Source of the DNA: Bacteriovoracaceae bacterium
GTDB lineage: Bacteria; Bdellovibrionota; Bacteriovoracia; Bacteriovoracales; Bacteriovoracaceae
Assembly: GCA_947441615.1 (NCBI GenBank)
Contig: CANEUH010000010.1
Location: 1-64,000, forward strand
Direction: 5' to 3'
DNA length: 64,000 bases
Below, in pieces: positions 1 through 64,000 of the stretch. The position numbers and the translations under genes were made by a program. The notes under the pieces are model-generated. The model was not told the origin of the DNA. It saw only the letters and a program-made list of their open reading frames with translations, and made no database searches. Numbering within the stretch: the stretch's first letter is position 1; the number at the start of each line of letters is the position of its first letter.

Positions 1-528
1 AAAAAAATGCTCGTCTTCTCTTTTGCCATACTTTTTAACCGCGAGCTTTGAGAGGTGCCCAAACGCCGGAATCTTCGAGACCTCAGCACCCAAAATCCGC
101 CGCCGGTCCTCATCCACCGCAATCGTAATAGAGAGTGGTTTTAGTTTTGAGTTCTCTTTTGTAATTAGGTCATCAATCTGAAGATTAAAAACTCTCCCCC
201 GAAATTTTTTAAGCTCCACTTCATTCGCCTCTCGGCACCTCTTGGCAAGGATTGGAAGTTTTCGGGCGATGGTTTTGTGATTCACTTTTAGAACGAGAGC
301 ACACCTTCTTAACGACATTCCCGACGAGAGAAGACCTAAAAGGGGTGCGGTGATTCTTCTTTTTTTATGCCGATAAAAATCAGAAAACGTAACGGACGAA
401 AACCGGGTTCCGCAGTTTTTACATCGATATCTTTGAATCCATTTAGAGTCATCTTTTCTCCAAAAAGTTCCATCTCGAATCACGAATTCTGGGGCAGCAC
501 AAATAAGGTTGGGGCATGTTCTTTTCAT
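1..528 (-). CDS. Zinc-ribbon transposase, IS1-like, C-terminus beyond window
   Basis: The reading frame is open from an ATG at 528 to the left edge (176 codons), with a TAG in frame shortly upstream, so the N-terminus is complete and the C-terminus is missing. The N-terminus has a four-cysteine zinc ribbon: a CPNLIC pair, then RYRCKNCGTRFSS. A helix-turn-helix-like stretch follows (RRCALVLKVNHKTIARKL). Next comes the start of a probable RNase-H-fold DDE domain (LQIDDL, then ITIAVDEDRRRILGAEV). This order is typical of InsA/InsB-type IS1 transposases fused into one protein; IS1595-like relatives are the alternative. No terminal inverted repeat or target duplication can be confirmed because the other end is outside the window. 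Confidence 0.75.
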   Translation of the reverse strand, partial: MKRTCPNLICAAPEFVIRDGTFWRKDDSKWIQRYRCKNCGTRFSSVTFSDFYRHKKRRITAPLLGLLSSGMSLRRCALVLKVNHKTIARKLPILAKRCREANEVELKKFRGRVFNLQIDDLITKENSKLKPLSITIAVDEDRRRILGAEVSKIPAFGHLSKLAVKKYGKREDEHFF

Positions 529-638
529 GCCGAGGTTCTTGCAAGAAAGGGAGCTCTATTTGCAGGGGTAAGTCACTAGAATCCTTAAACTTTAACGCAC
601 ACAGGAATATGAAATTCCGTCATCATCAGGAGGAAGTA

Positions 639-669
639 CTGTCCCTTCTACACCAGTAAGGAGGGGCAG
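639..669 (+). other. Hairpin upstream of the transposase gene
   Basis: CTGTCCCTTCT at 639-649 pairs with AGGAGGGGCAG at 659-669 over 11 positions, including two G-U pairs in the + strand transcript. The loop is 9 nt. No adjacent T-run is present, so it is not a classical terminator. It could be part of the element end or an unrelated RNA structure. Confidence 0.35.
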
Positions 670-737
670 TTAGAAAAGAATCATTTTTTTCAAAAGAATC
701 TCCTAAGAGATGTTGTTCGAATGATCTAAGAAGAAAA

Positions 738-1052
738 TTAATCTCTAATTGAACACTGGTAATGACCGATGGTGACTTCTTCAAAAACGGCAAGATGAAC
801 GGTTTCAGTAAGTCCAGACTTTAGGTTAGTGACTTCAAGAGAAAATAAAGACTTATCTTCATCCTGTAATGGATTCAGCCTCAGTTCCAAAGTAACCTCG
901 TTACTTAAATGAATCATCATTCTAGTACTTCCATTGTTGATCGTAGTACTTAAAAGAACATCATTTTTGGGATCTTCACATACAAGATACAGGTCACCTG
1001 CAAAAGCTGATAAGCTTAACAAACAAAAAATCATCGTTAAGATGTATCTCAT
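738..1052 (-). CDS. Small secreted protein of unknown function
   Basis: This 104-residue protein has a clear N-terminal signal peptide (MRYILTMIFCLLSLSAFAGD) with a probable cleavage after AFA. It is therefore likely exported to the periplasm or beyond. The mature part is about 85 residues, contains two cysteines (in LVCED and YQCSI) that could form one disulfide, and is probably beta-rich. The start is supported by an AGGAA ribosome-binding site 7-8 nt upstream. No family is recognised. It is transcribed away from the next gene, with an A/T-rich shared intergenic stretch. Confidence 0.6.
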   Translation of the reverse strand: MRYILTMIFCLLSLSAFAGDLYLVCEDPKNDVLLSTTINNGSTRMMIHLSNEVTLELRLNPLQDEDKSLFSLEVTNLKSGLTETVHLAVFEEVTIGHYQCSIRD

Positions 1053-1161
1053 GACAAATTCCTCACAGAAATTTTTGAAAATCTTTCGCTTATAAAGAGA
1101 CTACGAAAAAAAAATGATTATTTCTTTTAGATTGTAAATTTTACAGTCTTTATCCTGATAG

Positions 1162-1623
1162 TTGAATAAAAGCTTCGATCAAAATGGAGTTGCCGACTTA
1201 CCTGAAAACTGTTTAAAAATTAAGCAATGTGATCACCCTGTTCTGCCCATGATTTTAGATCACTTGAAAGGAATAAAAATTGAAAAAAAATGGGCCTACG
1301 AACTTTCACTTTTTAGAGTTACTGTCTTTGTGAATAATATCAATTTATACGAAGAAGACGCCAAACATTTTTCAATTGCAATTGAAGGACTAAATGAACT
1401 CATTCAAATACCTATCATAGAAAGACTATCGCCATATCGTGGAAGTGCAAAAATAGAAAATGCCACGGCATTTACCTTGTCTGGAATCTCTAAATCGAAT
1501 GAGAAGCAAAAAATCTTCATTACCCTGAAACATAAAAACACAAGCGTGCAAGTCTATGAAGCACCCATAAAGGCTGGATTTTCAACTATTTTGGACATAA
1601 ACCTCACTCGAGACTCAAACTGA
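1162..1623 (+). CDS. Hypothetical protein, start uncertain
   Basis: The open frame of 153 codons begins at a TTG immediately after a TAG stop and has no visible ribosome-binding site. The next in-frame ATG is at codon 30 (about 1249), also without a good site. The protein is soluble, without a signal peptide or transmembrane segment, and is probably beta-rich (AYELSLFRVTVFVNN, KIFITLKHKNTSVQV). I do not recognise the family. The poor start could mean a leaderless or weakly translated gene, or one that has lost its true 5' end. A small dyad (TGTAA-ATT-TTACA, 1133-1145) lies just upstream. Confidence 0.45.
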   Translation: MNKSFDQNGVADLPENCLKIKQCDHPVLPMILDHLKGIKIEKKWAYELSLFRVTVFVNNINLYEEDAKHFSIAIEGLNELIQIPIIERLSPYRGSAKIENATAFTLSGISKSNEKQKIFITLKHKNTSVQVYEAPIKAGFSTILDINLTRDSN

Positions 1624-1713
1624 CATAGTAAATTCGGGTAATTAGACAACTCCTGTTTAAATTCAAATCCTCAAGAAAATCCAATTTTAGCCGATAAGAT
1701 AAATCGGAGCACT

Positions 1714-3936
1714 ATGAATACAAATATGAGTTATTTACTTATTTTATCCCTAACATTTTACTTACCTTTTGTCTTTGCCGAGACCAATTCCGAGGCTCCG
1801 AAAATTAACTCGTCTGGTGGTAAAAACTGTTTTCAGTCTTTAGATGCCAAAGATATGGAGAATTTAGGAAAAATTCTCTACCTAAGAGACCGAACGAATT
1901 CTTCAGTAGCTCCTAGCACTGGTAATGAAACATATGAAGACCAAATCAAAAACATCAACCAAAATTTTACTGGAGAGAAAAAACAGGCAGCTTTGGCAGT
2001 GCTCAGTATGTCAATTGCCCAAAAGAATGAGGCGAGATTAAAACAAGTTATGAATCAAGCACTCTCCCGAGGAGATACAGGCATTAACAAAGAAGAAAAA
2101 CTTCAAATTGGTGATCTCATAAAAGATGCAAAAAGAAATGGCATCAACCTAGAATTGCTTTTAAATCTTAAAACCGCAAGTGTTAGCAAGTCTGCCCAAA
2201 TTTTAAAATCCAAAGGAGCTCAGATTCTACCGAATGGAGAATGGAAATTTGGAAAAGATTTTGATTTTAAAGCGGCAAAAGAAAATCCCCAGGTCAAAGA
2301 AGCACTCAGTGATTTTTTTCCAAATGAAATAAAGTATCTCTCTGAAAAAGCCCGAGGATATGTTGTTATCGGTGATCGTGTCGTCATGAATGAATTTGAC
2401 CCTAATAAGAAGAGGGTTCAAGGTCATGAAACGGAATGGTATTGGAGAAGTGATGACATCGAAGGACACACCAAAAAAACGGTTGAAATAATTGATCGTT
2501 TTACAAAAAAAGCAGAAGAATTCGCAAAGGTCAGTAAGGAGAATACTCACTGGGTGAAAATCACGGACGCTGCCTTAAGTGCAGATATTGTGTGCGATAA
2601 AAGCATGAAAGACATTCTTTTGGCCCCAACCTTCGGAGGATTAGATAAAGTCATAAGTTACTTTACCGGGAGTGAAGATGACGCCATGAAAAGGTGGGAA
2701 CGTGGCCTTGAAAAGCAATTAAAAGTTAAAGATGAGCTACACCAAATTGTTATGGAAATGACTTATCATGGTGCTAGTGAAGAAACAAAAGATGCATTAA
2801 GAACCACTATATTTCAGCTTCAAAATAAAAGTGATGAAGATTTGGACAATGGTATTGCTGGGACTAAAACTGCCTTGACGGCGATTGCACTATCACCGCT
2901 TGCTGTATTAACTGCTCCAGTGAGCCTTCCAGCCGCTGGATCAACTGGGATTGGTGCTGCCCTCGCCTATACAGGTGCAACTTTATCAATTGTAAGTCTC
3001 GCTACTCCGGCCATCATGGCCTCAAGAAATGTAATTGAAGCAGTTAAAAATGGAGATGATGCTCTTTGTTCTGCTGTTAAATTTGGAGCAGATATTCCTG
3101 TTAAGACAGTGGACAATCTTAAATGGGGAGCAATGGGGCCAGTTGTGAAGGTTATTTCTCCCTCTCTAAAACCACTTGCTTCTTTTCTCAACCTTGGACC
3201 AAATGCAAGTAAGTATGCTCTTATCGCACCGGGGGCAATTGTTTCAGGTAAAGGAGTTTACGATAACGCCCTCGCAACGAGAGAAAGTCAAATCGCCATT
3301 AGCAATATCGAAAAGGCCCTTGCTCAGTCAAAACTTGATGGAAATAAAGATCACACAGCGGTGCTAGAACAAATGTTAAAAGAAGCAAAAGATCAAAGAT
3401 GGGTGAATGTTATTGGACTTGCAAAGTCGTCAGTAAGTGTGTTGGATGCTGTTAAACAATCCGCAGAAAAAACAGTCACAGTTCAAAACACAAAACCAAA
3501 AAATCAAAATGAACTATTTAAAAGTACCTCAGAAACGACAAGTGTTATCACTTTCGGCAAACATAATTCGACTTCGACCATCGGAACCATGACTCTTCCA
3601 ACAAGTCTAACAAACAATACCTCTATTCCATTTAGTAACTCACAAACTGTAACGACTAATACAGGCGGAACAACTGTTATAAATATGAACATCACTCCTA
3701 AATCAGTTCAAACAGTTTCTGGCACTGCCCCAACCCAAGGTGCAGCAGTGATTGACTCTAAAGTAACTTCAGCTAATTCGTTAAATTCAAAGGAAAGGGA
3801 CTCCTTTTCTAAAAACACCACGGAGATCATAGACTCAACAAGATCCATCATTATGGATGAGTTAGAAAAAGAAGAAAAAGAGAAAGAGAAGAGAGAAAAA
3901 GAAGAAAAAGATAAGAAAATCTTAGAGCAAAAATAG
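1714..3936 (+). CDS. Large secreted or envelope protein with central hydrophobic segment
   Basis: The 740-residue product has a signal peptide (SYLLILSLTFYLPFVFAET) and a GGAG ribosome-binding site just upstream of the ATG. After a long helical, charged N-terminal region it has a glycine/alanine-rich hydrophobic stretch at about residues 385-445 (ALTAIALSPLAVL, IGAALAYTGATLSIV) that could form a helical hairpin in a membrane. The C-terminal third is low-complexity Ser/Thr/Asn-rich (about 595-700) and ends in an extremely charged Glu/Lys tail (about 715-740). I recognise no domain. The layout recalls the broken gene at 26815-28677, which also has a central hydrophobic hairpin after a signal peptide, but no sequence homology could be shown. 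It ends against a shared terminator with asd. Confidence 0.65.
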   Translation: MNTNMSYLLILSLTFYLPFVFAETNSEAPKINSSGGKNCFQSLDAKDMENLGKILYLRDRTNSSVAPSTGNETYEDQIKNINQNFTGEKKQAALAVLSMSIAQKNEARLKQVMNQALSRGDTGINKEEKLQIGDLIKDAKRNGINLELLLNLKTASVSKSAQILKSKGAQILPNGEWKFGKDFDFKAAKENPQVKEALSDFFPNEIKYLSEKARGYVVIGDRVVMNEFDPNKKRVQGHETEWYWRSDDIEGHTKKTVEIIDRFTKKAEEFAKVSKENTHWVKITDAALSADIVCDKSMKDILLAPTFGGLDKVISYFTGSEDDAMKRWERGLEKQLKVKDELHQIVMEMTYHGASEETKDALRTTIFQLQNKSDEDLDNGIAGTKTALTAIALSPLAVLTAPVSLPAAGSTGIGAALAYTGATLSIVSLATPAIMASRNVIEAVKNGDDALCSAVKFGADIPVKTVDNLKWGAMGPVVKVISPSLKPLASFLNLGPNASKYALIAPGAIVSGKGVYDNALATRESQIAISNIEKALAQSKLDGNKDHTAVLEQMLKEAKDQRWVNVIGLAKSSVSVLDAVKQSAEKTVTVQNTKPKNQNELFKSTSETTSVITFGKHNSTSTIGTMTLPTSLTNNTSIPFSNSQTVTTNTGGTTVINMNITPKSVQTVSGTAPTQGAAVIDSKVTSANSLNSKERDSFSKNTTEIIDSTRSIIMDELEKEEKEKEKREKEEKDKKILEQK

Positions 3937-3945
3937 TCTCAATAA

Positions 3946-3976
3946 TGTCGAAAAGGTACCGTATACCTTTTCGACA
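3946..3976. terminator. Bidirectional terminator between convergent genes
   Basis: TGTCGAAAAGGTA at 3946-3958 and its exact complement TACCTTTTCGACA at 3964-3976 form a 13-bp stem with a 5-nt loop. It fills the 42-bp gap between the stops of the 1714-3936 gene and asd. The A/T tract lies inside the stem rather than after it, so termination efficiency is inferred. Confidence 0.7.
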
Positions 3977-3978
3977 AC

Positions 3979-5076
3979 CTAATTGAGTACCTGTCTTAGG
4001 AGGCATCTTAGAGGTTCTGCTGCTCCCCATAGAAGCTGATCACCTAGAGTGAACGCATTATAAAAGTTTTCACCCAAAGTCATCTGCCGAACTCGGCCAA
4101 TCGGCACATGAAGTTTTCCTGAAACTGCTGCGGGAGTAAGTTCTTTTAATGTGTCTGGCTTATTATTTGGTACAAGTTTAACCCAAGGGTTGGCATTTGA
4201 GATTATTTCTTCCACTGATGAGAGAGAAGCCGACTTTTTCAATTTAATCGTTAAGCCTTGGCTGTGGCACCGGAGTGCTCCTACACGAACACATGTTCCA
4301 TCAATAGGAATGACCGTTTTAGTTTGAAGAATTTTATTTGCTTCAACTTGTGCCTTCCATTCTTCCTTTGATTGACCAGAGGGAAGCTCAGAATCGATAT
4401 AAGGGAGAACATTGAGAGCGAGCGGATGTCCAAAATTTGCTTTCGGAAAACTCTCCCCATTCATTAAATTGGTCATTTGTCTTTCTAACTCTAGGGCCTC
4501 TGAAGATGGATTGGAATTAAAGGCCTGCCCGACAGATCTCATTTGGTCCAAAAGCTCAATCATATTTTTGGCCCCAGCACCAGAAGCAGCTTGATAGGTC
4601 ATCGAACTCACCCACTCCACCAGATTCTCTTTAAATAAACCATCAAGAGCAATCAAAAGAAGGGAGACGGTACAGTTTCCACCAACAAAGTTCTTTACCC
4701 CCTTATCTATTGACTCCTGAATAAATGTTCTATTCACTGGATCAAGAACGATGATTGCATCATCTTTAAGACGAAGAGTCGAAGCAGCATCAATCCAGAT
4801 CCCTTTCCAACCCGAGTTTCTCAAGGCCGGAAACATTTCAGTTGTATATTCCCCACCCTGACAAGAAACAAGGATATCCATACTAGAAAGTTCCTTAATA
4901 TCCATTGCGCTTAAAAGTTTGGGTGAACCATTTTTTACCTTCGGTGCAGCTGTGCCCGCTTGGCTTGTTGAGAAGAAATAGGATTCCATAAAATTGAAAT
5001 CATTTTCCTGAGACAACCGATCCATAAGGACTGACCCAACCATTCCACGCCAACCGATAAAACCTACTCTTTTCAT
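3979..5076 (-). CDS. asd: Aspartate-semialdehyde dehydrogenase
   Basis: This enzyme reduces aspartyl phosphate to aspartate semialdehyde, the step shared by the lysine/DAP, threonine and methionine pathways. The 365-residue length matches the E. coli-type Asd. The N-terminal NADP-binding motif is GWRGMVGS (residues 8-15). The catalytic cysteine is Cys135 in GGNCTVSL, the same number as in E. coli. The substrate-binding histidine segment RVGALRCHSQG is present. The start has a GAGGA site just upstream. It is divergent from the lysC-dap operon and shares its 363-bp control region, but the lysine riboswitch faces away from asd, so asd is probably not directly under that switch. Confidence 0.96.
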   Translation of the reverse strand: MKRVGFIGWRGMVGSVLMDRLSQENDFNFMESYFFSTSQAGTAAPKVKNGSPKLLSAMDIKELSSMDILVSCQGGEYTTEMFPALRNSGWKGIWIDAASTLRLKDDAIIVLDPVNRTFIQESIDKGVKNFVGGNCTVSLLLIALDGLFKENLVEWVSSMTYQAASGAGAKNMIELLDQMRSVGQAFNSNPSSEALELERQMTNLMNGESFPKANFGHPLALNVLPYIDSELPSGQSKEEWKAQVEANKILQTKTVIPIDGTCVRVGALRCHSQGLTIKLKKSASLSSVEEIISNANPWVKLVPNNKPDTLKELTPAAVSGKLHVPIGRVRQMTLGENFYNAFTLGDQLLWGAAEPLRCLLRQVLN

Positions 5077-5142
5077 TTTTTCCTCTTCATCATTTATAGG
5101 ACCAGAATACGAGCTTAGCGTGATTTTTTTTTAAAAGTAAAC

Positions 5143-5168
5143 TTGGATTTTTAAATTTAATTTACTAT
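5143..5168 (+). promoter_or_regulatory. Probable promoter of the lysC operon
   Basis: A good -10 element (TACTAT, 5163-5168) lies in a very A/T-rich stretch, with a weak -35-like ACTTGG/TTGGAT upstream at 5141-5148. A start near 5175 would begin transcription about 7 nt before helix P1 of the lysine riboswitch, which is what such a leader needs. The -35 match and spacing are poor, so only the -10 is persuasive. Confidence 0.4.
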
Positions 5169-5181
5169 CATCTTTTCGTTG

Positions 5182-5354
5182 CCTAAAGAGGCGCGATTTT
5201 TAAGTCAGTCACTGGAAGGGTCTAAGAACCGTTAAACCAGTCGCCAAGGGAAAAATCGCCGAAGTGATTTTAGCACTCTTAGAAGCTAAATCATTGGTTG
5301 TTGGGGCTTAATCCCCAAGACTGTCACTGGATTATACCGGTGGGGAGCTTTAGG
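5182..5354 (+). promoter_or_regulatory. Lysine riboswitch (L box) aptamer
   Basis: All five helices of the lysine aptamer can be drawn. P1 is CCTAAAG 5182-5188 with CTTTAGG 5348-5354. P2 is 5193-5201 with 5251-5259 (9 bp). P3 has the arms around 5264-5273 and 5284-5292. P4 is TTGGGG 5301-5306 with CCCCAA 5313-5318. P5 is CACTGG 5325-5330 with CCGGTG 5337-5342. Conserved core pieces AGAGGCGCG, GCCGAAGUG, GGGGCUU and GUCACUGG are present. It lies directly upstream of lysC, so lysine should repress the operon. Downstream, GGCTAAAG at 5357-5364 copies the P1 5' strand and can form a competing hairpin (CTTTAG 5348-5353 with CTAAAG 5359-5364). No U-tract terminator is visible, so control at translation initiation is more likely. 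Confidence 0.93.
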
Positions 5355-5439
5355 TAGGCTAAAGATTTCATACCTTTACCTATCTAGTTCCCACTCCCTC
5401 TAAAAAGCGATAAATTACCACTCAAATGAGGAGAGGAAG

Positions 5440-6789
5440 ATGGGTGCTTTAATTGTTTCAAAATTCGGTGGAACTTCCATGGGTGACTTGGCCTCGATGC
5501 AAAGAAGTGCCGTCATTAGTTTGGAAAGGGGCTCTACTGTTATAGTTGTTTCCGCAACCTCTGGAACAACAGATCGATTGATTGAAATTGCAAAATTTGC
5601 TTCTTCTGGAAACATGGAAGAGTGTGAAAAACTTATTTTTGGAATTAAAGAAAAACACCTAGGTATTTTAAAGCAAGCAGGAAACTCACTCCAAACTCTA
5701 ACACAATTAGAAAGTTATTTTACGGAATTAGGTCTACTTGTTCAAAACCTTACTCTCCTAAAAGAACTCACTCCTAGGGCCTATGACCATATGCTATCCC
5801 TTGGTGAGAGAATGTCATCCCTTATCTTTAGAGATGTTGTTTCGGGAGTTATGCCCCATAAAACGGTGACTCTCCTTGATGCTAGAACAATTATTAAGAC
5901 TGATTCAAATTTTGGAAAAGCGACCCCACAGATAAACCTGATTGAAAAAGAAGCGACCGCTAGAATCGACCGAAGTGGTGACACAATCTATATCACCCAA
6001 GGATTTATTGGTTCTGATCTTCAGGGCAACACAACAATCCTGGGTCGTGGAGGTTCAGATTATTCAGCTGCCCTTTTTGCTGAGGGTGTTTCCGCTGACA
6101 TTCTTGAAATTTGGACTGATGTTGCTGGTGTCGCGACAACTGACCCACGAATGGTAAAAGAAGCAAAAATCATTCCTGAACTTTCTTACTCAGAAGCTGC
6201 CGAGATGGCCCAATATGGAGCAAAAATTCTTCATCCTGCGACGATTGCTCCGGCCGTTCGTAAAAATATTCCTGTTTTCGTCGGTTCTAGTTTTGCCAAA
6301 GACCTCCCAGGAACTTGGATTAGAACTTCAGTAGAAAATAGGCCTTCAGTGAGAGCAATCACTAAACGAAGCTCGCAAGCACTCGTCACGATTACAACTC
6401 CAACGATGTACAACGCCTATGGATTCATGGGAGAACTTTTTCAAGTCTTTGGACAACACAGAGTTTCTGTTGACTGTGTCACGACATCTGAGATTTCAGT
6501 TGCAGTGACTGTGGATCACGCCACTTTAGAGAATGAAGGATTTATTAAAGACCTAGAAAAAGTAGGAACTATTCAAATTGAAGCTGGGTACTCGCTAGTC
6601 TCTCTCATTGGAAATGAGCTCACTCATAAAGCGGCACTTGCGAAATCTATTTTTAGTACAATTGATGACGTTAATATCCGAATGATGAGCCTTGGTGCCT
6701 CTTCCTATAACTTTAACTTTCTGGTTAAAGAGGAAGACTCTAAACCAGTCATTCAGAAACTTCACAGGGCGCTTATTGAGGCCCAATGA
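5440..6789 (+). CDS. lysC: Aspartate kinase
   Basis: Aspartate kinase phosphorylates aspartate, opening the aspartate-family pathway. The protein has 449 residues, the length of the single-chain, E. coli LysC-like class. The kinase signature KFGGTSMGD is at residues 8-16. The nucleotide/substrate region GRGGSDYSAAL and the segment IWTDVAGVATTDPRMV follow. The C-terminal roughly 150 residues are tandem ACT domains (start near VTITTPTMYNAYGFMG), the usual site for feedback inhibition. A strong GAGGAGAGG ribosome-binding site precedes the ATG. Expression is under the lysine riboswitch at 5182-5354, which also argues that lysine is the effector. The stop overlaps the dapB start by 4 nt. Confidence 0.96.
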   Translation: MGALIVSKFGGTSMGDLASMQRSAVISLERGSTVIVVSATSGTTDRLIEIAKFASSGNMEECEKLIFGIKEKHLGILKQAGNSLQTLTQLESYFTELGLLVQNLTLLKELTPRAYDHMLSLGERMSSLIFRDVVSGVMPHKTVTLLDARTIIKTDSNFGKATPQINLIEKEATARIDRSGDTIYITQGFIGSDLQGNTTILGRGGSDYSAALFAEGVSADILEIWTDVAGVATTDPRMVKEAKIIPELSYSEAAEMAQYGAKILHPATIAPAVRKNIPVFVGSSFAKDLPGTWIRTSVENRPSVRAITKRSSQALVTITTPTMYNAYGFMGELFQVFGQHRVSVDCVTTSEISVAVTVDHATLENEGFIKDLEKVGTIQIEAGYSLVSLIGNELTHKAALAKSIFSTIDDVNIRMMSLGASSYNFNFLVKEEDSKPVIQKLHRALIEAQ

Positions 6790-7451
6790 AGATTGCACTA
6801 CTCGGGAAAGGCAAAACAGGATCAAAAGTTCTTGAACTCGCTCAATGCGAAGTTGAAGTTTTTGATACAAAAAATCTTCCGAGTTATGAAAAGCTCCTAA
6901 ATAACGATGTGATACTCTCATTCCTCCCAGGAGAGGCCTTCACAGAGTTGATCCCGATGCTTCTAGAGACGAAGAAACCTGTAGTCACGGGATCCACTGG
7001 TTTTAAATGGCCAAATGACTTTGAACAAACTCTCCAAGAGAAAAAGATTGCGTGGATTCACGCCACAAATTTTTCTCTTGGAGTTGTTGTTTTAAAGCAG
7101 CTCATTGAAAAACTTCATCAAATGGATCACCTATTTAAAGAAAAAACATTCTCCATTCATGAAGTTCATCATACTAAAAAATTAGATGCTCCATCTGGAA
7201 CTGCCTTATCCATGAAAGATTGGCTCAAAAACCCATGTGAAATCACGAGTGAGAGAACCCGCGACGTCGTTGGTCTTCATACCCTAACTTTGGATACTCC
7301 AGGTGAAATCATTCGCCTTGAGCATGAAGCAAAAGATAGAACCCTCTTTGCTGAAGGGGCCATCTGGGCCGCAAGATATATTCACAATAATAAATTAAAA
7401 CCAGGACTTCACGCCTTTCAAAAAGTTGTTGAATCCCACCTGTCACTTTAA
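6786..7451 (+). CDS. dapB: 4-Hydroxy-tetrahydrodipicolinate reductase
   Basis: DapB reduces the product of DapA to tetrahydrodipicolinate with NAD(P)H. The N-terminal dinucleotide-binding loop is GKGKTGSK. The catalytic and substrate-binding block EVHHTKKLDAPSGTA (about residues 125-139) is intact. At 221 residues it is shorter than the usual 240-270, mainly by compact loops in the N-terminal half. No key motif is lost. It overlaps lysC by 4 nt (ATGA), so translation is probably coupled, and it is followed after 8 bp by dapA. Confidence 0.93.
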   Translation: MKIALLGKGKTGSKVLELAQCEVEVFDTKNLPSYEKLLNNDVILSFLPGEAFTELIPMLLETKKPVVTGSTGFKWPNDFEQTLQEKKIAWIHATNFSLGVVVLKQLIEKLHQMDHLFKEKTFSIHEVHHTKKLDAPSGTALSMKDWLKNPCEITSERTRDVVGLHTLTLDTPGEIIRLEHEAKDRTLFAEGAIWAARYIHNNKLKPGLHAFQKVVESHLSL

Positions 7452-7459
7452 GGAGCTTT

Positions 7460-8341
7460 ATGAATCTTAATCAATACCCACTTTGGACCGCAGTGGTAAC
7501 TCCCCTTCTGGAGAACGGACAAGTTGATTTTGAATCTCTGGCTAAAGTTATACAAAATCAGGATGAGGCCCGTAATGGTTTACTCATTCTTGGCTCAACA
7601 GCTGAAGCTTTAAATTTAAATTTAAACACTAGAAAATCAATTATTGAGCACGTAGTGAAAATGAAACCAACTTCACCCATTATGGTGGGAGTCGGGGGAA
7701 ATCTTCTTGAAGAACAAAAAGAGTGGATCAGTTACTTAGAAGCACTTTCAGTCCATGCTTACCTTCTAGTGACTCCTCATTACGCTAAACCAGGGCCCGT
7801 CGGTCAATATGAGTGGTTTAAAACTCTCATGGATCACTCAACGAGACCTTGCATGCTTTATAATGTTCCTGGAAGAACTGCTGTAGCGATGTCAACTGAA
7901 GCGGTTAAGCGGCTTAATACACATAAAAACTTTTGGGCGATTAAAGAAGCTTCTGGATCCGTGGATAAATTTAAGGAATATCTTGCGGCAGCAGGGGGTA
8001 AAGGTGTTTATTGCGGTGACGATGCGCTTATGCCTGAGTTTGCTGCAAATGGGTCATCTGGACTTGTTTCTGTTGCCTCAAATGCCTGGCCAAAAGCGAC
8101 TCACCTCTATGTTGAGCAATGTTTAAATAAAACCATTAAAGAAAAAGACATGTGGGCAAAGGCTTCAAATTCCCTTTTTGTTTGCTCTAATCCAGTGCCT
8201 GTAAAACGACTTATGTTTGAACAGGGACAAATAAAATCTCCCAAGATGGTCGCTCCCCTTTCACACGAGGACATGGTTTCAGCGGCTCCAGTATTGGAAG
8301 CAAATAAAGAAGTAGAATCTTGGTTTAAAAGGGAAATGTAA
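7460..8341 (+). CDS. dapA: 4-Hydroxy-tetrahydrodipicolinate synthase
   Basis: DapA condenses pyruvate with aspartate semialdehyde. The Schiff-base lysine is Lys162 in AIKEASGS, and the catalytic tyrosines are Tyr134 in LYNVPGRT and Tyr108 in VTPHYAKPG. The usual GTTGE loop reads GSTAE here (45-49), so the first of the paired threonines is serine, a mild change that keeps a hydroxyl. The length of 293 residues is normal. The start has an AAGGAG site 4-5 nt upstream. It is the third gene of the riboswitch-controlled operon. Confidence 0.95.
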   Translation: MNLNQYPLWTAVVTPLLENGQVDFESLAKVIQNQDEARNGLLILGSTAEALNLNLNTRKSIIEHVVKMKPTSPIMVGVGGNLLEEQKEWISYLEALSVHAYLLVTPHYAKPGPVGQYEWFKTLMDHSTRPCMLYNVPGRTAVAMSTEAVKRLNTHKNFWAIKEASGSVDKFKEYLAAAGGKGVYCGDDALMPEFAANGSSGLVSVASNAWPKATHLYVEQCLNKTIKEKDMWAKASNSLFVCSNPVPVKRLMFEQGQIKSPKMVAPLSHEDMVSAAPVLEANKEVESWFKREM

Positions 8342-8342
8342 T

Positions 8343-9086
8343 ATGAACTGGCAAGAGACTCTAGATCAATTAGAAAAAGGTACAGTTCGTTCAGCATTTA
8401 AGCTCGATGGCAAATGGGTGGCGAATAAAGAAGTCAAAGAGGCGATCCTTGCTGCTTTTAAGGCCGGTGAGCTTCACCAGTTCCCGAATGGATTTGTGGA
8501 TAAACATAATCTTCCACCACGAGAATTTAAACCAGAAGATAAAATCCGAATGGTTCCTGGTGGGTCAAGTGTTCGTAGAGGTGCTTATGTTTCCTCAGGA
8601 GTCATTATCATGCCACCGGCCTACATAAACGTTGGCGCCTATGTAGATACTGGAACCATGGTTGATTCGCACGCACTGGTTGGCTCCTGTGCCCAAATTG
8701 GAAAAAATGTCCATCTCTCGGCCGGAGTTCAAATTGGTGGAGTTCTAGAGCCTGTCGGTCAAACTCCTGTCGTGATTGAAGATAATGCCTTTATTGGTGC
8801 TGGGGCAGTCATAGTTGAAGGTATCCAGGTCTCAGAGGGGGCAGTGATTGCACCGGGAACAATTCTTTCTCGCGGTGTTCCTGTCTACGACTGCGTCCAC
8901 GAGAGGATTCTTGAAATAGGTGAACCAATTCCTCCCTATGCTGTTGTCGTCACTGGTTCAAGACCAGCTTCAACAAACCTAACTTGGGCAAATAAACTTG
9001 GACTTCAAATGAGATGCGCCATGATTATTAAATATAAGGATGCTAAAACATCTGCGGCCTTAGAATTAGAGGGCCTCCTACGTTAG
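8343..9086 (+). CDS. dapD: Tetrahydrodipicolinate N-succinyltransferase
   Basis: DapD transfers a succinyl group to tetrahydrodipicolinate, committing the pathway to the succinylase branch of DAP synthesis. The protein has an N-terminal helical part and a left-handed beta-helix of hexapeptide repeats from about residue 75 (AYVSSGVIIMPPAYINVGAY, then VDTGTMVDSH and VGSCAQIGKNVHLSAG). The RMVPGGSSVRRGAYV segment is typical of the family. It is 247 residues, slightly shorter than E. coli DapD. It starts 1 bp after the dapA stop. With asd, lysC, dapB and dapA the locus reaches N-succinyl-2-amino-6-oxopimelate; no dapC, dapE or dapF is in this window. Confidence 0.93.
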   Translation: MNWQETLDQLEKGTVRSAFKLDGKWVANKEVKEAILAAFKAGELHQFPNGFVDKHNLPPREFKPEDKIRMVPGGSSVRRGAYVSSGVIIMPPAYINVGAYVDTGTMVDSHALVGSCAQIGKNVHLSAGVQIGGVLEPVGQTPVVIEDNAFIGAGAVIVEGIQVSEGAVIAPGTILSRGVPVYDCVHERILEIGEPIPPYAVVVTGSRPASTNLTWANKLGLQMRCAMIIKYKDAKTSAALELEGLLR

Positions 9087-9098
9087 GTATTAATTTGT

Positions 9099-9644
9099 AT
9101 GAACTTTATAAAATATTTTTTGGTCGTTATGACAACTTTATCCACGTTATCTAGTGCCTATTCTCAAGAAGCACACTATAAAATTAGACCAGGAAAGCTC
9201 CACAAGGGTGGCAGCGTGGTTGTGAATATCCTAGATGAATCAGATAGCTTTAAAGTTAGAATGCGATATGAGATTTCCAAAAAAACATGGCTACCGGTTC
9301 CTTCAAATTATTTAAAAGGTGAAACGATTCAAGAATTACCGGGCCACTTTAAAGATGAAAGAGGCTATCTTGAACTTGAGACTTTAGGAACAATCACCAC
9401 ATCCAAAGTAAAAATCACTTTCCTACGGAGAGTTGATTTAGGCGAATTTAAAAATGCTTTTGAGATTATGGTCTTTCCTATAAATGGTAAATTTAAAACC
9501 AAGATCATTTACCACCCAGAAATACCTTCTATTGGTTGGGGTAAAGTCGATATCTCTTTTGTTGATAATAACCCTGTATTTAATGGCTATGAAGTCATTG
9601 CAGACATTAATCTTCTGGACGTGTATACCTTACGAGAGAATTAA
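9099..9644 (+). CDS. Secreted protein of unknown function
   Basis: The 181-residue product has a signal peptide (MNFIKYFLVVMTTLSTLSSAYSQE) with probable cleavage near AYSQ. The mature protein of about 158 residues has no cysteines and looks all-beta (VVVNILDESDSFKVRMRYEI, TSKVKITFLRRVDLGEF), possibly an immunoglobulin-like fold. It follows dapD by 12 bp and may be read through from that operon, although no functional link is apparent and its ribosome-binding site is weak. Its 3' end overlaps the convergent gene at 9607 by 38 bp. Confidence 0.6.
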   Translation: MNFIKYFLVVMTTLSTLSSAYSQEAHYKIRPGKLHKGGSVVVNILDESDSFKVRMRYEISKKTWLPVPSNYLKGETIQELPGHFKDERGYLELETLGTITTSKVKITFLRRVDLGEFKNAFEIMVFPINGKFKTKIIYHPEIPSIGWGKVDISFVDNNPVFNGYEVIADINLLDVYTLREN

Positions 9645-10887
9645 TTTCGTCCATCCTTTCATAGACTTCTGATTCATTGACCCAAGATGATTCTTTTTTA
9701 CTAAAATCTCTTATTAAGTAGCGGCAAACACCTTTTTCTTCTTTGATTCCAATAATTGATTTATGAATATTGCCTATCTTGGCACCAACACTTAAGCCTT
9801 GGGCGAGATTCGTAACAACTGTTCTTCTTAAGTTTTCAAGATCTTGCTTCTTATCGCTTGGGTCTTTTATGGCCTTCCCGCCCAAGGATAAACAACTTAT
9901 CCCTTGGAGACTTTCAGCATTTTGTTCTTTATTCTGACAGGATTCTGCAATAGAGACGATTTTATCAAAATCTGATTTTTCATCCGTACAGGTTTCAATC
10001 GAATCATTTTTCGGTTTATCTGTGCAGTAACCTTTAAACGTAACTGAGGTAAAAATATCCTTAACATCACTCCTATCGACACTATAATAGGTGTGACTAG
10101 AGACCTTGTAGTCATTCGTAACAGTCATTAAAAGGTCGTTAGCAACCTCAAAAGCATAATCACTTGTGGGTTTAACGATAGAAAAATCATTTAAAGGCAA
10201 CTTGAGTTCGGACTTACAATTCATAAGTTTGCCTTCAACCATAAGATCAAACTTTTCACGGCGAATTTTTTCTTGCTCCAAAAGATTGATTTTCTCTTTA
10301 ATTTTATCAATCCCGCCATTTTCCAATTTGTTCTTTCTTTCAAGGGCTTCAAGATAATCGTTAAAGGCAACTTGAAAACTTTTATCCAAAATATTGTTAT
10401 CAATTAAATGAACAAACTTTGAAAGATCATCACCTGATGAAGTCAAATCGGATACATTACTTAACTTTTTACCATCAATTGATTGAAGGAATAAAATTGG
10501 TCGAACACGATGAATAACATAGCAATCATTTACGTTAGTTGGATCAAAGCCTGTTTTCTTGGGCCCCAAGGCTAGAACTTCCTTTAGGCATGAACACATC
10601 TTTAAAAATGAATTTTCTTGCTTATTATTTTTAGGCCTTGATTTTAACTCTGATTCTTTTTGAGAAATGAGCTGTATTAACTCACGATGCTGGTTATATT
10701 TCGCCTCAGTTGCACCATAAACCTTGTTAAAATCGTTTAGAAAGTTGTTTGCAGTTTGAAGATCTCTTTGGCGAAACTTAAGTTTTGAATTAATGAAAAA
10801 GCTCTCCCTAGAAGGGGGAGCATCCTGAGAAAATAATTCCGCTGAATAACAGGCAAGCAAGCTAAGTAGCATTAGAAACTTGGGCAT
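9607..10887 (-). CDS. Secreted cysteine-rich protein with a degenerate papain-like C-terminus
   Basis: The 426-residue protein has a signal peptide (MPKFLMLLSLLACYSAELFSQ). A coiled-coil-like charged stretch lies at about 175-215. There are about ten cysteines in the mature part. The C-terminal block is a diverged copy of that in the C1-type protease at 21604-22557: His375 in NIHKSIIGI, then Cys388 and YLIRD (390-394), against LHTSSIIG and CQYLIRNSWG there. The catalytic asparagine position is Asp394 and no QxxxxWC nucleophile motif is seen at the N-terminus. I infer an inactive or strongly altered papain-like fold. A minus-strand terminator lies upstream, separating it from the trypsin gene. 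Confidence 0.6.
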   Translation of the reverse strand: MPKFLMLLSLLACYSAELFSQDAPPSRESFFINSKLKFRQRDLQTANNFLNDFNKVYGATEAKYNQHRELIQLISQKESELKSRPKNNKQENSFLKMCSCLKEVLALGPKKTGFDPTNVNDCYVIHRVRPILFLQSIDGKKLSNVSDLTSSGDDLSKFVHLIDNNILDKSFQVAFNDYLEALERKNKLENGGIDKIKEKINLLEQEKIRREKFDLMVEGKLMNCKSELKLPLNDFSIVKPTSDYAFEVANDLLMTVTNDYKVSSHTYYSVDRSDVKDIFTSVTFKGYCTDKPKNDSIETCTDEKSDFDKIVSIAESCQNKEQNAESLQGISCLSLGGKAIKDPSDKKQDLENLRRTVVTNLAQGLSVGAKIGNIHKSIIGIKEEKGVCRYLIRDFSKKESSWVNESEVYERMDEINSLVRYTRPED

Positions 10888-10951
10888 AAAACCTCAGTCT
10901 CTTTTCGGATAATAATCACATTACTTGAGTGGTTCGGATGGATAAAAGGGC

Positions 10952-10981
10952 AAAAAAAAGGGCCCCCTGCAAAGGACCCTT
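10952..10981 (-). terminator. Rho-independent terminator, minus strand
   Basis: Read on the minus strand, AAGGGtCC and GGcCCTT form a stem (one mismatch, 8-nt loop) followed by eight T residues. It is about 207 bp beyond the trypsin-like gene stop and 65 bp before the next minus-strand gene. It therefore ends either a long 3' tail of the protease mRNA or a separate RNA. The stretch between it and 11130 contains two further small hairpins (around 10999-11020 and 11025-11038) but no gene. Confidence 0.65.
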
Positions 10982-11135
10982 GTTTGGCTTTCAGTTAAGG
11001 CCAGAAGTCCTTCTCTGGTCTAAAATCATCCGTGATTCTTAATTTTGGCTTACTCTCATCTTAAGATTAAGGAACAGAAAGGGGAAATCTTTCTTTTCTA
11101 ACATTAGCTGACTTGTTGCTCAATGAAAGAACTAA

Positions 11136-11171
11136 CCCAGTGTTATCATGTGTTTACACAATAACACTGGG
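11136..11171 (-). terminator. Hairpin just after the trypsin-like gene
   Basis: CCCAGTGTTAT 11136-11146 pairs exactly with ATAACACTGGG 11161-11171. The loop can pair further (TGTGT with ACACA), giving a long, nearly continuous stem. It starts 16 bp beyond the protease stop. The following T content on the minus strand is modest, so it may stabilise the 3' end or terminate weakly. Confidence 0.5.
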
Positions 11172-11187
11172 CGCATTTTGAAAAAAT

Positions 11188-11967
11188 CTATCTTGTTGAA
11201 ATTGTCTTTTTAATCCAATCGAATCCCGCTGAGACCTTAGAATAAATTCCGTATTTATTAGGAGCAGCACAACCTTCTCCCCAAGAAACCACCCCGATCT
11301 GAACTGGAGAATTCTCGTGATCGAAGACAACCAATGGGCCACCGCTATCACCTTGGCAAGAATCTTTACCACCTCCAGCGTAACCAGCAGCAATCATCGT
11401 TTCATCAATGGCGCCATCGTATGAACCTGGACGATTCGCCTCTTCATTACTAACAATAGGAACAACTACTTTATTAAGATCTTCTTTATAGTTATCTCTA
11501 TTTTCTCCAATGTTCCCAAATCCATAAACAGTTGCATCAGTTCCTGCCCCTTGATGACCTTCGCTCTCAAAAGTTTCTGAAGCTAATTTAACTGGAGCAA
11601 GTTTCGTTTTATTGAAATCAATTTTTTCTGCGAGCTCAACCAGAGCAAAATCATTAGACATCGTAGTGCGGTTATACTTTGGGTGCTTTATGACTCTCTT
11701 GATTCTGAAAGTTACACCTTGCTCTTTCAAATTAAGAATTCCACCTTTCACATCACTAAAATAGCCAGCACAATGAGCAGCGGTGAGAACCCATTGATTT
11801 GAAATAATACTACCACCACATGAGCCAGAGAGGCTTACCATGTAAGGAGTTTCAGTCCGATCTGTCACTCTTACTCCGCCAACTATTTTATCACTAGCTG
11901 AAGTTGTATTAGAGAAGCCTAGGAATGAAGAAAGGACTAAGGCGCTAACCATCTTTTTGTTTTTCAT
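11188..11967 (-). CDS. Secreted trypsin-like serine protease (family S1A)
   Basis: This is an exported digestive-type protease. The signal peptide (residues 1 to about 25) is followed almost immediately by the new N-terminus IVGG (Ile28), so the propeptide is only a few residues. The catalytic triad is His65 in LTAAHC, Asp106 in NDFALVEL and Ser208 in GDSGGPL. Asp202, six residues before the serine, is the trypsin-type specificity residue, so cleavage after Lys/Arg is expected. Cysteine pairs typical of the family are present (Cys50-Cys66, Cys204 with the later GCAAP cysteine). The length of 259 residues is standard. Expanded secreted S1 proteases are common in bacterial predators; a role in prey digestion is inference. 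Confidence 0.94.
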   Translation of the reverse strand: MKNKKMVSALVLSSFLGFSNTTSASDKIVGGVRVTDRTETPYMVSLSGSCGGSIISNQWVLTAAHCAGYFSDVKGGILNLKEQGVTFRIKRVIKHPKYNRTTMSNDFALVELAEKIDFNKTKLAPVKLASETFESEGHQGAGTDATVYGFGNIGENRDNYKEDLNKVVVPIVSNEEANRPGSYDGAIDETMIAAGYAGGGKDSCQGDSGGPLVVFDHENSPVQIGVVSWGEGCAAPNKYGIYSKVSAGFDWIKKTISTR

Positions 11968-12073
11968 AACACTCTTTATGAATGGGGTTTCTAATACTTT
12001 AATTATTAACGAAAATAATTATGACGCGTGAGAGTTAGGAAAATATTGACTGGTTAAAAGAGAATTGAAAATT

Positions 12074-12094
12074 GCGGGGACCTATGGCCCCCGC
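12074..12094 (-). terminator. Probable terminator after fadD
   Basis: GCGGGG 12074-12079 pairs with CCCCGC 12089-12094, and on the minus strand it is followed by AATTTTC. It begins 6 bp beyond the fadD stop. The U-tract is short and interrupted, so strength is uncertain. Confidence 0.55.
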
Positions 12095-12099
12095 AGAGA

Positions 12100-13782
12100 T
12101 TAAGATTTTACCTGAGATATGGCTTCGGCACGGAGATCTTTTCTTAGAATTTTACCAACATTTGATTTCGGTAATTCTTTTCTAAACTCAATAGACTTAG
12201 GAATCTTGTAGGAGGTTAGATTTTCACGGCAATATTTCATTAACTCGTCTTGGGTTAAAGACTCATCTTTCTTCACAACGAAAATTTTAACAACTTCTCC
12301 AGACTTTTCGTCCGGTACACCAATTGCAGCACACTCAAGGACCTTTGGATATTGAGCAACAACGTCTTCTAATTCATTTGGATAAACATTGAATCCGGAA
12401 ACAAGAATCATATCTTTTTTTCGGTCAACGATTTTTATAAAACCTTGCTCAGTCATAAAACCAAGATCTCCAGTTTTAAAAAATCCATCAACAGTCATCA
12501 CTTTAGCTGTTTCATCAGGGCGATTATAATAGCCCATCATCACCTGTGGGCCACGAATAGCAATTTCACCAATCTCACCTAATGGAACTGTTTTACCATT
12601 GTCGTCTTTGATTTCAACTTCTGTTGAAGGAATCGGCACTCCAATAAATCCATTATATTCTTTAGAGGTCATAGGGTTAATACATGCTGCTGGAGAAGTC
12701 TCCGTTAATCCATAAGCCTCAATGAGTGGCTGACCAGTCACTTGCTTCCAGCGATCAGCAACCGCTTTTTGAACGGCCATGCCACCTCCAAGAGTTAATC
12801 TCAAAGATGAAAAATCAAGTTTTCTAAACTCATCATTATTAAGAAGACCATTAAATAAAGTATTTACTCCAGTAAAAGCAGTAAACTTCCATTTAGAAAG
12901 CTCTTTCACAAATCCAGGAATATCTCTTGGGTTTGTTATAAGAACGTTTAAGGCCCCTACTGAGTTAAAAATAAAGCAGTTCGCCGTAAGTGAGAAAATA
13001 TGATAAAGCGGAAGTGGAGTGATAATAATTTCTTTACCGTCAGTAATGAAATCTTTTATCCACGCTCTAGCTTGAAGCATGTTCGAGACAATATTTTTGT
13101 GAGTAAGGATAGCACCCTTGGCGACACCAGTTGTTCCACCTGTATATTGCAAGAATGCAATATCTTCAGGCTTTACCGATGGTTTTTTAAACTTATCTGC
13201 ATCACCTTTTTGAACACATGATTTAAAATCTAACATGTTTGGAAGAGAGAATGCTGGAACCATTTTTTTTACATTTTTAATAACAAAGTTAACAATGTAG
13301 TTTTTTGGAAATTTTAGCATATCTCCGATTTGAGTAACCATAATATGCTTAACAGGAGTATGAGAGACGATTTTCTCAAGCACATTAGCAGAATTTGCAA
13401 AAATCACAATCGCCTTAACATCCGCATCTTTTAACTGATGCTCTAACTCTCTTGGCGTGTAGAGTGGGTTTACATTCACTGCAATCATGCCAGCACGTAA
13501 TACACCAAAAAGGGCGATCGGATACTGGAGTATGTTTGGCATCATAAGAGCGACACGATCGCCTTTTTGAAGATGCAAATCATTTTGCAAATAACTTGCA
13601 AACTTTCTACTCTGAAGTTCAATTTCTTCGTAGCTTAGTGTTGTTCCCATATTATGAAAGGCGGGATTAGATTTAAATTTTTTAAAACCAATCTCGAGCA
13701 TATCATTAATAGACGAATACTCACTTGGGTTAATCTCAAGGGGAACTCCAGCGTCGTAAGCCTTATGCCAAATCTTTGTCAT
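12100..13782 (-). CDS. fadD: Long-chain fatty acid-CoA ligase
   Basis: This AMP-forming ligase activates free fatty acids to acyl-CoA for beta-oxidation or lipid synthesis at the inner face of the membrane. The P-loop signature YTGGTTGVAKGA is at about residues 213-224. The adenylate motif YGLTETSP and the hinge/catalytic region DRKKDMILVSGFNVYPNELE are intact, with the C-terminal acylation lysine region KSNVGKILRKDLR. The length of 560 is the same as E. coli FadD. It lies 14 bp downstream of hpf on the same strand. Feeding on prey lipids is a plausible context but is inference. Confidence 0.92.
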   Translation of the reverse strand: MTKIWHKAYDAGVPLEINPSEYSSINDMLEIGFKKFKSNPAFHNMGTTLSYEEIELQSRKFASYLQNDLHLQKGDRVALMMPNILQYPIALFGVLRAGMIAVNVNPLYTPRELEHQLKDADVKAIVIFANSANVLEKIVSHTPVKHIMVTQIGDMLKFPKNYIVNFVIKNVKKMVPAFSLPNMLDFKSCVQKGDADKFKKPSVKPEDIAFLQYTGGTTGVAKGAILTHKNIVSNMLQARAWIKDFITDGKEIIITPLPLYHIFSLTANCFIFNSVGALNVLITNPRDIPGFVKELSKWKFTAFTGVNTLFNGLLNNDEFRKLDFSSLRLTLGGGMAVQKAVADRWKQVTGQPLIEAYGLTETSPAACINPMTSKEYNGFIGVPIPSTEVEIKDDNGKTVPLGEIGEIAIRGPQVMMGYYNRPDETAKVMTVDGFFKTGDLGFMTEQGFIKIVDRKKDMILVSGFNVYPNELEDVVAQYPKVLECAAIGVPDEKSGEVVKIFVVKKDESLTQDELMKYCRENLTSYKIPKSIEFRKELPKSNVGKILRKDLRAEAISQVKS

Positions 13783-13796
13783 CCTATTCTCCGTTT

Positions 13797-14057
13797 TTAT
13801 TTAATTTGGTTTTGTATTTTATGAACAATGAGATCAAACGTTTTATATAAATCGTCAGAATGAGCTTTCGCAAAATATTTTTCAGCACCAGAATTGATTG
13901 TCACTTCAGAACAGTGATCAATTCCCTCCATCCAACATGTCCAATGAACATTGGCAGCTGGACCAAACCATTTTGTAAATTTTTCTGATTTTTCACGAAT
14001 CATTTGATCTAGGGCCGGAGTGTGCTCCATATGGCGAAAAGTAATGTTGACGTTCAT
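13797..14057 (-). CDS. hpf: Short ribosome hibernation promoting factor (HPF/RaiA family)
   Basis: The 86-residue protein matches the HPF/RaiA N-terminal domain, which binds the 30S decoding region and helps inactivate ribosomes in slow growth. Family traits are the start VNITFRHMEHTPALDQMIREK, an amphipathic helix, and the later HSDDLYKTFDLIVHKIQNQIK helix. It is slightly shorter than E. coli HPF and lacks the C-terminal dimerisation domain of the long form. The ATG is preceded by AAGGAGAGG. It probably forms an operon with fadD. Hibernation would suit the non-growing attack phase of a predator, an inference. Confidence 0.82.
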   Translation of the reverse strand: MNVNITFRHMEHTPALDQMIREKSEKFTKWFGPAANVHWTCWMEGIDHCSEVTINSGAEKYFAKAHSDDLYKTFDLIVHKIQNQIK

Positions 14058-14152
14058 GATCCTCTCCTTAGTTATAAGTAACCATTATAAGAGCATCACG
14101 ATGATGACTTAGAGTGACAACAAAAGGGAATATAAATTCACTCAATAGGAGA

Positions 14153-14893
14153 CTAACTAACTTTGTTTTTAACGACCAAACGAACCGCCGCTGGAAGAAT
14201 TTCAGCGGGAATATCCATAAAATCTTTATGGGGAATAAATCCATACTGACCATAATAATAGAAATAGATAATTTCAAAACGAGCTTCATTAAGCTCTTTC
14301 TCTAAATCAAGAGAATCCAAGATCCGCCTGACGGGTGTCCAAACACTTAGCATTTGCCAAAGAACATTTTTCTCATCAAACATAAAACCGTCTGGAATGA
14401 ATAACTTCTTCCTATGGACCATTGACTCAGCAATAAACACACCCCTTTCACTCAAGTAATCACTAACTAGCTTGTAGTAACTCGAGCGATCAGGATCATG
14501 AGTAAGACAATGAAGGAGGTGAGAATCAATAATCAAATCAAATTTTTCACTAAACATTGTATCTGGATGGGTAACATCCCCAACCACCACATTAACCTCA
14601 TAACCCTCTGAAGCATAAATTTTCTTCGCCTGCTCTAGTGCATGAGAAGAGAAATCAATCAGAGTTATTTTCGCTCCTAAACGGGCCAAGTGGAGTCCTA
14701 CTCCTCCCCTACCCGCCCCTGTTTCAAGGATTCTAAGACTATTCCAGTCAACATCTGTAAGGAATTTATTTTTAGCTTCAAGAACAAAATTAAAAAGGCC
14801 CTTTGAAAAAGTTGCAACCTCATCACGCAGATCAGAAACTGATCGATAATTCTCATTTTTATAAAATTCTTCGTAGTTGTCCTGCAAGTTCAT
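14153..14893 (-). CDS. Class I SAM-dependent methyltransferase
   Basis: The SAM-binding motif I is ILETGAGRGGVGLHLA, followed by the acidic motif II residue in KITLIDFSS and a motif IV-like region FDLIIDSHLLHCL. The first in-frame start is a TTG at 14923, but the first ATG, 10 codons later (14893), is more likely. Neither has a clear ribosome-binding site. The substrate is not evident. The C-terminus is rich in Tyr (YFYYYGQYG). The gene is divergent from the alpha/beta hydrolase at 14917, with only 23 bp between the likely starts, so the two promoters must overlap coding sequence. Confidence 0.8.
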   Translation of the reverse strand: MNLQDNYEEFYKNENYRSVSDLRDEVATFSKGLFNFVLEAKNKFLTDVDWNSLRILETGAGRGGVGLHLARLGAKITLIDFSSHALEQAKKIYASEGYEVNVVVGDVTHPDTMFSEKFDLIIDSHLLHCLTHDPDRSSYYKLVSDYLSERGVFIAESMVHRKKLFIPDGFMFDEKNVLWQMLSVWTPVRRILDSLDLEKELNEARFEIIYFYYYGQYGFIPHKDFMDIPAEILPAAVRLVVKNKVS

Positions 14894-14916
14894 AAGAAAA
14901 AGTGTAAGATGGTTCC

Positions 14917-15675
14917 ATGACAAAGCAAAAACATTTTTACTTAATACGTGGATTAATTCGTGAACAAGGCCATTGGGGCAACTTTATTGATCACTTGAAA
15001 TCTACTTTCCCTGAAGCCAAAATAACCATGATTGAAATTCCTGGGGCAGGAATTTACTTTGAAGACTCTAGTCCTCCATCGGTTAGAGGCATTGTCAAAA
15101 GAATGCGTCAGGACTACTTAAAAGCAAAGCTAGAGGATGAGGATTCGCATCTCATAGCTATATCTCTTGGCGGGATGATTTCAGTTGAATGGATGAGATC
15201 ATTTCCAAACGATTTTAGTCGGGCAACATTAATCAATACGAGCCTCGGGGGAGTTTCTCCCATTTTTCATAGAATTTTCCCAAGTGCCCTTCTGTATTTA
15301 CTAAAAGTTCCCTTTTTAAAAGGACGGCAGAAAGAGTCTCATATCCTAAAACTTGTTTCAAATCACCAGAACGTTTTTAATCAGACTCTTGATTTATGGG
15401 AGAAGATCCAAGAAGCCCATCCTGTGAGTTTAGATAATACCCTCAGGCAATTATTTGCTGGGGCCATGTTTGCCGGAAAAAATTTTAATCCACCGATACC
15501 GATATCTATTATTGCGTCTACAAATGACAGAATGGTCAGTGTGAAGTGCTCGAGGGCCATCGCTCAGAAATGGAAGGCCCCAATCATTGAACATCCTACC
15601 GGAGGACATGACTTATCAGTCGATGACCCGGCATGGATCGCTCAAGAGATAAAAAAATCTATCACTGGACCTTAA
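14917..15675 (+). CDS. Alpha/beta hydrolase
   Basis: The 252-residue protein has the alpha/beta hydrolase triad: Ser83 in the nucleophile elbow AISLGGM, Asp204 in ASTNDRMV and His231 in GGHDLS. It has no signal peptide, so it is cytoplasmic. A hydrophobic cap region (about 112-137) may bind a lipid-like substrate. Specificity cannot be read from sequence; esterase or acyl-thioesterase is likely. Its end overlaps the convergent secreted-protein gene by 14 bp. Confidence 0.78.
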   Translation: MTKQKHFYLIRGLIREQGHWGNFIDHLKSTFPEAKITMIEIPGAGIYFEDSSPPSVRGIVKRMRQDYLKAKLEDEDSHLIAISLGGMISVEWMRSFPNDFSRATLINTSLGGVSPIFHRIFPSALLYLLKVPFLKGRQKESHILKLVSNHQNVFNQTLDLWEKIQEAHPVSLDNTLRQLFAGAMFAGKNFNPPIPISIIASTNDRMVSVKCSRAIAQKWKAPIIEHPTGGHDLSVDDPAWIAQEIKKSITGP

Positions 15676-18652
15676 GCTGACTCTCAAGTGCTTGCCTTGT
15701 ATGGACTCGCCTCACAGGTACTTGATCTTTACCGTCTTTATCTTTAAGACTATAGACGAGTTTATTATCCACTCTTGAAACCTTAACTTCAAAAGGTGGA
15801 TTAGATCCATTTTTTAAAAGCAATGTTATCTCCCCAGATTTTTCTAATTTGCTAATCTGCTCAGGGGGAATATTTTTTTCAATCTGATTTAAACTTAGAC
15901 CAGTAGGATTCACTAACAAAACCTTATACTGCTCATCGGAAACCGGTAAACTGATTGCATTAACGGCGGATCCTGAGCTGCCCGGTGATTCTACCAAAAT
16001 AGAGCCATCTGAGTATTTTTTAACGCTAACAAGTTTAGCTTGCTCTCTAGCAAGGGAATCTGAATTCTCTGAGCTTCTCGCAAAAGATTTACCTGCAGTA
16101 GACGCGGATCTAACAGCGTTTGAATTATTCGAAATATTTCCAATTCTTCCTCCATCGCTAATGCTCGCGGGAGCTCGAGATGAGGAGTCTCCAGAATTAT
16201 TAGTAAAGGACGAGTTAGACACTTTACTTGGTGTAAATTCTGAGGCCGCAGACACAAATCTATCTTTTTTTGTATTCGCCTTTAGATCTCTTTCAGTCGT
16301 AGGCGACTCACTCTTTCTTGCAATGGCTTCATTCAAAAGTTTTGACTGCGTGTCAGTCAGCTTTTTTTGCTCTTCAAGAAGAGCTTTTAGTGTTTCAATT
16401 TCTTTTTTGTATTTATCGTCTTTAACCGAGTCAGCTGGACTTAGCTCACTTGAGTTTGAAATCTTTTTACTTTTCTTCCATTCATCATATTCATTTTCCC
16501 AGTCATTCAAGAGACTTTTCTTTCTCTCGTCAGTCATATTTTCAATTTTCTGTTTTTCAGAAGTTTTATCTTTTGCAACAGAATCTCCAGGAGATAAGAT
16601 GGAATAGTCTGGAGCAAACGGCGTTTGTAAAGCTTGTGAATCACCTAAAGAAGGTCCATCTTTTTTTAGAGAAGAAGATGCGCCATCCTGAGGCAATATC
16701 GCCGATGGGTCTAAATCCTTTCTCTTAGGCAACGGCATGTCCCCCATTAAACCAAAACCCTCATCTGAAATACGAGAAAAATGATTATTTTCTCTGACTC
16801 TGTTCCAGTCGTCCCAGTCATTATAGTTAGAGTCTGCATTTCTTTTATAGGCAGTCTTGATGACCTGAGATGGGTTGGGAACACCTTTTAGAGAGGCGTT
16901 CTCCTGATAAACCATAAAGTTTTTTATATTCTCTGATGTTACATTTTTTGCCTTTTTAAAATACTCGGTACGACATTCAGCCAAGGATGGGAGTAAACAA
17001 TTTGATTTCATGTAATCATTAAAACTCATTTCTGAGTTATCAACTTTATGTTTCTTATTGCAAGTTTCATTGTTAAATGCTTTTAAATCCAAATTTGTTT
17101 TAATATCTGGATTAAAGCTATTCTCCAACCTGGCGTCGAGGTCATCTGGCATCGAGTCCGGTATTCCTACATAAATTTTATGCTTAATAGAATTGATCTT
17201 CTTACAGTAGCCGCCAAAAATGAGTGGGCATGTCTCAATGTTAATCCCACGACCTGCACAATGATCAGGATCTCGATCTGGAAAATCATTAAAATCTTTC
17301 ATATATGACTGAACGATTGCTCTTTGGGTTAAAGGCAAATCATTATTCTTTTTTTGGGCTTTTTGAAATAAGATATCATGAGTTAAGTTATCAGACTGTT
17401 TCTTTGTAGCTCTCCCAATATCGGGGCGAGTAAAAAAATCCCGAAGCGAATTGTTAAACGCATCCAGCTTTTTTTGGTCAATGACATTATTCAAACAGCC
17501 ATCTTTAGAACAAACACCATGACTATTTCCGACAGCATAATTTTTTAAAACTGAAAGTAACTCTTTCTTTTTATTTAAAACGTTATCCTTTTTATAAAAT
17601 TCAAAGGGAACTCCATCGTGGGGATTAGCATTTCTGTTGTTTGACATTGGATCAATCGTAAAAAACGTTTTCACAAGAGGATTGTAATTTAAAAAAATTA
17701 ACTTATTTTTAATTTTCTTTATCTTTTCTGTTTTTTCTTCTTTTTCATAGGGACTTTCAGATATTAAAGCATCATATTTCTCTCTTAGTTTTCTAAAATC
17801 CCACTCCGATGGATCAAAATGATTCAGATCAAGTGATGCGAGATCGTCTTTAATTTCTAAAAAACTCATTTTCTGTTTATAAGCAATAAATTCTCTCCCA
17901 CTCACACATTGCCCCGGTGCCAGGGCCTGCTCCTCAATAAGTGATTGTGCATATTTTTCACTATCTACTTTTACATCGTTTTTACTTTTTTTTGCGATAT
18001 CAAGATACATGGGGGTCAATTCTTTAAACCTATTTGCCAAATTTAAATATAATTCTTTTGGATTTCCCGAGCGATGAGGGGACTTATCATTTTTATCTGT
18101 TTGACTAGAATCTTCTTCCTTTTGATTTAAAATATCCTGAACATTATTGGAAACAAATAATGAAGTACAATCTTGAGAACTACCACAAATTATCGAGGCA
18201 TCAAAAACGACCTTACCATTTTCTTGAACTGCGTCTTTGTAATTTTTTCTTATTTGCTCAGGAATTTTACTTCTATCTTCTTTCGTTTCACTTCCCTTTT
18301 CTAGGATGTCAGCGAGAGTTTTGTTTTTTGAAGCCTTCGCCTCTAGGCATTTACAAACTTCTATATCACTTTTGATAAGAGACAAATCCTCATCTGCTGT
18401 TGGATCTTTCTCATACGATGTAAATGACTCTCTTCCTTGAAAACATGATGCGAATTCAAGCGAATCCGTCACATTTAAAATAGAACTCATGCCAGTTTGA
18501 TCTGACTCTACTGGGCAATAAAAAAGACTATCTTTGTCTTTGGTATATTTAAAAAAACTCCAGTCAAAAAAGTTTGTCGAATTTGCATGTAACACCGGAA
18601 GTCCTATGAGATAAAGACACAAGACTCGAGATATGAAATTTCTGAAATTCAT
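15662..18652 (-). CDS. Very large secreted protein of unknown function
   Basis: The start is placed at the second methionine of the frame (18652), which has AAGGAAGG just upstream and is followed by a signal peptide (NFISRVLCLYLIGLPVLHANS). The 996-residue product is highly charged and has many cysteines in the first 600 residues (for example CKCLEA, HGVCSKDGCLNN, CLLPSLAEC). A coiled-coil segment follows at about 735-780 (EIETLKALLEEQKKL). Next is a Ser/Asn-rich linker. The C-terminal domain is about 110 residues and beta-rich (KYSDGSILVESPG to the end). The family is not recognised. The architecture suggests an extracellular or periplasmic structural or prey-interaction protein, but that is speculation. 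Confidence 0.65.
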   Translation of the reverse strand: MNFRNFISRVLCLYLIGLPVLHANSTNFFDWSFFKYTKDKDSLFYCPVESDQTGMSSILNVTDSLEFASCFQGRESFTSYEKDPTADEDLSLIKSDIEVCKCLEAKASKNKTLADILEKGSETKEDRSKIPEQIRKNYKDAVQENGKVVFDASIICGSSQDCTSLFVSNNVQDILNQKEEDSSQTDKNDKSPHRSGNPKELYLNLANRFKELTPMYLDIAKKSKNDVKVDSEKYAQSLIEEQALAPGQCVSGREFIAYKQKMSFLEIKDDLASLDLNHFDPSEWDFRKLREKYDALISESPYEKEEKTEKIKKIKNKLIFLNYNPLVKTFFTIDPMSNNRNANPHDGVPFEFYKKDNVLNKKKELLSVLKNYAVGNSHGVCSKDGCLNNVIDQKKLDAFNNSLRDFFTRPDIGRATKKQSDNLTHDILFQKAQKKNNDLPLTQRAIVQSYMKDFNDFPDRDPDHCAGRGINIETCPLIFGGYCKKINSIKHKIYVGIPDSMPDDLDARLENSFNPDIKTNLDLKAFNNETCNKKHKVDNSEMSFNDYMKSNCLLPSLAECRTEYFKKAKNVTSENIKNFMVYQENASLKGVPNPSQVIKTAYKRNADSNYNDWDDWNRVRENNHFSRISDEGFGLMGDMPLPKRKDLDPSAILPQDGASSSLKKDGPSLGDSQALQTPFAPDYSILSPGDSVAKDKTSEKQKIENMTDERKKSLLNDWENEYDEWKKSKKISNSSELSPADSVKDDKYKKEIETLKALLEEQKKLTDTQSKLLNEAIARKSESPTTERDLKANTKKDRFVSAASEFTPSKVSNSSFTNNSGDSSSRAPASISDGGRIGNISNNSNAVRSASTAGKSFARSSENSDSLAREQAKLVSVKKYSDGSILVESPGSSGSAVNAISLPVSDEQYKVLLVNPTGLSLNQIEKNIPPEQISKLEKSGEITLLLKNGSNPPFEVKVSRVDNKLVYSLKDKDGKDQVPVRRVHTRQALESQLKVQ

Positions 18653-18819
18653 AGACCTTCCTTTACTCAATTCTTTTCGTCAGATTGACTCGATTACTTA
18701 AGGAGTGTAACTGGAAAGCCTTGAATCCAAAGGGTTATTCATGAATTCCATGACTTATCCATTTCAGTGATGCCAATGAATGATGTCAATTTAGCTTAAA
18801 ATCGCTAAGATGCCTCCTT

Positions 18820-19590
18820 ATGAAAAAGATCACCTCTATCCCAGATGGACACACCTTAGTTGAAACCGAAGACGGTTCAGAAACTCTTTTTTCCCAACGA
18901 TTTGGGGAAGCTTGCCACTCAACAACAGGAGCAAAATCGGAAACTCTCCTGCATTATATTGAAGGTTGTAAAATTAAAGAAAGCTCATCTAAGTTTAGTC
19001 CACTCAATATCCTAGAAGTTGGCTTTGGTCTTGGAGTCGGATTTTTAACAACCCTAGAAAGTCTTCCAGCTGATAAAAAATGGCATTTCATATCGCTTGA
19101 AATTGATAAAAATCTTCTCCAATGGTTTAAGGACACTCATCCAGAATTTAATTTAAGTTGGAATGGAAATCTTTTGGAATGCAAGACAGAACATTTTGAA
19201 CTTATTATCATTCATGGTGATGCTCGTAAAGAGCTCCCTTTGTTTCTCTCAAAAAATAACATCCTATTCCATGCTATCTATCAAGATGCTTTTTCACCAA
19301 AGAGAAACCCTGCACTTTGGACAAAAGAATGGTTCACTCTTTTAAAAGATTTCTCCCATCCAGATGTCCTTCTTTCTACGTATTCAGCAAGTACGTCCAT
19401 TCGAAAATCTCTTCATGAGTCGGGTTGGGGTGTACAAAAAGGGGAAAAGTTTGGGCCCAAAAGAACCAGCACCAGAGCTGTTCTCAATCATGCAACTGAT
19501 CCAGAGATACTCCTTCATCTAGACCGCTCCCCGACTCCAGCATTAACTGACTTGCAGATTGATTCAATTAATCAGAAAATAGAATCATGA
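18820..19590 (+). CDS. MnmC/MnmD-like tRNA methyltransferase
   Basis: The protein resembles the methyltransferase domain of MnmC (Methyltransf_30 family), which makes the final methyl transfer in 5-methylaminomethyl-2-thiouridine at tRNA position 34. The SAM motif is ILEVGFGLGVGFL. The diagnostic segment DAFSPKRNPALWT is present with the preceding acidic strand, as is the later STYSASTSIRKSLHESGW block. The FAD oxidase half of bifunctional MnmC is absent, so it is the stand-alone MnmD type, 256 residues. It overlaps the next gene by 4 nt. Confidence 0.8.
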   Translation: MKKITSIPDGHTLVETEDGSETLFSQRFGEACHSTTGAKSETLLHYIEGCKIKESSSKFSPLNILEVGFGLGVGFLTTLESLPADKKWHFISLEIDKNLLQWFKDTHPEFNLSWNGNLLECKTEHFELIIIHGDARKELPLFLSKNNILFHAIYQDAFSPKRNPALWTKEWFTLLKDFSHPDVLLSTYSASTSIRKSLHESGWGVQKGEKFGPKRTSTRAVLNHATDPEILLHLDRSPTPALTDLQIDSINQKIES

Positions 19591-20531
19591 AAAATATTAC
19601 GTCACTTCTTCCTATTCAATATCCCATTATTCAGGCAGGAATGGTCTGGGTTTCAGGTGGAAAGTTAGCAGCCGCCAGTGCTAATGCCGGCATACTTGGA
19701 GTTATTGGTGCTGGCTCGATGAAACCAGATCTTTTAAAACTTCATATTGAGAAAGCAAAGTTACTCACAACTCATCACGAAAGACTGGCAGTCAATGTTC
19801 CCCTTCTTTATGAAAAATCAAAGGAACAACTTGAGACAGCACTTTCTTTAGGAATAAAAATTTTTATCACTTCTGCTGGGTCACCAAAAACTTATACAAC
19901 TTGGCTAAAGTCATATGGCTCAACTGTGATTCACGTCGTCTCTACTCCGGAGTTTGCTAAAAAAAGTGAACAAGCTGGGTGTGATGCAATTATCGCAGAA
20001 GGATTTGAGGCCGGAGGACATAATGGGAGAGATGAAATTACGACCTTTGCTCTCATTCCTCAAGTTGTGGATGCTGTAAAAATTCCAGTCATCGCGGCCG
20101 GTGGAATTGCTGACGGACGAGGGATTGCTGCGGCCATGTGTCTTGGCGCCCATGGAGTGCAAATGGGAACTCGTTTTGTAGCAACCGAAGAATCTAGTGC
20201 CCATATCAATTTTAAAAATGCCATTCTTCAATCTAGACCTGATAGTACAATGCTTATGATGAAAAAAAGTGTTCCCGTTCGGCTTTTAAAAAATAAGTTT
20301 TTTGAAGATGTTAAAAGTCTTGAAGAGCGTGGTGCCTCAAAAGAGGATCTTGAAAAACTTTTAGGGCACGGAAGAGCGAAGAGTGGAATGCTTGATGGGG
20401 ACATGATTGAAGGTGAAATTGAAATTGGACAAGTGGCAAGTCTTATTCATGACATACCAACTGTTCAAAAACTCGTCCAAAAATTAATCCAAGAGCAAAG
20501 AGATTCACTTCCGGAGAAATCATTTTTTTAA
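19587..20531 (+). CDS. FMN-dependent FabK / nitronate monooxygenase-family oxidoreductase
   Basis: The 314-residue TIM-barrel flavoprotein shows the family start YPIIQAGMVWVSGGKLAAA, the central EGFEAGGHNGR segment, and the FMN phosphate-binding strands IPVIAAGGIADGRG and GVQMGTRFVATEES. These fit the FabK-type enoyl-ACP reductase / nitronate monooxygenase family. The length and the GxEAGGH motif are closest to FabK, but the two activities cannot be separated here. It is translationally coupled to the MnmC-like gene. Confidence 0.85.
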   Translation: MKNITSLLPIQYPIIQAGMVWVSGGKLAAASANAGILGVIGAGSMKPDLLKLHIEKAKLLTTHHERLAVNVPLLYEKSKEQLETALSLGIKIFITSAGSPKTYTTWLKSYGSTVIHVVSTPEFAKKSEQAGCDAIIAEGFEAGGHNGRDEITTFALIPQVVDAVKIPVIAAGGIADGRGIAAAMCLGAHGVQMGTRFVATEESSAHINFKNAILQSRPDSTMLMMKKSVPVRLLKNKFFEDVKSLEERGASKEDLEKLLGHGRAKSGMLDGDMIEGEIEIGQVASLIHDIPTVQKLVQKLIQEQRDSLPEKSFF

Positions 20532-20535
20532 AAAA

Positions 20536-20554
20536 AGGCCCCAAAAAGGGGCCT
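20536..20554 (-). terminator. Rho-independent terminator of htpX
   Basis: AGGCCCC 20536-20542 pairs with GGGGCCT 20548-20554 around a 5-nt loop, and the minus strand continues into seven T residues. It sits 7 bp beyond the htpX stop. In the other direction it may also stop the convergent FabK-like operon, but there it has no T-run. Confidence 0.85.
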
Positions 20555-20560
20555 CATGGA

Positions 20561-21451
20561 TTAGTTTGATCTTTCGAGAGCAGCTATTCTATCTTCAAGT
20601 CTCGGGTGAGTTGAAAGGAAATTCATCATCCCCTTCTTAGATGAGATCTTCATTGTACTCATCGCAGACTGAGAATCATCGACCATTTCATATTTTTGCT
20701 GAAGACGCTTTAAAGCCGCAATCATTTTATACTTACCAGCATACTGAGCACCGCCCTTGTCAGCTCGAAACTCTCTTAAGCGTGAAACGTAGGCGACAAC
20801 GAACATACCTAAAAATGAAAAGACCATTTCAAATAACATGACTGTCAAGTGATAGGCCCAACCTGAATTAACTGGTCTGTCATCGTCACGATCCCCACTC
20901 ATAGCATTTTGTAATGCAAAGGCAGCAATTCGAGCAAAAAACATCACAAATGCGTTCACGACACCTTGAACGAGTGCCATCGTTACCATGTCACCATTAG
21001 CAACGTGAGCAATCTCATGAGCGAGAACACCTTCAACTTCGTCGGCGTTCATTTGTTGAAGTAATCCAGTAGATACAGCAACGAGTGCATTATTTTTTGA
21101 AGGACCGGTAGCAAAGGCATTCACTTCTTGAGCATCGTAAACTCCAACCTCTGGCATCTTGTTAATGCCAGCTTGCTTAGCTAGAACATGAACTTTACGA
21201 ACGAGGTCCCCGTACTGACCACGGTCATCAACAATTTTGACACCCATCATGGTTTTGGCCATGAACTTCGAAAGTAATAGAGAAATACCTGATCCTACAA
21301 AACCCCAAACAAGGCAAAACGCCATCAGTGCGGAATAATCAATCCCTTGCGCCGTTAGGTAATTACCGATTCCAAGAAAACCTATAACCAACGAAACAGA
21401 AACCATCACCAGGACGTTCGTTAACATGAATAAAAAAATACGCTTAAACAT
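20561..21451 (-). CDS. htpX: HtpX-type membrane zinc metalloprotease
   Basis: HtpX is an inner-membrane M48 protease for quality control of membrane proteins. The zinc motif is HEIAH (His145, Glu146, His149), with the third ligand in the RLREFRADKGGA segment. There are two N-terminal transmembrane helices (about 5-28 and 38-62) and two more after the zinc motif (about 155-180 and 195-225). The length of 296 residues is normal. It has its own terminator and divergent neighbour. In other bacteria htpX is envelope-stress controlled; no such operator is visible here. Confidence 0.93.
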   Translation of the reverse strand: MFKRIFLFMLTNVLVMVSVSLVIGFLGIGNYLTAQGIDYSALMAFCLVWGFVGSGISLLLSKFMAKTMMGVKIVDDRGQYGDLVRKVHVLAKQAGINKMPEVGVYDAQEVNAFATGPSKNNALVAVSTGLLQQMNADEVEGVLAHEIAHVANGDMVTMALVQGVVNAFVMFFARIAAFALQNAMSGDRDDDRPVNSGWAYHLTVMLFEMVFSFLGMFVVAYVSRLREFRADKGGAQYAGKYKMIAALKRLQQKYEMVDDSQSAMSTMKISSKKGMMNFLSTHPRLEDRIAALERSN

Positions 21452-21603
21452 ACTGACTCCATTAAATGATTAAATCGTAAGTTAAAGATAATACTTAAAT
21501 TGCTAACGTCAAGACTGATTGTGCGCCAAGTTAAGTAAAAACACACTCTTAAATCCACTTATATTCATGTTAGACTGACTCCAATGTCTTCACGGAGGAA
21601 GAT

Positions 21604-22557
21604 TTGATGAAAAAATGGTTTTTTGCCCTACTCGTTCCTACATTAGTTTTCGCGTATTCACCAAGTAATCAGAACACTTGTTCGGATTTAAAACTTAATA
21701 CAAGTTCTCTCGGTCAAGTTAGAAATCAGGGGAACATCTCTTGGTGTTATGCTTTCACGGCGTCCGATATGCTTCAATACACCTTTAAAACATCTGAAAA
21801 AATTTCTGCTTCAGACATTGCCACTAACTATAACAAGACTCGTATCGGAAAATTGATGGACCTCTTTCTTAATTATGGGGAGCCTCATGAAACTGGTTTT
21901 AATAAAGTTGCTCTTATCCATGCGATGAAAAGTGGCCATTGTCCTGAATCAATTTTCCCATCTGAAGAATGGGTGAAAGTGACTCATGATTCTGAAGAAA
22001 AAGTCCTTATGACAGAAGCGATGAAACAGATCAAAGACCTTCACGCCCATAGAGGGGAGCTCACTTTTGAAAATCTTCCTTTCTACTTTAAATTTAAAAA
22101 CATTGATAAAGAAACGTTTCTCTCAATTCTTAAAAGTAAAAACAAACTAAAAAATTTTTATACTGAACTAAGAGCAAAGGCTTGCCAGAATGAGAGAATT
22201 AATTTTGATCATCAATGGAAAGTGAAGATGATCCTTCGAAACAAAAATATTTTTAAGAGAATTCATTCTCAACTCAATCTTGGAAGAATTATTGGACTTG
22301 ATTACGATTCAAGAATTCTTGAAAATGCCCAAAACCAAAGTATCAAAATATCTTCACTTCACACCTCTAGTATTATTGGTAGACGATGGAATAATGAAAC
22401 GAACACTTGTCAGTACCTTATAAGAAATAGCTGGGGGGATAAGTGTGAGAGATATGATCAAAGCCTCGAGTGCCAGGAAGGGAACTTGTGGCTCAGTGAG
22501 TCAATGGTTTTCAAAAATATGACCAGTATCGTTTATATGAAGGCTAAATCCCAGTAA
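21604..22557 (+). CDS. Secreted papain-like (C1-type) cysteine protease
   Basis: A signal peptide (MMKKWFFALLVPTLVFA) leads a 317-residue protein. The papain triad can be placed: the oxyanion Gln42 and nucleophile Cys48 in VRNQGNISWCYAF, His253 in LHTSSIIG, and Asn275 in LIRNSWG. It has no long propeptide; the active-site Cys lies about 30 residues after the signal peptide. An AGGAGG-like site (GGAGGA) precedes the ATG. The insert between the Cys and His is long (about 200 residues) and mostly helical. A paralogue-like degenerate C-terminus occurs in the protein at 9607-10887. Confidence 0.85.
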   Translation: MMKKWFFALLVPTLVFAYSPSNQNTCSDLKLNTSSLGQVRNQGNISWCYAFTASDMLQYTFKTSEKISASDIATNYNKTRIGKLMDLFLNYGEPHETGFNKVALIHAMKSGHCPESIFPSEEWVKVTHDSEEKVLMTEAMKQIKDLHAHRGELTFENLPFYFKFKNIDKETFLSILKSKNKLKNFYTELRAKACQNERINFDHQWKVKMILRNKNIFKRIHSQLNLGRIIGLDYDSRILENAQNQSIKISSLHTSSIIGRRWNNETNTCQYLIRNSWGDKCERYDQSLECQEGNLWLSESMVFKNMTSIVYMKAKSQ

Positions 22558-22642
22558 AAAGCTATCTTTTACTAACTGGCCCTTGTCGACTACCTTACTC
22601 AATTGTTACGCTTTGAGTCTCTGAAATCAAAGGATTCATTGA

Positions 22643-23878
22643 ATGAAAAAGCTATTAACAATCGCGACCTTGTTCATGTTTGCAACAACTGCCTTTGCAA
22701 ACATTCAATCTGAAAATGTTGTTGAAGAAGTTATTTATCAAAATTTTAAATTCAACCTCCAATCTAAAAACAAATCCAACATGCTTACTGGTTTTTCAAG
22801 CTTTGAGCAAAAGCTACTAGTGGATGCAGCATGGGATATAGCTGAGGAAGGTGACCCGAAGGTTATTGATGCTCTTACTGAAAGTAATACCGCTCATTAT
22901 GATCTTATCGAAAGGTTAAGAGTTGGTATTTTAAGAATCAAGTTTAAAAGATCGCCCACTTTACCTCAAAGCTTAGTTGATGAGCTCATGAACGCTTTAA
23001 ATCAAGACAAAGTGGATATCAGAATCGTTTATATCATCGCAGCTTATGAAGAAGATGTTTTGTTTGCTGGCCATAATGCATTAGTTGAAAAAGCCAAATT
23101 ACATGCTGAGTACTTTGACGTAGCTCTCGATCAAGAAAGAAAAAATGACATTACCGAAGATATGATTTCAGATCTTTTTCATAAAGCTCCGGATGTCACT
23201 ACGTATATGAATGGAGAGTATGTTAACTCCGTTAAAATATTTATGTTTTGCCGAGAAAACCGACTCTATCCATGCCTTATGGTGATGAGAAATGTTCATG
23301 GAGAAGTTGTTAGAGACGATGACGGGATTATATGGTCACATAAATCTCTCGCCTCTTCAGCAAGAGGTCTTCCAAGTTATACAAGAAATGGAAATACACC
23401 TACGGGCATTTTAACTATTGATTCAGTGATGCCGGCAGCAGATCAACAGATTTCTTTTGGTAAGTTTAGAAGAATGATTTTAAATTTTATTCCAAAATCA
23501 AAAAACGAAAGTCTTATGAAATCCCTTCTTCCAGCTTCCTCTCATAATAAGGAATGGTGGAAAGCCGCAGTGACAGCAAGAGATATTGGACGAAATTTAT
23601 TAAGAATTCATGGAACCGGAAAATTGAACCAAGATCCGACTGTTCCTTACTATCCATTTATGAGGACTGCCGGTTGTATTGCCCAAAGGGAAAACACTTA
23701 CGATGGAGTAAAATACCAAGACCAACGTGAGCTCCTGGATGCGATTATGATCGCGATGAATATGCAGACAAACTTTGAGAACGAAATAAAAGTAAAAGGG
23801 ATTCTCTACCTTGTTGAGATTGACGATAAAAATGCGCCTGTTGAGCTTGAGGATCTGGCCTTAAGAGGCATAGAGTAA
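22643..23878 (+). CDS. Exported L,D-transpeptidase-like (YkuD) protein
   Basis: The signal peptide is MKKLLTIATLFMFATTAFA. The C-terminal half carries YkuD-type landmarks: SYTRNGNTPTGILTID (245-260), His323 in LRIHGTGKLN and the nucleophile Cys345 in RTAGCIAQRE. These fit L,D-transpeptidases, which cross-link peptidoglycan or attach proteins to it. The N-terminal 190 residues are helical and not recognised. The family consensus serine before Gly-Cys is replaced (TAGC rather than SxGC), which is tolerated in some members. Predatory Bdellovibrio use L,D-transpeptidases to modify prey walls, so a similar role is possible but not shown. Confidence 0.72.
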   Translation: MKKLLTIATLFMFATTAFANIQSENVVEEVIYQNFKFNLQSKNKSNMLTGFSSFEQKLLVDAAWDIAEEGDPKVIDALTESNTAHYDLIERLRVGILRIKFKRSPTLPQSLVDELMNALNQDKVDIRIVYIIAAYEEDVLFAGHNALVEKAKLHAEYFDVALDQERKNDITEDMISDLFHKAPDVTTYMNGEYVNSVKIFMFCRENRLYPCLMVMRNVHGEVVRDDDGIIWSHKSLASSARGLPSYTRNGNTPTGILTIDSVMPAADQQISFGKFRRMILNFIPKSKNESLMKSLLPASSHNKEWWKAAVTARDIGRNLLRIHGTGKLNQDPTVPYYPFMRTAGCIAQRENTYDGVKYQDQRELLDAIMIAMNMQTNFENEIKVKGILYLVEIDDKNAPVELEDLALRGIE

Positions 23879-23890
23879 GTTGATAAATAA

Positions 23891-24772
23891 ATGATTACTG
23901 AAAATCTCTCTCACTACCAACTCCTGGACTCTGGTTTAGGTCGAAAACTTGAAATCATCTCTGGGATTAGGGTCAATCGCCCTAGTCCTCAGGCCATATG
24001 GAATGCGATCTCAAAAGATGCCGATTGGAACCTCGCCTCATCTAATGTTGTGAGAACAAAAGATGGTGGAGGCAAATGGGAGCACAAAAAAGAACCGTCA
24101 CCTCATTTAACTTTTCCCTTCGAAATTGACGGAAAGACTCTTCAATTCAAATTAAAATTTACTTCCTTTGGACACTGCGGAGTTTTCTTTGAGCAAATTC
24201 CGGTTTGGCAGTGGCTTTATGAGGAAGTTAAATTTTTAAAAAATAAACTAGGTCGCGCCCCAAAGGTTGTAAACCTTTTTGGATATACCGGCTGCGCCTC
24301 TATCCTCATGGCGGCCGCTGGTGCAGAAGTTTTTCATGTTGATAGCTCCAAGGGAGTTCTTGATTGGGGGAAAGAATCTCAATCACTAAGTAAAATCCCG
24401 GAAGCAAATGTCCGTTGGGTACAGGGTGATGCTCAGGAATTTATTCGTCATAGCTTTAAGAAAAATTTTACCTATGATGGAATCCTGGCCGATCCTCCAA
24501 GCTGGGGCCATGGTGTGAAAAAAGAAGTCTGGGACTTTGAAAAACATATTCATCTTCTAGTAGAAGGCATGCTTAATGTTCTCAATCGGGATCATAGCTT
24601 TCTTTTTTTATCTAGCCACACTCATGGAGTTCAAACAGAGGCCCTTAAAAATATTATTTCAGATAAGCGTTGGAAAAAAATCGAATCAGGTGAATTAGGT
24701 GTAAAACATCAGAATGACCAAAGGATCCTTCCAGCTGGAATTTACGTCACGGGGAGAAGTTATTCGAAATAA
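23891..24772 (+). CDS. SAM-dependent RNA methyltransferase, RlmI/RlmK-like catalytic domain
   Basis: The 293-residue protein has SAM motif I in VVNLFGYTGCASILMAAAGA, the acidic motif in VFHVDSS and motif IV DPPSWGHG. These are characteristic of the Methyltrans_SAM family that includes the catalytic domain of RlmI and RlmK. It lacks the N-terminal PUA domain of RlmI (compare 30379-31581). The target is probably rRNA but cannot be named. It starts 12 bp after the L,D-transpeptidase-like gene and ends exactly next to the convergent gene at 24773. Confidence 0.8.
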   Translation: MITENLSHYQLLDSGLGRKLEIISGIRVNRPSPQAIWNAISKDADWNLASSNVVRTKDGGGKWEHKKEPSPHLTFPFEIDGKTLQFKLKFTSFGHCGVFFEQIPVWQWLYEEVKFLKNKLGRAPKVVNLFGYTGCASILMAAAGAEVFHVDSSKGVLDWGKESQSLSKIPEANVRWVQGDAQEFIRHSFKKNFTYDGILADPPSWGHGVKKEVWDFEKHIHLLVEGMLNVLNRDHSFLFLSSHTHGVQTEALKNIISDKRWKKIESGELGVKHQNDQRILPAGIYVTGRSYSK

Positions 24773-26740
24773 TTATTTTCTTTTGCGATTAAGTGGTACT
24801 TTGATTGTTGCCTCAACTGATTCTTTACCAGCAATCCCTCTCACTGTAGCACCGGTTTGTATTCCATCTTTAGTCTTGTATTGAACGCCTGCCTGGATGC
24901 CCGACGGATTAGCTAATAAGCTATTTTGTGTCTCAAATCCCTTTATGTCTGAATTTAAATATCCAGTAAAAATTAAAATTTCAGCATCATTTGGTGCTTG
25001 GACTGTAATACCAGAGATAAGATTTATACTTTGCCCAATATTACTTCCCTGGTAATGAACATTGGTATAGTAACCGATATCTTGATTAATTTTATTTTCT
25101 GCCGAGACATCTGCATTTATTTGATTCAAATAGAAGCTCATATTTTTTAAGACGGGCATTGTATCACTTGATTCTACCGAAGATAACCTTCCAGTTAATT
25201 CTCCCCAGTTGGATGGACCAAGAGTGTGCTCCACTTCAACAGATGACCTAAGTTGGAAACCTGTCCGATCTTTATTCCCATAATTAAAATCTAATCTATT
25301 ATATTGATCTAAAGCTCCGGACATTTCTATTCTTGAAACTGAACCATCTACTGCCTTCGGTTGACCAAGAGCATACATTCCAGAAAGCCTGAGGCCACTT
25401 GAAACATTGAGTGACGACCTTGGACTTATAAAATGAACAATATTTCTTTCTGCTCCCGCCTTTAAATGAAATTGGTATTTCGTCTCGATTTCATTATCAA
25501 ACATCTGGGAACTAAGCCCAGTGCCAGCGTAGGTTCTCCATTTATCAGAAATATTTTCATATTTTGCCACCACGATAAGGACCTTAGAATCACTTAAAGA
25601 AGCAGAACCAGCTGTTATTGTCATATGATCTTTTTTCAAATGGGCCATTAAGGATGAAATATCTACATCCGTTTTTAAAAGGTTCTTACCTGTAGAAAAA
25701 GCTTTTTCAACCGCCTGACCCATTTCTGTATCGACGACAGCAATTTCTTTTAACTTTCCATCACTCACCTTACTTAACCGTAAGTTTGTGGATGAAAGAG
25801 TAGGATCGAGAAGTAATTTATTATTCATCTTATAGCTATACCAGCCATCAATGACTCTATTCTCTTTGCCACTACTTAAAACCACACCAAAATGGGTTCC
25901 ACTATTCACTGCTAGGACATCTTTATTGGGAAAAAGCTCCTCTCCAATCATAATAATACTCTCAGAGATATCATTACAAACACCACCACTCATGGGATCA
26001 AAATTCGAAGCTGCCTTAAACATTTGATTAAGACTTAAATCTCCTGGAGGTAGATCTCTATTATCAGGATTCAGAGTTGAATTATTACTTCCGGGATTTC
26101 TCGGGTCATTATAATTTAAATAAAGTCTCGCAGAAAGCTTACTTAATGCCTGGTATTTTTCTTCATCCGTTGTATAAATTCCCGCTATTGTATCAGCAAT
26201 GGATCGAGCGAGATCCTTCTCACTTAAGTTTGATTTACTCGCAGTGTGCAAGATGCCTTCCGTAATCAGATCTTTACCAAAGATAGAGTTAGGATCAAAA
26301 TCTTTTGATGGAGTAGGTAATTTACCAGAGTTCCAAATCTCTACTGCAAGCTTTAATACTGAGTCTTTATTTAACGAAGCTTGAACAAAATTTTTAGAAT
26401 AATCACTATACATGGACTTCAATCCATATACAGAGAAGTAATTTGATTGGGTCTCCATTTCCGTCATCGAAGAAGGCCGATTATTAAAACTAGAAACTAA
26501 AATAAGTTCATAACGACTGTCTTTTTGTTTCTCTGTAAGGCAGGTTGAAGCGAGATCTAGTTTAAATTTAGGTTTAAAACTTAATAGATAACTCCCATTT
26601 ATTCCCTCTTTTCGATCACCGGACATATAACGATCAAGTTCATTTCGACCCATAAAATTTGAAATCGCCTCTGTATCCTCAAAAAAATTTTGAGATAAAA
26701 CGTGGAAAGAAATGAACGAAGTCAAAAACAAGATCAGCAT
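24773..26740 (-). CDS. Secreted transglutaminase-like protein with barrel-like C-terminus
   Basis: The 655-residue product has a signal peptide (MLILFLTSFISFHVLSQ). A Cys-His-Asp arrangement resembling transglutaminase-like peptidases is seen: Cys255 in GGVCNDISES, His283 in GTHFGVVLSS and Asp298 in RVIDGW. From about residue 375 to the end the sequence alternates polar and hydrophobic residues in many short beta-strands (for example TYAGTGLSSQMF, YQFHLKAGAERN, GATVRGIAGKES). That resembles an outer-membrane barrel or a beta-sandwich repeat. The start has a GAGGG site. The domain assignment is from motif spacing only. Confidence 0.6.
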   Translation of the reverse strand: MLILFLTSFISFHVLSQNFFEDTEAISNFMGRNELDRYMSGDRKEGINGSYLLSFKPKFKLDLASTCLTEKQKDSRYELILVSSFNNRPSSMTEMETQSNYFSVYGLKSMYSDYSKNFVQASLNKDSVLKLAVEIWNSGKLPTPSKDFDPNSIFGKDLITEGILHTASKSNLSEKDLARSIADTIAGIYTTDEEKYQALSKLSARLYLNYNDPRNPGSNNSTLNPDNRDLPPGDLSLNQMFKAASNFDPMSGGVCNDISESIIMIGEELFPNKDVLAVNSGTHFGVVLSSGKENRVIDGWYSYKMNNKLLLDPTLSSTNLRLSKVSDGKLKEIAVVDTEMGQAVEKAFSTGKNLLKTDVDISSLMAHLKKDHMTITAGSASLSDSKVLIVVAKYENISDKWRTYAGTGLSSQMFDNEIETKYQFHLKAGAERNIVHFISPRSSLNVSSGLRLSGMYALGQPKAVDGSVSRIEMSGALDQYNRLDFNYGNKDRTGFQLRSSVEVEHTLGPSNWGELTGRLSSVESSDTMPVLKNMSFYLNQINADVSAENKINQDIGYYTNVHYQGSNIGQSINLISGITVQAPNDAEILIFTGYLNSDIKGFETQNSLLANPSGIQAGVQYKTKDGIQTGATVRGIAGKESVEATIKVPLNRKRK

Positions 26741-26814
26741 CGAAACCCTCTATGTTCCCTATCGGAAAGAAAAGCATTTGGCTCAAGTTTATCTGTCTAA
26801 ACCGAAAGGAATTT

Positions 26815-28677
26815 ATGCATTACCTGCTAATGATTGTTTTATTTGTTACATTTAAGACTGAGGCTTCAAATGATTTCAATAGCTTTAGCTCCTTAGCTGA
26901 TCTTTTACATTCGTCTAGGGATCAAGTCTTTAGCTCGAAGCAAAGAATTGAAGTTATGGAGATTTCTAGAAAAAAAATGGTTCAAGAAATCCTCAAAGAA
27001 ACTGGAATTCAATCAAAAAATGAATTGAACCTATCGTTTGTAAAAAACCCAGCGCAATCGGCTTTAATGTTAAAAGAACCTTGGTATGACGTCCAAACTG
27101 AATTCTATTCAACCATCCATAAAGAGAGTTTTTACCAGCGCTGGGTTGATCTTCAAAAATTAGTTCACTTTACTGAATACGGAAAAGGCCTCTATCAATC
27201 CATGATGTCTCATTGGGGTCATTACTCTCCGGCCAAAGAAGGGCGTTTTTACGCTAGATGGAGCAAAATCTCCATTAAAAGTGGACAAAGAACGAGGCAT
27301 TTTAATCTTCCCTTTTTTTTGATGTCTGAAGATATTAATGATCTCATAAGAATGGAGAATCATGAACCATACTCGGAGTTAATGGGAAGTGAAGAATTAA
27401 AAATATTTTAAAATAAAACAACTTCACTCACGAATATTCAGAGGCAGGAACTTGCCGAAAAAACTGTTTTAAATCATAGAATTTATCTTAGAACAGTAGC
27501 AAATGCAGCCAAAACGATTGGGAGTTTAAACTATTTAACTGGAGTCAGTTCCCGAACAGTCACAGAAAATAAGATCGTTACTTTTTTAGATAAGTTCTGT
27601 TTGAATTGTAGTCCAAAAGAAAAAAATGAATACCGATTTGCTGCTTTAAATTACATTGAAAGACAGAAAAAATTAATTCAGCTTTACACCCCTAGCTCTC
27701 TTGTGACGAATTTTTGTCGAGATTTACTTGCAAATAATTATCACTGGAACGTAAATAAATTCAAACCAACTCCATTAGAGATTTTAATGGACCATACCGC
27801 ACTTGTTAATTACTACGTTGTTCATAAGCTAAAAGAGAAAAATAGAGAAGCCATCGCTAAGACAATTCTATCCCAAGACTTAGGAATACTTTTTTTAACT
27901 AATTCGATAAATATCCTTGATAAAAACAAAGAACCTCTAGGAACTAGGCTTAACTGTCATCCAAAGAATGTAAAAGCTGATAACATGCTTATCCTAAGCG
28001 CCATAGAAGAGGCGCAAAAAAATGTTGAAGGGTACATCACGAGAGTAAATAAAAAATTTCTTTCCAGTAAATTTAATCTCCAAGGGACGAATTCAACACT
28101 TGAATATTTTGTCCAAACCAATCAGGCCTCCACGATTGAAGCTGTTTCAAGTTTTCCTCAAGGTATTGGCTGGGTTTTAAAATCTATAGCAGAGCTCGAT
28201 CAAGATATTAGTCTTAGAAAAAAGACTGATGCTTTTGTTTCATGGGGTGGCGCCATCGTGGGAATCGGGCTTACAATTACGGGAGTTGGCGCTCCAGAAG
28301 GTGTAGCTCTTCTCATCTCGTCGATCGGTGTTGTAAAAGGTCTAGCGACAGGAACATACTTCTATGTAAGATCGGAAAATGAAAAAGAATTTTCAAATGA
28401 AATGAGGCTAGTAAAGCATGGTTCAGGATTCGTGAATGAAGAAAATCTAAAATATCATTTTAATAATTATAAAAAATTAAAAATGACCTATATTAAAGAT
28501 TTTGGAGCGAGTGCGGCGAGTTTTATAACTATTCATCGTTTCGCTCTTCAGACAACCGGTGGAGATGTGGCGAAGTCTCACACTATTTTAGGAAAAGCGA
28601 TCGAAGCTTTTAAAACTCAGCGGAATAAAAGTTTTGAGCAAATTCAAAACCTCATCATTCAACTGGCGAAGAATTAA
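26815..28677 (+). pseudogene. Large secreted-protein gene split by one in-frame TAA
   Basis: From the ATG at 26815 (AAAGGA site, signal peptide MHYLLMIVLFVTFKTEAS) the frame runs to a TAA at 27409-27411 and then continues open in the same frame for a further 422 codons to 28677. The segment just after the stop (NKTTSLTNIQRQELAEK) has no ATG, GTG or TTG until 27601, and that TTG has no ribosome-binding site. A single nonsense change in a gene of 621 codons is therefore the simplest reading; readthrough or a sequencing error are alternatives. The downstream half contains a glycine-rich hydrophobic hairpin (WGGAIVGIGLTITGVGAPEG, LLISSIGVVKGLATG). No known family is recognised. An upstream in-frame ATG at 26752 lacks a ribosome-binding site. 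Confidence 0.7.
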
Positions 28678-29414
28678 TAACTCTGCCGATACCACTCAGA
28701 AAGAATCGCCGCCGTTGCATTCGAGACATTGAGACTTTCAACTTCACCAGTTCCTGGTATAGAGATCAGTTGATTCATTTTTTTAAGTAATTTATCAGAG
28801 AGCCCTTCCCGTTCAGCACCCAGGAAAAGAAGTGATTTTTCTGGGAACTCAGTTCTAAAAAGTGACTTCCCATCATGGCTTGAAGTTGCAAAAGTTTTAA
28901 ACCCAAGGCGATGACCTTGGTCTAGCACAAAACTCCAATCCGTAACTTGGAGTGCTGGAACTGTTTCTGCTCCACCTTCCGCTGTTCTGATCGCTGCTGC
29001 AGAGTTAGCAACTGGAACTTTTGCCTGATAAAGAATACCTGTGACTCCAAAGTGGGCCGCTGACCTCATGATCGCCCCAAGGTTATGGGGATTTTCAACT
29101 TCCTCTAGGCATAAAATGAGGGATCTCCCCTTCTGTTCCATAAGGTCTTTAAATTCCGGAAGTTTTTTATTTTTTACAATAAGGCAGATGTTTTCGTGGT
29201 GAGTGGCCTTCGTTATGGAATCAATTTCTTCCTTATCTACCAAGTGATAAGCAAGCTTTTGATCCGCCAAGTACTTCATTAAGGCCTTAAATTCAAAGAC
29301 GCCCTCGTTGGTTACATAGGCCCTTACGATATCTTCCGGGCGTTTTTCAAAGATTTTGAGGCAGGCATGGCGCCCGTAGACCTTGGTTTCAAGGTTTTTT
29401 TTAGTGTGTTTCAT
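28674..29414 (-). CDS. SpoU/TrmH-family rRNA 2'-O-methyltransferase (RlmB-like)
   Basis: This SPOUT-fold enzyme has the three family motifs: motif 1 ENPHNLGAIMRSAAHFGV, motif 2 LLFLGAEREGLS and motif 3 IPGTGEVESLNVSNATAAIL. The N-terminal roughly 75 residues resemble the L30e-like substrate-binding domain (VYGRHACLKIF, YHLVDKEEID), as in RlmB. The 246-residue length fits. RlmB methylates 23S rRNA at Gm2251, but tRNA-specific members of the family cannot be excluded. It overlaps the convergent broken gene by 4 bp and is divergent from 29432. Confidence 0.85.
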   Translation of the reverse strand: MKHTKKNLETKVYGRHACLKIFEKRPEDIVRAYVTNEGVFEFKALMKYLADQKLAYHLVDKEEIDSITKATHHENICLIVKNKKLPEFKDLMEQKGRSLILCLEEVENPHNLGAIMRSAAHFGVTGILYQAKVPVANSAAAIRTAEGGAETVPALQVTDWSFVLDQGHRLGFKTFATSSHDGKSLFRTEFPEKSLLFLGAEREGLSDKLLKKMNQLISIPGTGEVESLNVSNATAAILSEWYRQSY

Positions 29415-29431
29415 AGGAAGGCTTTTAACAC

Positions 29432-30382
29432 GTGATGAGTTTAGTGTATAGAGATGTCATGACACTTTACACAGGATATCTCGCGATCCATAAATTCGAA
29501 AAAGAACTTGAGCGGGAGCTTGAGATTCGGGGACTTAAAGTCGCCTTAAAAAAGTATCGCCTCTATCTCGTTGAAGGCCACGGCCCACAAATGATCTGGT
29601 CACAGGTCACTGCCTATGAGCTTGAGTTTATACCTATAAGCTCGATTAACGATGCGGCTAAAAAACTGAAATCCCTGGGCCGAAACTGGGGCCTATTTAC
29701 GGTTGGAAATCATCGTAGGGCCGAACTCATTCAATCCGAATTGCCCAAAATAAACACCAAGGCGATTCCTTTTAGGCAGAAGCTTCCAACCCTACCCATG
29801 GGATTTTGGACTTTGTGGGAGCAAGATCAAATTCTTGCGTCTCAAAAGACCTCATCTCCTTTTCCGATTGGTGAAATGGATTTTCAGGAAGATAAAATCA
29901 TGCCTCCATCGAGGGCCTACCTAAAGTTATGGGAATTCTTCACAGTCTACGCCCCAGAGGCCATTGAAGGTGGAACCTCCATCGATGTTGGATCATGTCC
30001 TGGAGGCTGGACTTGGGTCTTAAGGACCTTGAACTTTGATAAGGTCTATTCAGTAGACAAGGCACCGATCGAAAAAAGGATTATGGATCTTGGGCGGATT
30101 GATTTTAAAAAGGAAAGTGCTTTTGGATTAGATCCAAAAGATTTTGGAGAAATTGATTGGTTTTGCTCAGATATTATTTGCTATCCAGAGCGTCTTTTAA
30201 ATTTAGTGAATCGATTTAGAGAATCAGGGAAAGTCAAAAACTTTGTCTGCACTATTAAATATCAAGCGGAAACGGACTGGGAGAATACTCTCAAATTTCT
30301 TGAGATACCAAACTCAAGGATTGTTCATCTTCATCATAATAAACACGAAGTGACTTGGTTTCTTAAAGGGGCAAATCTGTGA
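29432..30382 (+). CDS. RlmM/FtsJ-like RNA 2'-O-methyltransferase
   Basis: The C-terminal half is a Rossmann methyltransferase with motif I IDVGSCPGGWTWVL, the SVDKAPIE acidic loop and a lysine in CTIKYQ that fits the K-D-K-E type RNA 2'-O-methyltransferases. The N-terminal 150 residues are a separate, probably RNA-binding part, as in RlmM (23S rRNA C2498). The start is the GTG at 29432 or the adjacent ATG at 29435; AGGAAGG lies 11-14 nt upstream. It overlaps the next gene by 4 nt (GTGA). Confidence 0.72.
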   Translation: MMSLVYRDVMTLYTGYLAIHKFEKELERELEIRGLKVALKKYRLYLVEGHGPQMIWSQVTAYELEFIPISSINDAAKKLKSLGRNWGLFTVGNHRRAELIQSELPKINTKAIPFRQKLPTLPMGFWTLWEQDQILASQKTSSPFPIGEMDFQEDKIMPPSRAYLKLWEFFTVYAPEAIEGGTSIDVGSCPGGWTWVLRTLNFDKVYSVDKAPIEKRIMDLGRIDFKKESAFGLDPKDFGEIDWFCSDIICYPERLLNLVNRFRESGKVKNFVCTIKYQAETDWENTLKFLEIPNSRIVHLHHNKHEVTWFLKGANL

Positions 30383-31581
30383 AATACTTTAATGTGGATA
30401 AACCCCAAAGACTCAAACTCACAAGAGATCTTACAAAACATCTTAAGCGCGGTAACCCTTGGGTCTTTTCCGATGCAGTTGAAAAGATTAAGGCAACTGA
30501 AGGCTCCTACACGATACTCTTAAGTCACAAGAATGAAATCATTGCTCATGGGTTCTATTCTCCTAATATTAATCTCGCCTTTCGAGTTCTAAACCTAGGG
30601 GACAAAAAATTTAATGATCATGAAGTTGAAAAAAGACTCCATAGGGCCATCGCCAATAAAAAACATCTCCTCTCTCAAGAAAATAAATGCTTTCGATTTT
30701 TAAACGGTGAGGGAGACGAATTACCCGGAGTTGTGGCGGATTTCTATGATGGGGTTCTTGTTTTAAAACTTGATGGTGCTGCCTCAGAAAACTTTTGGGT
30801 TAAAGAAGCTTTTGCAGCCATTTTTATGGAGCAAAAAGAAATTCCTGTTAAATGCGTTTATTTTAAAAGAAAAAACAGAGAAGAAGAGAAAGGAATGATT
30901 CTTGCTGGTGAATGCGACAATCTGACTGACTTAGAATTTCTTGAACATGGTGTAAAATTTAGAACGAATATCATTGATGCTGCTAAAACTGGTTTCTTTC
31001 TAGATCAAAGAGAAAATAGAAATTTTATCCGTTCCGTATCTAAAGATAAGACTCTTCTCAATCTCTTTGGCTATACCGGTGGGTTTTCTGTCTATGCTGG
31101 ACTTGGTGGCGCAAGTAAGGTCACAACAGTCGATATTGCACCAAATGCCATAAAAGGTGCCGAGATAAACTGGGAAATTAATCACCTTTCTCCCGATAAG
31201 CATGAAGGTATTTGTGTTGATGCCTTTGAATTTGTAGCTGACGCTCAAAAACAAAAAAAGATGTGGGATATTGTGATTACTGATCCCCCAAGTTTTGCCC
31301 CCAACCAAAAAGCGGTTGATTCGGCCAAAGATGCTTACACCAAAGTCTTCGCAGACTCACTGAAACTCGTAAAAGATGGTGGATTCTTTGCGGCCTCAAG
31401 CTGCTCTGGGCACATTAGTTTTGAAATCTTTTTAGAAATTGTCCAAGAGGCCCTTTCAAAATCAAGACGTCGTGGAAAAGTACTTCTCATTAAGGGTCAA
31501 CCCGAAGATCATCCCTTCCCTTTTGCATTACCTGAAATGCGCTACTTAAAGTTTGTTTATCTTCAAGTTTTTTTGGATTGA
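30379..31581 (+). CDS. RlmI-like 23S rRNA methyltransferase with PUA domain
   Basis: This 400-residue protein has an N-terminal PUA-like domain (KHLKRGNPWVFSDAVEKI) and an EEHVD-like middle. The methyltransferase domain has motif I LLNLFGYTGGFSVYAGLGG, DQRENRNF upstream and motif IV DPPSFAPNQ, with a SCSGHIS catalytic-loop region. The order matches RlmI, which makes m5C1962 in 23S rRNA. It starts with GTG overlapping the previous gene. With 28674-29414 and 29432-30382 it makes a cluster of three RNA methyltransferase genes. The 3' end overlaps the convergent membrane protein gene by 19 bp. Confidence 0.83.
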   Translation: MKYFNVDKPQRLKLTRDLTKHLKRGNPWVFSDAVEKIKATEGSYTILLSHKNEIIAHGFYSPNINLAFRVLNLGDKKFNDHEVEKRLHRAIANKKHLLSQENKCFRFLNGEGDELPGVVADFYDGVLVLKLDGAASENFWVKEAFAAIFMEQKEIPVKCVYFKRKNREEEKGMILAGECDNLTDLEFLEHGVKFRTNIIDAAKTGFFLDQRENRNFIRSVSKDKTLLNLFGYTGGFSVYAGLGGASKVTTVDIAPNAIKGAEINWEINHLSPDKHEGICVDAFEFVADAQKQKKMWDIVITDPPSFAPNQKAVDSAKDAYTKVFADSLKLVKDGGFFAASSCSGHISFEIFLEIVQEALSKSRRRGKVLLIKGQPEDHPFPFALPEMRYLKFVYLQVFLD

Positions 31582-32099
31582 TAAAGATTCACTTTGGCAT
31601 AAATCGAACTCTTTACCATGAGCCAAAGCCCTTGAACGAGGATCGCCATCATGATCCAAGTTAAGTGGTAAGAGGGAGTCTCACTAGGTAGTTTGAAAGT
31701 TAGATTCAATAACATTAAAAGAGACCACAAAAAAGCTGGAAGAAAAATTAATGAGAATCTAAATCGACGCCAAACCCACCATAACTCCTCTGCCTTCATT
31801 CCCATAAATGCAACAAGCATTCCGCTCGATAAAAATAAGGATCCACAAAAACTAGCACAGGCCCAATCACCAATCATACGAAGGTGATGAGTGATTCCAT
31901 GCCCATCCATAAGCCCCAATCCAAACTGAGGACAAAATGACATTGAAAACAACGCACCTAAGAGCTGAAAAGATAAAAACTTAAAAAGAATAGAATGTTT
32001 ATGAAAACTAAGAGTGATATCTTTTTTAACGGCTTCTCTAAGTGCCGAGGGCGGTAATTCTTTATTCGTTAAAAATTCGAAGTAGGCCTTATTCTTCAT
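31563..32099 (-). CDS. Four-helix membrane protein, probable anti-sigma partner
   Basis: The 178-residue protein has a cytoplasmic N-terminus of about 35 residues followed by four predicted transmembrane helices (about 38-62, 80-102, 113-135 and 145-165). It overlaps the ECF sigma factor gene by 11 bp in the same orientation. That arrangement is typical of membrane anti-sigma factors. There is no zinc anti-sigma motif (HxxxCxxC), so the assignment rests on position and topology only. The soluble N-terminus (LPPSALREAVKKDITLS) would be the sigma-binding part if this is correct. Confidence 0.6.
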   Translation of the reverse strand: MKNKAYFEFLTNKELPPSALREAVKKDITLSFHKHSILFKFLSFQLLGALFSMSFCPQFGLGLMDGHGITHHLRMIGDWACASFCGSLFLSSGMLVAFMGMKAEELWWVWRRFRFSLIFLPAFLWSLLMLLNLTFKLPSETPSYHLTWIMMAILVQGLWLMVKSSIYAKVNLYQSKKT

Positions 32100-32589
32100 A
32101 CGATCTCCTCAAACCTTTTAATGCCCTAGATAGACGCTGGCGTAGGTTCGCTTGTGACAACCCTGTCGAATTCTCTAATTCCACATAACTGATTTCTTCA
32201 AGATAGTACTTTATAACGAGGTCCCTAGAATCGTCTGGTAAACGAGAAAGGATCTCTTCAATATCTGAATCTTGAGTTTGAGTATTAAAGGCTTGATCGA
32301 AAAGCTCATCTTTGAGCTCTCTCCCCCTTCTACCTAATGAGCGATACTCATCAATGAGAAGATGCCTAATCATGACAAAAAACCAGGGAGCAAAGGGCTG
32401 ATCCTTGTAGAGATGTCTTTTTTCATGAAGCTGGCGCCAAACTTTCTGAAACAAATCTTCTTGCTCAGAAAGACGCATCCTTTTTCTAATGAAGGCATAA
32501 ACCATCGAGGAATATTTATCGTAAAGAATGCCAAAGGCTTCTTCACTCCCCGATTGATACTCCCTCATCAGTTGTTCGTCAGTTTTCAT
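32089..32589 (-). CDS. ECF-type RNA polymerase sigma factor
   Basis: The 166-residue protein has sigma region 2 (EEAFGILYDKYSSMVYAFIR, LFQKVWRQLHEKRH, PWFFVMIRHLLIDEYRS) and region 4 with its helix-turn-helix (LPDDSRDLVIKYYLEEISY, ENSTGLSQANLRQRLSRAL). The region 2.2 segment has LFQKVW where DxxQEvF is usual. It lacks regions 1 and 3, as expected for the extracytoplasmic function group. It is followed by an overlapping membrane protein that is a plausible anti-sigma. The regulon and signal are unknown. Confidence 0.92.
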   Translation of the reverse strand: MKTDEQLMREYQSGSEEAFGILYDKYSSMVYAFIRKRMRLSEQEDLFQKVWRQLHEKRHLYKDQPFAPWFFVMIRHLLIDEYRSLGRRGRELKDELFDQAFNTQTQDSDIEEILSRLPDDSRDLVIKYYLEEISYVELENSTGLSQANLRQRLSRALKGLRRSYEE

Positions 32590-32654
32590 CTTTTCCTAGG
32601 TATCCTTTATCAACTAGACGAAGAGTCGCACCCTTTGTGACAAAAAAAGTGAAA

Positions 32655-33722
32655 TTAAATCTTTCTTAGTGAGGTCTCAATTTCTTTTAGGAATTGGGCC
32701 GCGTACATGCCGTCAATAATCCTGTGATCAAAACCAAGAATGATATTAAATGACTTGGTAAAGGCTGAAGGCGCGCAAACACCCAAAATCGCCCCTTGGT
32801 CCTTATTCACGACGGGCATAAAATCCTTAACTCCAAGTGAAGATAAATCTGTCATGGTAAAGGTTCCACCAGAAAGATCACTCCCCTTGAGCTCATCTCT
32901 TACATAGTTCATAGCGAGGTCTTTAAAGGATCTTGAAATGTCCCCTAATGATAAAGAGTTTAGGTTTTTAATAACAGGAACTTTTAGTCCTTTTCCGATA
33001 TTAATAGCGACACCAAGGTTATAATCTGAATACTTTCTAATTTTATTTTTGGTGTAACAAGAGTTAACATAAGGATATTTTTTAATCGCCGAGCTTGTAC
33101 CAAAAGCAATAATTTCTCCAAGTGTTGTTCCTGGATGAGAATGTTGGATTTTTTCAATTAATTCAAAAGAAATTTCTCTAACCACTTTTGAATAGATCAC
33201 ATCACTCGATTGTTTTAAGTAATGAATCTCAAAAGCCTTAGTGGGAGAAGGTTCTTCATCAATAAAATGAGCATCTGGAGTTGTTTCAGCTGATTGAGAA
33301 GATTTTGAGACGAGATTATGTTTCTCAATGTAGTCCCTGACTTCCTTTTCACCCACCCGAGAATCAGAGCTAGGGAAAACGGAACTATCAATCCCGAATT
33401 CATCAATAATCTTCTGTGCCTTTCTAGTCATTCTTCCTGACTGTGAATCTTCACTTTTGGTTACTTCAGTGAACGTAAAATCCTTATTAGATGAAATAGC
33501 AAAAAGTGTATCACCAATTTCTACACGATCACCTTCTTGGTGTTTGAAAAATAAATAACCGTCTTGAGGAGCTTCAACATCATAGGCATTCTTCGTTGCT
33601 TCTAGAGAACAAACAATCTCTTTGGCCTTAATTTCTGAACCACTCTTTTTTGATTGAGAAGCTACAATAACAAATTCATCGTTAGGATTTTCTCTGTGAA
33701 CTTTATAAATAAAATCACTCAT
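32655..33722 (-). CDS. Lipoyl-domain E2 acyltransferase of a 2-oxoacid dehydrogenase
   Basis: The start is set at 33722, where a GGGAG site and the overlap with the E1 stop fit. The 355-residue E2 has one lipoyl domain with the lipoylated lysine at Lys44 (SLEATKNAYDV). A peripheral subunit-binding domain follows (about 97-136, RMTRKAQKIIDEFGID, GEKEVRDYIEKHN). The catalytic acyltransferase domain ends in GFDHRIIDG with catalytic His333. All parts needed to accept an acyl group from E1 and pass it to a thiol acceptor are present. It is the last gene of the MBOAT-SGNH-ACP-E1-E2 operon. No E3 gene is in the window. Standard E2 proteins deliver acyl groups to CoA; delivery to the neighbouring ACP is my inference. 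Confidence 0.88.
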   Translation of the reverse strand: MSDFIYKVHRENPNDEFVIVASQSKKSGSEIKAKEIVCSLEATKNAYDVEAPQDGYLFFKHQEGDRVEIGDTLFAISSNKDFTFTEVTKSEDSQSGRMTRKAQKIIDEFGIDSSVFPSSDSRVGEKEVRDYIEKHNLVSKSSQSAETTPDAHFIDEEPSPTKAFEIHYLKQSSDVIYSKVVREISFELIEKIQHSHPGTTLGEIIAFGTSSAIKKYPYVNSCYTKNKIRKYSDYNLGVAINIGKGLKVPVIKNLNSLSLGDISRSFKDLAMNYVRDELKGSDLSGGTFTMTDLSSLGVKDFMPVVNKDQGAILGVCAPSAFTKSFNIILGFDHRIIDGMYAAQFLKEIETSLRKI

Positions 33723-35646
33723 CAAATAACTCCCAGATAGCATTTTCTACATCTTTTGATTTTGGTAAAACCTGCTTCTCTAGATAAGTACTAGCTGGAA
33801 GAGGCAATGGTTTCGCGTTTAATACTTTTGAATGGAAAGTGACTTCACTTGAAAGGATTTTAGAAAGTTCACTTAATAGAGAGTCCGAAAGACTATGAAC
33901 CGGAGTTCCTTCTTCAAGGAAAAGGATCTTCTTCGTTTTTCTCACGGACTCAGAAATTTCATGAATGAGATTAGGGCCATTGAGATCTAATGGATAAAAG
34001 ACATCGAGATAAACCTCTTCATCGGAAAAGTTTTTCATTAGTGGCTCTAAACTGAGTCCCATTGATCCAAGAGAAACAACAGTAATATCCGAACCTTCCA
34101 GGGAGCGGAGTCTAGAGTAAGGGAATTTGTCAGCTGATTCATAGAGCTCATAAAGGTCTGGGACTTTTTTGAAGGGATCCTGAGAATAAAGAAGCTTATG
34201 CTCAAAAACAATTGATGGATGCTGAGCATGGGAAGCAAGCGTGTTGTAGAACTTGAACGCATCAACTCTTGGGTGAAACACAAAAAAACCAAGATCAGGA
34301 ATACCCAGAAAATGTTTTTCAATACATTGGCTATGGGTCGCCCCATACCCTCTTCCGCCACCCATTGGGGTTCTAATAATCAAGGGAGCTTTAACAAGTT
34401 TCCCGAACATTCTCTTCATTTTGGCGGCATGATTTAAAATTTGATCAAAGGCCAATGCCAGAAAATCACCAAACATAATTTCAGAAAAAACGAGACGCCC
34501 AGTTGTCGATGCTCCTAGAGAGATCCCGATAAGACTAGGCTCACTGATGGGCATATTGAGAACTCTTCCCTCAAATTGACTTGATAGTCCCTTAGACGCC
34601 TTAAAAGCTCCTCCGTATGGGTCTTTTACGTCCTCGCCTAAAAACAATGCTTCTGGGTTAGTTGTAAAAATTTGATGGAAAGCTTTATTAATTTCTTTAA
34701 GTTGAGTTGTCTGGTTCTCAACTGGGTTCATTTTATTTTCTGAGAATTGACCTTTAGCTGATTTATCCATTTCTAAAATAATTGAATCAGGTGTTTCAAG
34801 TGCCTTCTGAATCACTTGGTCAACGTAGAGATCAAATTCTTTAATTTCTTTTTCAATTTCTGGAGATAATGATTTTAAAAATTTATTTAAAGAATCCTTA
34901 TCTTTTGCCTCATTAATTTCATTCGGATCACGTTGATCGTCACCCTTTGAATGAGGGTTAAGTCTATAGGTCTGAACCTCAATTAATGCAGGTCTTGAAT
35001 GATTTCTTACAAAACTAACCGCCATGCCCATTTGCTCAATTAATGTTTCTGGTTCATTCGTGGAGCCACAAAAATAATCAACACCAAAGGCCCGGGCTCG
35101 GTCTGCAATAGTCCCAGAAAGAGTTTCATGCTGGGAAGTTGATTGAGAGTAAAAATTATTTTCTACAACAATGAGATGAGGGAGGTTGTGCTTAGAAATG
35201 AAATTCAGTGTTTCATATATCACACCCTGACCGAGGGTTCCGTCACCAATAAATGAAATAGCGATCTTATGATTATTTGCAATTTTATTTGATAGGGCAA
35301 CACCAGCGGCCGTCGGAACCATTCCACCCTGAATACCAGATGAATAAAATCCATCTCTATGGATATGCTGGCTACCACCAAAACCCTGGTTAACTCCGTG
35401 AGGTTTTCCTAAAATTTCTGCAATAAGTCCTTCATAATCTTTGTAAATGGCCAGGTAGTGCCCGTGGCACCGGTGATTAGAAACAACCACGTCACCAGAA
35501 GAAAGATGAGAAGCAAGAGAGATACCAGAAAATTCTTGGCCCACACAAGTATGGATGGTACCACCCACAAGTCCCTGTCCAAAAAGATCTAAAAGGGATT
35601 GTTCAACTTTTCTAATCTTATAGGCCAATAAATATGAGTCTTTCAT
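33715..35646 (-). CDS. Fused E1 alpha-beta of a 2-oxoacid dehydrogenase
   Basis: This 643-residue thiamine-diphosphate enzyme decarboxylates a 2-oxoacid and acylates the lipoyl group of E2. The first half is E1-alpha: TPP motif GDG at 134-136 ending in ENN at 162-164, preceded by SGIQGGMVPTAAGVALS. The second half, from about 315, is E1-beta (LFLGEDVKDPYGGAF, SEPSLIGISLGASTTG, RTPMGGGRGYGATHSQ). Fusion of the two chains is seen in some branched-chain and pyruvate-type enzymes. The 2-oxoacid cannot be read from sequence. The gene lies 2 bp after the ACP gene and overlaps E2 by 8 nt, so all are likely translated together. Confidence 0.9.
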   Translation of the reverse strand: MKDSYLLAYKIRKVEQSLLDLFGQGLVGGTIHTCVGQEFSGISLASHLSSGDVVVSNHRCHGHYLAIYKDYEGLIAEILGKPHGVNQGFGGSQHIHRDGFYSSGIQGGMVPTAAGVALSNKIANNHKIAISFIGDGTLGQGVIYETLNFISKHNLPHLIVVENNFYSQSTSQHETLSGTIADRARAFGVDYFCGSTNEPETLIEQMGMAVSFVRNHSRPALIEVQTYRLNPHSKGDDQRDPNEINEAKDKDSLNKFLKSLSPEIEKEIKEFDLYVDQVIQKALETPDSIILEMDKSAKGQFSENKMNPVENQTTQLKEINKAFHQIFTTNPEALFLGEDVKDPYGGAFKASKGLSSQFEGRVLNMPISEPSLIGISLGASTTGRLVFSEIMFGDFLALAFDQILNHAAKMKRMFGKLVKAPLIIRTPMGGGRGYGATHSQCIEKHFLGIPDLGFFVFHPRVDAFKFYNTLASHAQHPSIVFEHKLLYSQDPFKKVPDLYELYESADKFPYSRLRSLEGSDITVVSLGSMGLSLEPLMKNFSDEEVYLDVFYPLDLNGPNLIHEISESVRKTKKILFLEEGTPVHSLSDSLLSELSKILSSEVTFHSKVLNAKPLPLPASTYLEKQVLPKSKDVENAIWELFDE

Positions 35647-35648
35647 TA

Positions 35649-35888
35649 TTAATTTAATCTCGATTGAATTTCTGTAAGAATATTGTCCACAGACGTTAAA
35701 ACCGCTGCAGTTGCCCCATCAAAACGAAACCCAAAGGTTTTTTCAATTTCAACCAATAGAGTTATGTGGTGCATGGAATCCCAGTATCCAAAATTTTCAC
35801 GAGAGAGATCCTTATTAAAATGGAACTCCTCATCGAAGACCTTGGTAAAACAAGTATGAATTTTTTCTAAAATTTGATCTTCGTTCAT
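35649..35888 (-). CDS. Acyl carrier protein
   Basis: The 79-residue acidic protein is a carrier domain. The phosphopantetheine serine is Ser38 in YWDSMHH, in place of the usual DSL. Surrounding helices fit the ACP fold (EDQILEKIHTCFTKVF, HITLLVEIEKTFGF, LTSVDNILTEIQ). It is not the housekeeping fatty-acid ACP, because it lies between a membrane O-acyltransferase pair and an E1/E2 pair. By analogy with DltC it would carry the group that is exported. It overlaps the preceding SGNH-like gene by 4 nt. Confidence 0.88.
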   Translation of the reverse strand: MNEDQILEKIHTCFTKVFDEEFHFNKDLSRENFGYWDSMHHITLLVEIEKTFGFRFDGATAAVLTSVDNILTEIQSRLN

Positions 35889-36835
35889 TTTTGACTCCAG
35901 ATTTCTTCTAAGATGATTTTTGAAAATTTACGAGTTGGGTGTGTTGAATTACCGAAATATTCTTTGGTATTAAAATCTTTAACTTTTTCAGTGGTAAAAT
36001 CGTGAAAAGCATCAAAGATTCCGTGAGCAGTATTCTTATATAGATGAAATGACTCCCTCATGTGAGAGTCCGACATTATTTTGTTGTAGTGATCAATAGA
36101 AAGCGGTGCTGAAAGAACAACCAATTTAATACCTGAATCTCGACACTCCTCTTGGATATTTTTTAAAAGTTGTACTCTGTTTTCATCTAACTTCCAATTT
36201 TGATGAGAAAACTGAACGACTTCAATTGGACCTGTGCCATCTTTTTGAGGGATGTAGTTCCCGTGATCAAGATATTGATGACGAATTTCTCCAAATAAAT
36301 TGATAAGGATGACCCTAAATGTGTCTCTGAGAGCATCCAATGTAATATAGTTATTTGAGAAGATATCGGCCTTTACATAAGTATTCTTATTTTCAGCACC
36401 CAAAAAATCTTTAAGTGGAGAAGAATAGAGAATTTTATCGGTTTCATAATTTTTATCCAGATCAACAAAAGCAATCTGAAGAACAATCAATTTAGGCTTA
36501 AACTTAGACTTAATATGATTGATGATCGCCACATAATCTTCAGGAGTGGTGTGCTGGACGGCATAGTTAAAAGTCTTAAGTCCAGTTAGTTTTTCAAGAT
36601 CTTCAGTATGATATTTATGCGCAGTTGAACTTCCTATGATAAAAGCCTCGTAGGGACTCTTTGAGCTCTCTAGCATATAAAACTTATTATCTCGGGAGCT
36701 TGCAACAGCTTTTGTCTTAAAACCAAAAAGATTTATTCCAAGTTTATCATAAGGGTCAACGGCGACGACTAACCCATAGGCCAGGGAGAAAAGAAGAACA
36801 AAATAGAAAAAGAAAAGACGATTAAATTTTGTCAT
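35885..36835 (-). CDS. Membrane-anchored SGNH-like protein (DltD/AlgJ-like partner)
   Basis: The N-terminus has one transmembrane helix (about 5-27) with the rest predicted outside the membrane. The nucleophile-like block EAFIIGSSTAHKY (64-76) resembles block I of SGNH proteins. A C-terminal GNSTHPTRKFS (295-305) stands where the Asp-x-x-His block is expected, with Asn296 and His299, so the usual Asp is replaced. SGNH-like partners of MBOAT proteins (DltD, AlgJ/AlgX, PatB) act in moving acyl groups to polymers outside the inner membrane. It lies 1 bp from the MBOAT gene and overlaps the ACP gene. Confidence 0.7.
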   Translation of the reverse strand: MTKFNRLFFFYFVLLFSLAYGLVVAVDPYDKLGINLFGFKTKAVASSRDNKFYMLESSKSPYEAFIIGSSTAHKYHTEDLEKLTGLKTFNYAVQHTTPEDYVAIINHIKSKFKPKLIVLQIAFVDLDKNYETDKILYSSPLKDFLGAENKNTYVKADIFSNNYITLDALRDTFRVILINLFGEIRHQYLDHGNYIPQKDGTGPIEVVQFSHQNWKLDENRVQLLKNIQEECRDSGIKLVVLSAPLSIDHYNKIMSDSHMRESFHLYKNTAHGIFDAFHDFTTEKVKDFNTKEYFGNSTHPTRKFSKIILEEIWSQK

Positions 36836-36836
36836 A

Positions 36837-38288
36837 TTAAAAATTAAAGTAAATAAATTCGGTTAATCTATTAAGTCCAAAAATACATAATACAAACATC
36901 ACTGAACTTAGGATAGCTAACTGATGAGTGGGCTTGAATGTTTGTGAATACTCAAAAGAGTTTTTAAATTTTTTAACCAAAATCAAACTCAAAATAATTA
37001 ATCCAAGATGCAAATTCTCATCATTAATCATTCGAGGACCGTATTTAATGCCAACTGAATTCATAAACTCAGTGGATAAAATTCCTTTAGGCATTTGAAA
37101 TCCAGAGAAACCAAACATCCCTTTATAAATTTTTAAAGCACTACCGACGGTCTTAGCTCTAAACATGGTGAAGCACATGGAAACAAATATAAAAGTCACG
37201 GGCCAAGAGATATAGGTAGGAAGTTTAATTTTATATTTTTTCCAGTTGTGATGAACAACGATAGCTGCACCGTGAAGGACACCAAAGATTACAAAGGTCC
37301 AAGCAGCTCCATGCCAAAGGCCTGCAATCGTCATGGCAAGAAACATTGAAAGCATCATATAAGGGAAAGTCATTTTAGGCATCGATCTCACGATCGGAGT
37401 AAAAATATAGGCGGTAATAAAATTTGTTAAGGTTATATGCCAGCGGGACCAGAAATCGACGATATTGGTAGATTTATAAGGAGATTTAAAATTGGCGGGA
37501 ATCTTTATGTTAAACATCGCTCCAAGACCAATTGCCATATCCGAGTAACCACTGAAATCAAAGTATATCTGGAATGCGTACGCTAGACATGTACCCCAAG
37601 CAGAAAAGAAATGAAGATCTCCAACCTTATTGAAGCCCTCACTAGCGAACGGAGCAAAGGTATCTGCGATAATGACTTTTTTAAATAGGCCTAAAATAAA
37701 AATGAAGATACCAAGTGAAAGGGCTTCTGGACGGAAACTTTTATTATCCTTACTTTGGAATTGAGGAATAATGTCTTTATAGTGAACGATTGGGCCAGCA
37801 ACGAGTTGAGGGAAAAATGTCACAAAGAGGCCATAATCGATAAACTTATTTTCTTTCGCCTGTCCAGTATAGACGTCGATCACAAAAGCAAGCTGCTGAA
37901 GAGTGAAAAATGAAATCCCAAGTGGTAACACAATTTTTAAAAGACCAATTTCAGATCCAAAAACCCAATTAATATTTTCAATAAAGAAATCCATGTATTT
38001 AAAAAAACATAGAAGACCAATATTAAAAACGATCGCCAGGTAGAATAAGGCCTTTCGTTTTGACGGAACCTTTACCTTGATTAAAAAATCAGAAATAAAG
38101 TAATTCACGAGAATCGAAGTAAGAATTAAAATGGAATATTTAACGTTTCCAAAAGCGTAAAAGAACAAGGAAGTAAAAAAGAGCCAATATTTGGCCTCAG
38201 TTATTTTTTGAAATTTTAATAACAAAAAATAAGTCATCACCGTTACCGGCAGAAAGGCAAAAATGAAGATATAAGAATTAAAAAGCAT
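36837..38288 (-). CDS. MBOAT-family membrane O-acyltransferase (AlgI/DltB-like)
   Basis: The 483-residue protein has about ten transmembrane segments. The family signature includes SPYKSTNIVDFWSRWHITLTNF (269-290) and the catalytic histidine His326 in AGLWHGAAWTF, followed by FGVLHG. The region YFDFSGYSDMAIGLGAMFNI is strongly conserved in AlgI and DltB. Such proteins pass an acyl group from a cytoplasmic donor to an acceptor on the outer side of the inner membrane. It is the first gene of the operon and sets its role as envelope acylation. The acceptor polymer or lipid is unknown. Confidence 0.92.
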   Translation of the reverse strand: MLFNSYIFIFAFLPVTVMTYFLLLKFQKITEAKYWLFFTSLFFYAFGNVKYSILILTSILVNYFISDFLIKVKVPSKRKALFYLAIVFNIGLLCFFKYMDFFIENINWVFGSEIGLLKIVLPLGISFFTLQQLAFVIDVYTGQAKENKFIDYGLFVTFFPQLVAGPIVHYKDIIPQFQSKDNKSFRPEALSLGIFIFILGLFKKVIIADTFAPFASEGFNKVGDLHFFSAWGTCLAYAFQIYFDFSGYSDMAIGLGAMFNIKIPANFKSPYKSTNIVDFWSRWHITLTNFITAYIFTPIVRSMPKMTFPYMMLSMFLAMTIAGLWHGAAWTFVIFGVLHGAAIVVHHNWKKYKIKLPTYISWPVTFIFVSMCFTMFRAKTVGSALKIYKGMFGFSGFQMPKGILSTEFMNSVGIKYGPRMINDENLHLGLIILSLILVKKFKNSFEYSQTFKPTHQLAILSSVMFVLCIFGLNRLTEFIYFNF

Positions 38289-38362
38289 GGCAGAAAGTTA
38301 ACATGAAGTATCAAGCTTTGACTATGATTTATTCAAAAATTGAAGCCAATATTCTTGTAGAA

Positions 38363-39055
38363 CTATTGAATAGACTTCTTTGTCATTTTATTAAAATTTA
38401 ACCATATTTGAGACTTCAATAGATCTAAATCGATTTGTAAGAAATGTGACGCTCGAAGATAAATTTCTTGAATATCCAGATGCTTTTGCTCGTCAGTTTC
38501 AAGAAATAGTTTATCTAACGGAATACTCGGGAGTAGATCCCTGACTTGTTGGGAATTATCAACCGAGAGACCAAAAGAGAAATAACAATCAGGGTGAAGC
38601 CTTAAAAGTTCCCTGACGAGGGTTTCATTTCCCCTAAAATCATGGAAAATCCAGGGACTTTTAGGCCTATATTCTTTTAACATTTGTAAAAAATCAGATC
38701 CCGCTTTCACACTATGAATGATTAACGGGAGATGAAATTTCTCTGACAGCTCAAGATGCCATTGGAACAACTTTTTTTGCTCATCTAAGAATTCTGGGTA
38801 AGCGCGATCAATACCAGTCTCACCCACCCCCCAAAGAAGCCCCTTAGAAACTAATTTCTCAATTTGGGACTTAAGGGATTCTATTTCTAATGTTGAATGG
38901 TCCTCAAGCCACCAAGGGTGAATCCCGGCGGAAGTGAAATCTTTAAATAATTGATCCGATATTATTTCCTGGAAGGAAAGGGAACCAACACTCACAAAAT
39001 CAGATTTTTGATCTCGTCTGTGAGTGTGAATATCTAGAAAAGGAAGCGCCTCCAA
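38363..39055 (-). CDS. TatD-family metal-dependent hydrolase
   Basis: The protein has the TatD/amidohydrolase metal sites: DIHTHR near the N-terminus, GVGETGID (metal-bridging Glu), LPLIIHSVKAG and LFLETDEQ at the end of the barrel. At 230 residues it is shorter than typical TatD (about 260), mainly because the C-terminus is cut short. The frame has no ATG before the metal motif, so a TTG at 39055 is used; it lies 2 bp after the upstream gene. Family members are 3'-5' DNases or RNases, but a specific substrate is not evident. Confidence 0.8.
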   Translation of the reverse strand: MEALPFLDIHTHRRDQKSDFVSVGSLSFQEIISDQLFKDFTSAGIHPWWLEDHSTLEIESLKSQIEKLVSKGLLWGVGETGIDRAYPEFLDEQKKLFQWHLELSEKFHLPLIIHSVKAGSDFLQMLKEYRPKSPWIFHDFRGNETLVRELLRLHPDCYFSFGLSVDNSQQVRDLLPSIPLDKLFLETDEQKHLDIQEIYLRASHFLQIDLDLLKSQIWLNFNKMTKKSIQ

Positions 39056-39057
39056 AG

Positions 39058-39360
39058 TTAGTAGCAGAAAATACTATGGTTAACACTTATAATGCGGTCA
39101 TTCATCCTTCTAGGGAAAATTGTTCTAAAAGAATTAAAATTTCCCGGGATGTTGTCAAAAAAATACTCTGAATCTCTTTGTCCACTTTGGTAATTTAAAA
39201 AGACAAAACCAGAACAATTCACAAATTGAGGTGTGTGATTCCAGATTGATACCTGAACGTTATATCCAGTAGAATAAACATGAGGAAAGATCAGCGAGTC
39301 CTTTGCAGAAAATGCAAAAGAGGAAATCATCAGCCCAAATAAAATGATCCATTTTTTCAT
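39058..39360 (-). CDS. Small secreted protein of unknown function
   Basis: The 100-residue product has a signal peptide (MKKWIILFGLMISSFAFSA) and a strong AAGGAG site 8 nt before the ATG. The mature part has two cysteines (FVNCSGF and SIFCY at the C-terminus) that could form a disulfide, and is beta-rich (YNVQVSIWNHT, CSGFVFLNYQ). It is cotranscribed with the TatD-like gene, 2 bp downstream. No family is recognised. Confidence 0.6.
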   Translation of the reverse strand: MKKWIILFGLMISSFAFSAKDSLIFPHVYSTGYNVQVSIWNHTPQFVNCSGFVFLNYQSGQRDSEYFFDNIPGNFNSFRTIFPRRMNDRIISVNHSIFCY

Positions 39361-39437
39361 AGGAAAACTCCTTTTCTTTTGATTAAACCAATGGAAAGTT
39401 AAAGAGTCTAGAAACTATAAAGACGCACGGAGCCAAA

Positions 39438-40067
39438 ATGATCCCTCAGGATATAGAAAAATATTGTATTGAGCATTCAACGCGCCCGAGCTCAGCGGTT
39501 AGCGAGTTAGGAGATTTTACAAAAAATAAAATCCACGGAAGTCACATGCTCATTGGAGAGCTCGAGGCCTCGATCCTCGCCTTTCTTATAAAACTAGGCC
39601 ATGTAAAAAAAATTTTGGAACTAGGAACCTATACGGGCTATTCAGCCCTGGCGATGGCCGAGCAATTACCAGAAGACGGGGAAATTATCACAATCGATAT
39701 TAACCCTCATACTACTGCGACTGCTAAAACTTATTGGGATAAATCCCCTCATGGTAAAAAAATCACGCAAATTCTTAAACCAGGAATGGAGGCCCTCCAA
39801 TCAATTAATGATCAATTTGATCTTATTTTCATTGATGCAGATAAAAATAATTACTCAAATTATCTTGATTGGTCACTTCTTCACCTTTCTCAGAACGGTT
39901 CAATAGTCATAGATAACACTCTCTGGTATGGAAAAGTATTAACTCCCGGTCTAGATAAACAAACGGACTCAATTATTTCGCATAATCTTAAGGCAAAAAA
40001 TCTTGAGGGTTATACCAAAGTTCTTCTTCCTATACGGGATGGAATGTTTTTAATAACACGCTCATAA
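39438..40067 (+). CDS. COMT-type O-methyltransferase
   Basis: The 209-residue protein matches the cation-dependent O-methyltransferase family (Methyltransf_3). Motifs are SAM-binding ILELGTYTGYSALAMAE, the acidic IITIDINPHT, the metal-binding LIFIDADKNNYSNYL and the substrate region SIVIDNTLWYGKV. Metal ligands are the Asp of IDADK and the Asp-Asn of VIDNT. Family members methylate catechol-like hydroxyls, but bacterial homologues are broad. It is divergent from the 39058-39360 gene. Confidence 0.87.
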   Translation: MIPQDIEKYCIEHSTRPSSAVSELGDFTKNKIHGSHMLIGELEASILAFLIKLGHVKKILELGTYTGYSALAMAEQLPEDGEIITIDINPHTTATAKTYWDKSPHGKKITQILKPGMEALQSINDQFDLIFIDADKNNYSNYLDWSLLHLSQNGSIVIDNTLWYGKVLTPGLDKQTDSIISHNLKAKNLEGYTKVLLPIRDGMFLITRS

Positions 40068-40141
40068 GATTAACCTAATTTTTCTACAGATCATTTTCAA
40101 TCGGCCCTGAACACCTTCTAATTTAATGACTGGAGGTTCCG

Positions 40142-40543
40142 ATGAAAATATCCGAGTTTTTAGTCGTCGTTATTGCTGCTGTTTTATTTTTATTTCCCAT
40201 CATAAAAGAAGAGAAACAATTAGTACGTCAAGAACAAGAGGAAGATATTCGTCAACCCTCCGGAATCAATTCAAAAATATTTAAGGTCGTCTACGAAGTG
40301 CCATCCCCAAATGAGGAAGATCTCGCCGATATCTTTTGGCTTAGATATGCCGCAGAGGTGGCGATAGATTCAGGAACTCCCTACTTTAATATTATAAAGC
40401 AATCAATAAGGAAAAACTTTAGTCCAAGACATAAAGTAAATCTCACAACCATTGAAGGCCTCATTGAACTCGAATATGATCCAATGAAAGCCGAATATGA
40501 TGCGCACGAGATTGAGAGTTTATTTATTGTTAACTCTATTTAA
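40142..40543 (+). CDS. Membrane-anchored small protein of unknown function
   Basis: The 133-residue product has one N-terminal hydrophobic segment (ISEFLVVVIAAVLFLFPII) that is either an uncleaved signal or a membrane anchor. The rest is soluble. The stretch FWLRYAAEVAIDSGTPYFNII with the later YDAHEI loosely recalls small envelope proteins that carry an LRxAE-GxxYF pattern, but this is not firm. A GGAGG site precedes the ATG. It overlaps the convergent PAP2-like gene by 24 bp. Confidence 0.55.
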   Translation: MKISEFLVVVIAAVLFLFPIIKEEKQLVRQEQEEDIRQPSGINSKIFKVVYEVPSPNEEDLADIFWLRYAAEVAIDSGTPYFNIIKQSIRKNFSPRHKVNLTTIEGLIELEYDPMKAEYDAHEIESLFIVNSI

Positions 40544-41155
40544 AGCAGGCCCCAGGACTCCCCATGTTCTGTCATAGATTTCAATCGTTACAAAAGCGAC
40601 AAACGCTCCACCGAGGGCATCATAGAGATAGTGTTGGCCAATTGCTATAGCCGAATAACTAATCAAGAGAGCGATAAAAGAAAAAATAATATATAGCCGA
40701 GGATGTTGTCTTACTGCAAGGGCAGCAATGAGTGAAGTACTCACGTGAGTACTTGGAAAACAATTAAAAGGCTTATCTGCTGAAAATAATAGTTCGAAAG
40801 CAAGTTTGGTGACTGAATCTACTCCACTCATGGGGACAGGAACTCTATCAATAGTGCTTGGGAACAGGAAGAAGATAACATTTGTAATAATAGTGAGAAT
40901 AAAAAAGAGCTGAAGGTAATGAAGATGAAGGTTTATTCTTCTTAAATAGAAAAACATAAAAACTGGTAAAAGATAAGCCGCGAGGTAAATATAAATCCAA
41001 TAAGGAGAAAATGGTATGGCCAAGTCATATGGAGTTTGAGGAATGTGCCAAAGATTAAAGAAGTAAAAATTATTATTAAAGAGATAGAGGGCCGCATAAA
41101 TACCAAGCGCAGCTAGCAAAAATCTCACATCTCTAAATGTCGAAATCTTATTCAT
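40520..41155 (-). CDS. PAP2-superfamily membrane phosphatase, inositol phosphorylceramide synthase-like
   Basis: The 211-residue protein has about six transmembrane segments and two of the PAP2 catalytic motifs: CFPSTHVSTS (about 133-142) and SAIAIGQHYLYDALGG (about 168-183), giving His and Asp of the active site. The lack of an obvious KxxxxxxRP motif and the motif style are closest to the PAP2-like group that includes inositol phosphorylceramide synthase. It may transfer or remove a phosphate-linked head group on a lipid. An AAAGGA site precedes the ATG. Confidence 0.78.
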   Translation of the reverse strand: MNKISTFRDVRFLLAALGIYAALYLFNNNFYFFNLWHIPQTPYDLAIPFSPYWIYIYLAAYLLPVFMFFYLRRINLHLHYLQLFFILTIITNVIFFLFPSTIDRVPVPMSGVDSVTKLAFELLFSADKPFNCFPSTHVSTSLIAALAVRQHPRLYIIFSFIALLISYSAIAIGQHYLYDALGGAFVAFVTIEIYDRTWGVLGPALNRVNNK

Positions 41156-41223
41156 TGTTTAATCCTTTTACACTTTTGCAAAGTTTACTCTCTTAACTTA
41201 TTTACAGATAAATCGTTGTAAAA

Positions 41224-41988
41224 ATGACTTACCATGTGTCTATGAAACAAACAGTTACCTTTATTCCCGGAATGTTTAGCCCTTTTATCAACACATTCTT
41301 GGGAACTTACTTCATCGATCAAATGGAATACCTAGATCACAAAAAGATCGAATACGGCCTCATGCCTGTCCATACTGAAGGCAATCTAAGCAAAAACGCC
41401 GCCATCATAAAAAAGAGTGTCGAAAATCAATCCAACCTTATAGCTTTTTGCCACTCAAAAGGTGGAATCGATCTCTTGGAGGCACTGATTAAATACCCGG
41501 AATTAAGGGGGAAATTTCAAAAAATCATTTTCATGCAATGCCCGTTCTTTGGCACTCCAATTGCAGATATTGCTGTAACTAATCAAGTTTCTTCTCATAT
41601 AACTAGGCTCCTACTAGGAGGATTATTTGGTGGGGACATACATGCCATTAGTGAACTGACACAATTAAAGCGGCAGGACTATATGAATAAACATAGAAAA
41701 GAAATTGATCAGATTTTAAATGACATAGATATTCTATGCATCGGTAGCTCAAAACAACCAGAGCCTGGTCGATTTGATTCAATCCTAAAAATTCCAAGAG
41801 ACCTCATGAGATATGCTTTTTCACGTCCTAATGATGGAATGATCCCAACAGACAGTGCCTTTATTCCTGGTGCTAATAAATTTATTTTTAGTGATTTAGA
41901 TCACGCCTCAGCAGTCATAAGATTAACTCCACAAAACTTTGATAGGAAGAGTTTTAGTCAAAATATTTTTGAAGGGAGACTTCTATGA
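41224..41988 (+). CDS. Lipase-like alpha/beta hydrolase
   Basis: The 254-residue protein has a hydrolase-like core: FIPGMFSPFINTFLG at the N-terminus, the nucleophile elbow FCHSKGGIDLL (His-Ser-Lys-Gly-Gly) at about 80-90, and a later DLDHASAV histidine near the C-terminus. It resembles PGAP1-like or triacylglycerol lipases. There is no signal peptide, so it is cytoplasmic. The start may be Met1 or Met7. It is the first gene of a coupled trio with the two hydroxylases (overlaps 4 nt), which suggests a lipid substrate. Confidence 0.7.
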   Translation: MTYHVSMKQTVTFIPGMFSPFINTFLGTYFIDQMEYLDHKKIEYGLMPVHTEGNLSKNAAIIKKSVENQSNLIAFCHSKGGIDLLEALIKYPELRGKFQKIIFMQCPFFGTPIADIAVTNQVSSHITRLLLGGLFGGDIHAISELTQLKRQDYMNKHRKEIDQILNDIDILCIGSSKQPEPGRFDSILKIPRDLMRYAFSRPNDGMIPTDSAFIPGANKFIFSDLDHASAVIRLTPQNFDRKSFSQNIFEGRLL

Positions 41989-42635
41989 GTTCAAAGTACA
42001 TTGTTACTGATCATAGGCTTGTACTTAAACTCTTTGCCTCTAAAAATCCATGGTCAGTCCTTATATATCTTGTTCCTTTAGAAATGATTCTTCTCTTTCT
42101 CATGAAAGAAGAAGGAATAAGACCTCTAAGATTGATCGGATCCATTCCTTTGGCCCTCCTCTACTGGAGTCTCATTGAATATATGATTCATCGCTTTTAC
42201 TTTCACTGGGTACCAAGAAATGAAATTCTTCGAGCAATTACCGGCTCTTTTCATCTTTATCATCATGAAAACCCAAAAGATCTAGAAGTGATCAACACCG
42301 GCTGGGTGACAGGAATTATTGGATCTATTTTTCATTTTTCTATTTTTAAATACGTCTTCCAACTTTCATACATTAGTGCACTTGAGATGACCTTTGGACT
42401 TCTTCTTGTCTTTTATTACTACGAGTGGATTCACTATCTCGTTCATCAAAAGGTATTTAAAAACCCAATCCTACGGTACCTACAAAATTTTCATCTTACT
42501 CATCACGTGAGTCCAAAAAAGAATTATGGTCAAATAACTCCTATTTGGGACTATCTTTTAGGAACGGTACGCGACAATCTCGACACGAAAGATCATCCTA
42601 GAATGCTCGCCTTTGTTAAAGGAGCAAAAAAGTGA
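41985..42635 (+). CDS. Di-iron fatty acid hydroxylase / sterol desaturase family protein (1)
   Basis: The 216-residue membrane protein has the histidine clusters of the fatty acid hydroxylase superfamily: EYMIHRFYFH, HLYHH, EWIHYLVH and HLTHH. The spacing is like fatty acid 2-hydroxylases that act on sphingolipid acyl chains (HRxxFH first box). Four hydrophobic segments flank the boxes. A GGGAG site lies before the ATG. It is translationally coupled on both sides. The substrate is inferred from family only. Confidence 0.85.
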   Translation: MSSKYIVTDHRLVLKLFASKNPWSVLIYLVPLEMILLFLMKEEGIRPLRLIGSIPLALLYWSLIEYMIHRFYFHWVPRNEILRAITGSFHLYHHENPKDLEVINTGWVTGIIGSIFHFSIFKYVFQLSYISALEMTFGLLLVFYYYEWIHYLVHQKVFKNPILRYLQNFHLTHHVSPKKNYGQITPIWDYLLGTVRDNLDTKDHPRMLAFVKGAKK

Positions 42636-43423
42636 TGAACTTTGCCAATCAACAAATCACTTATGTCTTTGTCTTGTATGGGATTGTGGTACTCATCCCA
42701 TTTTTTATATTCTGTAAAATGAAACCTGAAATCCTCTCGGCATGGAAAGTTGATCTCAAAAATAAAAAAGATACAAAAACTCATGAAGTCAAAACGACAG
42801 TATCAAGCTTCTTCGTTTTGTATGGAGTTCTCCTACTTGCTGGGCTTTTTAGAGATAATGGGATTTTGACTTTCAAAGAGAATTTACCAGACTGGTATTA
42901 TGTTCTCTCTTTCCCATTAGTCGTTATTCTCCATGACACTTACTTCTACTGGACTCATTTTTTAATGCATAAATCAAAATTTCTTTTTCAATTTCATAAA
43001 GATCACCACATTGGACATGACGCCACACCCTTAGATGTTTATGCCTTTCATCCTATAGAAGCATTCGTTCATTTTATATTTTTCTTAATCTACCCACTGA
43101 TAATTCCGTCAAGCCTTGCGACCATGCAGTTTATGTTCATTTGGATGCTCGTATGTAATTCAGCCGGCCACTTGTCTTATGAATTTTATCCGAAATATCT
43201 TTATGATTTTCCGATCATTAAACAATTTAATACGGCCACACATCACCTCATGCATCACAAATTCTATAATTCAAATTTTAGCCTTTATTACAACTGGTGG
43301 GACCGCTGGATGGGAACTAATCATAAAGATTATTTCGAGACATACCAAAATATAAAAAAAGAAACTGAAATAAAAGCCCGGATTAAAGATAAAATGGAGA
43401 TAGATCTTTCAGCCATCAATTAA
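42632..43423 (+). CDS. Di-iron fatty acid hydroxylase / sterol desaturase family protein (2)
   Basis: The 263-residue membrane protein has the histidine boxes HDTYFYWTH, FHKDHHIGH and THHLMHH of the sterol desaturase / fatty acid hydroxylase family, in the order of sphingolipid C4-hydroxylase and related proteins. It has four or five transmembrane segments. The start is GTG at 42632 or ATG at 42635, each with AAAGGAG upstream. It is the last gene of the trio and overlaps the convergent acyltransferase-like gene by 15 bp. Confidence 0.87.
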   Translation: MMNFANQQITYVFVLYGIVVLIPFFIFCKMKPEILSAWKVDLKNKKDTKTHEVKTTVSSFFVLYGVLLLAGLFRDNGILTFKENLPDWYYVLSFPLVVILHDTYFYWTHFLMHKSKFLFQFHKDHHIGHDATPLDVYAFHPIEAFVHFIFFLIYPLIIPSSLATMQFMFIWMLVCNSAGHLSYEFYPKYLYDFPIIKQFNTATHHLMHHKFYNSNFSLYYNWWDRWMGTNHKDYFETYQNIKKETEIKARIKDKMEIDLSAIN

Positions 43424-44356
43424 ATTTTTTTTCCATCTCTGAAGAGCTTCCTTTGCTATCTCTGGAGAGCGAGTTAATCTCGGATGAAAAATGACACTCA
43501 AACACTGCTCTCCATTCATTGAACCCGTCATCGCTCCAAACGGCTGAGTCTTAATCACCGGCGGGAAACCAAACCACTTCGAACGAAGCGAAGTACCTTC
43601 GCGAGATTTCCAATTGCCTAAGTTTGTGAAAACTCCGGTTCTCACTTGAAGAAAATCGTTTAAAATAACTAATAATCGTAAAAGAATGGGGCCAATAAAT
43701 CTACCAATGGTTATCCCAACGTGTCCACCAAGTGCTTCACCTCTAAAAAGAGACCTTTTCAGGTTCTTATCAAGATCTAAAATTTGTAATTTTTCTGTGA
43801 TTCTTGCATCGATGAAACCTGTAATATTTCCTGAATGATCTGAAAAATCAGTCCTAAGATTTACCGGAATCAACCAATACCTTGGTAAAAGTGAAGGTTT
43901 CAAATACGGTTTAACGGCTAAGTCTAAATGATAAAGAAAATAAGAATTTCTACTTACTCCCAGTTCCTTCGCCTTTGCCCACACCTTTTCTGTCTCAGAT
44001 TGACTCAGAGTACACCAGGCCCGAGAAAGAGGTTTCTCGGATCTTTTTAACCAAATCTCTTTAAGCTTCCATTTTGGACTATAAAAAGGAATTTTCACGA
44101 GATATCGAATAAAGTTAATGGCATATGCGAAGCTTTCCGGACGAGGTCTCTTTGGTAGTTCTGGTAAAAGAAAATCTGTCTCACCTCTTTCTTTCATGAT
44201 GGATAAAAATCCACCAATGCCATCCATATCCCCATGAAAAAAATCGGATTCAATCATCTGACCTGAATTCGTTTCTTCAATTACAGTGAATGAAGAAAAC
44301 TCTCCCCTTTCTTCAAGAACTTTAAACCAGTAATGAATCGATTCTTGCGGTTTCAT
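43409..44356 (-). CDS. Condensation/acyltransferase-superfamily protein
   Basis: The 315-residue protein has an HxxxDG-type motif, FFHGDMDGIGGF (about 39-50), the hallmark of CoA-dependent acyltransferases such as the condensation domain and WS/DGAT families. A later NLRTDFSDHSGNITGF segment resembles the conserved NxxGN region of these folds. Normal condensation domains are about 430-450 residues, so this is a compact form. I infer acyl transfer to a hydroxyl or amine. It overlaps the P450 gene by 4 nt and is last in the three-gene operon. Confidence 0.65.
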   Translation of the reverse strand: MKPQESIHYWFKVLEERGEFSSFTVIEETNSGQMIESDFFHGDMDGIGGFLSIMKERGETDFLLPELPKRPRPESFAYAINFIRYLVKIPFYSPKWKLKEIWLKRSEKPLSRAWCTLSQSETEKVWAKAKELGVSRNSYFLYHLDLAVKPYLKPSLLPRYWLIPVNLRTDFSDHSGNITGFIDARITEKLQILDLDKNLKRSLFRGEALGGHVGITIGRFIGPILLRLLVILNDFLQVRTGVFTNLGNWKSREGTSLRSKWFGFPPVIKTQPFGAMTGSMNGEQCLSVIFHPRLTRSPEIAKEALQRWKKNLIDG

Positions 44357-45687
44357 AGATTTGTGGGAATAAGTTTAATAGGCCTATCAGGATAGAGATT
44401 CACAAGAGGCTTCGGTTTAATGACAGAAAGATCTTCTTCCGAACTCACATTAAAACGCTTAAAGAAATTAAAAAGATAGAGTTGAATTTCAAATTGAGCT
44501 AGAGACATACCAATACAAGTCCTTGGACCTCTGGCAAAAGGAACAAAAGCATCCTCATTGTACTTTCCTTCAAACCGGGAAGGATCAAAATGGTTGGGAT
44601 TCTTCCAACTGGAGCTATTTCTACCAAGGAAAAAGGGAGAGATGAGAATGAGAGTACCTTTTTTAATTTTTATATTTTTTAATTGAAAATCTTCAGCCGC
44701 CTCACGTGAGAATAGCCAAACAGCTGGGTACATTCTTAGCGTTTCGTTGATTACTTGACCCATTTTGGGAACTTGCTTAAGAAATAAAAAAGAATTTTCT
44801 TCGTCAGTTGGAAGCTCAATGGCGCCTAACTCAGTAATAAGATTTTTTTGTATTTCCTTATTTTCAGGACGAGAGAGTTCCATTAGTGACCAAGTAAGAG
44901 TCAAGGCGGTAGTCTCGTTTCCAGCGATCAGCATTGTAACAAGTTCATTTCGAAGCTCAGTCATCGAAAAGTTTTTATTTTCTGCCTGGATCATTTCAAG
45001 ATATCTTGAGAGAAGATCCTTGTATTGATGAGCGTTTGAATTTTTAAGACGTCTTTCAATAATTCCATCAACAATTTTGTGGATAGTTGAACTCAGTTTC
45101 CTAAAGATTATATTTGTCGGCAATGGAAGCTTATCCATAATAGGAAATGGATAAAGTGCTACCTTTGTGCACTCATTTTGAATCCTCAAAACAGTATGGT
45201 GAAATTCGTCAAAGACTTCATCTATATCGTCCGAGAACATAATTTTGCTGATCACTCTAAATGTAAAATGAGCAATATGTGGGTAGGCATCGAAAGAAAC
45301 TCCATCCCTGAGTCTATCTAGTGAGCTTTTTACTTCCTTCTCGATAATTCCTCGATAACTAGCGATGATTTTTGTTTGAAAAATAGGTTGAGCTAAAACT
45401 CTCCTTTCTTTCCATCGGTCCCCATTACTTGTTAAAAGACTGTCCCCAATCAAAGGTGAAAGTACTTTATATCGTCGAGACTTAGGAAATATTGCCCACT
45501 TTTCAAGCAAGACCGTTTTTACAAGTTCAGGATCATTTAAAAAGAGTCCATTTAAGACTCCAAATGAAAATTGAAAAGATTCCCCATGATCCTTACGGAC
45601 ACTTTCAATATAATCAATAAGATTAGAGTGATGTTTCCAAACACCGTGAAGCAATTTAAGGTTTGAAACCTTTGTCATTTCGCTCAT
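44353..45687 (-). CDS. Cytochrome P450
   Basis: The 444-residue protein has every P450 landmark: the I-helix oxygen-binding AGNETTALT (255-263), the ExxR motif ETLR (315-318), the PERF-like FDPSRF (367-372) and the haem loop FARGPRTCIG with the thiolate ligand Cys391. There is no N-terminal anchor, so it is soluble. The sequence style is like bacterial CYP102/CYP4-related fatty-acid hydroxylases, but the substrate is unknown. No ferredoxin or reductase gene is adjacent. It is coupled by 4-nt overlaps to the methyltransferase upstream and the acyltransferase downstream. Confidence 0.95.
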   Translation of the reverse strand: MSEMTKVSNLKLLHGVWKHHSNLIDYIESVRKDHGESFQFSFGVLNGLFLNDPELVKTVLLEKWAIFPKSRRYKVLSPLIGDSLLTSNGDRWKERRVLAQPIFQTKIIASYRGIIEKEVKSSLDRLRDGVSFDAYPHIAHFTFRVISKIMFSDDIDEVFDEFHHTVLRIQNECTKVALYPFPIMDKLPLPTNIIFRKLSSTIHKIVDGIIERRLKNSNAHQYKDLLSRYLEMIQAENKNFSMTELRNELVTMLIAGNETTALTLTWSLMELSRPENKEIQKNLITELGAIELPTDEENSFLFLKQVPKMGQVINETLRMYPAVWLFSREAAEDFQLKNIKIKKGTLILISPFFLGRNSSSWKNPNHFDPSRFEGKYNEDAFVPFARGPRTCIGMSLAQFEIQLYLFNFFKRFNVSSEEDLSVIKPKPLVNLYPDRPIKLIPTNL

Positions 45688-46538
45688 GCCTTATCTGCCT
45701 CAACCAAAACATAATCAATGAGACCTTTTTTCCAGGCCCACTCAAGTATATGGTCAATCACATGGCCAATACGGCCAGCAAACCAGCCTCTAATTCGAAC
45801 AAGCTCCTCTATGCATTCTTTCCTATTTTGCTCTTCACAGTAGCCCGGTATGACATATTCTCCCACGCAATGGACGACTACATTTTTAAAACCGGCTTTT
45901 TCCAAATTTTTCTTGTAGCCTTGTGGTGTATCAACATTCTCAAAGGGAATATTCCAAACCTTAGTGACTAATCGTAAAATAAAAGCCTCCAAAGGATTGG
46001 AAGGAAGTTTTTTTGCAACATAATCCGAAAAGACAACTCGTCCCGAATCATTAAGGACGCGATGACACTCTCCAAAAAATTTTTCTCTGGTATTAAAATG
46101 AACAATCCCCTCAATGCAAAGGATGTGAGAAAATTGTTGAGGCCCAAAAGGTAAATTCGTTGCAGTACCTTGGATAAATTCAACTTTATTAAGTTGATTT
46201 GCCTTTTCAACTCTCTTTCGAGCATGTTGAAGATGCTCAAACATTAAATCAAAGGCAACGATCTTTTTAGGAAAGAAATGGTTCAGAAGAACTACATCTT
46301 GACCACCCATACCACAGGCAACGTCTAATAATATTGAGTCCTGATTTAACCGGAGAAGTCCCCCAAGTTTTTTAACCAAAGTTTCTGCCGCTATCACATA
46401 ATCTTTGTTGCCATTTTCCCAATATCCAAAATTAAGATACCCACCATGAAAATCGTCAAAATTTTCTACCCCAAAGGCATAAAAATTTGACACTTTGTGC
46501 TCTTGGGTCGAGCTATCCCAAATAATTTTCTGACTCAT
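45684..46538 (-). CDS. SAM-dependent methyltransferase, sterol/tocopherol-type
   Basis: The 284-residue protein has motif I LLDVACGMGGQDVVLL, motif II VAFDLMFEHLQHAR, the post-motif FIQGTATNLPFGPQQFSHIL and a motif III region RVVFSDYVAKKL. The N-terminal HGGYLNFGYWENG segment and overall layout resemble small-molecule C- or O-methyltransferases of the UbiE/sterol type. It heads the minus-strand operon with a P450 and an acyltransferase-like protein, so it probably works on the same lipid or secondary metabolite. Confidence 0.85.
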   Translation of the reverse strand: MSQKIIWDSSTQEHKVSNFYAFGVENFDDFHGGYLNFGYWENGNKDYVIAAETLVKKLGGLLRLNQDSILLDVACGMGGQDVVLLNHFFPKKIVAFDLMFEHLQHARKRVEKANQLNKVEFIQGTATNLPFGPQQFSHILCIEGIVHFNTREKFFGECHRVLNDSGRVVFSDYVAKKLPSNPLEAFILRLVTKVWNIPFENVDTPQGYKKNLEKAGFKNVVVHCVGEYVIPGYCEEQNRKECIEELVRIRGWFAGRIGHVIDHILEWAWKKGLIDYVLVEADKA

Positions 46539-46613
46539 ATACCATTCCCGACCGGTTCTGTACGGTGTCTTTGTAATGAAATTTTTATAAACTCAGTTAC
46601 CATTTTAATACAT

Positions 46614-46946
46614 ATGAATTTTATCACCAAGAATATTCAAGGCCTAAAAGAAGTTTACACCTCACCTTGGAGAAAAATATCTATAGGTACATGGCGCATA
46701 ACTGGGGACTCCTCTGTTTTTGGAATGATTGAAATTAAAGTTGGGCCAGTACTCAAGTATCTAGAGAAACTAAATCATAAAAAAACAACGAAACTAAGTA
46801 TCACTGATTATTTGGCAAGAGCTCTTGCTTTAACTTTTAGAAACCATTCAGAAAAACGTGCTAAATCTCGTTGGATTTGTCCTCTACTACCTGCCACAAT
46901 ATCAAAAAGCATTAAGTACTACATGGAATATCCTGTTTTGTTATGA
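46614..46946 (+). CDS. Truncated E2-like acyltransferase fragment
   Basis: From an ATG at 46614 the 110-residue product matches only the first part of stand-alone, lipoyl-free E2-type acyltransferases: SPWRKISIGTWRITGDSSVFG, then KYLEKLN and LSITDYLARALALTF. Family members have about 250-300 residues and end with an HxxxDG catalytic motif; that part is missing here. The last roughly 30 residues do not look like the family, so a frameshift or truncation is likely, although no alternative frame clearly restores it. A 4-nt overlap with the permease gene suggests it is still translated. There is a -10-like TATAAA upstream and no clear ribosome-binding site. Confidence 0.55.
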   Translation: MNFITKNIQGLKEVYTSPWRKISIGTWRITGDSSVFGMIEIKVGPVLKYLEKLNHKKTTKLSITDYLARALALTFRNHSEKRAKSRWICPLLPATISKSIKYYMEYPVLL

Positions 46947-48139
46947 GTATAAAAGCGATTGTCCGATTCGCTCTAAAAACAATCTTCCGTCAGAAATCTC
47001 GGAATTTTTTTATCATATTTATTATTTGTCTCACCTGCGTTTTCTCCCTTATAAGCGCAGGACTTTTTGAGGGGAAAAATGAACAAATTGAAAAGGCGAT
47101 CCTTGCAACAGAGACCGGACTTTATCAATTAATTGAACAAAATTTTTACTCTAAATCTGACCCTACAACGCCAGCAGTCTTGAGTGATGATCTTGAAAAA
47201 AGACTTACAGGATTAATCTATACCCCGGAGCTTTTACTTAAAACGACTATTTTAAATCCTGAGGGTTCTCAAGAATTAACTCTCATAGGAATCGATGCAA
47301 AAACGCATGAGAAAATTTTCCCAATGAAGAATTTTATAAAAGGCACATGGCCAGTTACCGAATTAAATCCAAATGGAATTGTGATTGGTAAAAAATTTGC
47401 TGATAAGTTTAATCTATCCATTGGCGAAGAGGTTATTGTGACCTACCAAGACAAGAATAAGTCCATACAAAATGAGTCTTTACCAATTGTTGGCATTTAT
47501 TCAAAAAATGGGGAAGGATTTGAACGGAGCTATGCTTATGTGAAAAAAAACTGCCTTCAAACTCTTCTACAATTAGATGATGGAAGGAGTTTCAATAGAA
47601 TTATTTTTTCAACAAAAAATAATAATAAACCAATCATAAAAGAAGATCATTTAGTTTTAAAAGATTGGAATGATCTTCACCCAGAACTAAGTATCATGAT
47701 GAAGTTTCATAACGGTGTGACTCGGGTCCTTATTATTTTCATGCTCGTTATTGCCTATGTATCAATCACAACTCCTCTTAACATTCTGTGGGAAGAGAGA
47801 AAAGGAGAGATAAAATTACTTCGAACAATTGGCGCCAGTGAGAAAAGTTTATATATACTAGCCTCAGTGGAAGCCATCATTTTAACTTTTGCTGCATTAC
47901 TGACTTCGATCATCATTTGGTTAGTCCTTTATAGATATACAAAACTACATGGATTAGACTTTTCAATCATGGGTGAGGAATCAGTAACCAGAGGAGGAAT
48001 TCTTATCTCATCTGTTGTTTATCCTTCATTTAATTTTCTTCATTTTTCTATAATTATTTTTTTTCATGGCGCTCTTATTTACATTTCTCAACTCTTTGGT
48101 ATTAAGAAATTACTCATGAAGGAGCGTGAGTGTGAATAA
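46943..48139 (+). CDS. FtsX/MacB-type ABC permease subunit (1)
   Basis: The 398-residue protein has an N-terminal transmembrane helix (about 18-40), a large extracytoplasmic domain of about 210 residues, and three C-terminal helices (about 258-282, 305-335 and 350-390). This is the LolC/MacB (FtsX-family) topology used for lipoprotein, lipid or metabolite extraction and export. The cytoplasmic coupling motif IKLLRTIGASEKSLY is well conserved. No ATPase gene is adjacent, so it must use one encoded elsewhere. It overlaps the E2-like fragment by 4 nt. Confidence 0.85.
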   Translation: MSIKAIVRFALKTIFRQKSRNFFIIFIICLTCVFSLISAGLFEGKNEQIEKAILATETGLYQLIEQNFYSKSDPTTPAVLSDDLEKRLTGLIYTPELLLKTTILNPEGSQELTLIGIDAKTHEKIFPMKNFIKGTWPVTELNPNGIVIGKKFADKFNLSIGEEVIVTYQDKNKSIQNESLPIVGIYSKNGEGFERSYAYVKKNCLQTLLQLDDGRSFNRIIFSTKNNNKPIIKEDHLVLKDWNDLHPELSIMMKFHNGVTRVLIIFMLVIAYVSITTPLNILWEERKGEIKLLRTIGASEKSLYILASVEAIILTFAALLTSIIIWLVLYRYTKLHGLDFSIMGEESVTRGGILISSVVYPSFNFLHFSIIIFFHGALIYISQLFGIKKLLMKERECE

Positions 48140-49322
48140 ATTATCTTTCTTAATAAAATTTTCATTACGAAACCTATCCCGGAGACCAGGCCGAACATTA
48201 TTTTTAATCATAGGCATGGCCCTCGCACATGCCCTTACAATATGGATTTTAACTTTCAGAGAAAGTTCATATAAAACGATGATGGATAATGTGCTCGGTA
48301 TGAAATATGGACAGGAGCAAATAACACAAAAAAACTATTATGATTTTGTAAATGGATCAATAGATCCCTTTAAGACAATAAAAATAGATTCTTTTGAAAA
48401 AATAAGAGGCCCAATAACTTTTAGAACGCAAGCGACAACATTAATAGCATCTGATACAAATGCGATACCTGTCGTGCTTAATGGTTATGATCTCAAAGCT
48501 GAACTAAAGTACTCAAAACTTAACACCATTCTTCCAAAAAATTTTAAATTAAACACTCCTTTCCCAATCATTCTTGGGAAAAGATTGGCCGAAATTTTAT
48601 CCGTTCAGGAAGGTTCAACAATAGCTGTTATTGGACAAGCAATAGATGGCTCAGTTGCAAATGAACTTTTTACCGTCGAGAAAATACTAGATCTTGGTGG
48701 TGGGGAATTTGAAAAAACATACGCAATCACAAATTTAGACTCAATGCAGAATTTCTTGTCTCTTTCAAAAAACTCGGCACATGTATTGGTTAACTTTGGA
48801 GATGAAATCTCAAAAAATAAAATTTCAAATCAATTAGAAATCATTAATTGGAAGAAGCTTTTGCCTGAAATTGCCTCTAGCTCTGGATTTATGCAAAGGT
48901 TCACACGATTTTATGCCATTTTCTTTTCACTCGTTGCAAGTCTGGCCATGATCAACACTGTCTCACTATCATTTCTTGAAAGAGTCAATGAATACAGAAC
49001 CTGCCTTATTATTGGGTCACCTCATCATTGGCTCAAAAAATCTATGGGAATTGAAATCCTACTGATCACAGGATTCTCTCTAATCCTTGGAAATATTTTC
49101 ATTCTAGTTACAATAGGTTTTTTTCATTTGTTTCCACTCAACCTTTCACTATTAACCGGTGGTGAGCCACTACAAATGGGAGGAATGGTTATGACACAAG
49201 ATGTAGACCTTAGACCTGAGGCATGGATTTTCTTCTCGATAAATGCACTTTTTATAGTCACTCAACTTTTTGCATCAATCTATCCGATGAACATCATAAT
49301 GAAAAAAAGTCAGAGAATTTAA
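48132..49322 (+). CDS. FtsX/MacB-type ABC permease subunit (2)
   Basis: The second permease has the same layout: helix at about 20-40, a long periplasmic domain and three C-terminal helices. The ORF opens at a GTG at 48126, but a GTG two codons later (48132) is spaced correctly from the GGAG at 48121-48124 and is preferred. It overlaps the first permease by 8 nt. The coupling segment RVNEYRTCLIIGSPHHWLKK is present but diverged from the first. Together the two would form a heterodimeric LolCE-like pair. Confidence 0.82.
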   Translation: MNKLSFLIKFSLRNLSRRPGRTLFLIIGMALAHALTIWILTFRESSYKTMMDNVLGMKYGQEQITQKNYYDFVNGSIDPFKTIKIDSFEKIRGPITFRTQATTLIASDTNAIPVVLNGYDLKAELKYSKLNTILPKNFKLNTPFPIILGKRLAEILSVQEGSTIAVIGQAIDGSVANELFTVEKILDLGGGEFEKTYAITNLDSMQNFLSLSKNSAHVLVNFGDEISKNKISNQLEIINWKKLLPEIASSSGFMQRFTRFYAIFFSLVASLAMINTVSLSFLERVNEYRTCLIIGSPHHWLKKSMGIEILLITGFSLILGNIFILVTIGFFHLFPLNLSLLTGGEPLQMGGMVMTQDVDLRPEAWIFFSINALFIVTQLFASIYPMNIIMKKSQRI

Positions 49323-50110
49323 TGAATATTTTAAAAAAGAATTTTGGAAAGAGAAAACAACTTTTTGAAATTCAGGACTTTCCATCGTGCCCTAAAGTAG
49401 TCAGAGATGGAGTTACAGATCTACTCGTACTTAATTTAAAAATAGTTCCTATCTATGCGCCGGTTATCCCCTGGCTTTCTAAATTTGCAAAAATAACAAA
49501 CGGTCATTGGGTTGATTTATGTGCGGGTGCCGGAGGGGGAAGCCTTATATTAAAAGAAAAATTACCAGGCCAAATAAAAAAATTGATCTTAACTGATCTC
49601 TATCCACACGAACCAAAAAATATATTGCCAGAAAATGTGATCGCTTATCAAAAACCAGTAGATGCTCGAAATGTTCCAATTGAGCTAAAAGGCTTTAGAA
49701 CACTTTTTACTTCCTTCCATCATCTGAATGATCAAGTGGCCTTAGAAGTTTTAAAAAATGCCATGAATACAAACACTCCTTTAGGTATTTTTGAATTCAC
49801 AGATAGATCTATTTATTGCTTACTCCTCATGCTTCCAAGTTTTTTTACTTCATTTTTTCTTATACCTTTCATAAGGCCCTGGAAACTATCTCGCTTTTTT
49901 TGGACATATTTTATACCCTTAATTCCAATCGTGACTTTGATAGATATTACACTTTCTTGCTTTAGAACAAGAAATGTTGAAGAAATGAACACACTTCTTT
50001 CTGAGATCAAATCAGAAAATTACAAATGGGAAAATGGGAAGATTCCAACTTATTTTGGACTGTCAATTACTTATACTATCGGTCTACCAACGGAAGTCGG
50101 CGACAAATAA
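49322..50110 (+). CDS. Class I methyltransferase-like protein with hydrophobic insert
   Basis: The start is placed at an ATG that overlaps the permease stop by 1 nt (TAATG). The frame is open upstream from 49223, but that part lies within the permease gene. The 262-residue protein has a SAM-binding-like motif WVDLCAGAGGGSLIL and an acidic LILTDLYPHEP. A hydrophobic region at about 160-215 (LLLMLPSFFTSFFLIPF, FIPLIPIVTLIDITL) suggests membrane association. The family is not certain. It sits between the permeases and the dehydratase activase, consistent with work on a lipophilic molecule. Confidence 0.7.
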   Translation: MNILKKNFGKRKQLFEIQDFPSCPKVVRDGVTDLLVLNLKIVPIYAPVIPWLSKFAKITNGHWVDLCAGAGGGSLILKEKLPGQIKKLILTDLYPHEPKNILPENVIAYQKPVDARNVPIELKGFRTLFTSFHHLNDQVALEVLKNAMNTNTPLGIFEFTDRSIYCLLLMLPSFFTSFFLIPFIRPWKLSRFFWTYFIPLIPIVTLIDITLSCFRTRNVEEMNTLLSEIKSENYKWENGKIPTYFGLSITYTIGLPTEVGDK

Positions 50111-50166
50111 GGTCAGGAATTTTTAAACTTATCTTTGATTAACCATTGTGATTAAATAATATAATT

Positions 50167-53100
50167 ATGAATGAAGGAATGATTTATATAGGTATAGATG
50201 TTGGTTCTACTACGGTGAAGCTGGCCGTCCTTGATAAGAATTTATCCATTCTTTTTTCAAAATATGATCGCCATCATACCAAGCAAGCGAGTTGCGTCTT
50301 AGACATTTTGCTACAACTTGAAAATCAATTTCCACAAATTAAAAATGGCCAATGTAAATTTTTTATGACCGGTTCGGGTGCAAGTACTCTTGCTCCAAAA
50401 ATTGGTGCTCGCTTCGTACAGGAAGTAAATGCAGTTGCATTTGCTGTGGAGAAACTCCACCCTAGAGCAAGAAGTGTCTTTGAACTTGGAGGACAGGACG
50501 CAAAAGTTATTTTCTTTAAGGAAAATGAGAATAATGAAAAAAGAACCCTAACTTACATGAACGATAAATGTGCGTCTGGAACTGGTGCAACAATTGATAA
50601 GTGCATGTTAAAAGTTGGAATGGAACCAGAGAAACTCATCAACATAAAATTTAAACCTGAAAAACTACACCATGTTGCAGCTAAATGTGGTGTTTTTGCT
50701 GAAACTGACATTGTGAACCTCATCAAGTCTGGAATCCCAAAAGAAGACATTATGAATTCACTGGCAGACGCTATAGTGAATCAAAATCTTTCCGTTCTAA
50801 CAAGAGGCAATACTCCCCGGGATGAGATTATCCTTTTAGGTGGGCCAAATACTTATCTTCCGTTCCTCGTCGAATGCTGGAGATATAGAATTCAAAAAAC
50901 TTGGGAGGAAAGAGGGTTCAGAGAATTACTAGAGGGAAATATTGAAGATAAAATATTCGTTCCAGAGAATTCTCTCTATTATGCGGCCTTAGGATCGTGC
51001 TACTTTGGAATCAATAGTTATAGTTCAGAAGAGTATAAAGGCGTCAGTGATTTACAAAATTTCATTTCTGGCGGAAGAAAAGAAGAATTAATGGCAATTG
51101 CAGGAGACCCATTGATTCGATCTGAAGAAGAATTAAAAACATTCAAAGATAACTATAGTGTCCCCTCGTTTATACCCAAATATTTTAAACCATATGAAAA
51201 AGTTGTCGCCTATCTTGGACTAGATGGAGGTTCAACTTCAACAAAATGTGCCCTAATTGATCAAGAAGGGAACTTAATATTAAAAGTCTACACCCTATCG
51301 AGAGGAAATCCATTCGAAGATTTTAAAATTCTAATTGAAAAAATCGAAAAACATTTTAAAGAATTGGAAGTTACACTTGTCATCAATGGGTTTGGTGTCA
51401 CTGGCTATGCAGCAGCTATCTTTGAAAAGGTTTTTCTCGCAGATGTTAATGTTATAGAAACTGTTGCCCATATGAAGAGTTCACAAAAGATATTTGGGAA
51501 TGCGGACGTTATTTGTGACATTGGTGGACAGGATATAAAAGTACTTTTCTTGAAAGCAGATGAACTGTCTAACTTCAAACTTTCAAACCAATGTTCGGCC
51601 GGAAATGGGATGATCTTACAAGGGATGGCAGAACAATTTGGGCACACTGCTCATGAATATGCAGATCTAGCATTCAAAGCTGAGCTTGCACCAAATTTTT
51701 CATACGGATGTGGAGTCTTTTTAGACTCAGACAGAGTCAATTTTCAAAAACAAGGTTTTTCAAAAGAAGAAATTATGGCAGGACTCGCTCAAGTTCTTCC
51801 AAAAAATATTTGGCAATACGTTGTTCAAGTTCCAAGGCTTGAGAGTTTTGGAAAAAGATTTGTTCTCCAAGGTGGCACTCAATATAACCAAGCTGCCCTA
51901 AAGGCCCAAGTAGATTATATAAAGAAAAGGGTAAAGGGTGCAGAAGTCTTTGTGCATCCACATCCCGGTGAGGCGGGCGCCATTGGCGCCGCCCTTGAAG
52001 CAAAAGAAACTGTTGAACTAAGGGGATATACAACATTCATCGGACTAGAGGATGCTTACCATCTAAAGTATTCAACAAAATCTGATGAATCAACACGATG
52101 TCATTTTTGTCCAAATCACTGCACTAGAACATTTGTAGATACACTTACTCCCAATGGGAAATCGGCTAGATATATATCAGGATTTTCCTGCGAAAAAGGA
52201 ACTGTTGAGGATAAGGAAGCTTTAAAAAAGCTGATGCAGACGAATGCATTAAAGAAAAAAAACAATCCTAATCTTGTTAGAATTCAAGCAAAAGAAATTT
52301 TCTCAACAGATATTCATGTAGCAAAATATCAGACAAATATTTTTGATAAGATCCTAGGAAGCGAGAGAGATCGCTCACATATAAAAATAGCGATGCCTCG
52401 GGTTCTAAACATGTGGATCATGGCACCATTTTTTAATGCTTATTTTCTTTCAATTGGAATAAAAAAAGAAAACATTATTTGGTCATCAGAGACAAACGAA
52501 CAAATGTCAAAAGAGGGAATGAAGTACGGATCTATAGACCCATGCTTTCCAGCAAAAGTGGCCCAAGCGCATATTCATCAATTAATTTATAATGAAAAAA
52601 TGGGAATAATCTATTTCCCCGCTATCACTCATACTCCAAACTTCTTAGAAAGAGTTGTGAACAGCACAAGTTGCCCAGTGGTCCAGGGAACTCCCCTCGT
52701 CATGAGATCATCATTCACCACAGAAAAAGACTATTTCAAAGAACATAACATTACATTGATTAATGATGCTATCGATTTTCAAAACATAGGGTATTTAAAA
52801 AAACAACTCTTCAAAACATGGGGAGCCATTCTCGGTCTCACGAAGGGAGAAAATCATTTTGCTGTTGATGAGGGATTAAAAGCATTGAGCCAATTTGAAC
52901 TTAAAATGGAAAAAATGGGTCAAGAAATTATTGAGAAGGCTGAGTCACAAAAAACAATTGCGATTTTACTTATTGGAAGACCGTATCACCTGGATCCTGG
53001 ACTAAACCATCAGATATTAGATGAGATTCAAAACTTAGGATTTCCAATACTCACCATGACTTCAATCCCAAAAAACAAAAAGTGGCTTTCGAAGTATTTT

Positions 53101-53496
53101 GACTCAAATTGTTTAGATATAAATGATGTCTGGCCAGAAAATTTCTCAACGAATTCTGCTCAAAAGGTTTGGGCCGCTAAATTTGCTGCAAGAAATCCGA
53201 ACATTGCAGTCATAGATATTTCAAGTTTTAAATGTGGTCATGACGCCCCAACGTATGGAATTATTGACTCAATCACAAGTACCGCAAAATCTTCCTATCT
53301 AGCTCTACACGACTTAGATCAAACCTCACCTACAGAATCTTTTAAAATTCGATTAAAAACATTTGCTTATAACTTAAACAAAAGAATAGAGCGAATGAAC
53401 AAGGACAGCATTAAATGCAACGACAATTTGAACACTGGACTGATAAGAACCCACGAAACTTCTCTAAAAGTGAAAGATCCAGTGTTACCCTTCTAA
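50167..53496 (+). CDS. Giant acyl-CoA dehydratase activase (two BadF/HgdC domains plus DUF2229)
   Basis: The 1109-residue protein has two tandem ASKHA ATPase domains. The first has IGIDVGSTTVKLAV (8-21), the 4Fe-4S cysteine motif NDKCASGTGA and KCGVFAETD. The second starts near residue 350 (LGLDGGSTSTKCALID) and has NQCSAGNGMI and YGCGVFLDS. Then a four-cysteine CHFCPNHC block and a DUF2229-like HgdA/B-related region (IKIAMPRVLNMWIMAPFF, GSIDPCFPAKVAQAH) follow. In the family these activate radical 2-hydroxyacyl-CoA dehydratases by ATP-driven electron transfer. No ribosome-binding site is clear. The last 82 nt overlap the next gene. Confidence 0.85.
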   Translation: MNEGMIYIGIDVGSTTVKLAVLDKNLSILFSKYDRHHTKQASCVLDILLQLENQFPQIKNGQCKFFMTGSGASTLAPKIGARFVQEVNAVAFAVEKLHPRARSVFELGGQDAKVIFFKENENNEKRTLTYMNDKCASGTGATIDKCMLKVGMEPEKLINIKFKPEKLHHVAAKCGVFAETDIVNLIKSGIPKEDIMNSLADAIVNQNLSVLTRGNTPRDEIILLGGPNTYLPFLVECWRYRIQKTWEERGFRELLEGNIEDKIFVPENSLYYAALGSCYFGINSYSSEEYKGVSDLQNFISGGRKEELMAIAGDPLIRSEEELKTFKDNYSVPSFIPKYFKPYEKVVAYLGLDGGSTSTKCALIDQEGNLILKVYTLSRGNPFEDFKILIEKIEKHFKELEVTLVINGFGVTGYAAAIFEKVFLADVNVIETVAHMKSSQKIFGNADVICDIGGQDIKVLFLKADELSNFKLSNQCSAGNGMILQGMAEQFGHTAHEYADLAFKAELAPNFSYGCGVFLDSDRVNFQKQGFSKEEIMAGLAQVLPKNIWQYVVQVPRLESFGKRFVLQGGTQYNQAALKAQVDYIKKRVKGAEVFVHPHPGEAGAIGAALEAKETVELRGYTTFIGLEDAYHLKYSTKSDESTRCHFCPNHCTRTFVDTLTPNGKSARYISGFSCEKGTVEDKEALKKLMQTNALKKKNNPNLVRIQAKEIFSTDIHVAKYQTNIFDKILGSERDRSHIKIAMPRVLNMWIMAPFFNAYFLSIGIKKENIIWSSETNEQMSKEGMKYGSIDPCFPAKVAQAHIHQLIYNEKMGIIYFPAITHTPNFLERVVNSTSCPVVQGTPLVMRSSFTTEKDYFKEHNITLINDAIDFQNIGYLKKQLFKTWGAILGLTKGENHFAVDEGLKALSQFELKMEKMGQEIIEKAESQKTIAILLIGRPYHLDPGLNHQILDEIQNLGFPILTMTSIPKNKKWLSKYFDSNCLDINDVWPENFSTNSAQKVWAAKFAARNPNIAVIDISSFKCGHDAPTYGIIDSITSTAKSSYLALHDLDQTSPTESFKIRLKTFAYNLNKRIERMNKDSIKCNDNLNTGLIRTHETSLKVKDPVLPF

Positions 53497-54713
53497 CATC
53501 TGGTCTACCTCTACATATTCTTCACCTAGTAAAAAAGGTCGTTTCCTTATCCGGACTCCAGTTTGAAATACTTCCAGAGCCAGACAAATTCTCCCTTGAA
53601 GTTGGAAGAGAATTTGGAAACAGAGGCCAGTGTAATCCGACATATTTCACAGTTGGTAATTTAGTTAAGCATCTCATCCATATGAGAGATATTGAAGGAA
53701 TACCTGTTCAAACAATCATTCAAAAATATGCATTTGTAACTGCTGGCGGGTGCGGCCCGTGTAGAATGGGAATGTATGCTACCGAATATAGGAAGGCATT
53801 AAGAGATGCTGGATTCGGAGGATTCAGGGTTCTTCTCTTTACAAGATCAGGAGATATTCAAGATGTCCTCATGGATGGACTACAACTTACAAAGATAGAT
53901 CTCATTCGTTTCTTTTTCGCCATCATCATAGGCGATATTCTCAATTTAGTGAATATAAGAAAAAGACCATTCGAAATAGAGACAGGTGATGTAGACAACA
54001 AAATAATAGAAGCAAGAAAGATCATTTACCAAGGCATAGAAAAAAAACAGTGGCTGAAATCTCTCATAAAGGCCCGTAAAGTAATAAAATCCATAAAAAT
54101 AAAAAATGAAACAAAACCAATAATCCATATCATGGGTGAATTCTGGGCAAAATCGACAGATGGTGAAGGGAATTACAACCTTTTCAGGTTCATAGAAAAG
54201 GAAGGAGGAGTTGTCTCAAATGAAACTGTTACCGACTGGCTTCTTCATCAAATATGGAGAGCTCGGTGGAATTTAAAGCAAAAAAGAGATCATAAAATTA
54301 TATCATTCGGAGAAATCCAATTACTGATACTACAATCCCTCATTAAAGTTTTTTTTAGTTTTATAGGTCTACTCTTGGGTGAAAAAGTACATCTTTCAAA
54401 CCATGGGAAACTGGCCATGGATGTAAAACCATTTTTTGACATACACGTTGATGGTGGCGAAGATCATATGGAAGTTGCTCACCATATCCATATTGCAAAA
54501 AACAAATTGGCAGATCTTATAATCAGTGTAAAGCCTTTTACGTGCCTAAGTTCATCTTCTGTGTCTGACGGAATCCAAAATAAAATATCTGAACTTTATC
54601 CAAGTGTAGAATTTATATCAGTTGAAACGAATGGAGATAGTGCTACAAATTTTTATTCAAGGATTCAGATGGCACTTCAAAAGGTCATGACTCATAAAAA
54701 GATTACGATCTAA
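53415..54713 (+). CDS. HgdB-like second half of the dehydratase activase
   Basis: The 432-residue protein corresponds to the C-terminal part of fused activase proteins of about 1,400-1,600 residues. Conserved segments are NRGQCNPTYFTVGNLVKHL and AGGCGPCRMGMYATEYRKAL, whose cysteines are likely iron-sulfur ligands, and KPFTCLSSSSVSDGI near the end. The ATG at 53415 has AAGGA upstream and lies inside the previous gene (82-nt overlap in another frame). The two proteins together total about 1,540 residues, as in the fused form. A terminator follows at 54719-54746. Confidence 0.78.
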   Translation: MQRQFEHWTDKNPRNFSKSERSSVTLLTSGLPLHILHLVKKVVSLSGLQFEILPEPDKFSLEVGREFGNRGQCNPTYFTVGNLVKHLIHMRDIEGIPVQTIIQKYAFVTAGGCGPCRMGMYATEYRKALRDAGFGGFRVLLFTRSGDIQDVLMDGLQLTKIDLIRFFFAIIIGDILNLVNIRKRPFEIETGDVDNKIIEARKIIYQGIEKKQWLKSLIKARKVIKSIKIKNETKPIIHIMGEFWAKSTDGEGNYNLFRFIEKEGGVVSNETVTDWLLHQIWRARWNLKQKRDHKIISFGEIQLLILQSLIKVFFSFIGLLLGEKVHLSNHGKLAMDVKPFFDIHVDGGEDHMEVAHHIHIAKNKLADLIISVKPFTCLSSSSVSDGIQNKISELYPSVEFISVETNGDSATNFYSRIQMALQKVMTHKKITI

Positions 54714-54718
54714 ACAAG

Positions 54719-54746
54719 GGGGAGGAAGTTGCTCTCCCTCCCCTTT
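54719..54746 (+). terminator. Rho-independent terminator after the activase operon
   Basis: GGGGAGG 54719-54725 pairs with CCTCCCC 54737-54743, with an 11-nt loop, followed by TTTATTCTTTATAT. It begins 6 bp after the stop at 54713 and closes the plus-strand operon that began at 46614. Confidence 0.75.
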
Positions 54747-54751
54747 ATTCT

Positions 54752-55189
54752 TTATATATTAATTAAAATCTCTTGTCCTTCAGCAGTTTTAACAGCATCA
54801 AACTGAACATCCTTTTCTGAAATAAATTCAGAATCTTGAGTACAATCAGATCCCATGTCATATATAGCGATGCTTAACTCACCTCTTTTAGGAATAAAAA
54901 AACTCTCCAATTTTATTGATTCGGGACTCGTTGATCTGTCTACAGAATATTTTTGTTTCATTAAGCACTCATTAAGAATTGTTTCATTATTAATCACGAG
55001 TTTTGTTTTATCCGGGAATGAACGCCCCTGAAGAGTCATCTTCCATGTTGCAGTTGAAAGACAATCAATTTCAGAGCAAACAGGGTTCGCCTCTTTGGAA
55101 GAACGAGACACACTGTCAGGGCCACAACTGATTAATCCAAATAAAGAAATAATTGATAAAGAAAAACAAAATCGACGACATGTAGACAT
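54752..55189 (-). CDS. Lipoprotein of unknown function
   Basis: The start is set at 55189 (AAAGGA upstream). The N-terminus has a basic stretch, a hydrophobic core and a lipobox LISC followed by GPD, so the mature protein of about 125 residues would be lipid-anchored. Four to five further cysteines are present (VCSEIDCLS, NECLM, SDCTQD), possibly as two disulfides. The rest is beta-rich, and no family is recognised. Aspartate at mature position +3 does not fit the classical inner-membrane signal, so sorting is unclear. Confidence 0.65.
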   Translation of the reverse strand: MSTCRRFCFSLSIISLFGLISCGPDSVSRSSKEANPVCSEIDCLSTATWKMTLQGRSFPDKTKLVINNETILNECLMKQKYSVDRSTSPESIKLESFFIPKRGELSIAIYDMGSDCTQDSEFISEKDVQFDAVKTAEGQEILINI

Positions 55190-55292
55190 GAATATTCCTT
55201 TGAATTCGAGAGGGAAATCCTCCACTAGTCAAAGAAAATATCTCGGGTTTATGATTGATGAAAACTTAATATCTCTTAAGCTAAACCTTGAG

Positions 55293-55325
55293 ACAAAAAA
55301 AACGGCCATCCGAAGATGACCGTTT
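55293..55325 (-). terminator. Strong UUCG-loop terminator, minus strand
   Basis: Read on the minus strand, an AAACGGTCATC arm, a TTCG tetraloop and a GATGGCCGTTT arm form an 11-bp stem (one G-U pair), followed by a run of T. This is a near-ideal intrinsic terminator. No protein gene on the minus strand ends here; the nearest upstream features are plus-strand genes. It therefore most likely ends the RNA at 55293-55399. On the plus strand it could also act weakly. Confidence 0.85.
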
Positions 55326-55399
55326 TTCGTTCACGTTTTCTGAGATCGAATTTCTTCTCTCTCACCAGTAAATTCGATGCTAGTCGAATTACCGTGAAC
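55293..55399 (-). ncRNA. Candidate small RNA
   Basis: Directly before the terminator, the minus strand has an outer stem CGTGAAC 55393-55399 with GTTCACG 55329-55335. Inside, AAATTCGA 55370-55377 can pair with TCGAATTT 55346-55353, or AATTCGA 55371-55377 with TCGAATT 55384-55390, so two folds are possible. The unpaired stretch between contains GGUGAGAGAGAAG, a purine-rich run that could be a binding region. The 5' end is set by the outer stem only. No ORF of size is present. This is inferred from structure and an orphan terminator. Confidence 0.5.
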
Positions 55400-55528
55400 A
55401 ACAAAAGATTAAATCTAAAAAACAATTAAAGCGATTTAATTAAACCTTAAGATCTTTGAAATTTCTTGGGATTCATTTTGGCCAACAAATAACAAATCTT
55501 TCAATACAATCAGAGCATGGAGGACCTT

Positions 55529-55729
55529 ATGAAAATAAAATTAAATGGAAAAAAAATTCAAAGATTAACAAAGAGATTCATCTCTCATCCTGCGACCTTA
55601 TATGTCGCCGGTGGGATTGGCGCTTATTTCTTAGGAAGAACGATTTATCGTCTGTATCTGACAAATCCAAAGGTTTCGAGTTTTATAAAAAATAATATCC
55701 TACCTCAACAAAAAGAAGGCACAGTATGA
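55529..55729 (+). CDS. Small membrane protein, first of a homologous pair
   Basis: The start is at 55529 with a GGAGG site 5 nt upstream (an upstream ATG at 55517 overlaps that site). The 66-residue product has one hydrophobic segment (TLYVAGGIGAYFLGRTIYRLYL) between basic ends. It is clearly related to the next protein: both have an (H/S)PA...FL.R...R....P.VS.FI..N pattern. It overlaps the next gene by 4 nt, and copA follows 51 bp after that. The function is unknown; copper-associated assembly is possible from position only. Confidence 0.6.
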   Translation: MKIKLNGKKIQRLTKRFISHPATLYVAGGIGAYFLGRTIYRLYLTNPKVSSFIKNNILPQQKEGTV

Positions 55730-56013
55730 GTAAGTCACATTCAAGTTACAGAGAAAAATTTATTTTTAATCGCCCCAAGAAAGAAGTTGAGATCGATGTT
55801 GAGGAAATTCTAAATGAGTTTGTACAAAGCCCTGCTTTCAAATTTGTCACCATAGGACTTACGGCAGCATTTTTAGTTCGCTTGGCAAAGAGACTAGAGT
55901 CTCAATACCCTGAGGTCTCAGATTTTATTAACGACAACATGGGTATCTTGGATGAAAAAATAAATACTTTAAGGAGTCATTTAAAAAATCCTGAGATTAC
56001 CCAGAAACATTAA
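55726..56013 (+). CDS. Small membrane protein, second of a homologous pair
   Basis: The 95-residue product has a charged N-terminus (about 30 residues), one hydrophobic helix (FVTIGLTAAFLVRLA) and a C-terminal amphipathic tail. It shares the FLVR/FLGR, SQYP/TNP and VSDFINDN/VSSFIKNN positions with the 66-residue neighbour upstream. This points to an old tandem duplication. It lies 51 bp upstream of copA in the same orientation. Confidence 0.6.
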   Translation: MSKSHSSYREKFIFNRPKKEVEIDVEEILNEFVQSPAFKFVTIGLTAAFLVRLAKRLESQYPEVSDFINDNMGILDEKINTLRSHLKNPEITQKH

Positions 56014-56064
56014 TTCTCCTAGAAAGTTCTTACAATTATCAACCTAAATGGATAGAATATATCC

Positions 56065-58257
56065 ATGAAAACAAATGAAAAAAAGGTCACCCTCATTATC
56101 GGAGGGATGACCTGTGCCTCATGTGTCGGACGTGTTGAAAAGGTCCTTAAAAAAGTTCCTGGTGTTAAAGAGGCGTCAGTTAACTTATCAACTGAAAAAG
56201 CAACTGTTACTTATCATTCAACAGAGGCGCAACCAGATACACTGATTAAAGCGGTCATTCAGTCTGGTTATGAAGCAAGTCTCTATATTGATGAATTACA
56301 ACAAGAAGATTCTTCTCATTTAAAGAAAGAATTCTTACGTATCATCTTTTCTATTATCTTGACCGTGCCTTTAGCTCTTCCAATGATATTAACTCCCTTT
56401 GGTATTGAACTAATGCTGATACCTTGGATTCAATTCTTACTCGTTCTTCCAATACAATTTTATATCGGATTTAATTTTTATGTTTCTGCTTGGAAAGCAC
56501 TCCGAGCTGGAACTGGAAACATGGAATTACTGGTGGTGATTGGTACCACTTCAGCTTTTGGTCTTAGCACATATTTAATGATGAAACATTGGGACAGTCA
56601 CTACCATGGTCACCTTTATTTTGAAAGCTCCGCCATGGTGCTAACTTTAGTAAGGCTTGGAAAATTCTTTGAGAAGAAAGCGAAATTTCAAACAACAGCT
56701 TCTATACGTTCGCTTCAAGAATTAGCTCCGGAAAAAGCGATACTGATTGAGGAAAACAATCAAGAAACAGAAGTTCATATTAAAGATTTAAGCCTTGATG
56801 ATGTCGTCCTCATTCGGCCTGGTGAGAGAATACCCGTGGATGGGATTATCATAAAAGGGAGCACTCAAGTTGATGAAGCACTCATTACAGGAGAGAGTCT
56901 TCCTGTTTTTAAAGGAATTAAAGACAAGGTCATAGGAGCATCAATAAATGGTGATGGGGTCATCAATGTTCGGGTAACAGCACTTGGAACAGAGACGACT
57001 CTTTCAAGAATTATAAGGATGGTTGAAGACGCCCAGTCTGTAAAAGCGCCTATCCAGAGAATTGTCGATAAAGTGAGCTCTTATTTTGTTCCGATCGTAT
57101 TATTGATTTCTCTATTGACTCTTTTTTTTACTTTCACTTTTTCGGGTTCATGGGAAAAAGCGATTATCCATGCAGTATCCGTTTTAGTGATTGCTTGTCC
57201 ATGTGCTCTTGGACTCGCAACTCCAACGGCGATTATGGTCGGAACTGGTATTGCTGCGAAATATGGGATCTTAATTAAAGATGCTGCTGCTCTAGAAATA
57301 TCTCATCGAATCAGTTGTGTTGTCTTTGATAAAACGGGAACCTTGACGGAAGGAAGACCTAGCATCGGTACGATCTATTCCCAAGAGATGTCTCAAGAGT
57401 CATTTCTTCAACTATTTGGTTCCATACTCCATGGCAGTGAACACCCACTTGCGAAGACGGTGAGGAAAGAATTAGAAATTAAATCCATTAAATTCTTGGA
57501 ATCAGATAATAATCTCGCTCTACCTGGGAAGGGGTTTCAATCAGAAATCAATGGACAAAAATTTATCATTGGTTCAAAAAAAATACTTAAAGAATTAGGA
57601 ATCTCTCCAATCAAAGAATCACTCCATTACGAGGAAGAAGGTGAAACTGTCTCATACCTCATTGATCAGTCATCAAATTCTATGCTGGGTTTTATATCAT
57701 TTAGAGATCAGATAAAACCTCATTCAAAACAAACTATTGATAGACTCAAGTCGATGGGAATTAGAACCATCATGCTAACTGGAGATAGTAACGGTACAGC
57801 AAAAAAGGTCGCTAATGAAATCAACGTAGATGAATTTCGGGCCGAAGTTTCACCTGAAGAAAAATCTCAAATTATTATTGAATTAAGAAATCGTGGCGAA
57901 ATAATATCCATGGTTGGTGATGGTATTAACGATGCTCCAGCTTTGTCCTCGGCCGATGTGAGTATGGCGATGTCAACAGGAACTGATGTTGCTATGTCGA
58001 CAGCTGGAATTACAATCATGAGGGGAGATCCCCTTTTAGTTGCCGATGCAATAAGTATTTCCCAAAAAACCTACCAAAAAATTAAGCAAAATCTTTTCTG
58101 GGCCTTTATTTATAATATTGCTGGCATCCCACTAGCTGCTTTTGGCCTCCTTGGGCCAGTAGTTGCCGGAGGATCGATGGCCTTAAGTTCCATCAGTGTC
58201 ATTACAAATGCCCTATTTTTAAAAAATTGGCGTCCATGGCGTGAAAAAATCACCTAA
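56065..58257 (+). CDS. copA: Copper-exporting P1B-type ATPase
   Basis: The 730-residue pump has one N-terminal HMA domain with the metal site GMTCASC (Cys17, Cys20). Eight predicted transmembrane helices include the intramembrane CPC in ACPCALGLATP. The phosphorylation site is DKTGTLTEGRP, the actuator motif is ITGESLP, and the hinge is GDGINDAPAL. The CPC site and the late-helix Asn-Tyr and Met-Ser-Ser residues (FIYNIAGIP, SMALSSISVI) fit Cu+ export rather than Zn/Cd. It may be coexpressed with the two small membrane proteins upstream. Confidence 0.93.
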   Translation: MKTNEKKVTLIIGGMTCASCVGRVEKVLKKVPGVKEASVNLSTEKATVTYHSTEAQPDTLIKAVIQSGYEASLYIDELQQEDSSHLKKEFLRIIFSIILTVPLALPMILTPFGIELMLIPWIQFLLVLPIQFYIGFNFYVSAWKALRAGTGNMELLVVIGTTSAFGLSTYLMMKHWDSHYHGHLYFESSAMVLTLVRLGKFFEKKAKFQTTASIRSLQELAPEKAILIEENNQETEVHIKDLSLDDVVLIRPGERIPVDGIIIKGSTQVDEALITGESLPVFKGIKDKVIGASINGDGVINVRVTALGTETTLSRIIRMVEDAQSVKAPIQRIVDKVSSYFVPIVLLISLLTLFFTFTFSGSWEKAIIHAVSVLVIACPCALGLATPTAIMVGTGIAAKYGILIKDAAALEISHRISCVVFDKTGTLTEGRPSIGTIYSQEMSQESFLQLFGSILHGSEHPLAKTVRKELEIKSIKFLESDNNLALPGKGFQSEINGQKFIIGSKKILKELGISPIKESLHYEEEGETVSYLIDQSSNSMLGFISFRDQIKPHSKQTIDRLKSMGIRTIMLTGDSNGTAKKVANEINVDEFRAEVSPEEKSQIIIELRNRGEIISMVGDGINDAPALSSADVSMAMSTGTDVAMSTAGITIMRGDPLLVADAISISQKTYQKIKQNLFWAFIYNIAGIPLAAFGLLGPVVAGGSMALSSISVITNALFLKNWRPWREKIT

Positions 58258-58269
58258 AAAAAGTCTAGA

Positions 58270-58296
58270 TTGTTAGGGGATTGTTAAGGTTTGTTA
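58270..58296 (+). repeat. Three direct TTGTTA repeats upstream of the TIGR02147 gene
   Basis: TTGTTA occurs at 58270-58275, 58281-58286 and 58291-58296, with start-to-start spacings of 11 and 10 bp, so all three face the same side of the helix. They lie 64-90 bp upstream of the regulator gene. This is compatible with a multi-site operator, but no binding protein is known. Confidence 0.45.
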
Positions 58297-58359
58297 AGTT
58301 TAGTTGAACTCTCTTTAATGACTGTCATTGCCCCTTCCAGTCTTATTTTCCTGTGCTAA

Positions 58360-59163
58360 ATGATCGTCATGGAAATTCATCAAACTTACTATCTGGTAAA
58401 AATGAAAGAAGCACTCTCCATGAAGCAGAGGAATAATACCTACTATTCCCTAAGAGCTTTCGCTAGAGACATTGGAATTCATCCAGCAACATTAAGCCAA
58501 ATCATAAACGGAAAACGAAATCTTCCAAAAAGAGATTGTGAAAAAGTGTTATCAAAACTTAACTTAACTCCAAAAGAAAAAAATCTCTTTGTTGAAAGTC
58601 TAAGAAAGAAAAATAATTTAACCATTCAAAAAGAGGATGATGATAACCGTTTTCTTTTGGACGAGTCCTTCTTTAAAATAATCTCCGAATGGGAGCATTT
58701 TGCAGTTCTGGAACTTTTCAATATCCCAAGTTTTCAAAAATCTAAAGAAGATATTGCTCAAAGATTAGATTTAAATTTAAATCGGGTTGATGTCGTAATC
58801 TCTAATCTTACTTTGGCCTCATTGATATCGATTGATAAGAGCGGACAGTTTTATAAAATCCATTCTGATGTTAAAACAACAGATAACATCAAAAGCCAGG
58901 CCTTAAGAGATTCTCACAAAGAAACAATGCTTATGGGTATCCAAAAAATTGATGAAATTCAAATGGAGCTAAGAGACTTTTCTTCAGTCACACTTGCCCT
59001 TGACCCGCAAAAACTAAATGAAGCGAAGCAAATCATTAAAGAATTTAGAAAAAAAATGTCCTCACTTTCAACACAAGATAACCCACAAGAAGTTTACCAA
59101 CTCGCTATCCAATTCTTTCCTCTGACAAAAACAGAACTCAAAGAGACGAGGGACCTCCAATGA
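58360..59163 (+). CDS. TIGR02147-family regulator
   Basis: The 267-residue protein fits the TIGR02147 family, found mainly in Bdellovibrio-like and Fibrobacter genomes. It has an N-terminal aromatic/Tyr segment (HQTYYLVKMKEAL) and a helix-turn-helix (YSLRAFARDIGIHPATLSQI, IINGKRNLPKRD). Next is a second winged-helix-like segment (SKEDIAQRLDLNLNRVDVVI) and a helical C-terminus. Two starts are possible (58360 or 58369), neither with a strong site. It overlaps the next gene by 4 nt. In this family a downstream secreted protein is a common partner, so it likely regulates that gene. Confidence 0.82.
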   Translation: MIVMEIHQTYYLVKMKEALSMKQRNNTYYSLRAFARDIGIHPATLSQIINGKRNLPKRDCEKVLSKLNLTPKEKNLFVESLRKKNNLTIQKEDDDNRFLLDESFFKIISEWEHFAVLELFNIPSFQKSKEDIAQRLDLNLNRVDVVISNLTLASLISIDKSGQFYKIHSDVKTTDNIKSQALRDSHKETMLMGIQKIDEIQMELRDFSSVTLALDPQKLNEAKQIIKEFRKKMSSLSTQDNPQEVYQLAIQFFPLTKTELKETRDLQ

Positions 59164-60227
59164 AATCTTTTTTTTATTTTTGTTTTATTTTTTTTCCACT
59201 ACTACTTTTTGCCGGTGAAAAAGGGAACGGAGGTTATGCCGTTGTCTGTAGGGATCAAAATGAATCTATTATATCCGCAGAACTTTTAGATATTTATGAA
59301 GGAAGGATTATTTATAAAAAAACTTATTCATATGAAGAGCAATCACAAGAAGAGATAATAAAAAACGGTATTTCTAAATTAACGGATCCTCTCTTTATCA
59401 ATTTTCTAAAAAAAGAAATAAGTTTGATCGAAAGAAATAGTGTTTTTATCCCTATTGGGAATGAACTTGAAGCAACCGAGGACGCATTCCCCGCGATTAA
59501 AAAATCCGGATGCAGATTTGAGCAATTAGCAAACTACCAACAATCTGGAGAAATTCTAATCTCGGAAGAAATCTATAATCATCTAAATGAATTAAATAAG
59601 GCTGCCCTTATACTCCATGAGGCCATTTATTCTATCAGAAGAAAGTCAGTGGGTGATAAAACTTCAGAATCCGCCAGGAAAATGACTTCCCAATTATTAG
59701 CGACAAAATCCGATCATGAAATGATAGGAAAGTGGATTTCAGATACATTTTACCGACCAAATAACACAACACCTTGTGGACTTAATGGATACCTTTATGA
59801 ACGAATAGAAAACTGCCTCTACACTAAGAAGGATTTTTCAAAAATGTTTCTCGTCACCCGAACTCTAGATGGAAGAGAAGTGTGGTTTGACCAAATAAAG
59901 GGACTTCTTTGGAGTGACCGATTCCAAGATTATGTTAATTTTAATGAAGCGATGACTTCCTGTGCAAGTATTCATAGTGAGATGGGCCACCTTTATGATT
60001 ATGAGTGGAGATTACCTACAATAGTTGAATTCTCCGCTAGGGCAAGTGACTATATCACGACACTTCCGAACATGAATCGCTTCGGAGACCCTTATTGGTT
60101 TTGGACTTCGAGCTCAAAAGGAAAGTCGGTTATCATCTTTAATGGTGCAGACGGTCAAAAAAGTTCTAACCCATTTAAAGCTTTAAGAAATGGATCGGTT
60201 CGGTGTGTGGCAAAAGTTAATCCATAA
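59160..60227 (+). CDS. Secreted protein with Lcl/DUF1566-like C-terminal domain
   Basis: A signal peptide (MKSFFYFCFIFFPLLLFAG) precedes a 335-residue mature protein. The N-terminus has the GNGGYAVVCRD start seen in secreted Bdellovibrio-type proteins. The middle has an LHEAIYSI block (HExxY) at about 150-157 that resembles a degenerate metal site, with no obvious third ligand. The C-terminal 130 residues match Lcl/DUF1566-type domains: EVWFDQIKGLLWSDRF, YEWRLPTIVEFSA and PYWFWTSSSKGKS, ending in NGSVRCVA. Related domains act in adhesion or ligand binding. It is translationally coupled to the TIGR02147 regulator. Confidence 0.68.
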   Translation: MKSFFYFCFIFFPLLLFAGEKGNGGYAVVCRDQNESIISAELLDIYEGRIIYKKTYSYEEQSQEEIIKNGISKLTDPLFINFLKKEISLIERNSVFIPIGNELEATEDAFPAIKKSGCRFEQLANYQQSGEILISEEIYNHLNELNKAALILHEAIYSIRRKSVGDKTSESARKMTSQLLATKSDHEMIGKWISDTFYRPNNTTPCGLNGYLYERIENCLYTKKDFSKMFLVTRTLDGREVWFDQIKGLLWSDRFQDYVNFNEAMTSCASIHSEMGHLYDYEWRLPTIVEFSARASDYITTLPNMNRFGDPYWFWTSSSKGKSVIIFNGADGQKSSNPFKALRNGSVRCVAKVNP

Positions 60228-60231
60228 GTTT

Positions 60232-60338
60232 TGCTACATTTTGTAGCAGGGCCTACAAGATAGACATTTTCAAGGCCGCTACAGAATGTTACAAATACCT
60301 CCAGAAGACGGAGTCAGCGAAAACTCCACTTCTGTTGG
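60232..60338 (+). other. Structured RNA region (3' UTR or leader)
   Basis: Three structures lie between the secreted-protein gene and the terminator. TGCTACA/TGTAGCA is at 60232-60248. GTAGC(ag)GGCC 60243-60253 with GGCCGCTAC 60274-60282 is mutually exclusive with the first. CCAGAAG..GGAGT 60301-60314 pairs with ACTCC.CTTCTG 60323-60334. In addition, CGGAG at 60309-60313 can pair with CTCCG at 60350-60354 in the terminator, an antiterminator-like alternative. Confidence 0.5.
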
Positions 60339-60345
60339 TTTATAA

Positions 60346-60378
60346 AAAGCTCCGAATGCGAAACGGAGCTTTTTTTTT
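60346..60378 (+). terminator. Rho-independent terminator or attenuator before the OPT transporter
   Basis: AAAGCTCCG 60346-60354 and CGGAGCTTT 60364-60372 form a 9-bp stem, with the run of T continuing to 60378. It is 118 bp after the stop of the secreted-protein gene and 65 bp before the OPT gene start, so it either ends the first operon or attenuates the second. Confidence 0.88.
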
Positions 60379-60443
60379 GTCCTTCAGCATGGCCTCTTAA
60401 TTAGCGTTGATATAGCTTATTCAAAAACCAATCTAGGATATTC

Positions 60444-62591
60444 ATGTCATCTAAATTTCGCCCCTTTATCGATTCTGCGACAAATCTTAAAGAACTAACT
60501 TTTGGACCCATTTTAATGGGAGTCCTGTTAGGAATTCTCTTTGGTGCTTCCTCCCTCTATCTCGCACTTAAAGTTGGTATGACGGTTTCCGCTTCGATTC
60601 CTGTGGCGGTGTTATCCATCACACTATTTAAAGGTCTCTCTAAGATGTTTGGGATGAGACGGGCCACAATTCTTGAAAATAACATGGTTCAAACAACTGG
60701 ATCAGCTGGAGAATCGATTGCATTTGGAGTCGCTGTCACCATGCCAGCTCTTCTTATCTTGGGATATGATTTGGATTTACCTAGAATCATGACTGTCTCT
60801 ATCCTTGGTGGTCTCTTAGGTGTCCTCATGATGATTCCACTTAGAAGGGCCCTCATTGTAAAAGAGCACGGGAAACTCATTTACCCAGAGGGAACTGCGT
60901 GTGCTGAAGTTTTAATTGTTGGGGAAAAAGGTGGCTCTTCTGGGAAAATCGTCTTTGCTGGTTTTTTTCTTGGTTTGTTTTATAAATTTTTTAACGTCGG
61001 TATGCGTTTATGGAAAGATGTTCCTGAGAAAGTTTTTAGCTTTTTTAAAGGCTCCGCTATTTCGGCCGAAGTCTCTCCGGAGCTCTTGGGAGTTGGGTAT
61101 ATCATAGGATTAAGAACAGCTGCCATCATGATGGCCGGTGGAGTTTTATCAAGCTTTGTCCTTATCCCCATGATTTCACTTTTTGGTGGAAATCTAACTG
61201 AGCCACTTTTCCCTGCAAAAATTCTAATTAAAGACATGGAGATACACGATATTTGGAGAAACTACGTCCTCTATATCGGCGCAGGTGCTGTTGCGGCCGG
61301 AGGGATTATCTCACTTTTTCAAAGCTTACCCACAATCATTCACGGTGCGAAATCCGGATTAAAGTCTCTTCTTGGTAAAAATGAAAATGATGCCGAATCA
61401 AATGAGAGAACTGAACAAGACCTCCCCTTTTCATTTGTTATTATTGGAACTTTACTCATGGTTCTTGGGCTATGGTTTGCTCCTGCTCTTCATATCAATC
61501 TTCTTTCGGCGATTATGATTGTGTTATTTGGCTTCCTCTTTGTCACAGTAAGCTCAAGACTTACTGGTGAGATTGGCTCATCTTCAAACCCCATTTCAGG
61601 GATGACAGTGGCAACTCTTTTACTAACTTGCTTAGTATTCCTTGCTGTTGGATGGATTGGCCCTGAGCACAGAGTGGGTGCCTTAAGTATTGCAGCTGTT
61701 GTTTGTATCGCTGCTTCAAACGGAGGAACGACCTCACAGGATTTAAAAACGGGATATCTTGTTGGTGCAACCCCTAAGTATCAACAGATCGGACTTCTTA
61801 TTGGCGCCCTTACAAGTTCAATTGTAATTGGCTACTCACTTATTCTCCTAAATGATGCTTCTACTGTTTATACAAAAAATGTTCCAGACTATGTGGTTCA
61901 AGACTTAAGCCAGTTAAAAGAGAAACAAAAAATTAAAGGGCCTGAGAGTACTCTTGATCGAAATGAGTATTCAGTACTTCAAGTTACTGAGCAGTCAGAA
62001 CCAGAGATGCTGAAAGTTTTAGGCCCTGGAAAATATCTCGTCAACAATGAAGGTAAAGTTATTTACCTCGTGGATCCAGGAATCAATGGCAGTATTAATA
62101 AACGTGATGATGGATCAAGTGTCACTAAATACGAGGCCCCTAAGGCAAGACTCATGTCCCTCATTATTGATGGGATACTCACTCAAAAACTTCCTTGGGG
62201 ACTAGTTCTTCTTGGTGTTGCTCTGGCACTTGTTCTTGAGCTTTGTGGAATCTCTGCGCTTCCCTTCGCTGTTGGGGTCTATCTTCCAATTTCAGCATCA
62301 ACACCCATCTTTATCGGTGGTGTCGTGAGATGGCTTGTTGATAGAAAAAAAGATCATCAGTCAGAAGTAGAGTCTGAAACTGGGACGGGAGTTCTTTTTT
62401 CATCAGGACTTATTGCCGGAGGGGCCATTGCGGGAATTTTACTCGCACTCACTCAAATCATGCCAGGCCTATCTGAAAAGCTTGATTTTTCTTCATCGAT
62501 TGGAGGACTCTCTTCATCAGATGTATTTGCGACATTCGTGTTTCTAACAATCGCTACTGTCCTCTTTGTCATTGGGAAAAAGAAAGCTTAA
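60444..62591 (+). CDS. OPT-family oligopeptide transporter
   Basis: The 715-residue protein has about 14-16 transmembrane segments. Family traits include the N-terminal GVLLGILFGASSLYLALKVG and SASIPVAVLSI segments, ENNMVQTTGSAGESIAFGV, and a GTACAEVL stretch. A soluble insert of about 90 residues sits at 480-570 (AST/VYTKNVPDYVV to APKARLMS) before the last helices. OPT transporters take up oligopeptides or metal chelates by proton coupling. A peptide importer fits a predator that lives on digested prey proteins, which is inference. Confidence 0.9.
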   Translation: MSSKFRPFIDSATNLKELTFGPILMGVLLGILFGASSLYLALKVGMTVSASIPVAVLSITLFKGLSKMFGMRRATILENNMVQTTGSAGESIAFGVAVTMPALLILGYDLDLPRIMTVSILGGLLGVLMMIPLRRALIVKEHGKLIYPEGTACAEVLIVGEKGGSSGKIVFAGFFLGLFYKFFNVGMRLWKDVPEKVFSFFKGSAISAEVSPELLGVGYIIGLRTAAIMMAGGVLSSFVLIPMISLFGGNLTEPLFPAKILIKDMEIHDIWRNYVLYIGAGAVAAGGIISLFQSLPTIIHGAKSGLKSLLGKNENDAESNERTEQDLPFSFVIIGTLLMVLGLWFAPALHINLLSAIMIVLFGFLFVTVSSRLTGEIGSSSNPISGMTVATLLLTCLVFLAVGWIGPEHRVGALSIAAVVCIAASNGGTTSQDLKTGYLVGATPKYQQIGLLIGALTSSIVIGYSLILLNDASTVYTKNVPDYVVQDLSQLKEKQKIKGPESTLDRNEYSVLQVTEQSEPEMLKVLGPGKYLVNNEGKVIYLVDPGINGSINKRDDGSSVTKYEAPKARLMSLIIDGILTQKLPWGLVLLGVALALVLELCGISALPFAVGVYLPISASTPIFIGGVVRWLVDRKKDHQSEVESETGTGVLFSSGLIAGGAIAGILLALTQIMPGLSEKLDFSSSIGGLSSSDVFATFVFLTIATVLFVIGKKKA

Positions 62592-62598
62592 ATAAATA

Positions 62599-62620
62599 TG
62601 GGGGATGAAATTATCCCCCA
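62599..62620. terminator. Bidirectional terminator between convergent genes
   Basis: TGGGGGAT 62599-62606 pairs exactly with ATCCCCCA 62613-62620 over a 6-nt loop. It lies between the OPT stop (62591) and the stop of the BON-CBS gene (62626) and can serve both. On the minus strand TATTTATTT follows. Confidence 0.75.
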
Positions 62621-62625
62621 CTTCA

Positions 62626-63531
62626 CTATTGTAGTGCCGATGGAGAATGTCCCGGTGTCGAGATATCATGAAAGAGCTTCGTTGTTTCTTCACTTTCGGC
62701 CTCAACCACAAGATCACTTAAAGTGACTATCCCGCAAAGATTTTTATTTTTATCAATCACGGGTATTCTTCTAATCTTATTATCTCGCATGAGTTTTATA
62801 CATTGAGGGACTGAAGCATTGACATCAATTGTAACGACTTCTTTAGTCATGCAATCTTTAGCAAAGAGATTCATCGGATTTTTACCTTGACCCAAAGTGC
62901 GACAGACAATATCTCTATCTGTAACAACTCCAACAACTTTTTTGTATTTTTCACTCATAACGATTGGTACTTCTCCACAATCAAATGAAATCATATTTTT
63001 TGCAATAAGAACGAGCGGCGTCTCAGGTGTTGCAAAGGCAACTTTTTTTGCCATAATGTCTTGAAGCGTTTTCATAATCTCTCCTTTTTTATCTGTGACT
63101 ATTCTATTTCTCAAATGGATTAAGTTCAGAATATCTTTAATCCCTGAAATCAATTCTATACATCTTTCTGCCTCTTTTTTATCCTCTCTGGTATCGACCC
63201 AGCCGTTTAGGATTAAAACGCCACCTTGAACTTCAAGATGAAGATCCGAAGCATCTAAAAATTTATTTTTAAATAGCATTTCTGATGCTTCTTCAAATAT
63301 TTCTCGGTCTGATTTTTCATGACTTGTCATTACTTGATTGTATGTCTCACCTCTTTTCGTCCCCATTAGGCCCCGGATTCGGTCGTATTTATTACCCTCG
63401 CCTTCAAACCCATGTTGAAAATCACGCCTCACCATGGTCACTCCTCCATCGAGGGAGTAGTCTTTGTCGAGAATGCGACTATCTTCTTCCCCTTCCCAAT
63501 CAACATTTCTTATATTTCTGTTTTTGCTCAT
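62626..63531 (-). CDS. BON-CBS domain protein with internal start
   Basis: The start is set at 63531 with a GGAGG/AAAGGGG site. The 301-residue protein has a charged N-terminus (1-70), then a BON domain (about 70-145, LHLEVQGGVLILNGWVDTRED). Two CBS domains follow (about 153-285: MAKKVAFATPETPLVLIAKN, VVGVVTDRDIVCRTLG, VVTIDVNASVPQCIKLMRDN, GIVTLSDLVVEA). Inside the frame at 63075 an ATG is preceded by AGGAGAG with ideal spacing, which would give a CBS-only protein of about 149 residues. BON domains bind lipids and CBS pairs bind adenine nucleotides. There is no signal peptide at this start. Confidence 0.8.
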   Translation of the reverse strand: MSKNRNIRNVDWEGEEDSRILDKDYSLDGGVTMVRRDFQHGFEGEGNKYDRIRGLMGTKRGETYNQVMTSHEKSDREIFEEASEMLFKNKFLDASDLHLEVQGGVLILNGWVDTREDKKEAERCIELISGIKDILNLIHLRNRIVTDKKGEIMKTLQDIMAKKVAFATPETPLVLIAKNMISFDCGEVPIVMSEKYKKVVGVVTDRDIVCRTLGQGKNPMNLFAKDCMTKEVVTIDVNASVPQCIKLMRDNKIRRIPVIDKNKNLCGIVTLSDLVVEAESEETTKLFHDISTPGHSPSALQ

Positions 63532-63699
63532 AGACGCCCCTTTCCTCCAACCATTTTCGAAGAAAGACAGGCAAAGGACAATTAAAGCCAAGCAAAAGAT
63601 GGTCTAGTGGAACAACTAAAATTGTCATAAAAATAGACACTGACGTAAATTTTTACATTCCATTCCACTTAAAATTAACTAAATAGGATTGATTCAATC

Positions 63700-63715
63700 T
63701 GGCACCTAACTTGCT
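63700..63715 (+). promoter_or_regulatory. Sigma-54 promoter
   Basis: TGGCAC-CTAAC-TTGCT matches the -24/-12 consensus of RpoN promoters: GG at 63701-63702 and GC at 63713-63714 with exactly 10 nt between. Transcription would start near 63726, about 24 nt before the ATG at 63750. It implies activation by an enhancer-binding protein, but no upstream activating sequence was identified. Confidence 0.72.
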
Positions 63716-63749
63716 TAGTTATTTTGTATCAATGACCAGGGAGTTTTTT

Positions 63750-64000
63750 ATGAAAAAGTCAGCAGCCTTCTTTTTTACTGCATTATTAAGCACAACCACT
63801 TTTGCGGAAGATTATATAAAATGTGATTTTAAAATTTTAGATAATAAAGTTCCATGTTCACTCTTTAGTAAATGCCCGGAAAAGGAACTGAGAGAATCAA
63901 AAACCAGTGTCAATATCGTTGTTAACGATGGGATTGTAGACACAGGAAAAATTAAAATGAAAAAAGTTCTTCTCTACCCAGGAACAAGAAAACAAGACAA
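63750..64000 (+). CDS. Secreted protein, partial (right edge)
   Basis: From an ATG at 63750 the frame is open to the right edge (83 codons). A CAGGGAG site lies about 7 nt upstream. The N-terminus is a signal peptide (MKKSAAFFFTALLSTTTFAE). The next residues contain three cysteines (IKCDFK, VPCSLF, SKCPEK) within about 20 residues, suggesting a disulfide-bonded small domain. The family is not recognised, and the C-terminus is missing. The sigma-54 promoter at 63700 drives it. Confidence 0.65.
   Translation, partial: MKKSAAFFFTALLSTTTFAEDYIKCDFKILDNKVPCSLFSKCPEKELRESKTSVNIVVNDGIVDTGKIKMKKVLLYPGTRKQD

Follow-up and report, generated by a model that had tools for sequence, protein, structure and literature searches.

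A candidate ligase-free acylation operon that joins a ThDP/lipoyl E1-E2 pair and an acyl carrier protein to an MBOAT/SGNH pair in a Bacteriovoracaceae bacterium

The 64,000-nucleotide stretch of Bacteriovoracaceae DNA analysed here (contig CANEUH010000010.1, positions 1 to 64,000; hereafter the window) carries five ORFs at positions 32655-38288 of the minus strand, in a Bacteriovorax-like genome of 3.26 Mb in 40 contigs. In order of transcription, these encode an MBOAT acyltransferase, a membrane-anchored SGNH-like protein, an acyl carrier protein (ACP), a fused E1 alpha-beta subunit and a lipoyl-bearing E2, with intergenic gaps of 1, -4, 2 and -8 bp when the E2 is started at MSDF... (position 33722). 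The initial annotation had described the same positions as a tight five-gene operon of an MBOAT protein, an SGNH-like protein, a dedicated ACP with Ser38, a fused E1 with an intact TPP motif and an E2 with lipoyl Lys44 and catalytic His333. The operon and its numbering hold up, as does every one of these identities except that of the SGNH-like protein, for which the evidence is more mixed. No polymer-synthesis genes that would point to an acceptor flank the operon. Just downstream of the E2 gene, on the same strand (31563-32589), are genes for an ECF-like factor of the sigma-70 family and for a small membrane protein, which are not kept with the operon in a relative from the same genus (L042).

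The MBOAT protein (36837..38288, minus strand; 483 aa) is DltB/AlgI-like. It matches PF03062 at 88 bits in Pfam, and its nearest NCBIfam model is DltB (TIGR04091), for which its score of 179.7 bits falls short of the cut-off (375). It contains His326 and terminates in FIYFNF, an instance of the FxYxxF acyl-tyrosine motif with the tyrosine at position 480. In PatA the tyrosine of this motif bears the acyl group, as it does in Dlt systems, where the motif resides on DltX (PMC12148441). The neighboring membrane-anchored protein (35885..36835, minus strand; 316 aa) is DltD-like and contains a GSS motif at residues 68-70 and an NSTHP motif that includes His299, both of which are kept among relatives. 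Its assignment to the SGNH fold is favored by these motifs and by its top PDB matches, which are TesA-type SGNH hydrolases (E 1e-4). The protein has no Pfam match, however, and its structural model is of low confidence (pLDDT 56), which makes this the weaker assignment. The carrier protein (35649..35888, minus strand; 79 aa) also fares weakly against library models, scoring 19.7 bits for DltC and lacking a Pfam match. Its Ser38, located within a WDSM motif, is nonetheless the one invariant column among ten related ACPs.

The E1 (33715..35646, minus strand; 643 aa) is a ThDP enzyme that combines PF00676 with PF02779 and retains the GDG...ENN TPP motif, as well as both active-site histidines (alpha His232 and beta His438 in the family alignment). 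The E2 (32655..33722, minus strand; 355 aa; PF00364 and PF00198) begins with a lipoyl domain bearing Lys44, followed by a divergent stretch that, as read by eye and without a Pfam match, fills the position of the subunit-binding domain. Its catalytic domain contains D332-H333-R334 and D337, the equivalents of Asp374, His375, Arg376 and Asp379 of E. coli SucB, and the confident structural model of the protein matches E2 cores in the PDB. This domain architecture and set of catalytic residues are shared with the canonical pyruvate and branched-chain 2-oxoacid dehydrogenases, but the window E1 belongs to a clade separate from canonical PDH E1s (support 100/100), neither protein reaches the curated PDH/BCDH cut-offs, scores against curated PDH models being far too low (184 bits versus 394; 130 versus 321), and the operon lacks an E3. 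On the basis of the cut-offs and the tree, a canonical PDH/BCDH complex was rejected. Elsewhere, the genome encodes two further full-length E2 proteins, each with an adjoining E3, and a stand-alone PF00198 protein of 273 aa in which no lipoyl domain was found by eye (contig C30; L005:946-1767).

The usual catalytic residues of the E2, and the resemblance of its model to CoA-using E2 cores, are also consistent with an ordinary CoA-acylating dehydrogenase that yields acyl-CoA, the ACP being loaded separately by a transferase or by a distant AMP ligase. Such ligases (PF00501) are encoded elsewhere in the genome, the nearest residing 20 kb away, and none is present in the operon. Against this arrangement stand the complete E2/E3 pairs that the genome already possesses and, more broadly, the genomic associations of the E1 family. 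Scanning an alignment of the E1 against 85,000 species genomes recovered 329 relatives, 80 of which were kept for analysis; the two closest are 91% and 70% identical to the window E1, and the remainder, drawn from many phyla, are 38-44% identical over nearly the full length. A lipoyl-E2 gene follows that of the E1 in 48/50 clustered loci, and in most loci the next gene encodes a fusion of an ACP with a phosphopantetheinyl transferase (PPTase; PF01648) of the ACPS type. E3 is absent from all of the family loci examined.

The loci can be sorted by the domain that is fused to the lipoyl domain, which is either a catalytic E2 domain or a PglD-like hexapeptide sugar acyltransferase. The catalytic-E2 class numbers 59 loci, 57 of them long enough to judge. 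An adjacent ACP gene is present in 51 of these 57, and two more (L050 and L116) reside within NRPS/PKS clusters. When the sugar acyltransferase takes the place of the catalytic domain, an ACP is found in 0/10 loci (Fisher p ~3e-8 for loci that are phylogenetically related to one another), and about four changes on the tree are needed to account for the hexapeptide state. We read this distribution as suggesting that the catalytic E2 domain goes together with an ACP as its acceptor, and that the ACP may be dispensable when a fused sugar acyltransferase performs the acceptor step. In loci such as L040:8530-9639, L046:3450-4556 and L082:5916-6980, where the lipoyl-PglD_N/hexapeptide fusion lies beside an E1 of the same family without an ACP, acyl groups could possibly pass from the lipoyl arm directly to a sugar, bypassing both CoA and ACP.

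The E1/E2 family thus appears to work with carrier proteins, as indicated by the adjacency of ACP genes, by the ACP-PPTase fusions, by the canonical E1/E2/E3 control loci, in which no ACP-PPTase was found, and by a locus of Ruminiclostridium sufflavum (L116:11899-19071) in which the gene immediately after that of the E1 encodes a PKS that has three carrier domains and bears the lipoyl-E2 at its N-terminus. The proposal of the initial annotation that the E1/E2 pair passes its acyl group to the ACP is well supported by this comparative genomics, and it is very probable, judging from these sequence associations, that the pair charges the ACP. Several observations weigh on the other side: no ACP is visible in four of the 57 catalytic-E2 loci, the window ACP stands alone where most relatives have PPTase fusions, and one locus (L157:7261-11025) consists of a family E1-E2 pair followed by a lipoate-protein ligase-like gene, with no ACP. 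This last arrangement would suit a CoA-acylating dehydrogenase. Nevertheless, the family-wide adjacency of the ACP, its loss when the catalytic E2 domain is replaced, the E2-PKS fusion and the lack of a ligase in all MBOAT-type operons, discussed below, make separate loading of the ACP from acyl-CoA or by a distant ligase quite unlikely.

Other features vary across the family. The E2 proteins of six loci of the ACP-PPTase type (L044, L063, L094, L098, L113 and L115) possess a C-terminal CxxC...CxxC extension, which the window E2 lacks. In L077 (4469-6298), and at the same position in L098, L108 and L115, the ACP-PPTase gene is followed by one for a pyridine-nucleotide-disulphide oxidoreductase-like protein of 560-609 aa, perhaps a dedicated lipoyl reoxidase. 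An E1-E2-ACP-PPTase cassette also occurs in a metagenome-assembled genome (MAG) titled Klebsiella pneumoniae (L049), although this species label looks doubtful.

Charging of an ACP by an E1/E2 pair of this kind has precedent in antibiotic biosynthesis. The best plasmid-borne relative of the window E1 is RenH, the fused E1 of the renieramycin cluster, which is 43% identical to it, whereas canonical E1s are ~31-33% identical; in addition, a Streptomyces plasmid carries an ACP-E1a-E1b-E2 gene set beside an NRPS gene. The E1 tree places RenH, like the NRPS/PKS-linked E1s, within the family of the window E1 and leaves the canonical E1s outside it (100/100). QncL/M/N were shown to direct how a C2 glycolyl unit is formed and attached, and for SclQ1-4 the proposed source of this unit is a ketose phosphate, for example xylulose-5-phosphate (PMC6335953). 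A glycolyl unit and a ketose phosphate source are likewise described for homologs of NapB and NapD (PMC6335953, PMC7570522). Like the window operon, the NapB/NapC/NapD and QncL/QncM/QncN modules of tetrahydroisoquinoline antibiotics, SclQ1-4 of scleric acid and RenH/RenI comprise a ThDP E1, a catalytic lipoyl-E2 and a discrete ACP, and require no adenylation for the unit concerned. Ligase-free charging by E1/E2 therefore has a precedent. These antibiotic modules feed an NRPS, however, while the putative partner in the window is an MBOAT/SGNH pair. The glyceryl-ACP route of tetronate biosynthesis (FkbH-like protein, Agg4/QmnD3) also charges a discrete ACP without a ligase and uses E2-family acyltransferases with acceptors other than the CoA thiol (PMC5819245); it differs in having no E1, and the window operon has neither an FkbH-like protein nor a ketoacyl synthase.

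This likeness to glycolyl-ACP synthases, which is evident from sequence comparison, is what the initial annotation missed. Given this resemblance and the 43% identity to RenH, a ketose phosphate would be as likely a donor as a 2-oxoacid. Oxidative decarboxylation of a 2-oxoacid, the source of the acyl-thioester in the initial annotation, stands as one option only, because the closest annotated relatives of the E1 are of the reported ketose-phosphate/glycolyl-ACP type. It would make the window operon the same system with a different unit, derived by true decarboxylation of pyruvate (giving acetyl) or of a branched or hydroxy 2-oxoacid. The nearest Pfam/NCBIfam placement of the E1, which is PDH E1, and the conservation of both of its active-site histidines accord with such chemistry. 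Conversely, the wide margin by which the curated PDH models are missed, and the grouping of the E1 with RenH and NRPS/PKS-linked E1s rather than with canonical ones, point away from it, and acetyl is obtainable from acetyl-CoA, as in PatA, without machinery of this sort (PMC12148441). We regard the 2-oxoacid version as a genuine but rather doubtful possibility. By analogy with the antibiotic modules, the chance that the group is glycolyl is about even, an extrapolation from E1s that are 35-43% identical.

Five loci join the E1-E2-ACP module to an MBOAT and an SGNH-like protein, and they represent three lineages. In addition to the window operon, these are two from the same genus (L041 and L042), one from the same family (L117), in which the E1 is 40% identical and the gene order is unchanged, and one from a Nitrospirae MAG (L043), where the order is ACP-E1-E2-MBOAT-SGNH. 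The five-gene set thus recurs at 91% and 70% E1 identity and again in two distant genomes at 40-44%. Within the genus, the operon is patchy, being present in 3/26 genomes, and no further MBOAT-type locus was found among 296 genomes drawn from the phylum of the Nitrospirae MAG. The MBOAT-linked E1s form one clade (support 100/99) that spans two phyla and two gene orders, which argues that the linkage between MBOAT and module is old and survives gene reordering. A chance neighborhood was rejected because the same gene set recurs in distant genomes in two orders. No AMP ligase is present in the other four operons, as in that of the window, so that the absence of an adenylation enzyme noted in the initial annotation is borne out across the MBOAT-type operons. 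The conserved neighborhoods without DltA that it had suggested seeking do exist; homologous operons with a separate loading ligase, which it had named as a finding that would tell against its proposal, did not appear.

The genomic context likewise bears on whether the E1, E2 and ACP might serve an unrelated, soluble metabolite of NRPS/PKS type, the MBOAT and SGNH proteins being an independent acetylation pair that uses acetyl-CoA. Relatives of the module are indeed found in NRPS/PKS clusters, and carrier-free MBOAT/SGNH pairs use acyl-CoA (PMC12148441). The window operon contains no NRPS or PKS gene, however, the same five genes are kept together in distant genomes in two orders, and the only MBOAT encoded by the genome is the one in this operon. 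Such a division of labor is very unlikely, and the MBOAT/SGNH pair is probably, by analogy with known systems, the user of the acyl-ACP.

Those systems differ from the window operon in informative ways. Acylation by an MBOAT and an SGNH protein with an ACP donor is established for Dlt (PMC12148441), and Dlt D-alanylation (DltA/B/C/D/X) likewise depends on an MBOAT, a dedicated ACP with its serine and an FxYxxF motif; as a counterpart of its SGNH-type protein DltD, the window operon offers a protein with SGNH-like motifs and a weak fold match. In the window operon, E1 and E2 stand in place of DltA, and the tyrosine motif is found at the C-terminus of the MBOAT itself rather than on the DltX microprotein. 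Membership in the Dlt family was rejected, as there is no DltA and no separate DltX and the DltB model is matched below its cut-off. PatA/PatB and AlgI/AlgJ/AlgX, which acetylate envelope polymers of Gram-negative bacteria, likewise pair an SGNH partner with an MBOAT that has its own C-terminal FxYxxF. PatA uses acetyl-CoA without a carrier protein (PMC12148441), whereas the window operon encodes a dedicated ACP and a putative enzyme pair to charge it.

The best explanation is a ligase-free, carrier-protein-dependent system for envelope acylation. We consider it likely from the comparative evidence, since the MBOAT-linked E1s form one clade, the operons are free of ligases, and the E2 catalytic residues, the lipoyl lysine, the ACP serine and the His and Tyr of the MBOAT are conserved, the MBOAT motif being kept in L041, L042, L117 and L043. 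The long branch of the L117 E1 and the small sample of MBOAT-type loci weigh against it. From the chemistry of its family, the E1 would form an activated two-carbon (or other short) acyl unit on ThDP and deliver it to the lipoyl arm of the E2. The E2 catalytic domain would then load this unit onto the dedicated ACP, at its phosphopantetheine, and not mainly onto CoA, as gene association strongly suggests, and a host E3 encoded elsewhere would presumably reoxidize the lipoyl arm. By analogy with Dlt and PatAB, acyl-ACP would serve the MBOAT as donor, its acyl group crossing the membrane to reach the tyrosine of the C-terminal FxYxxF motif of the MBOAT, and the serine of the SGNH protein would take it from there to an envelope polymer. 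In the light of NapB/C/D and QncL/M/N, the group would most likely be glycolyl from a ketose phosphate, the main alternative being acetyl from pyruvate or another 2-oxoacid, and our best guess for the product is O-glycolylation of an envelope polymer.

Elsewhere in the family, the genes upstream of the E1 often encode hexapeptide acyltransferases (a cluster found in 29/50 loci) or AT3 membrane acyltransferases (5), and glycosyltransferases are encoded near the cassette. Because of these neighbors, the cassette looks like a general supply of acyl-ACP for surface polysaccharides, of which the window operon would be the MBOAT version. What is new is the coupling of ligase-free E1/E2 charging of an ACP to an MBOAT/SGNH pair, both halves being already known. 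A literature search for 2-oxoacid dehydrogenase, ACP and MBOAT together returned nothing relevant, and no paper was found that joins carrier-dependent MBOAT/SGNH acylation with E1/E2/ACP modules of the glycolyl-ACP type; as far as we could find, a link between the E1/E2 loading known from antibiotic biosynthesis and modification of the cell envelope is apparently new. It is conceivable, if somewhat speculative, that ThDP/lipoyl E1-E2 pairs are general, ligase-free chargers of dedicated ACPs for surface-polymer acylation in many phyla, drawing on central carbon metabolites, and that in this bacterium such a pair feeds an MBOAT/SGNH exporter to produce an envelope glycolyl (hydroxyacetyl) ester. 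To our knowledge, no comparable pathway to such an ester has been described. As both half-reactions have precedents in vitro, the claim is directly testable. If true, MBOAT acylation from a carrier protein would be possible without an ATP-driven ligase, through redox decarboxylation or ketol-transfer chemistry, and decoration of the envelope would be coupled to central metabolic state. The E1-E2-ACP-PPTase cassette, present in many phyla, mostly has hexapeptide or AT3 acyltransferases and glycosyltransferases as neighbors, and it may then explain unassigned acyl groups on many exopolysaccharides.
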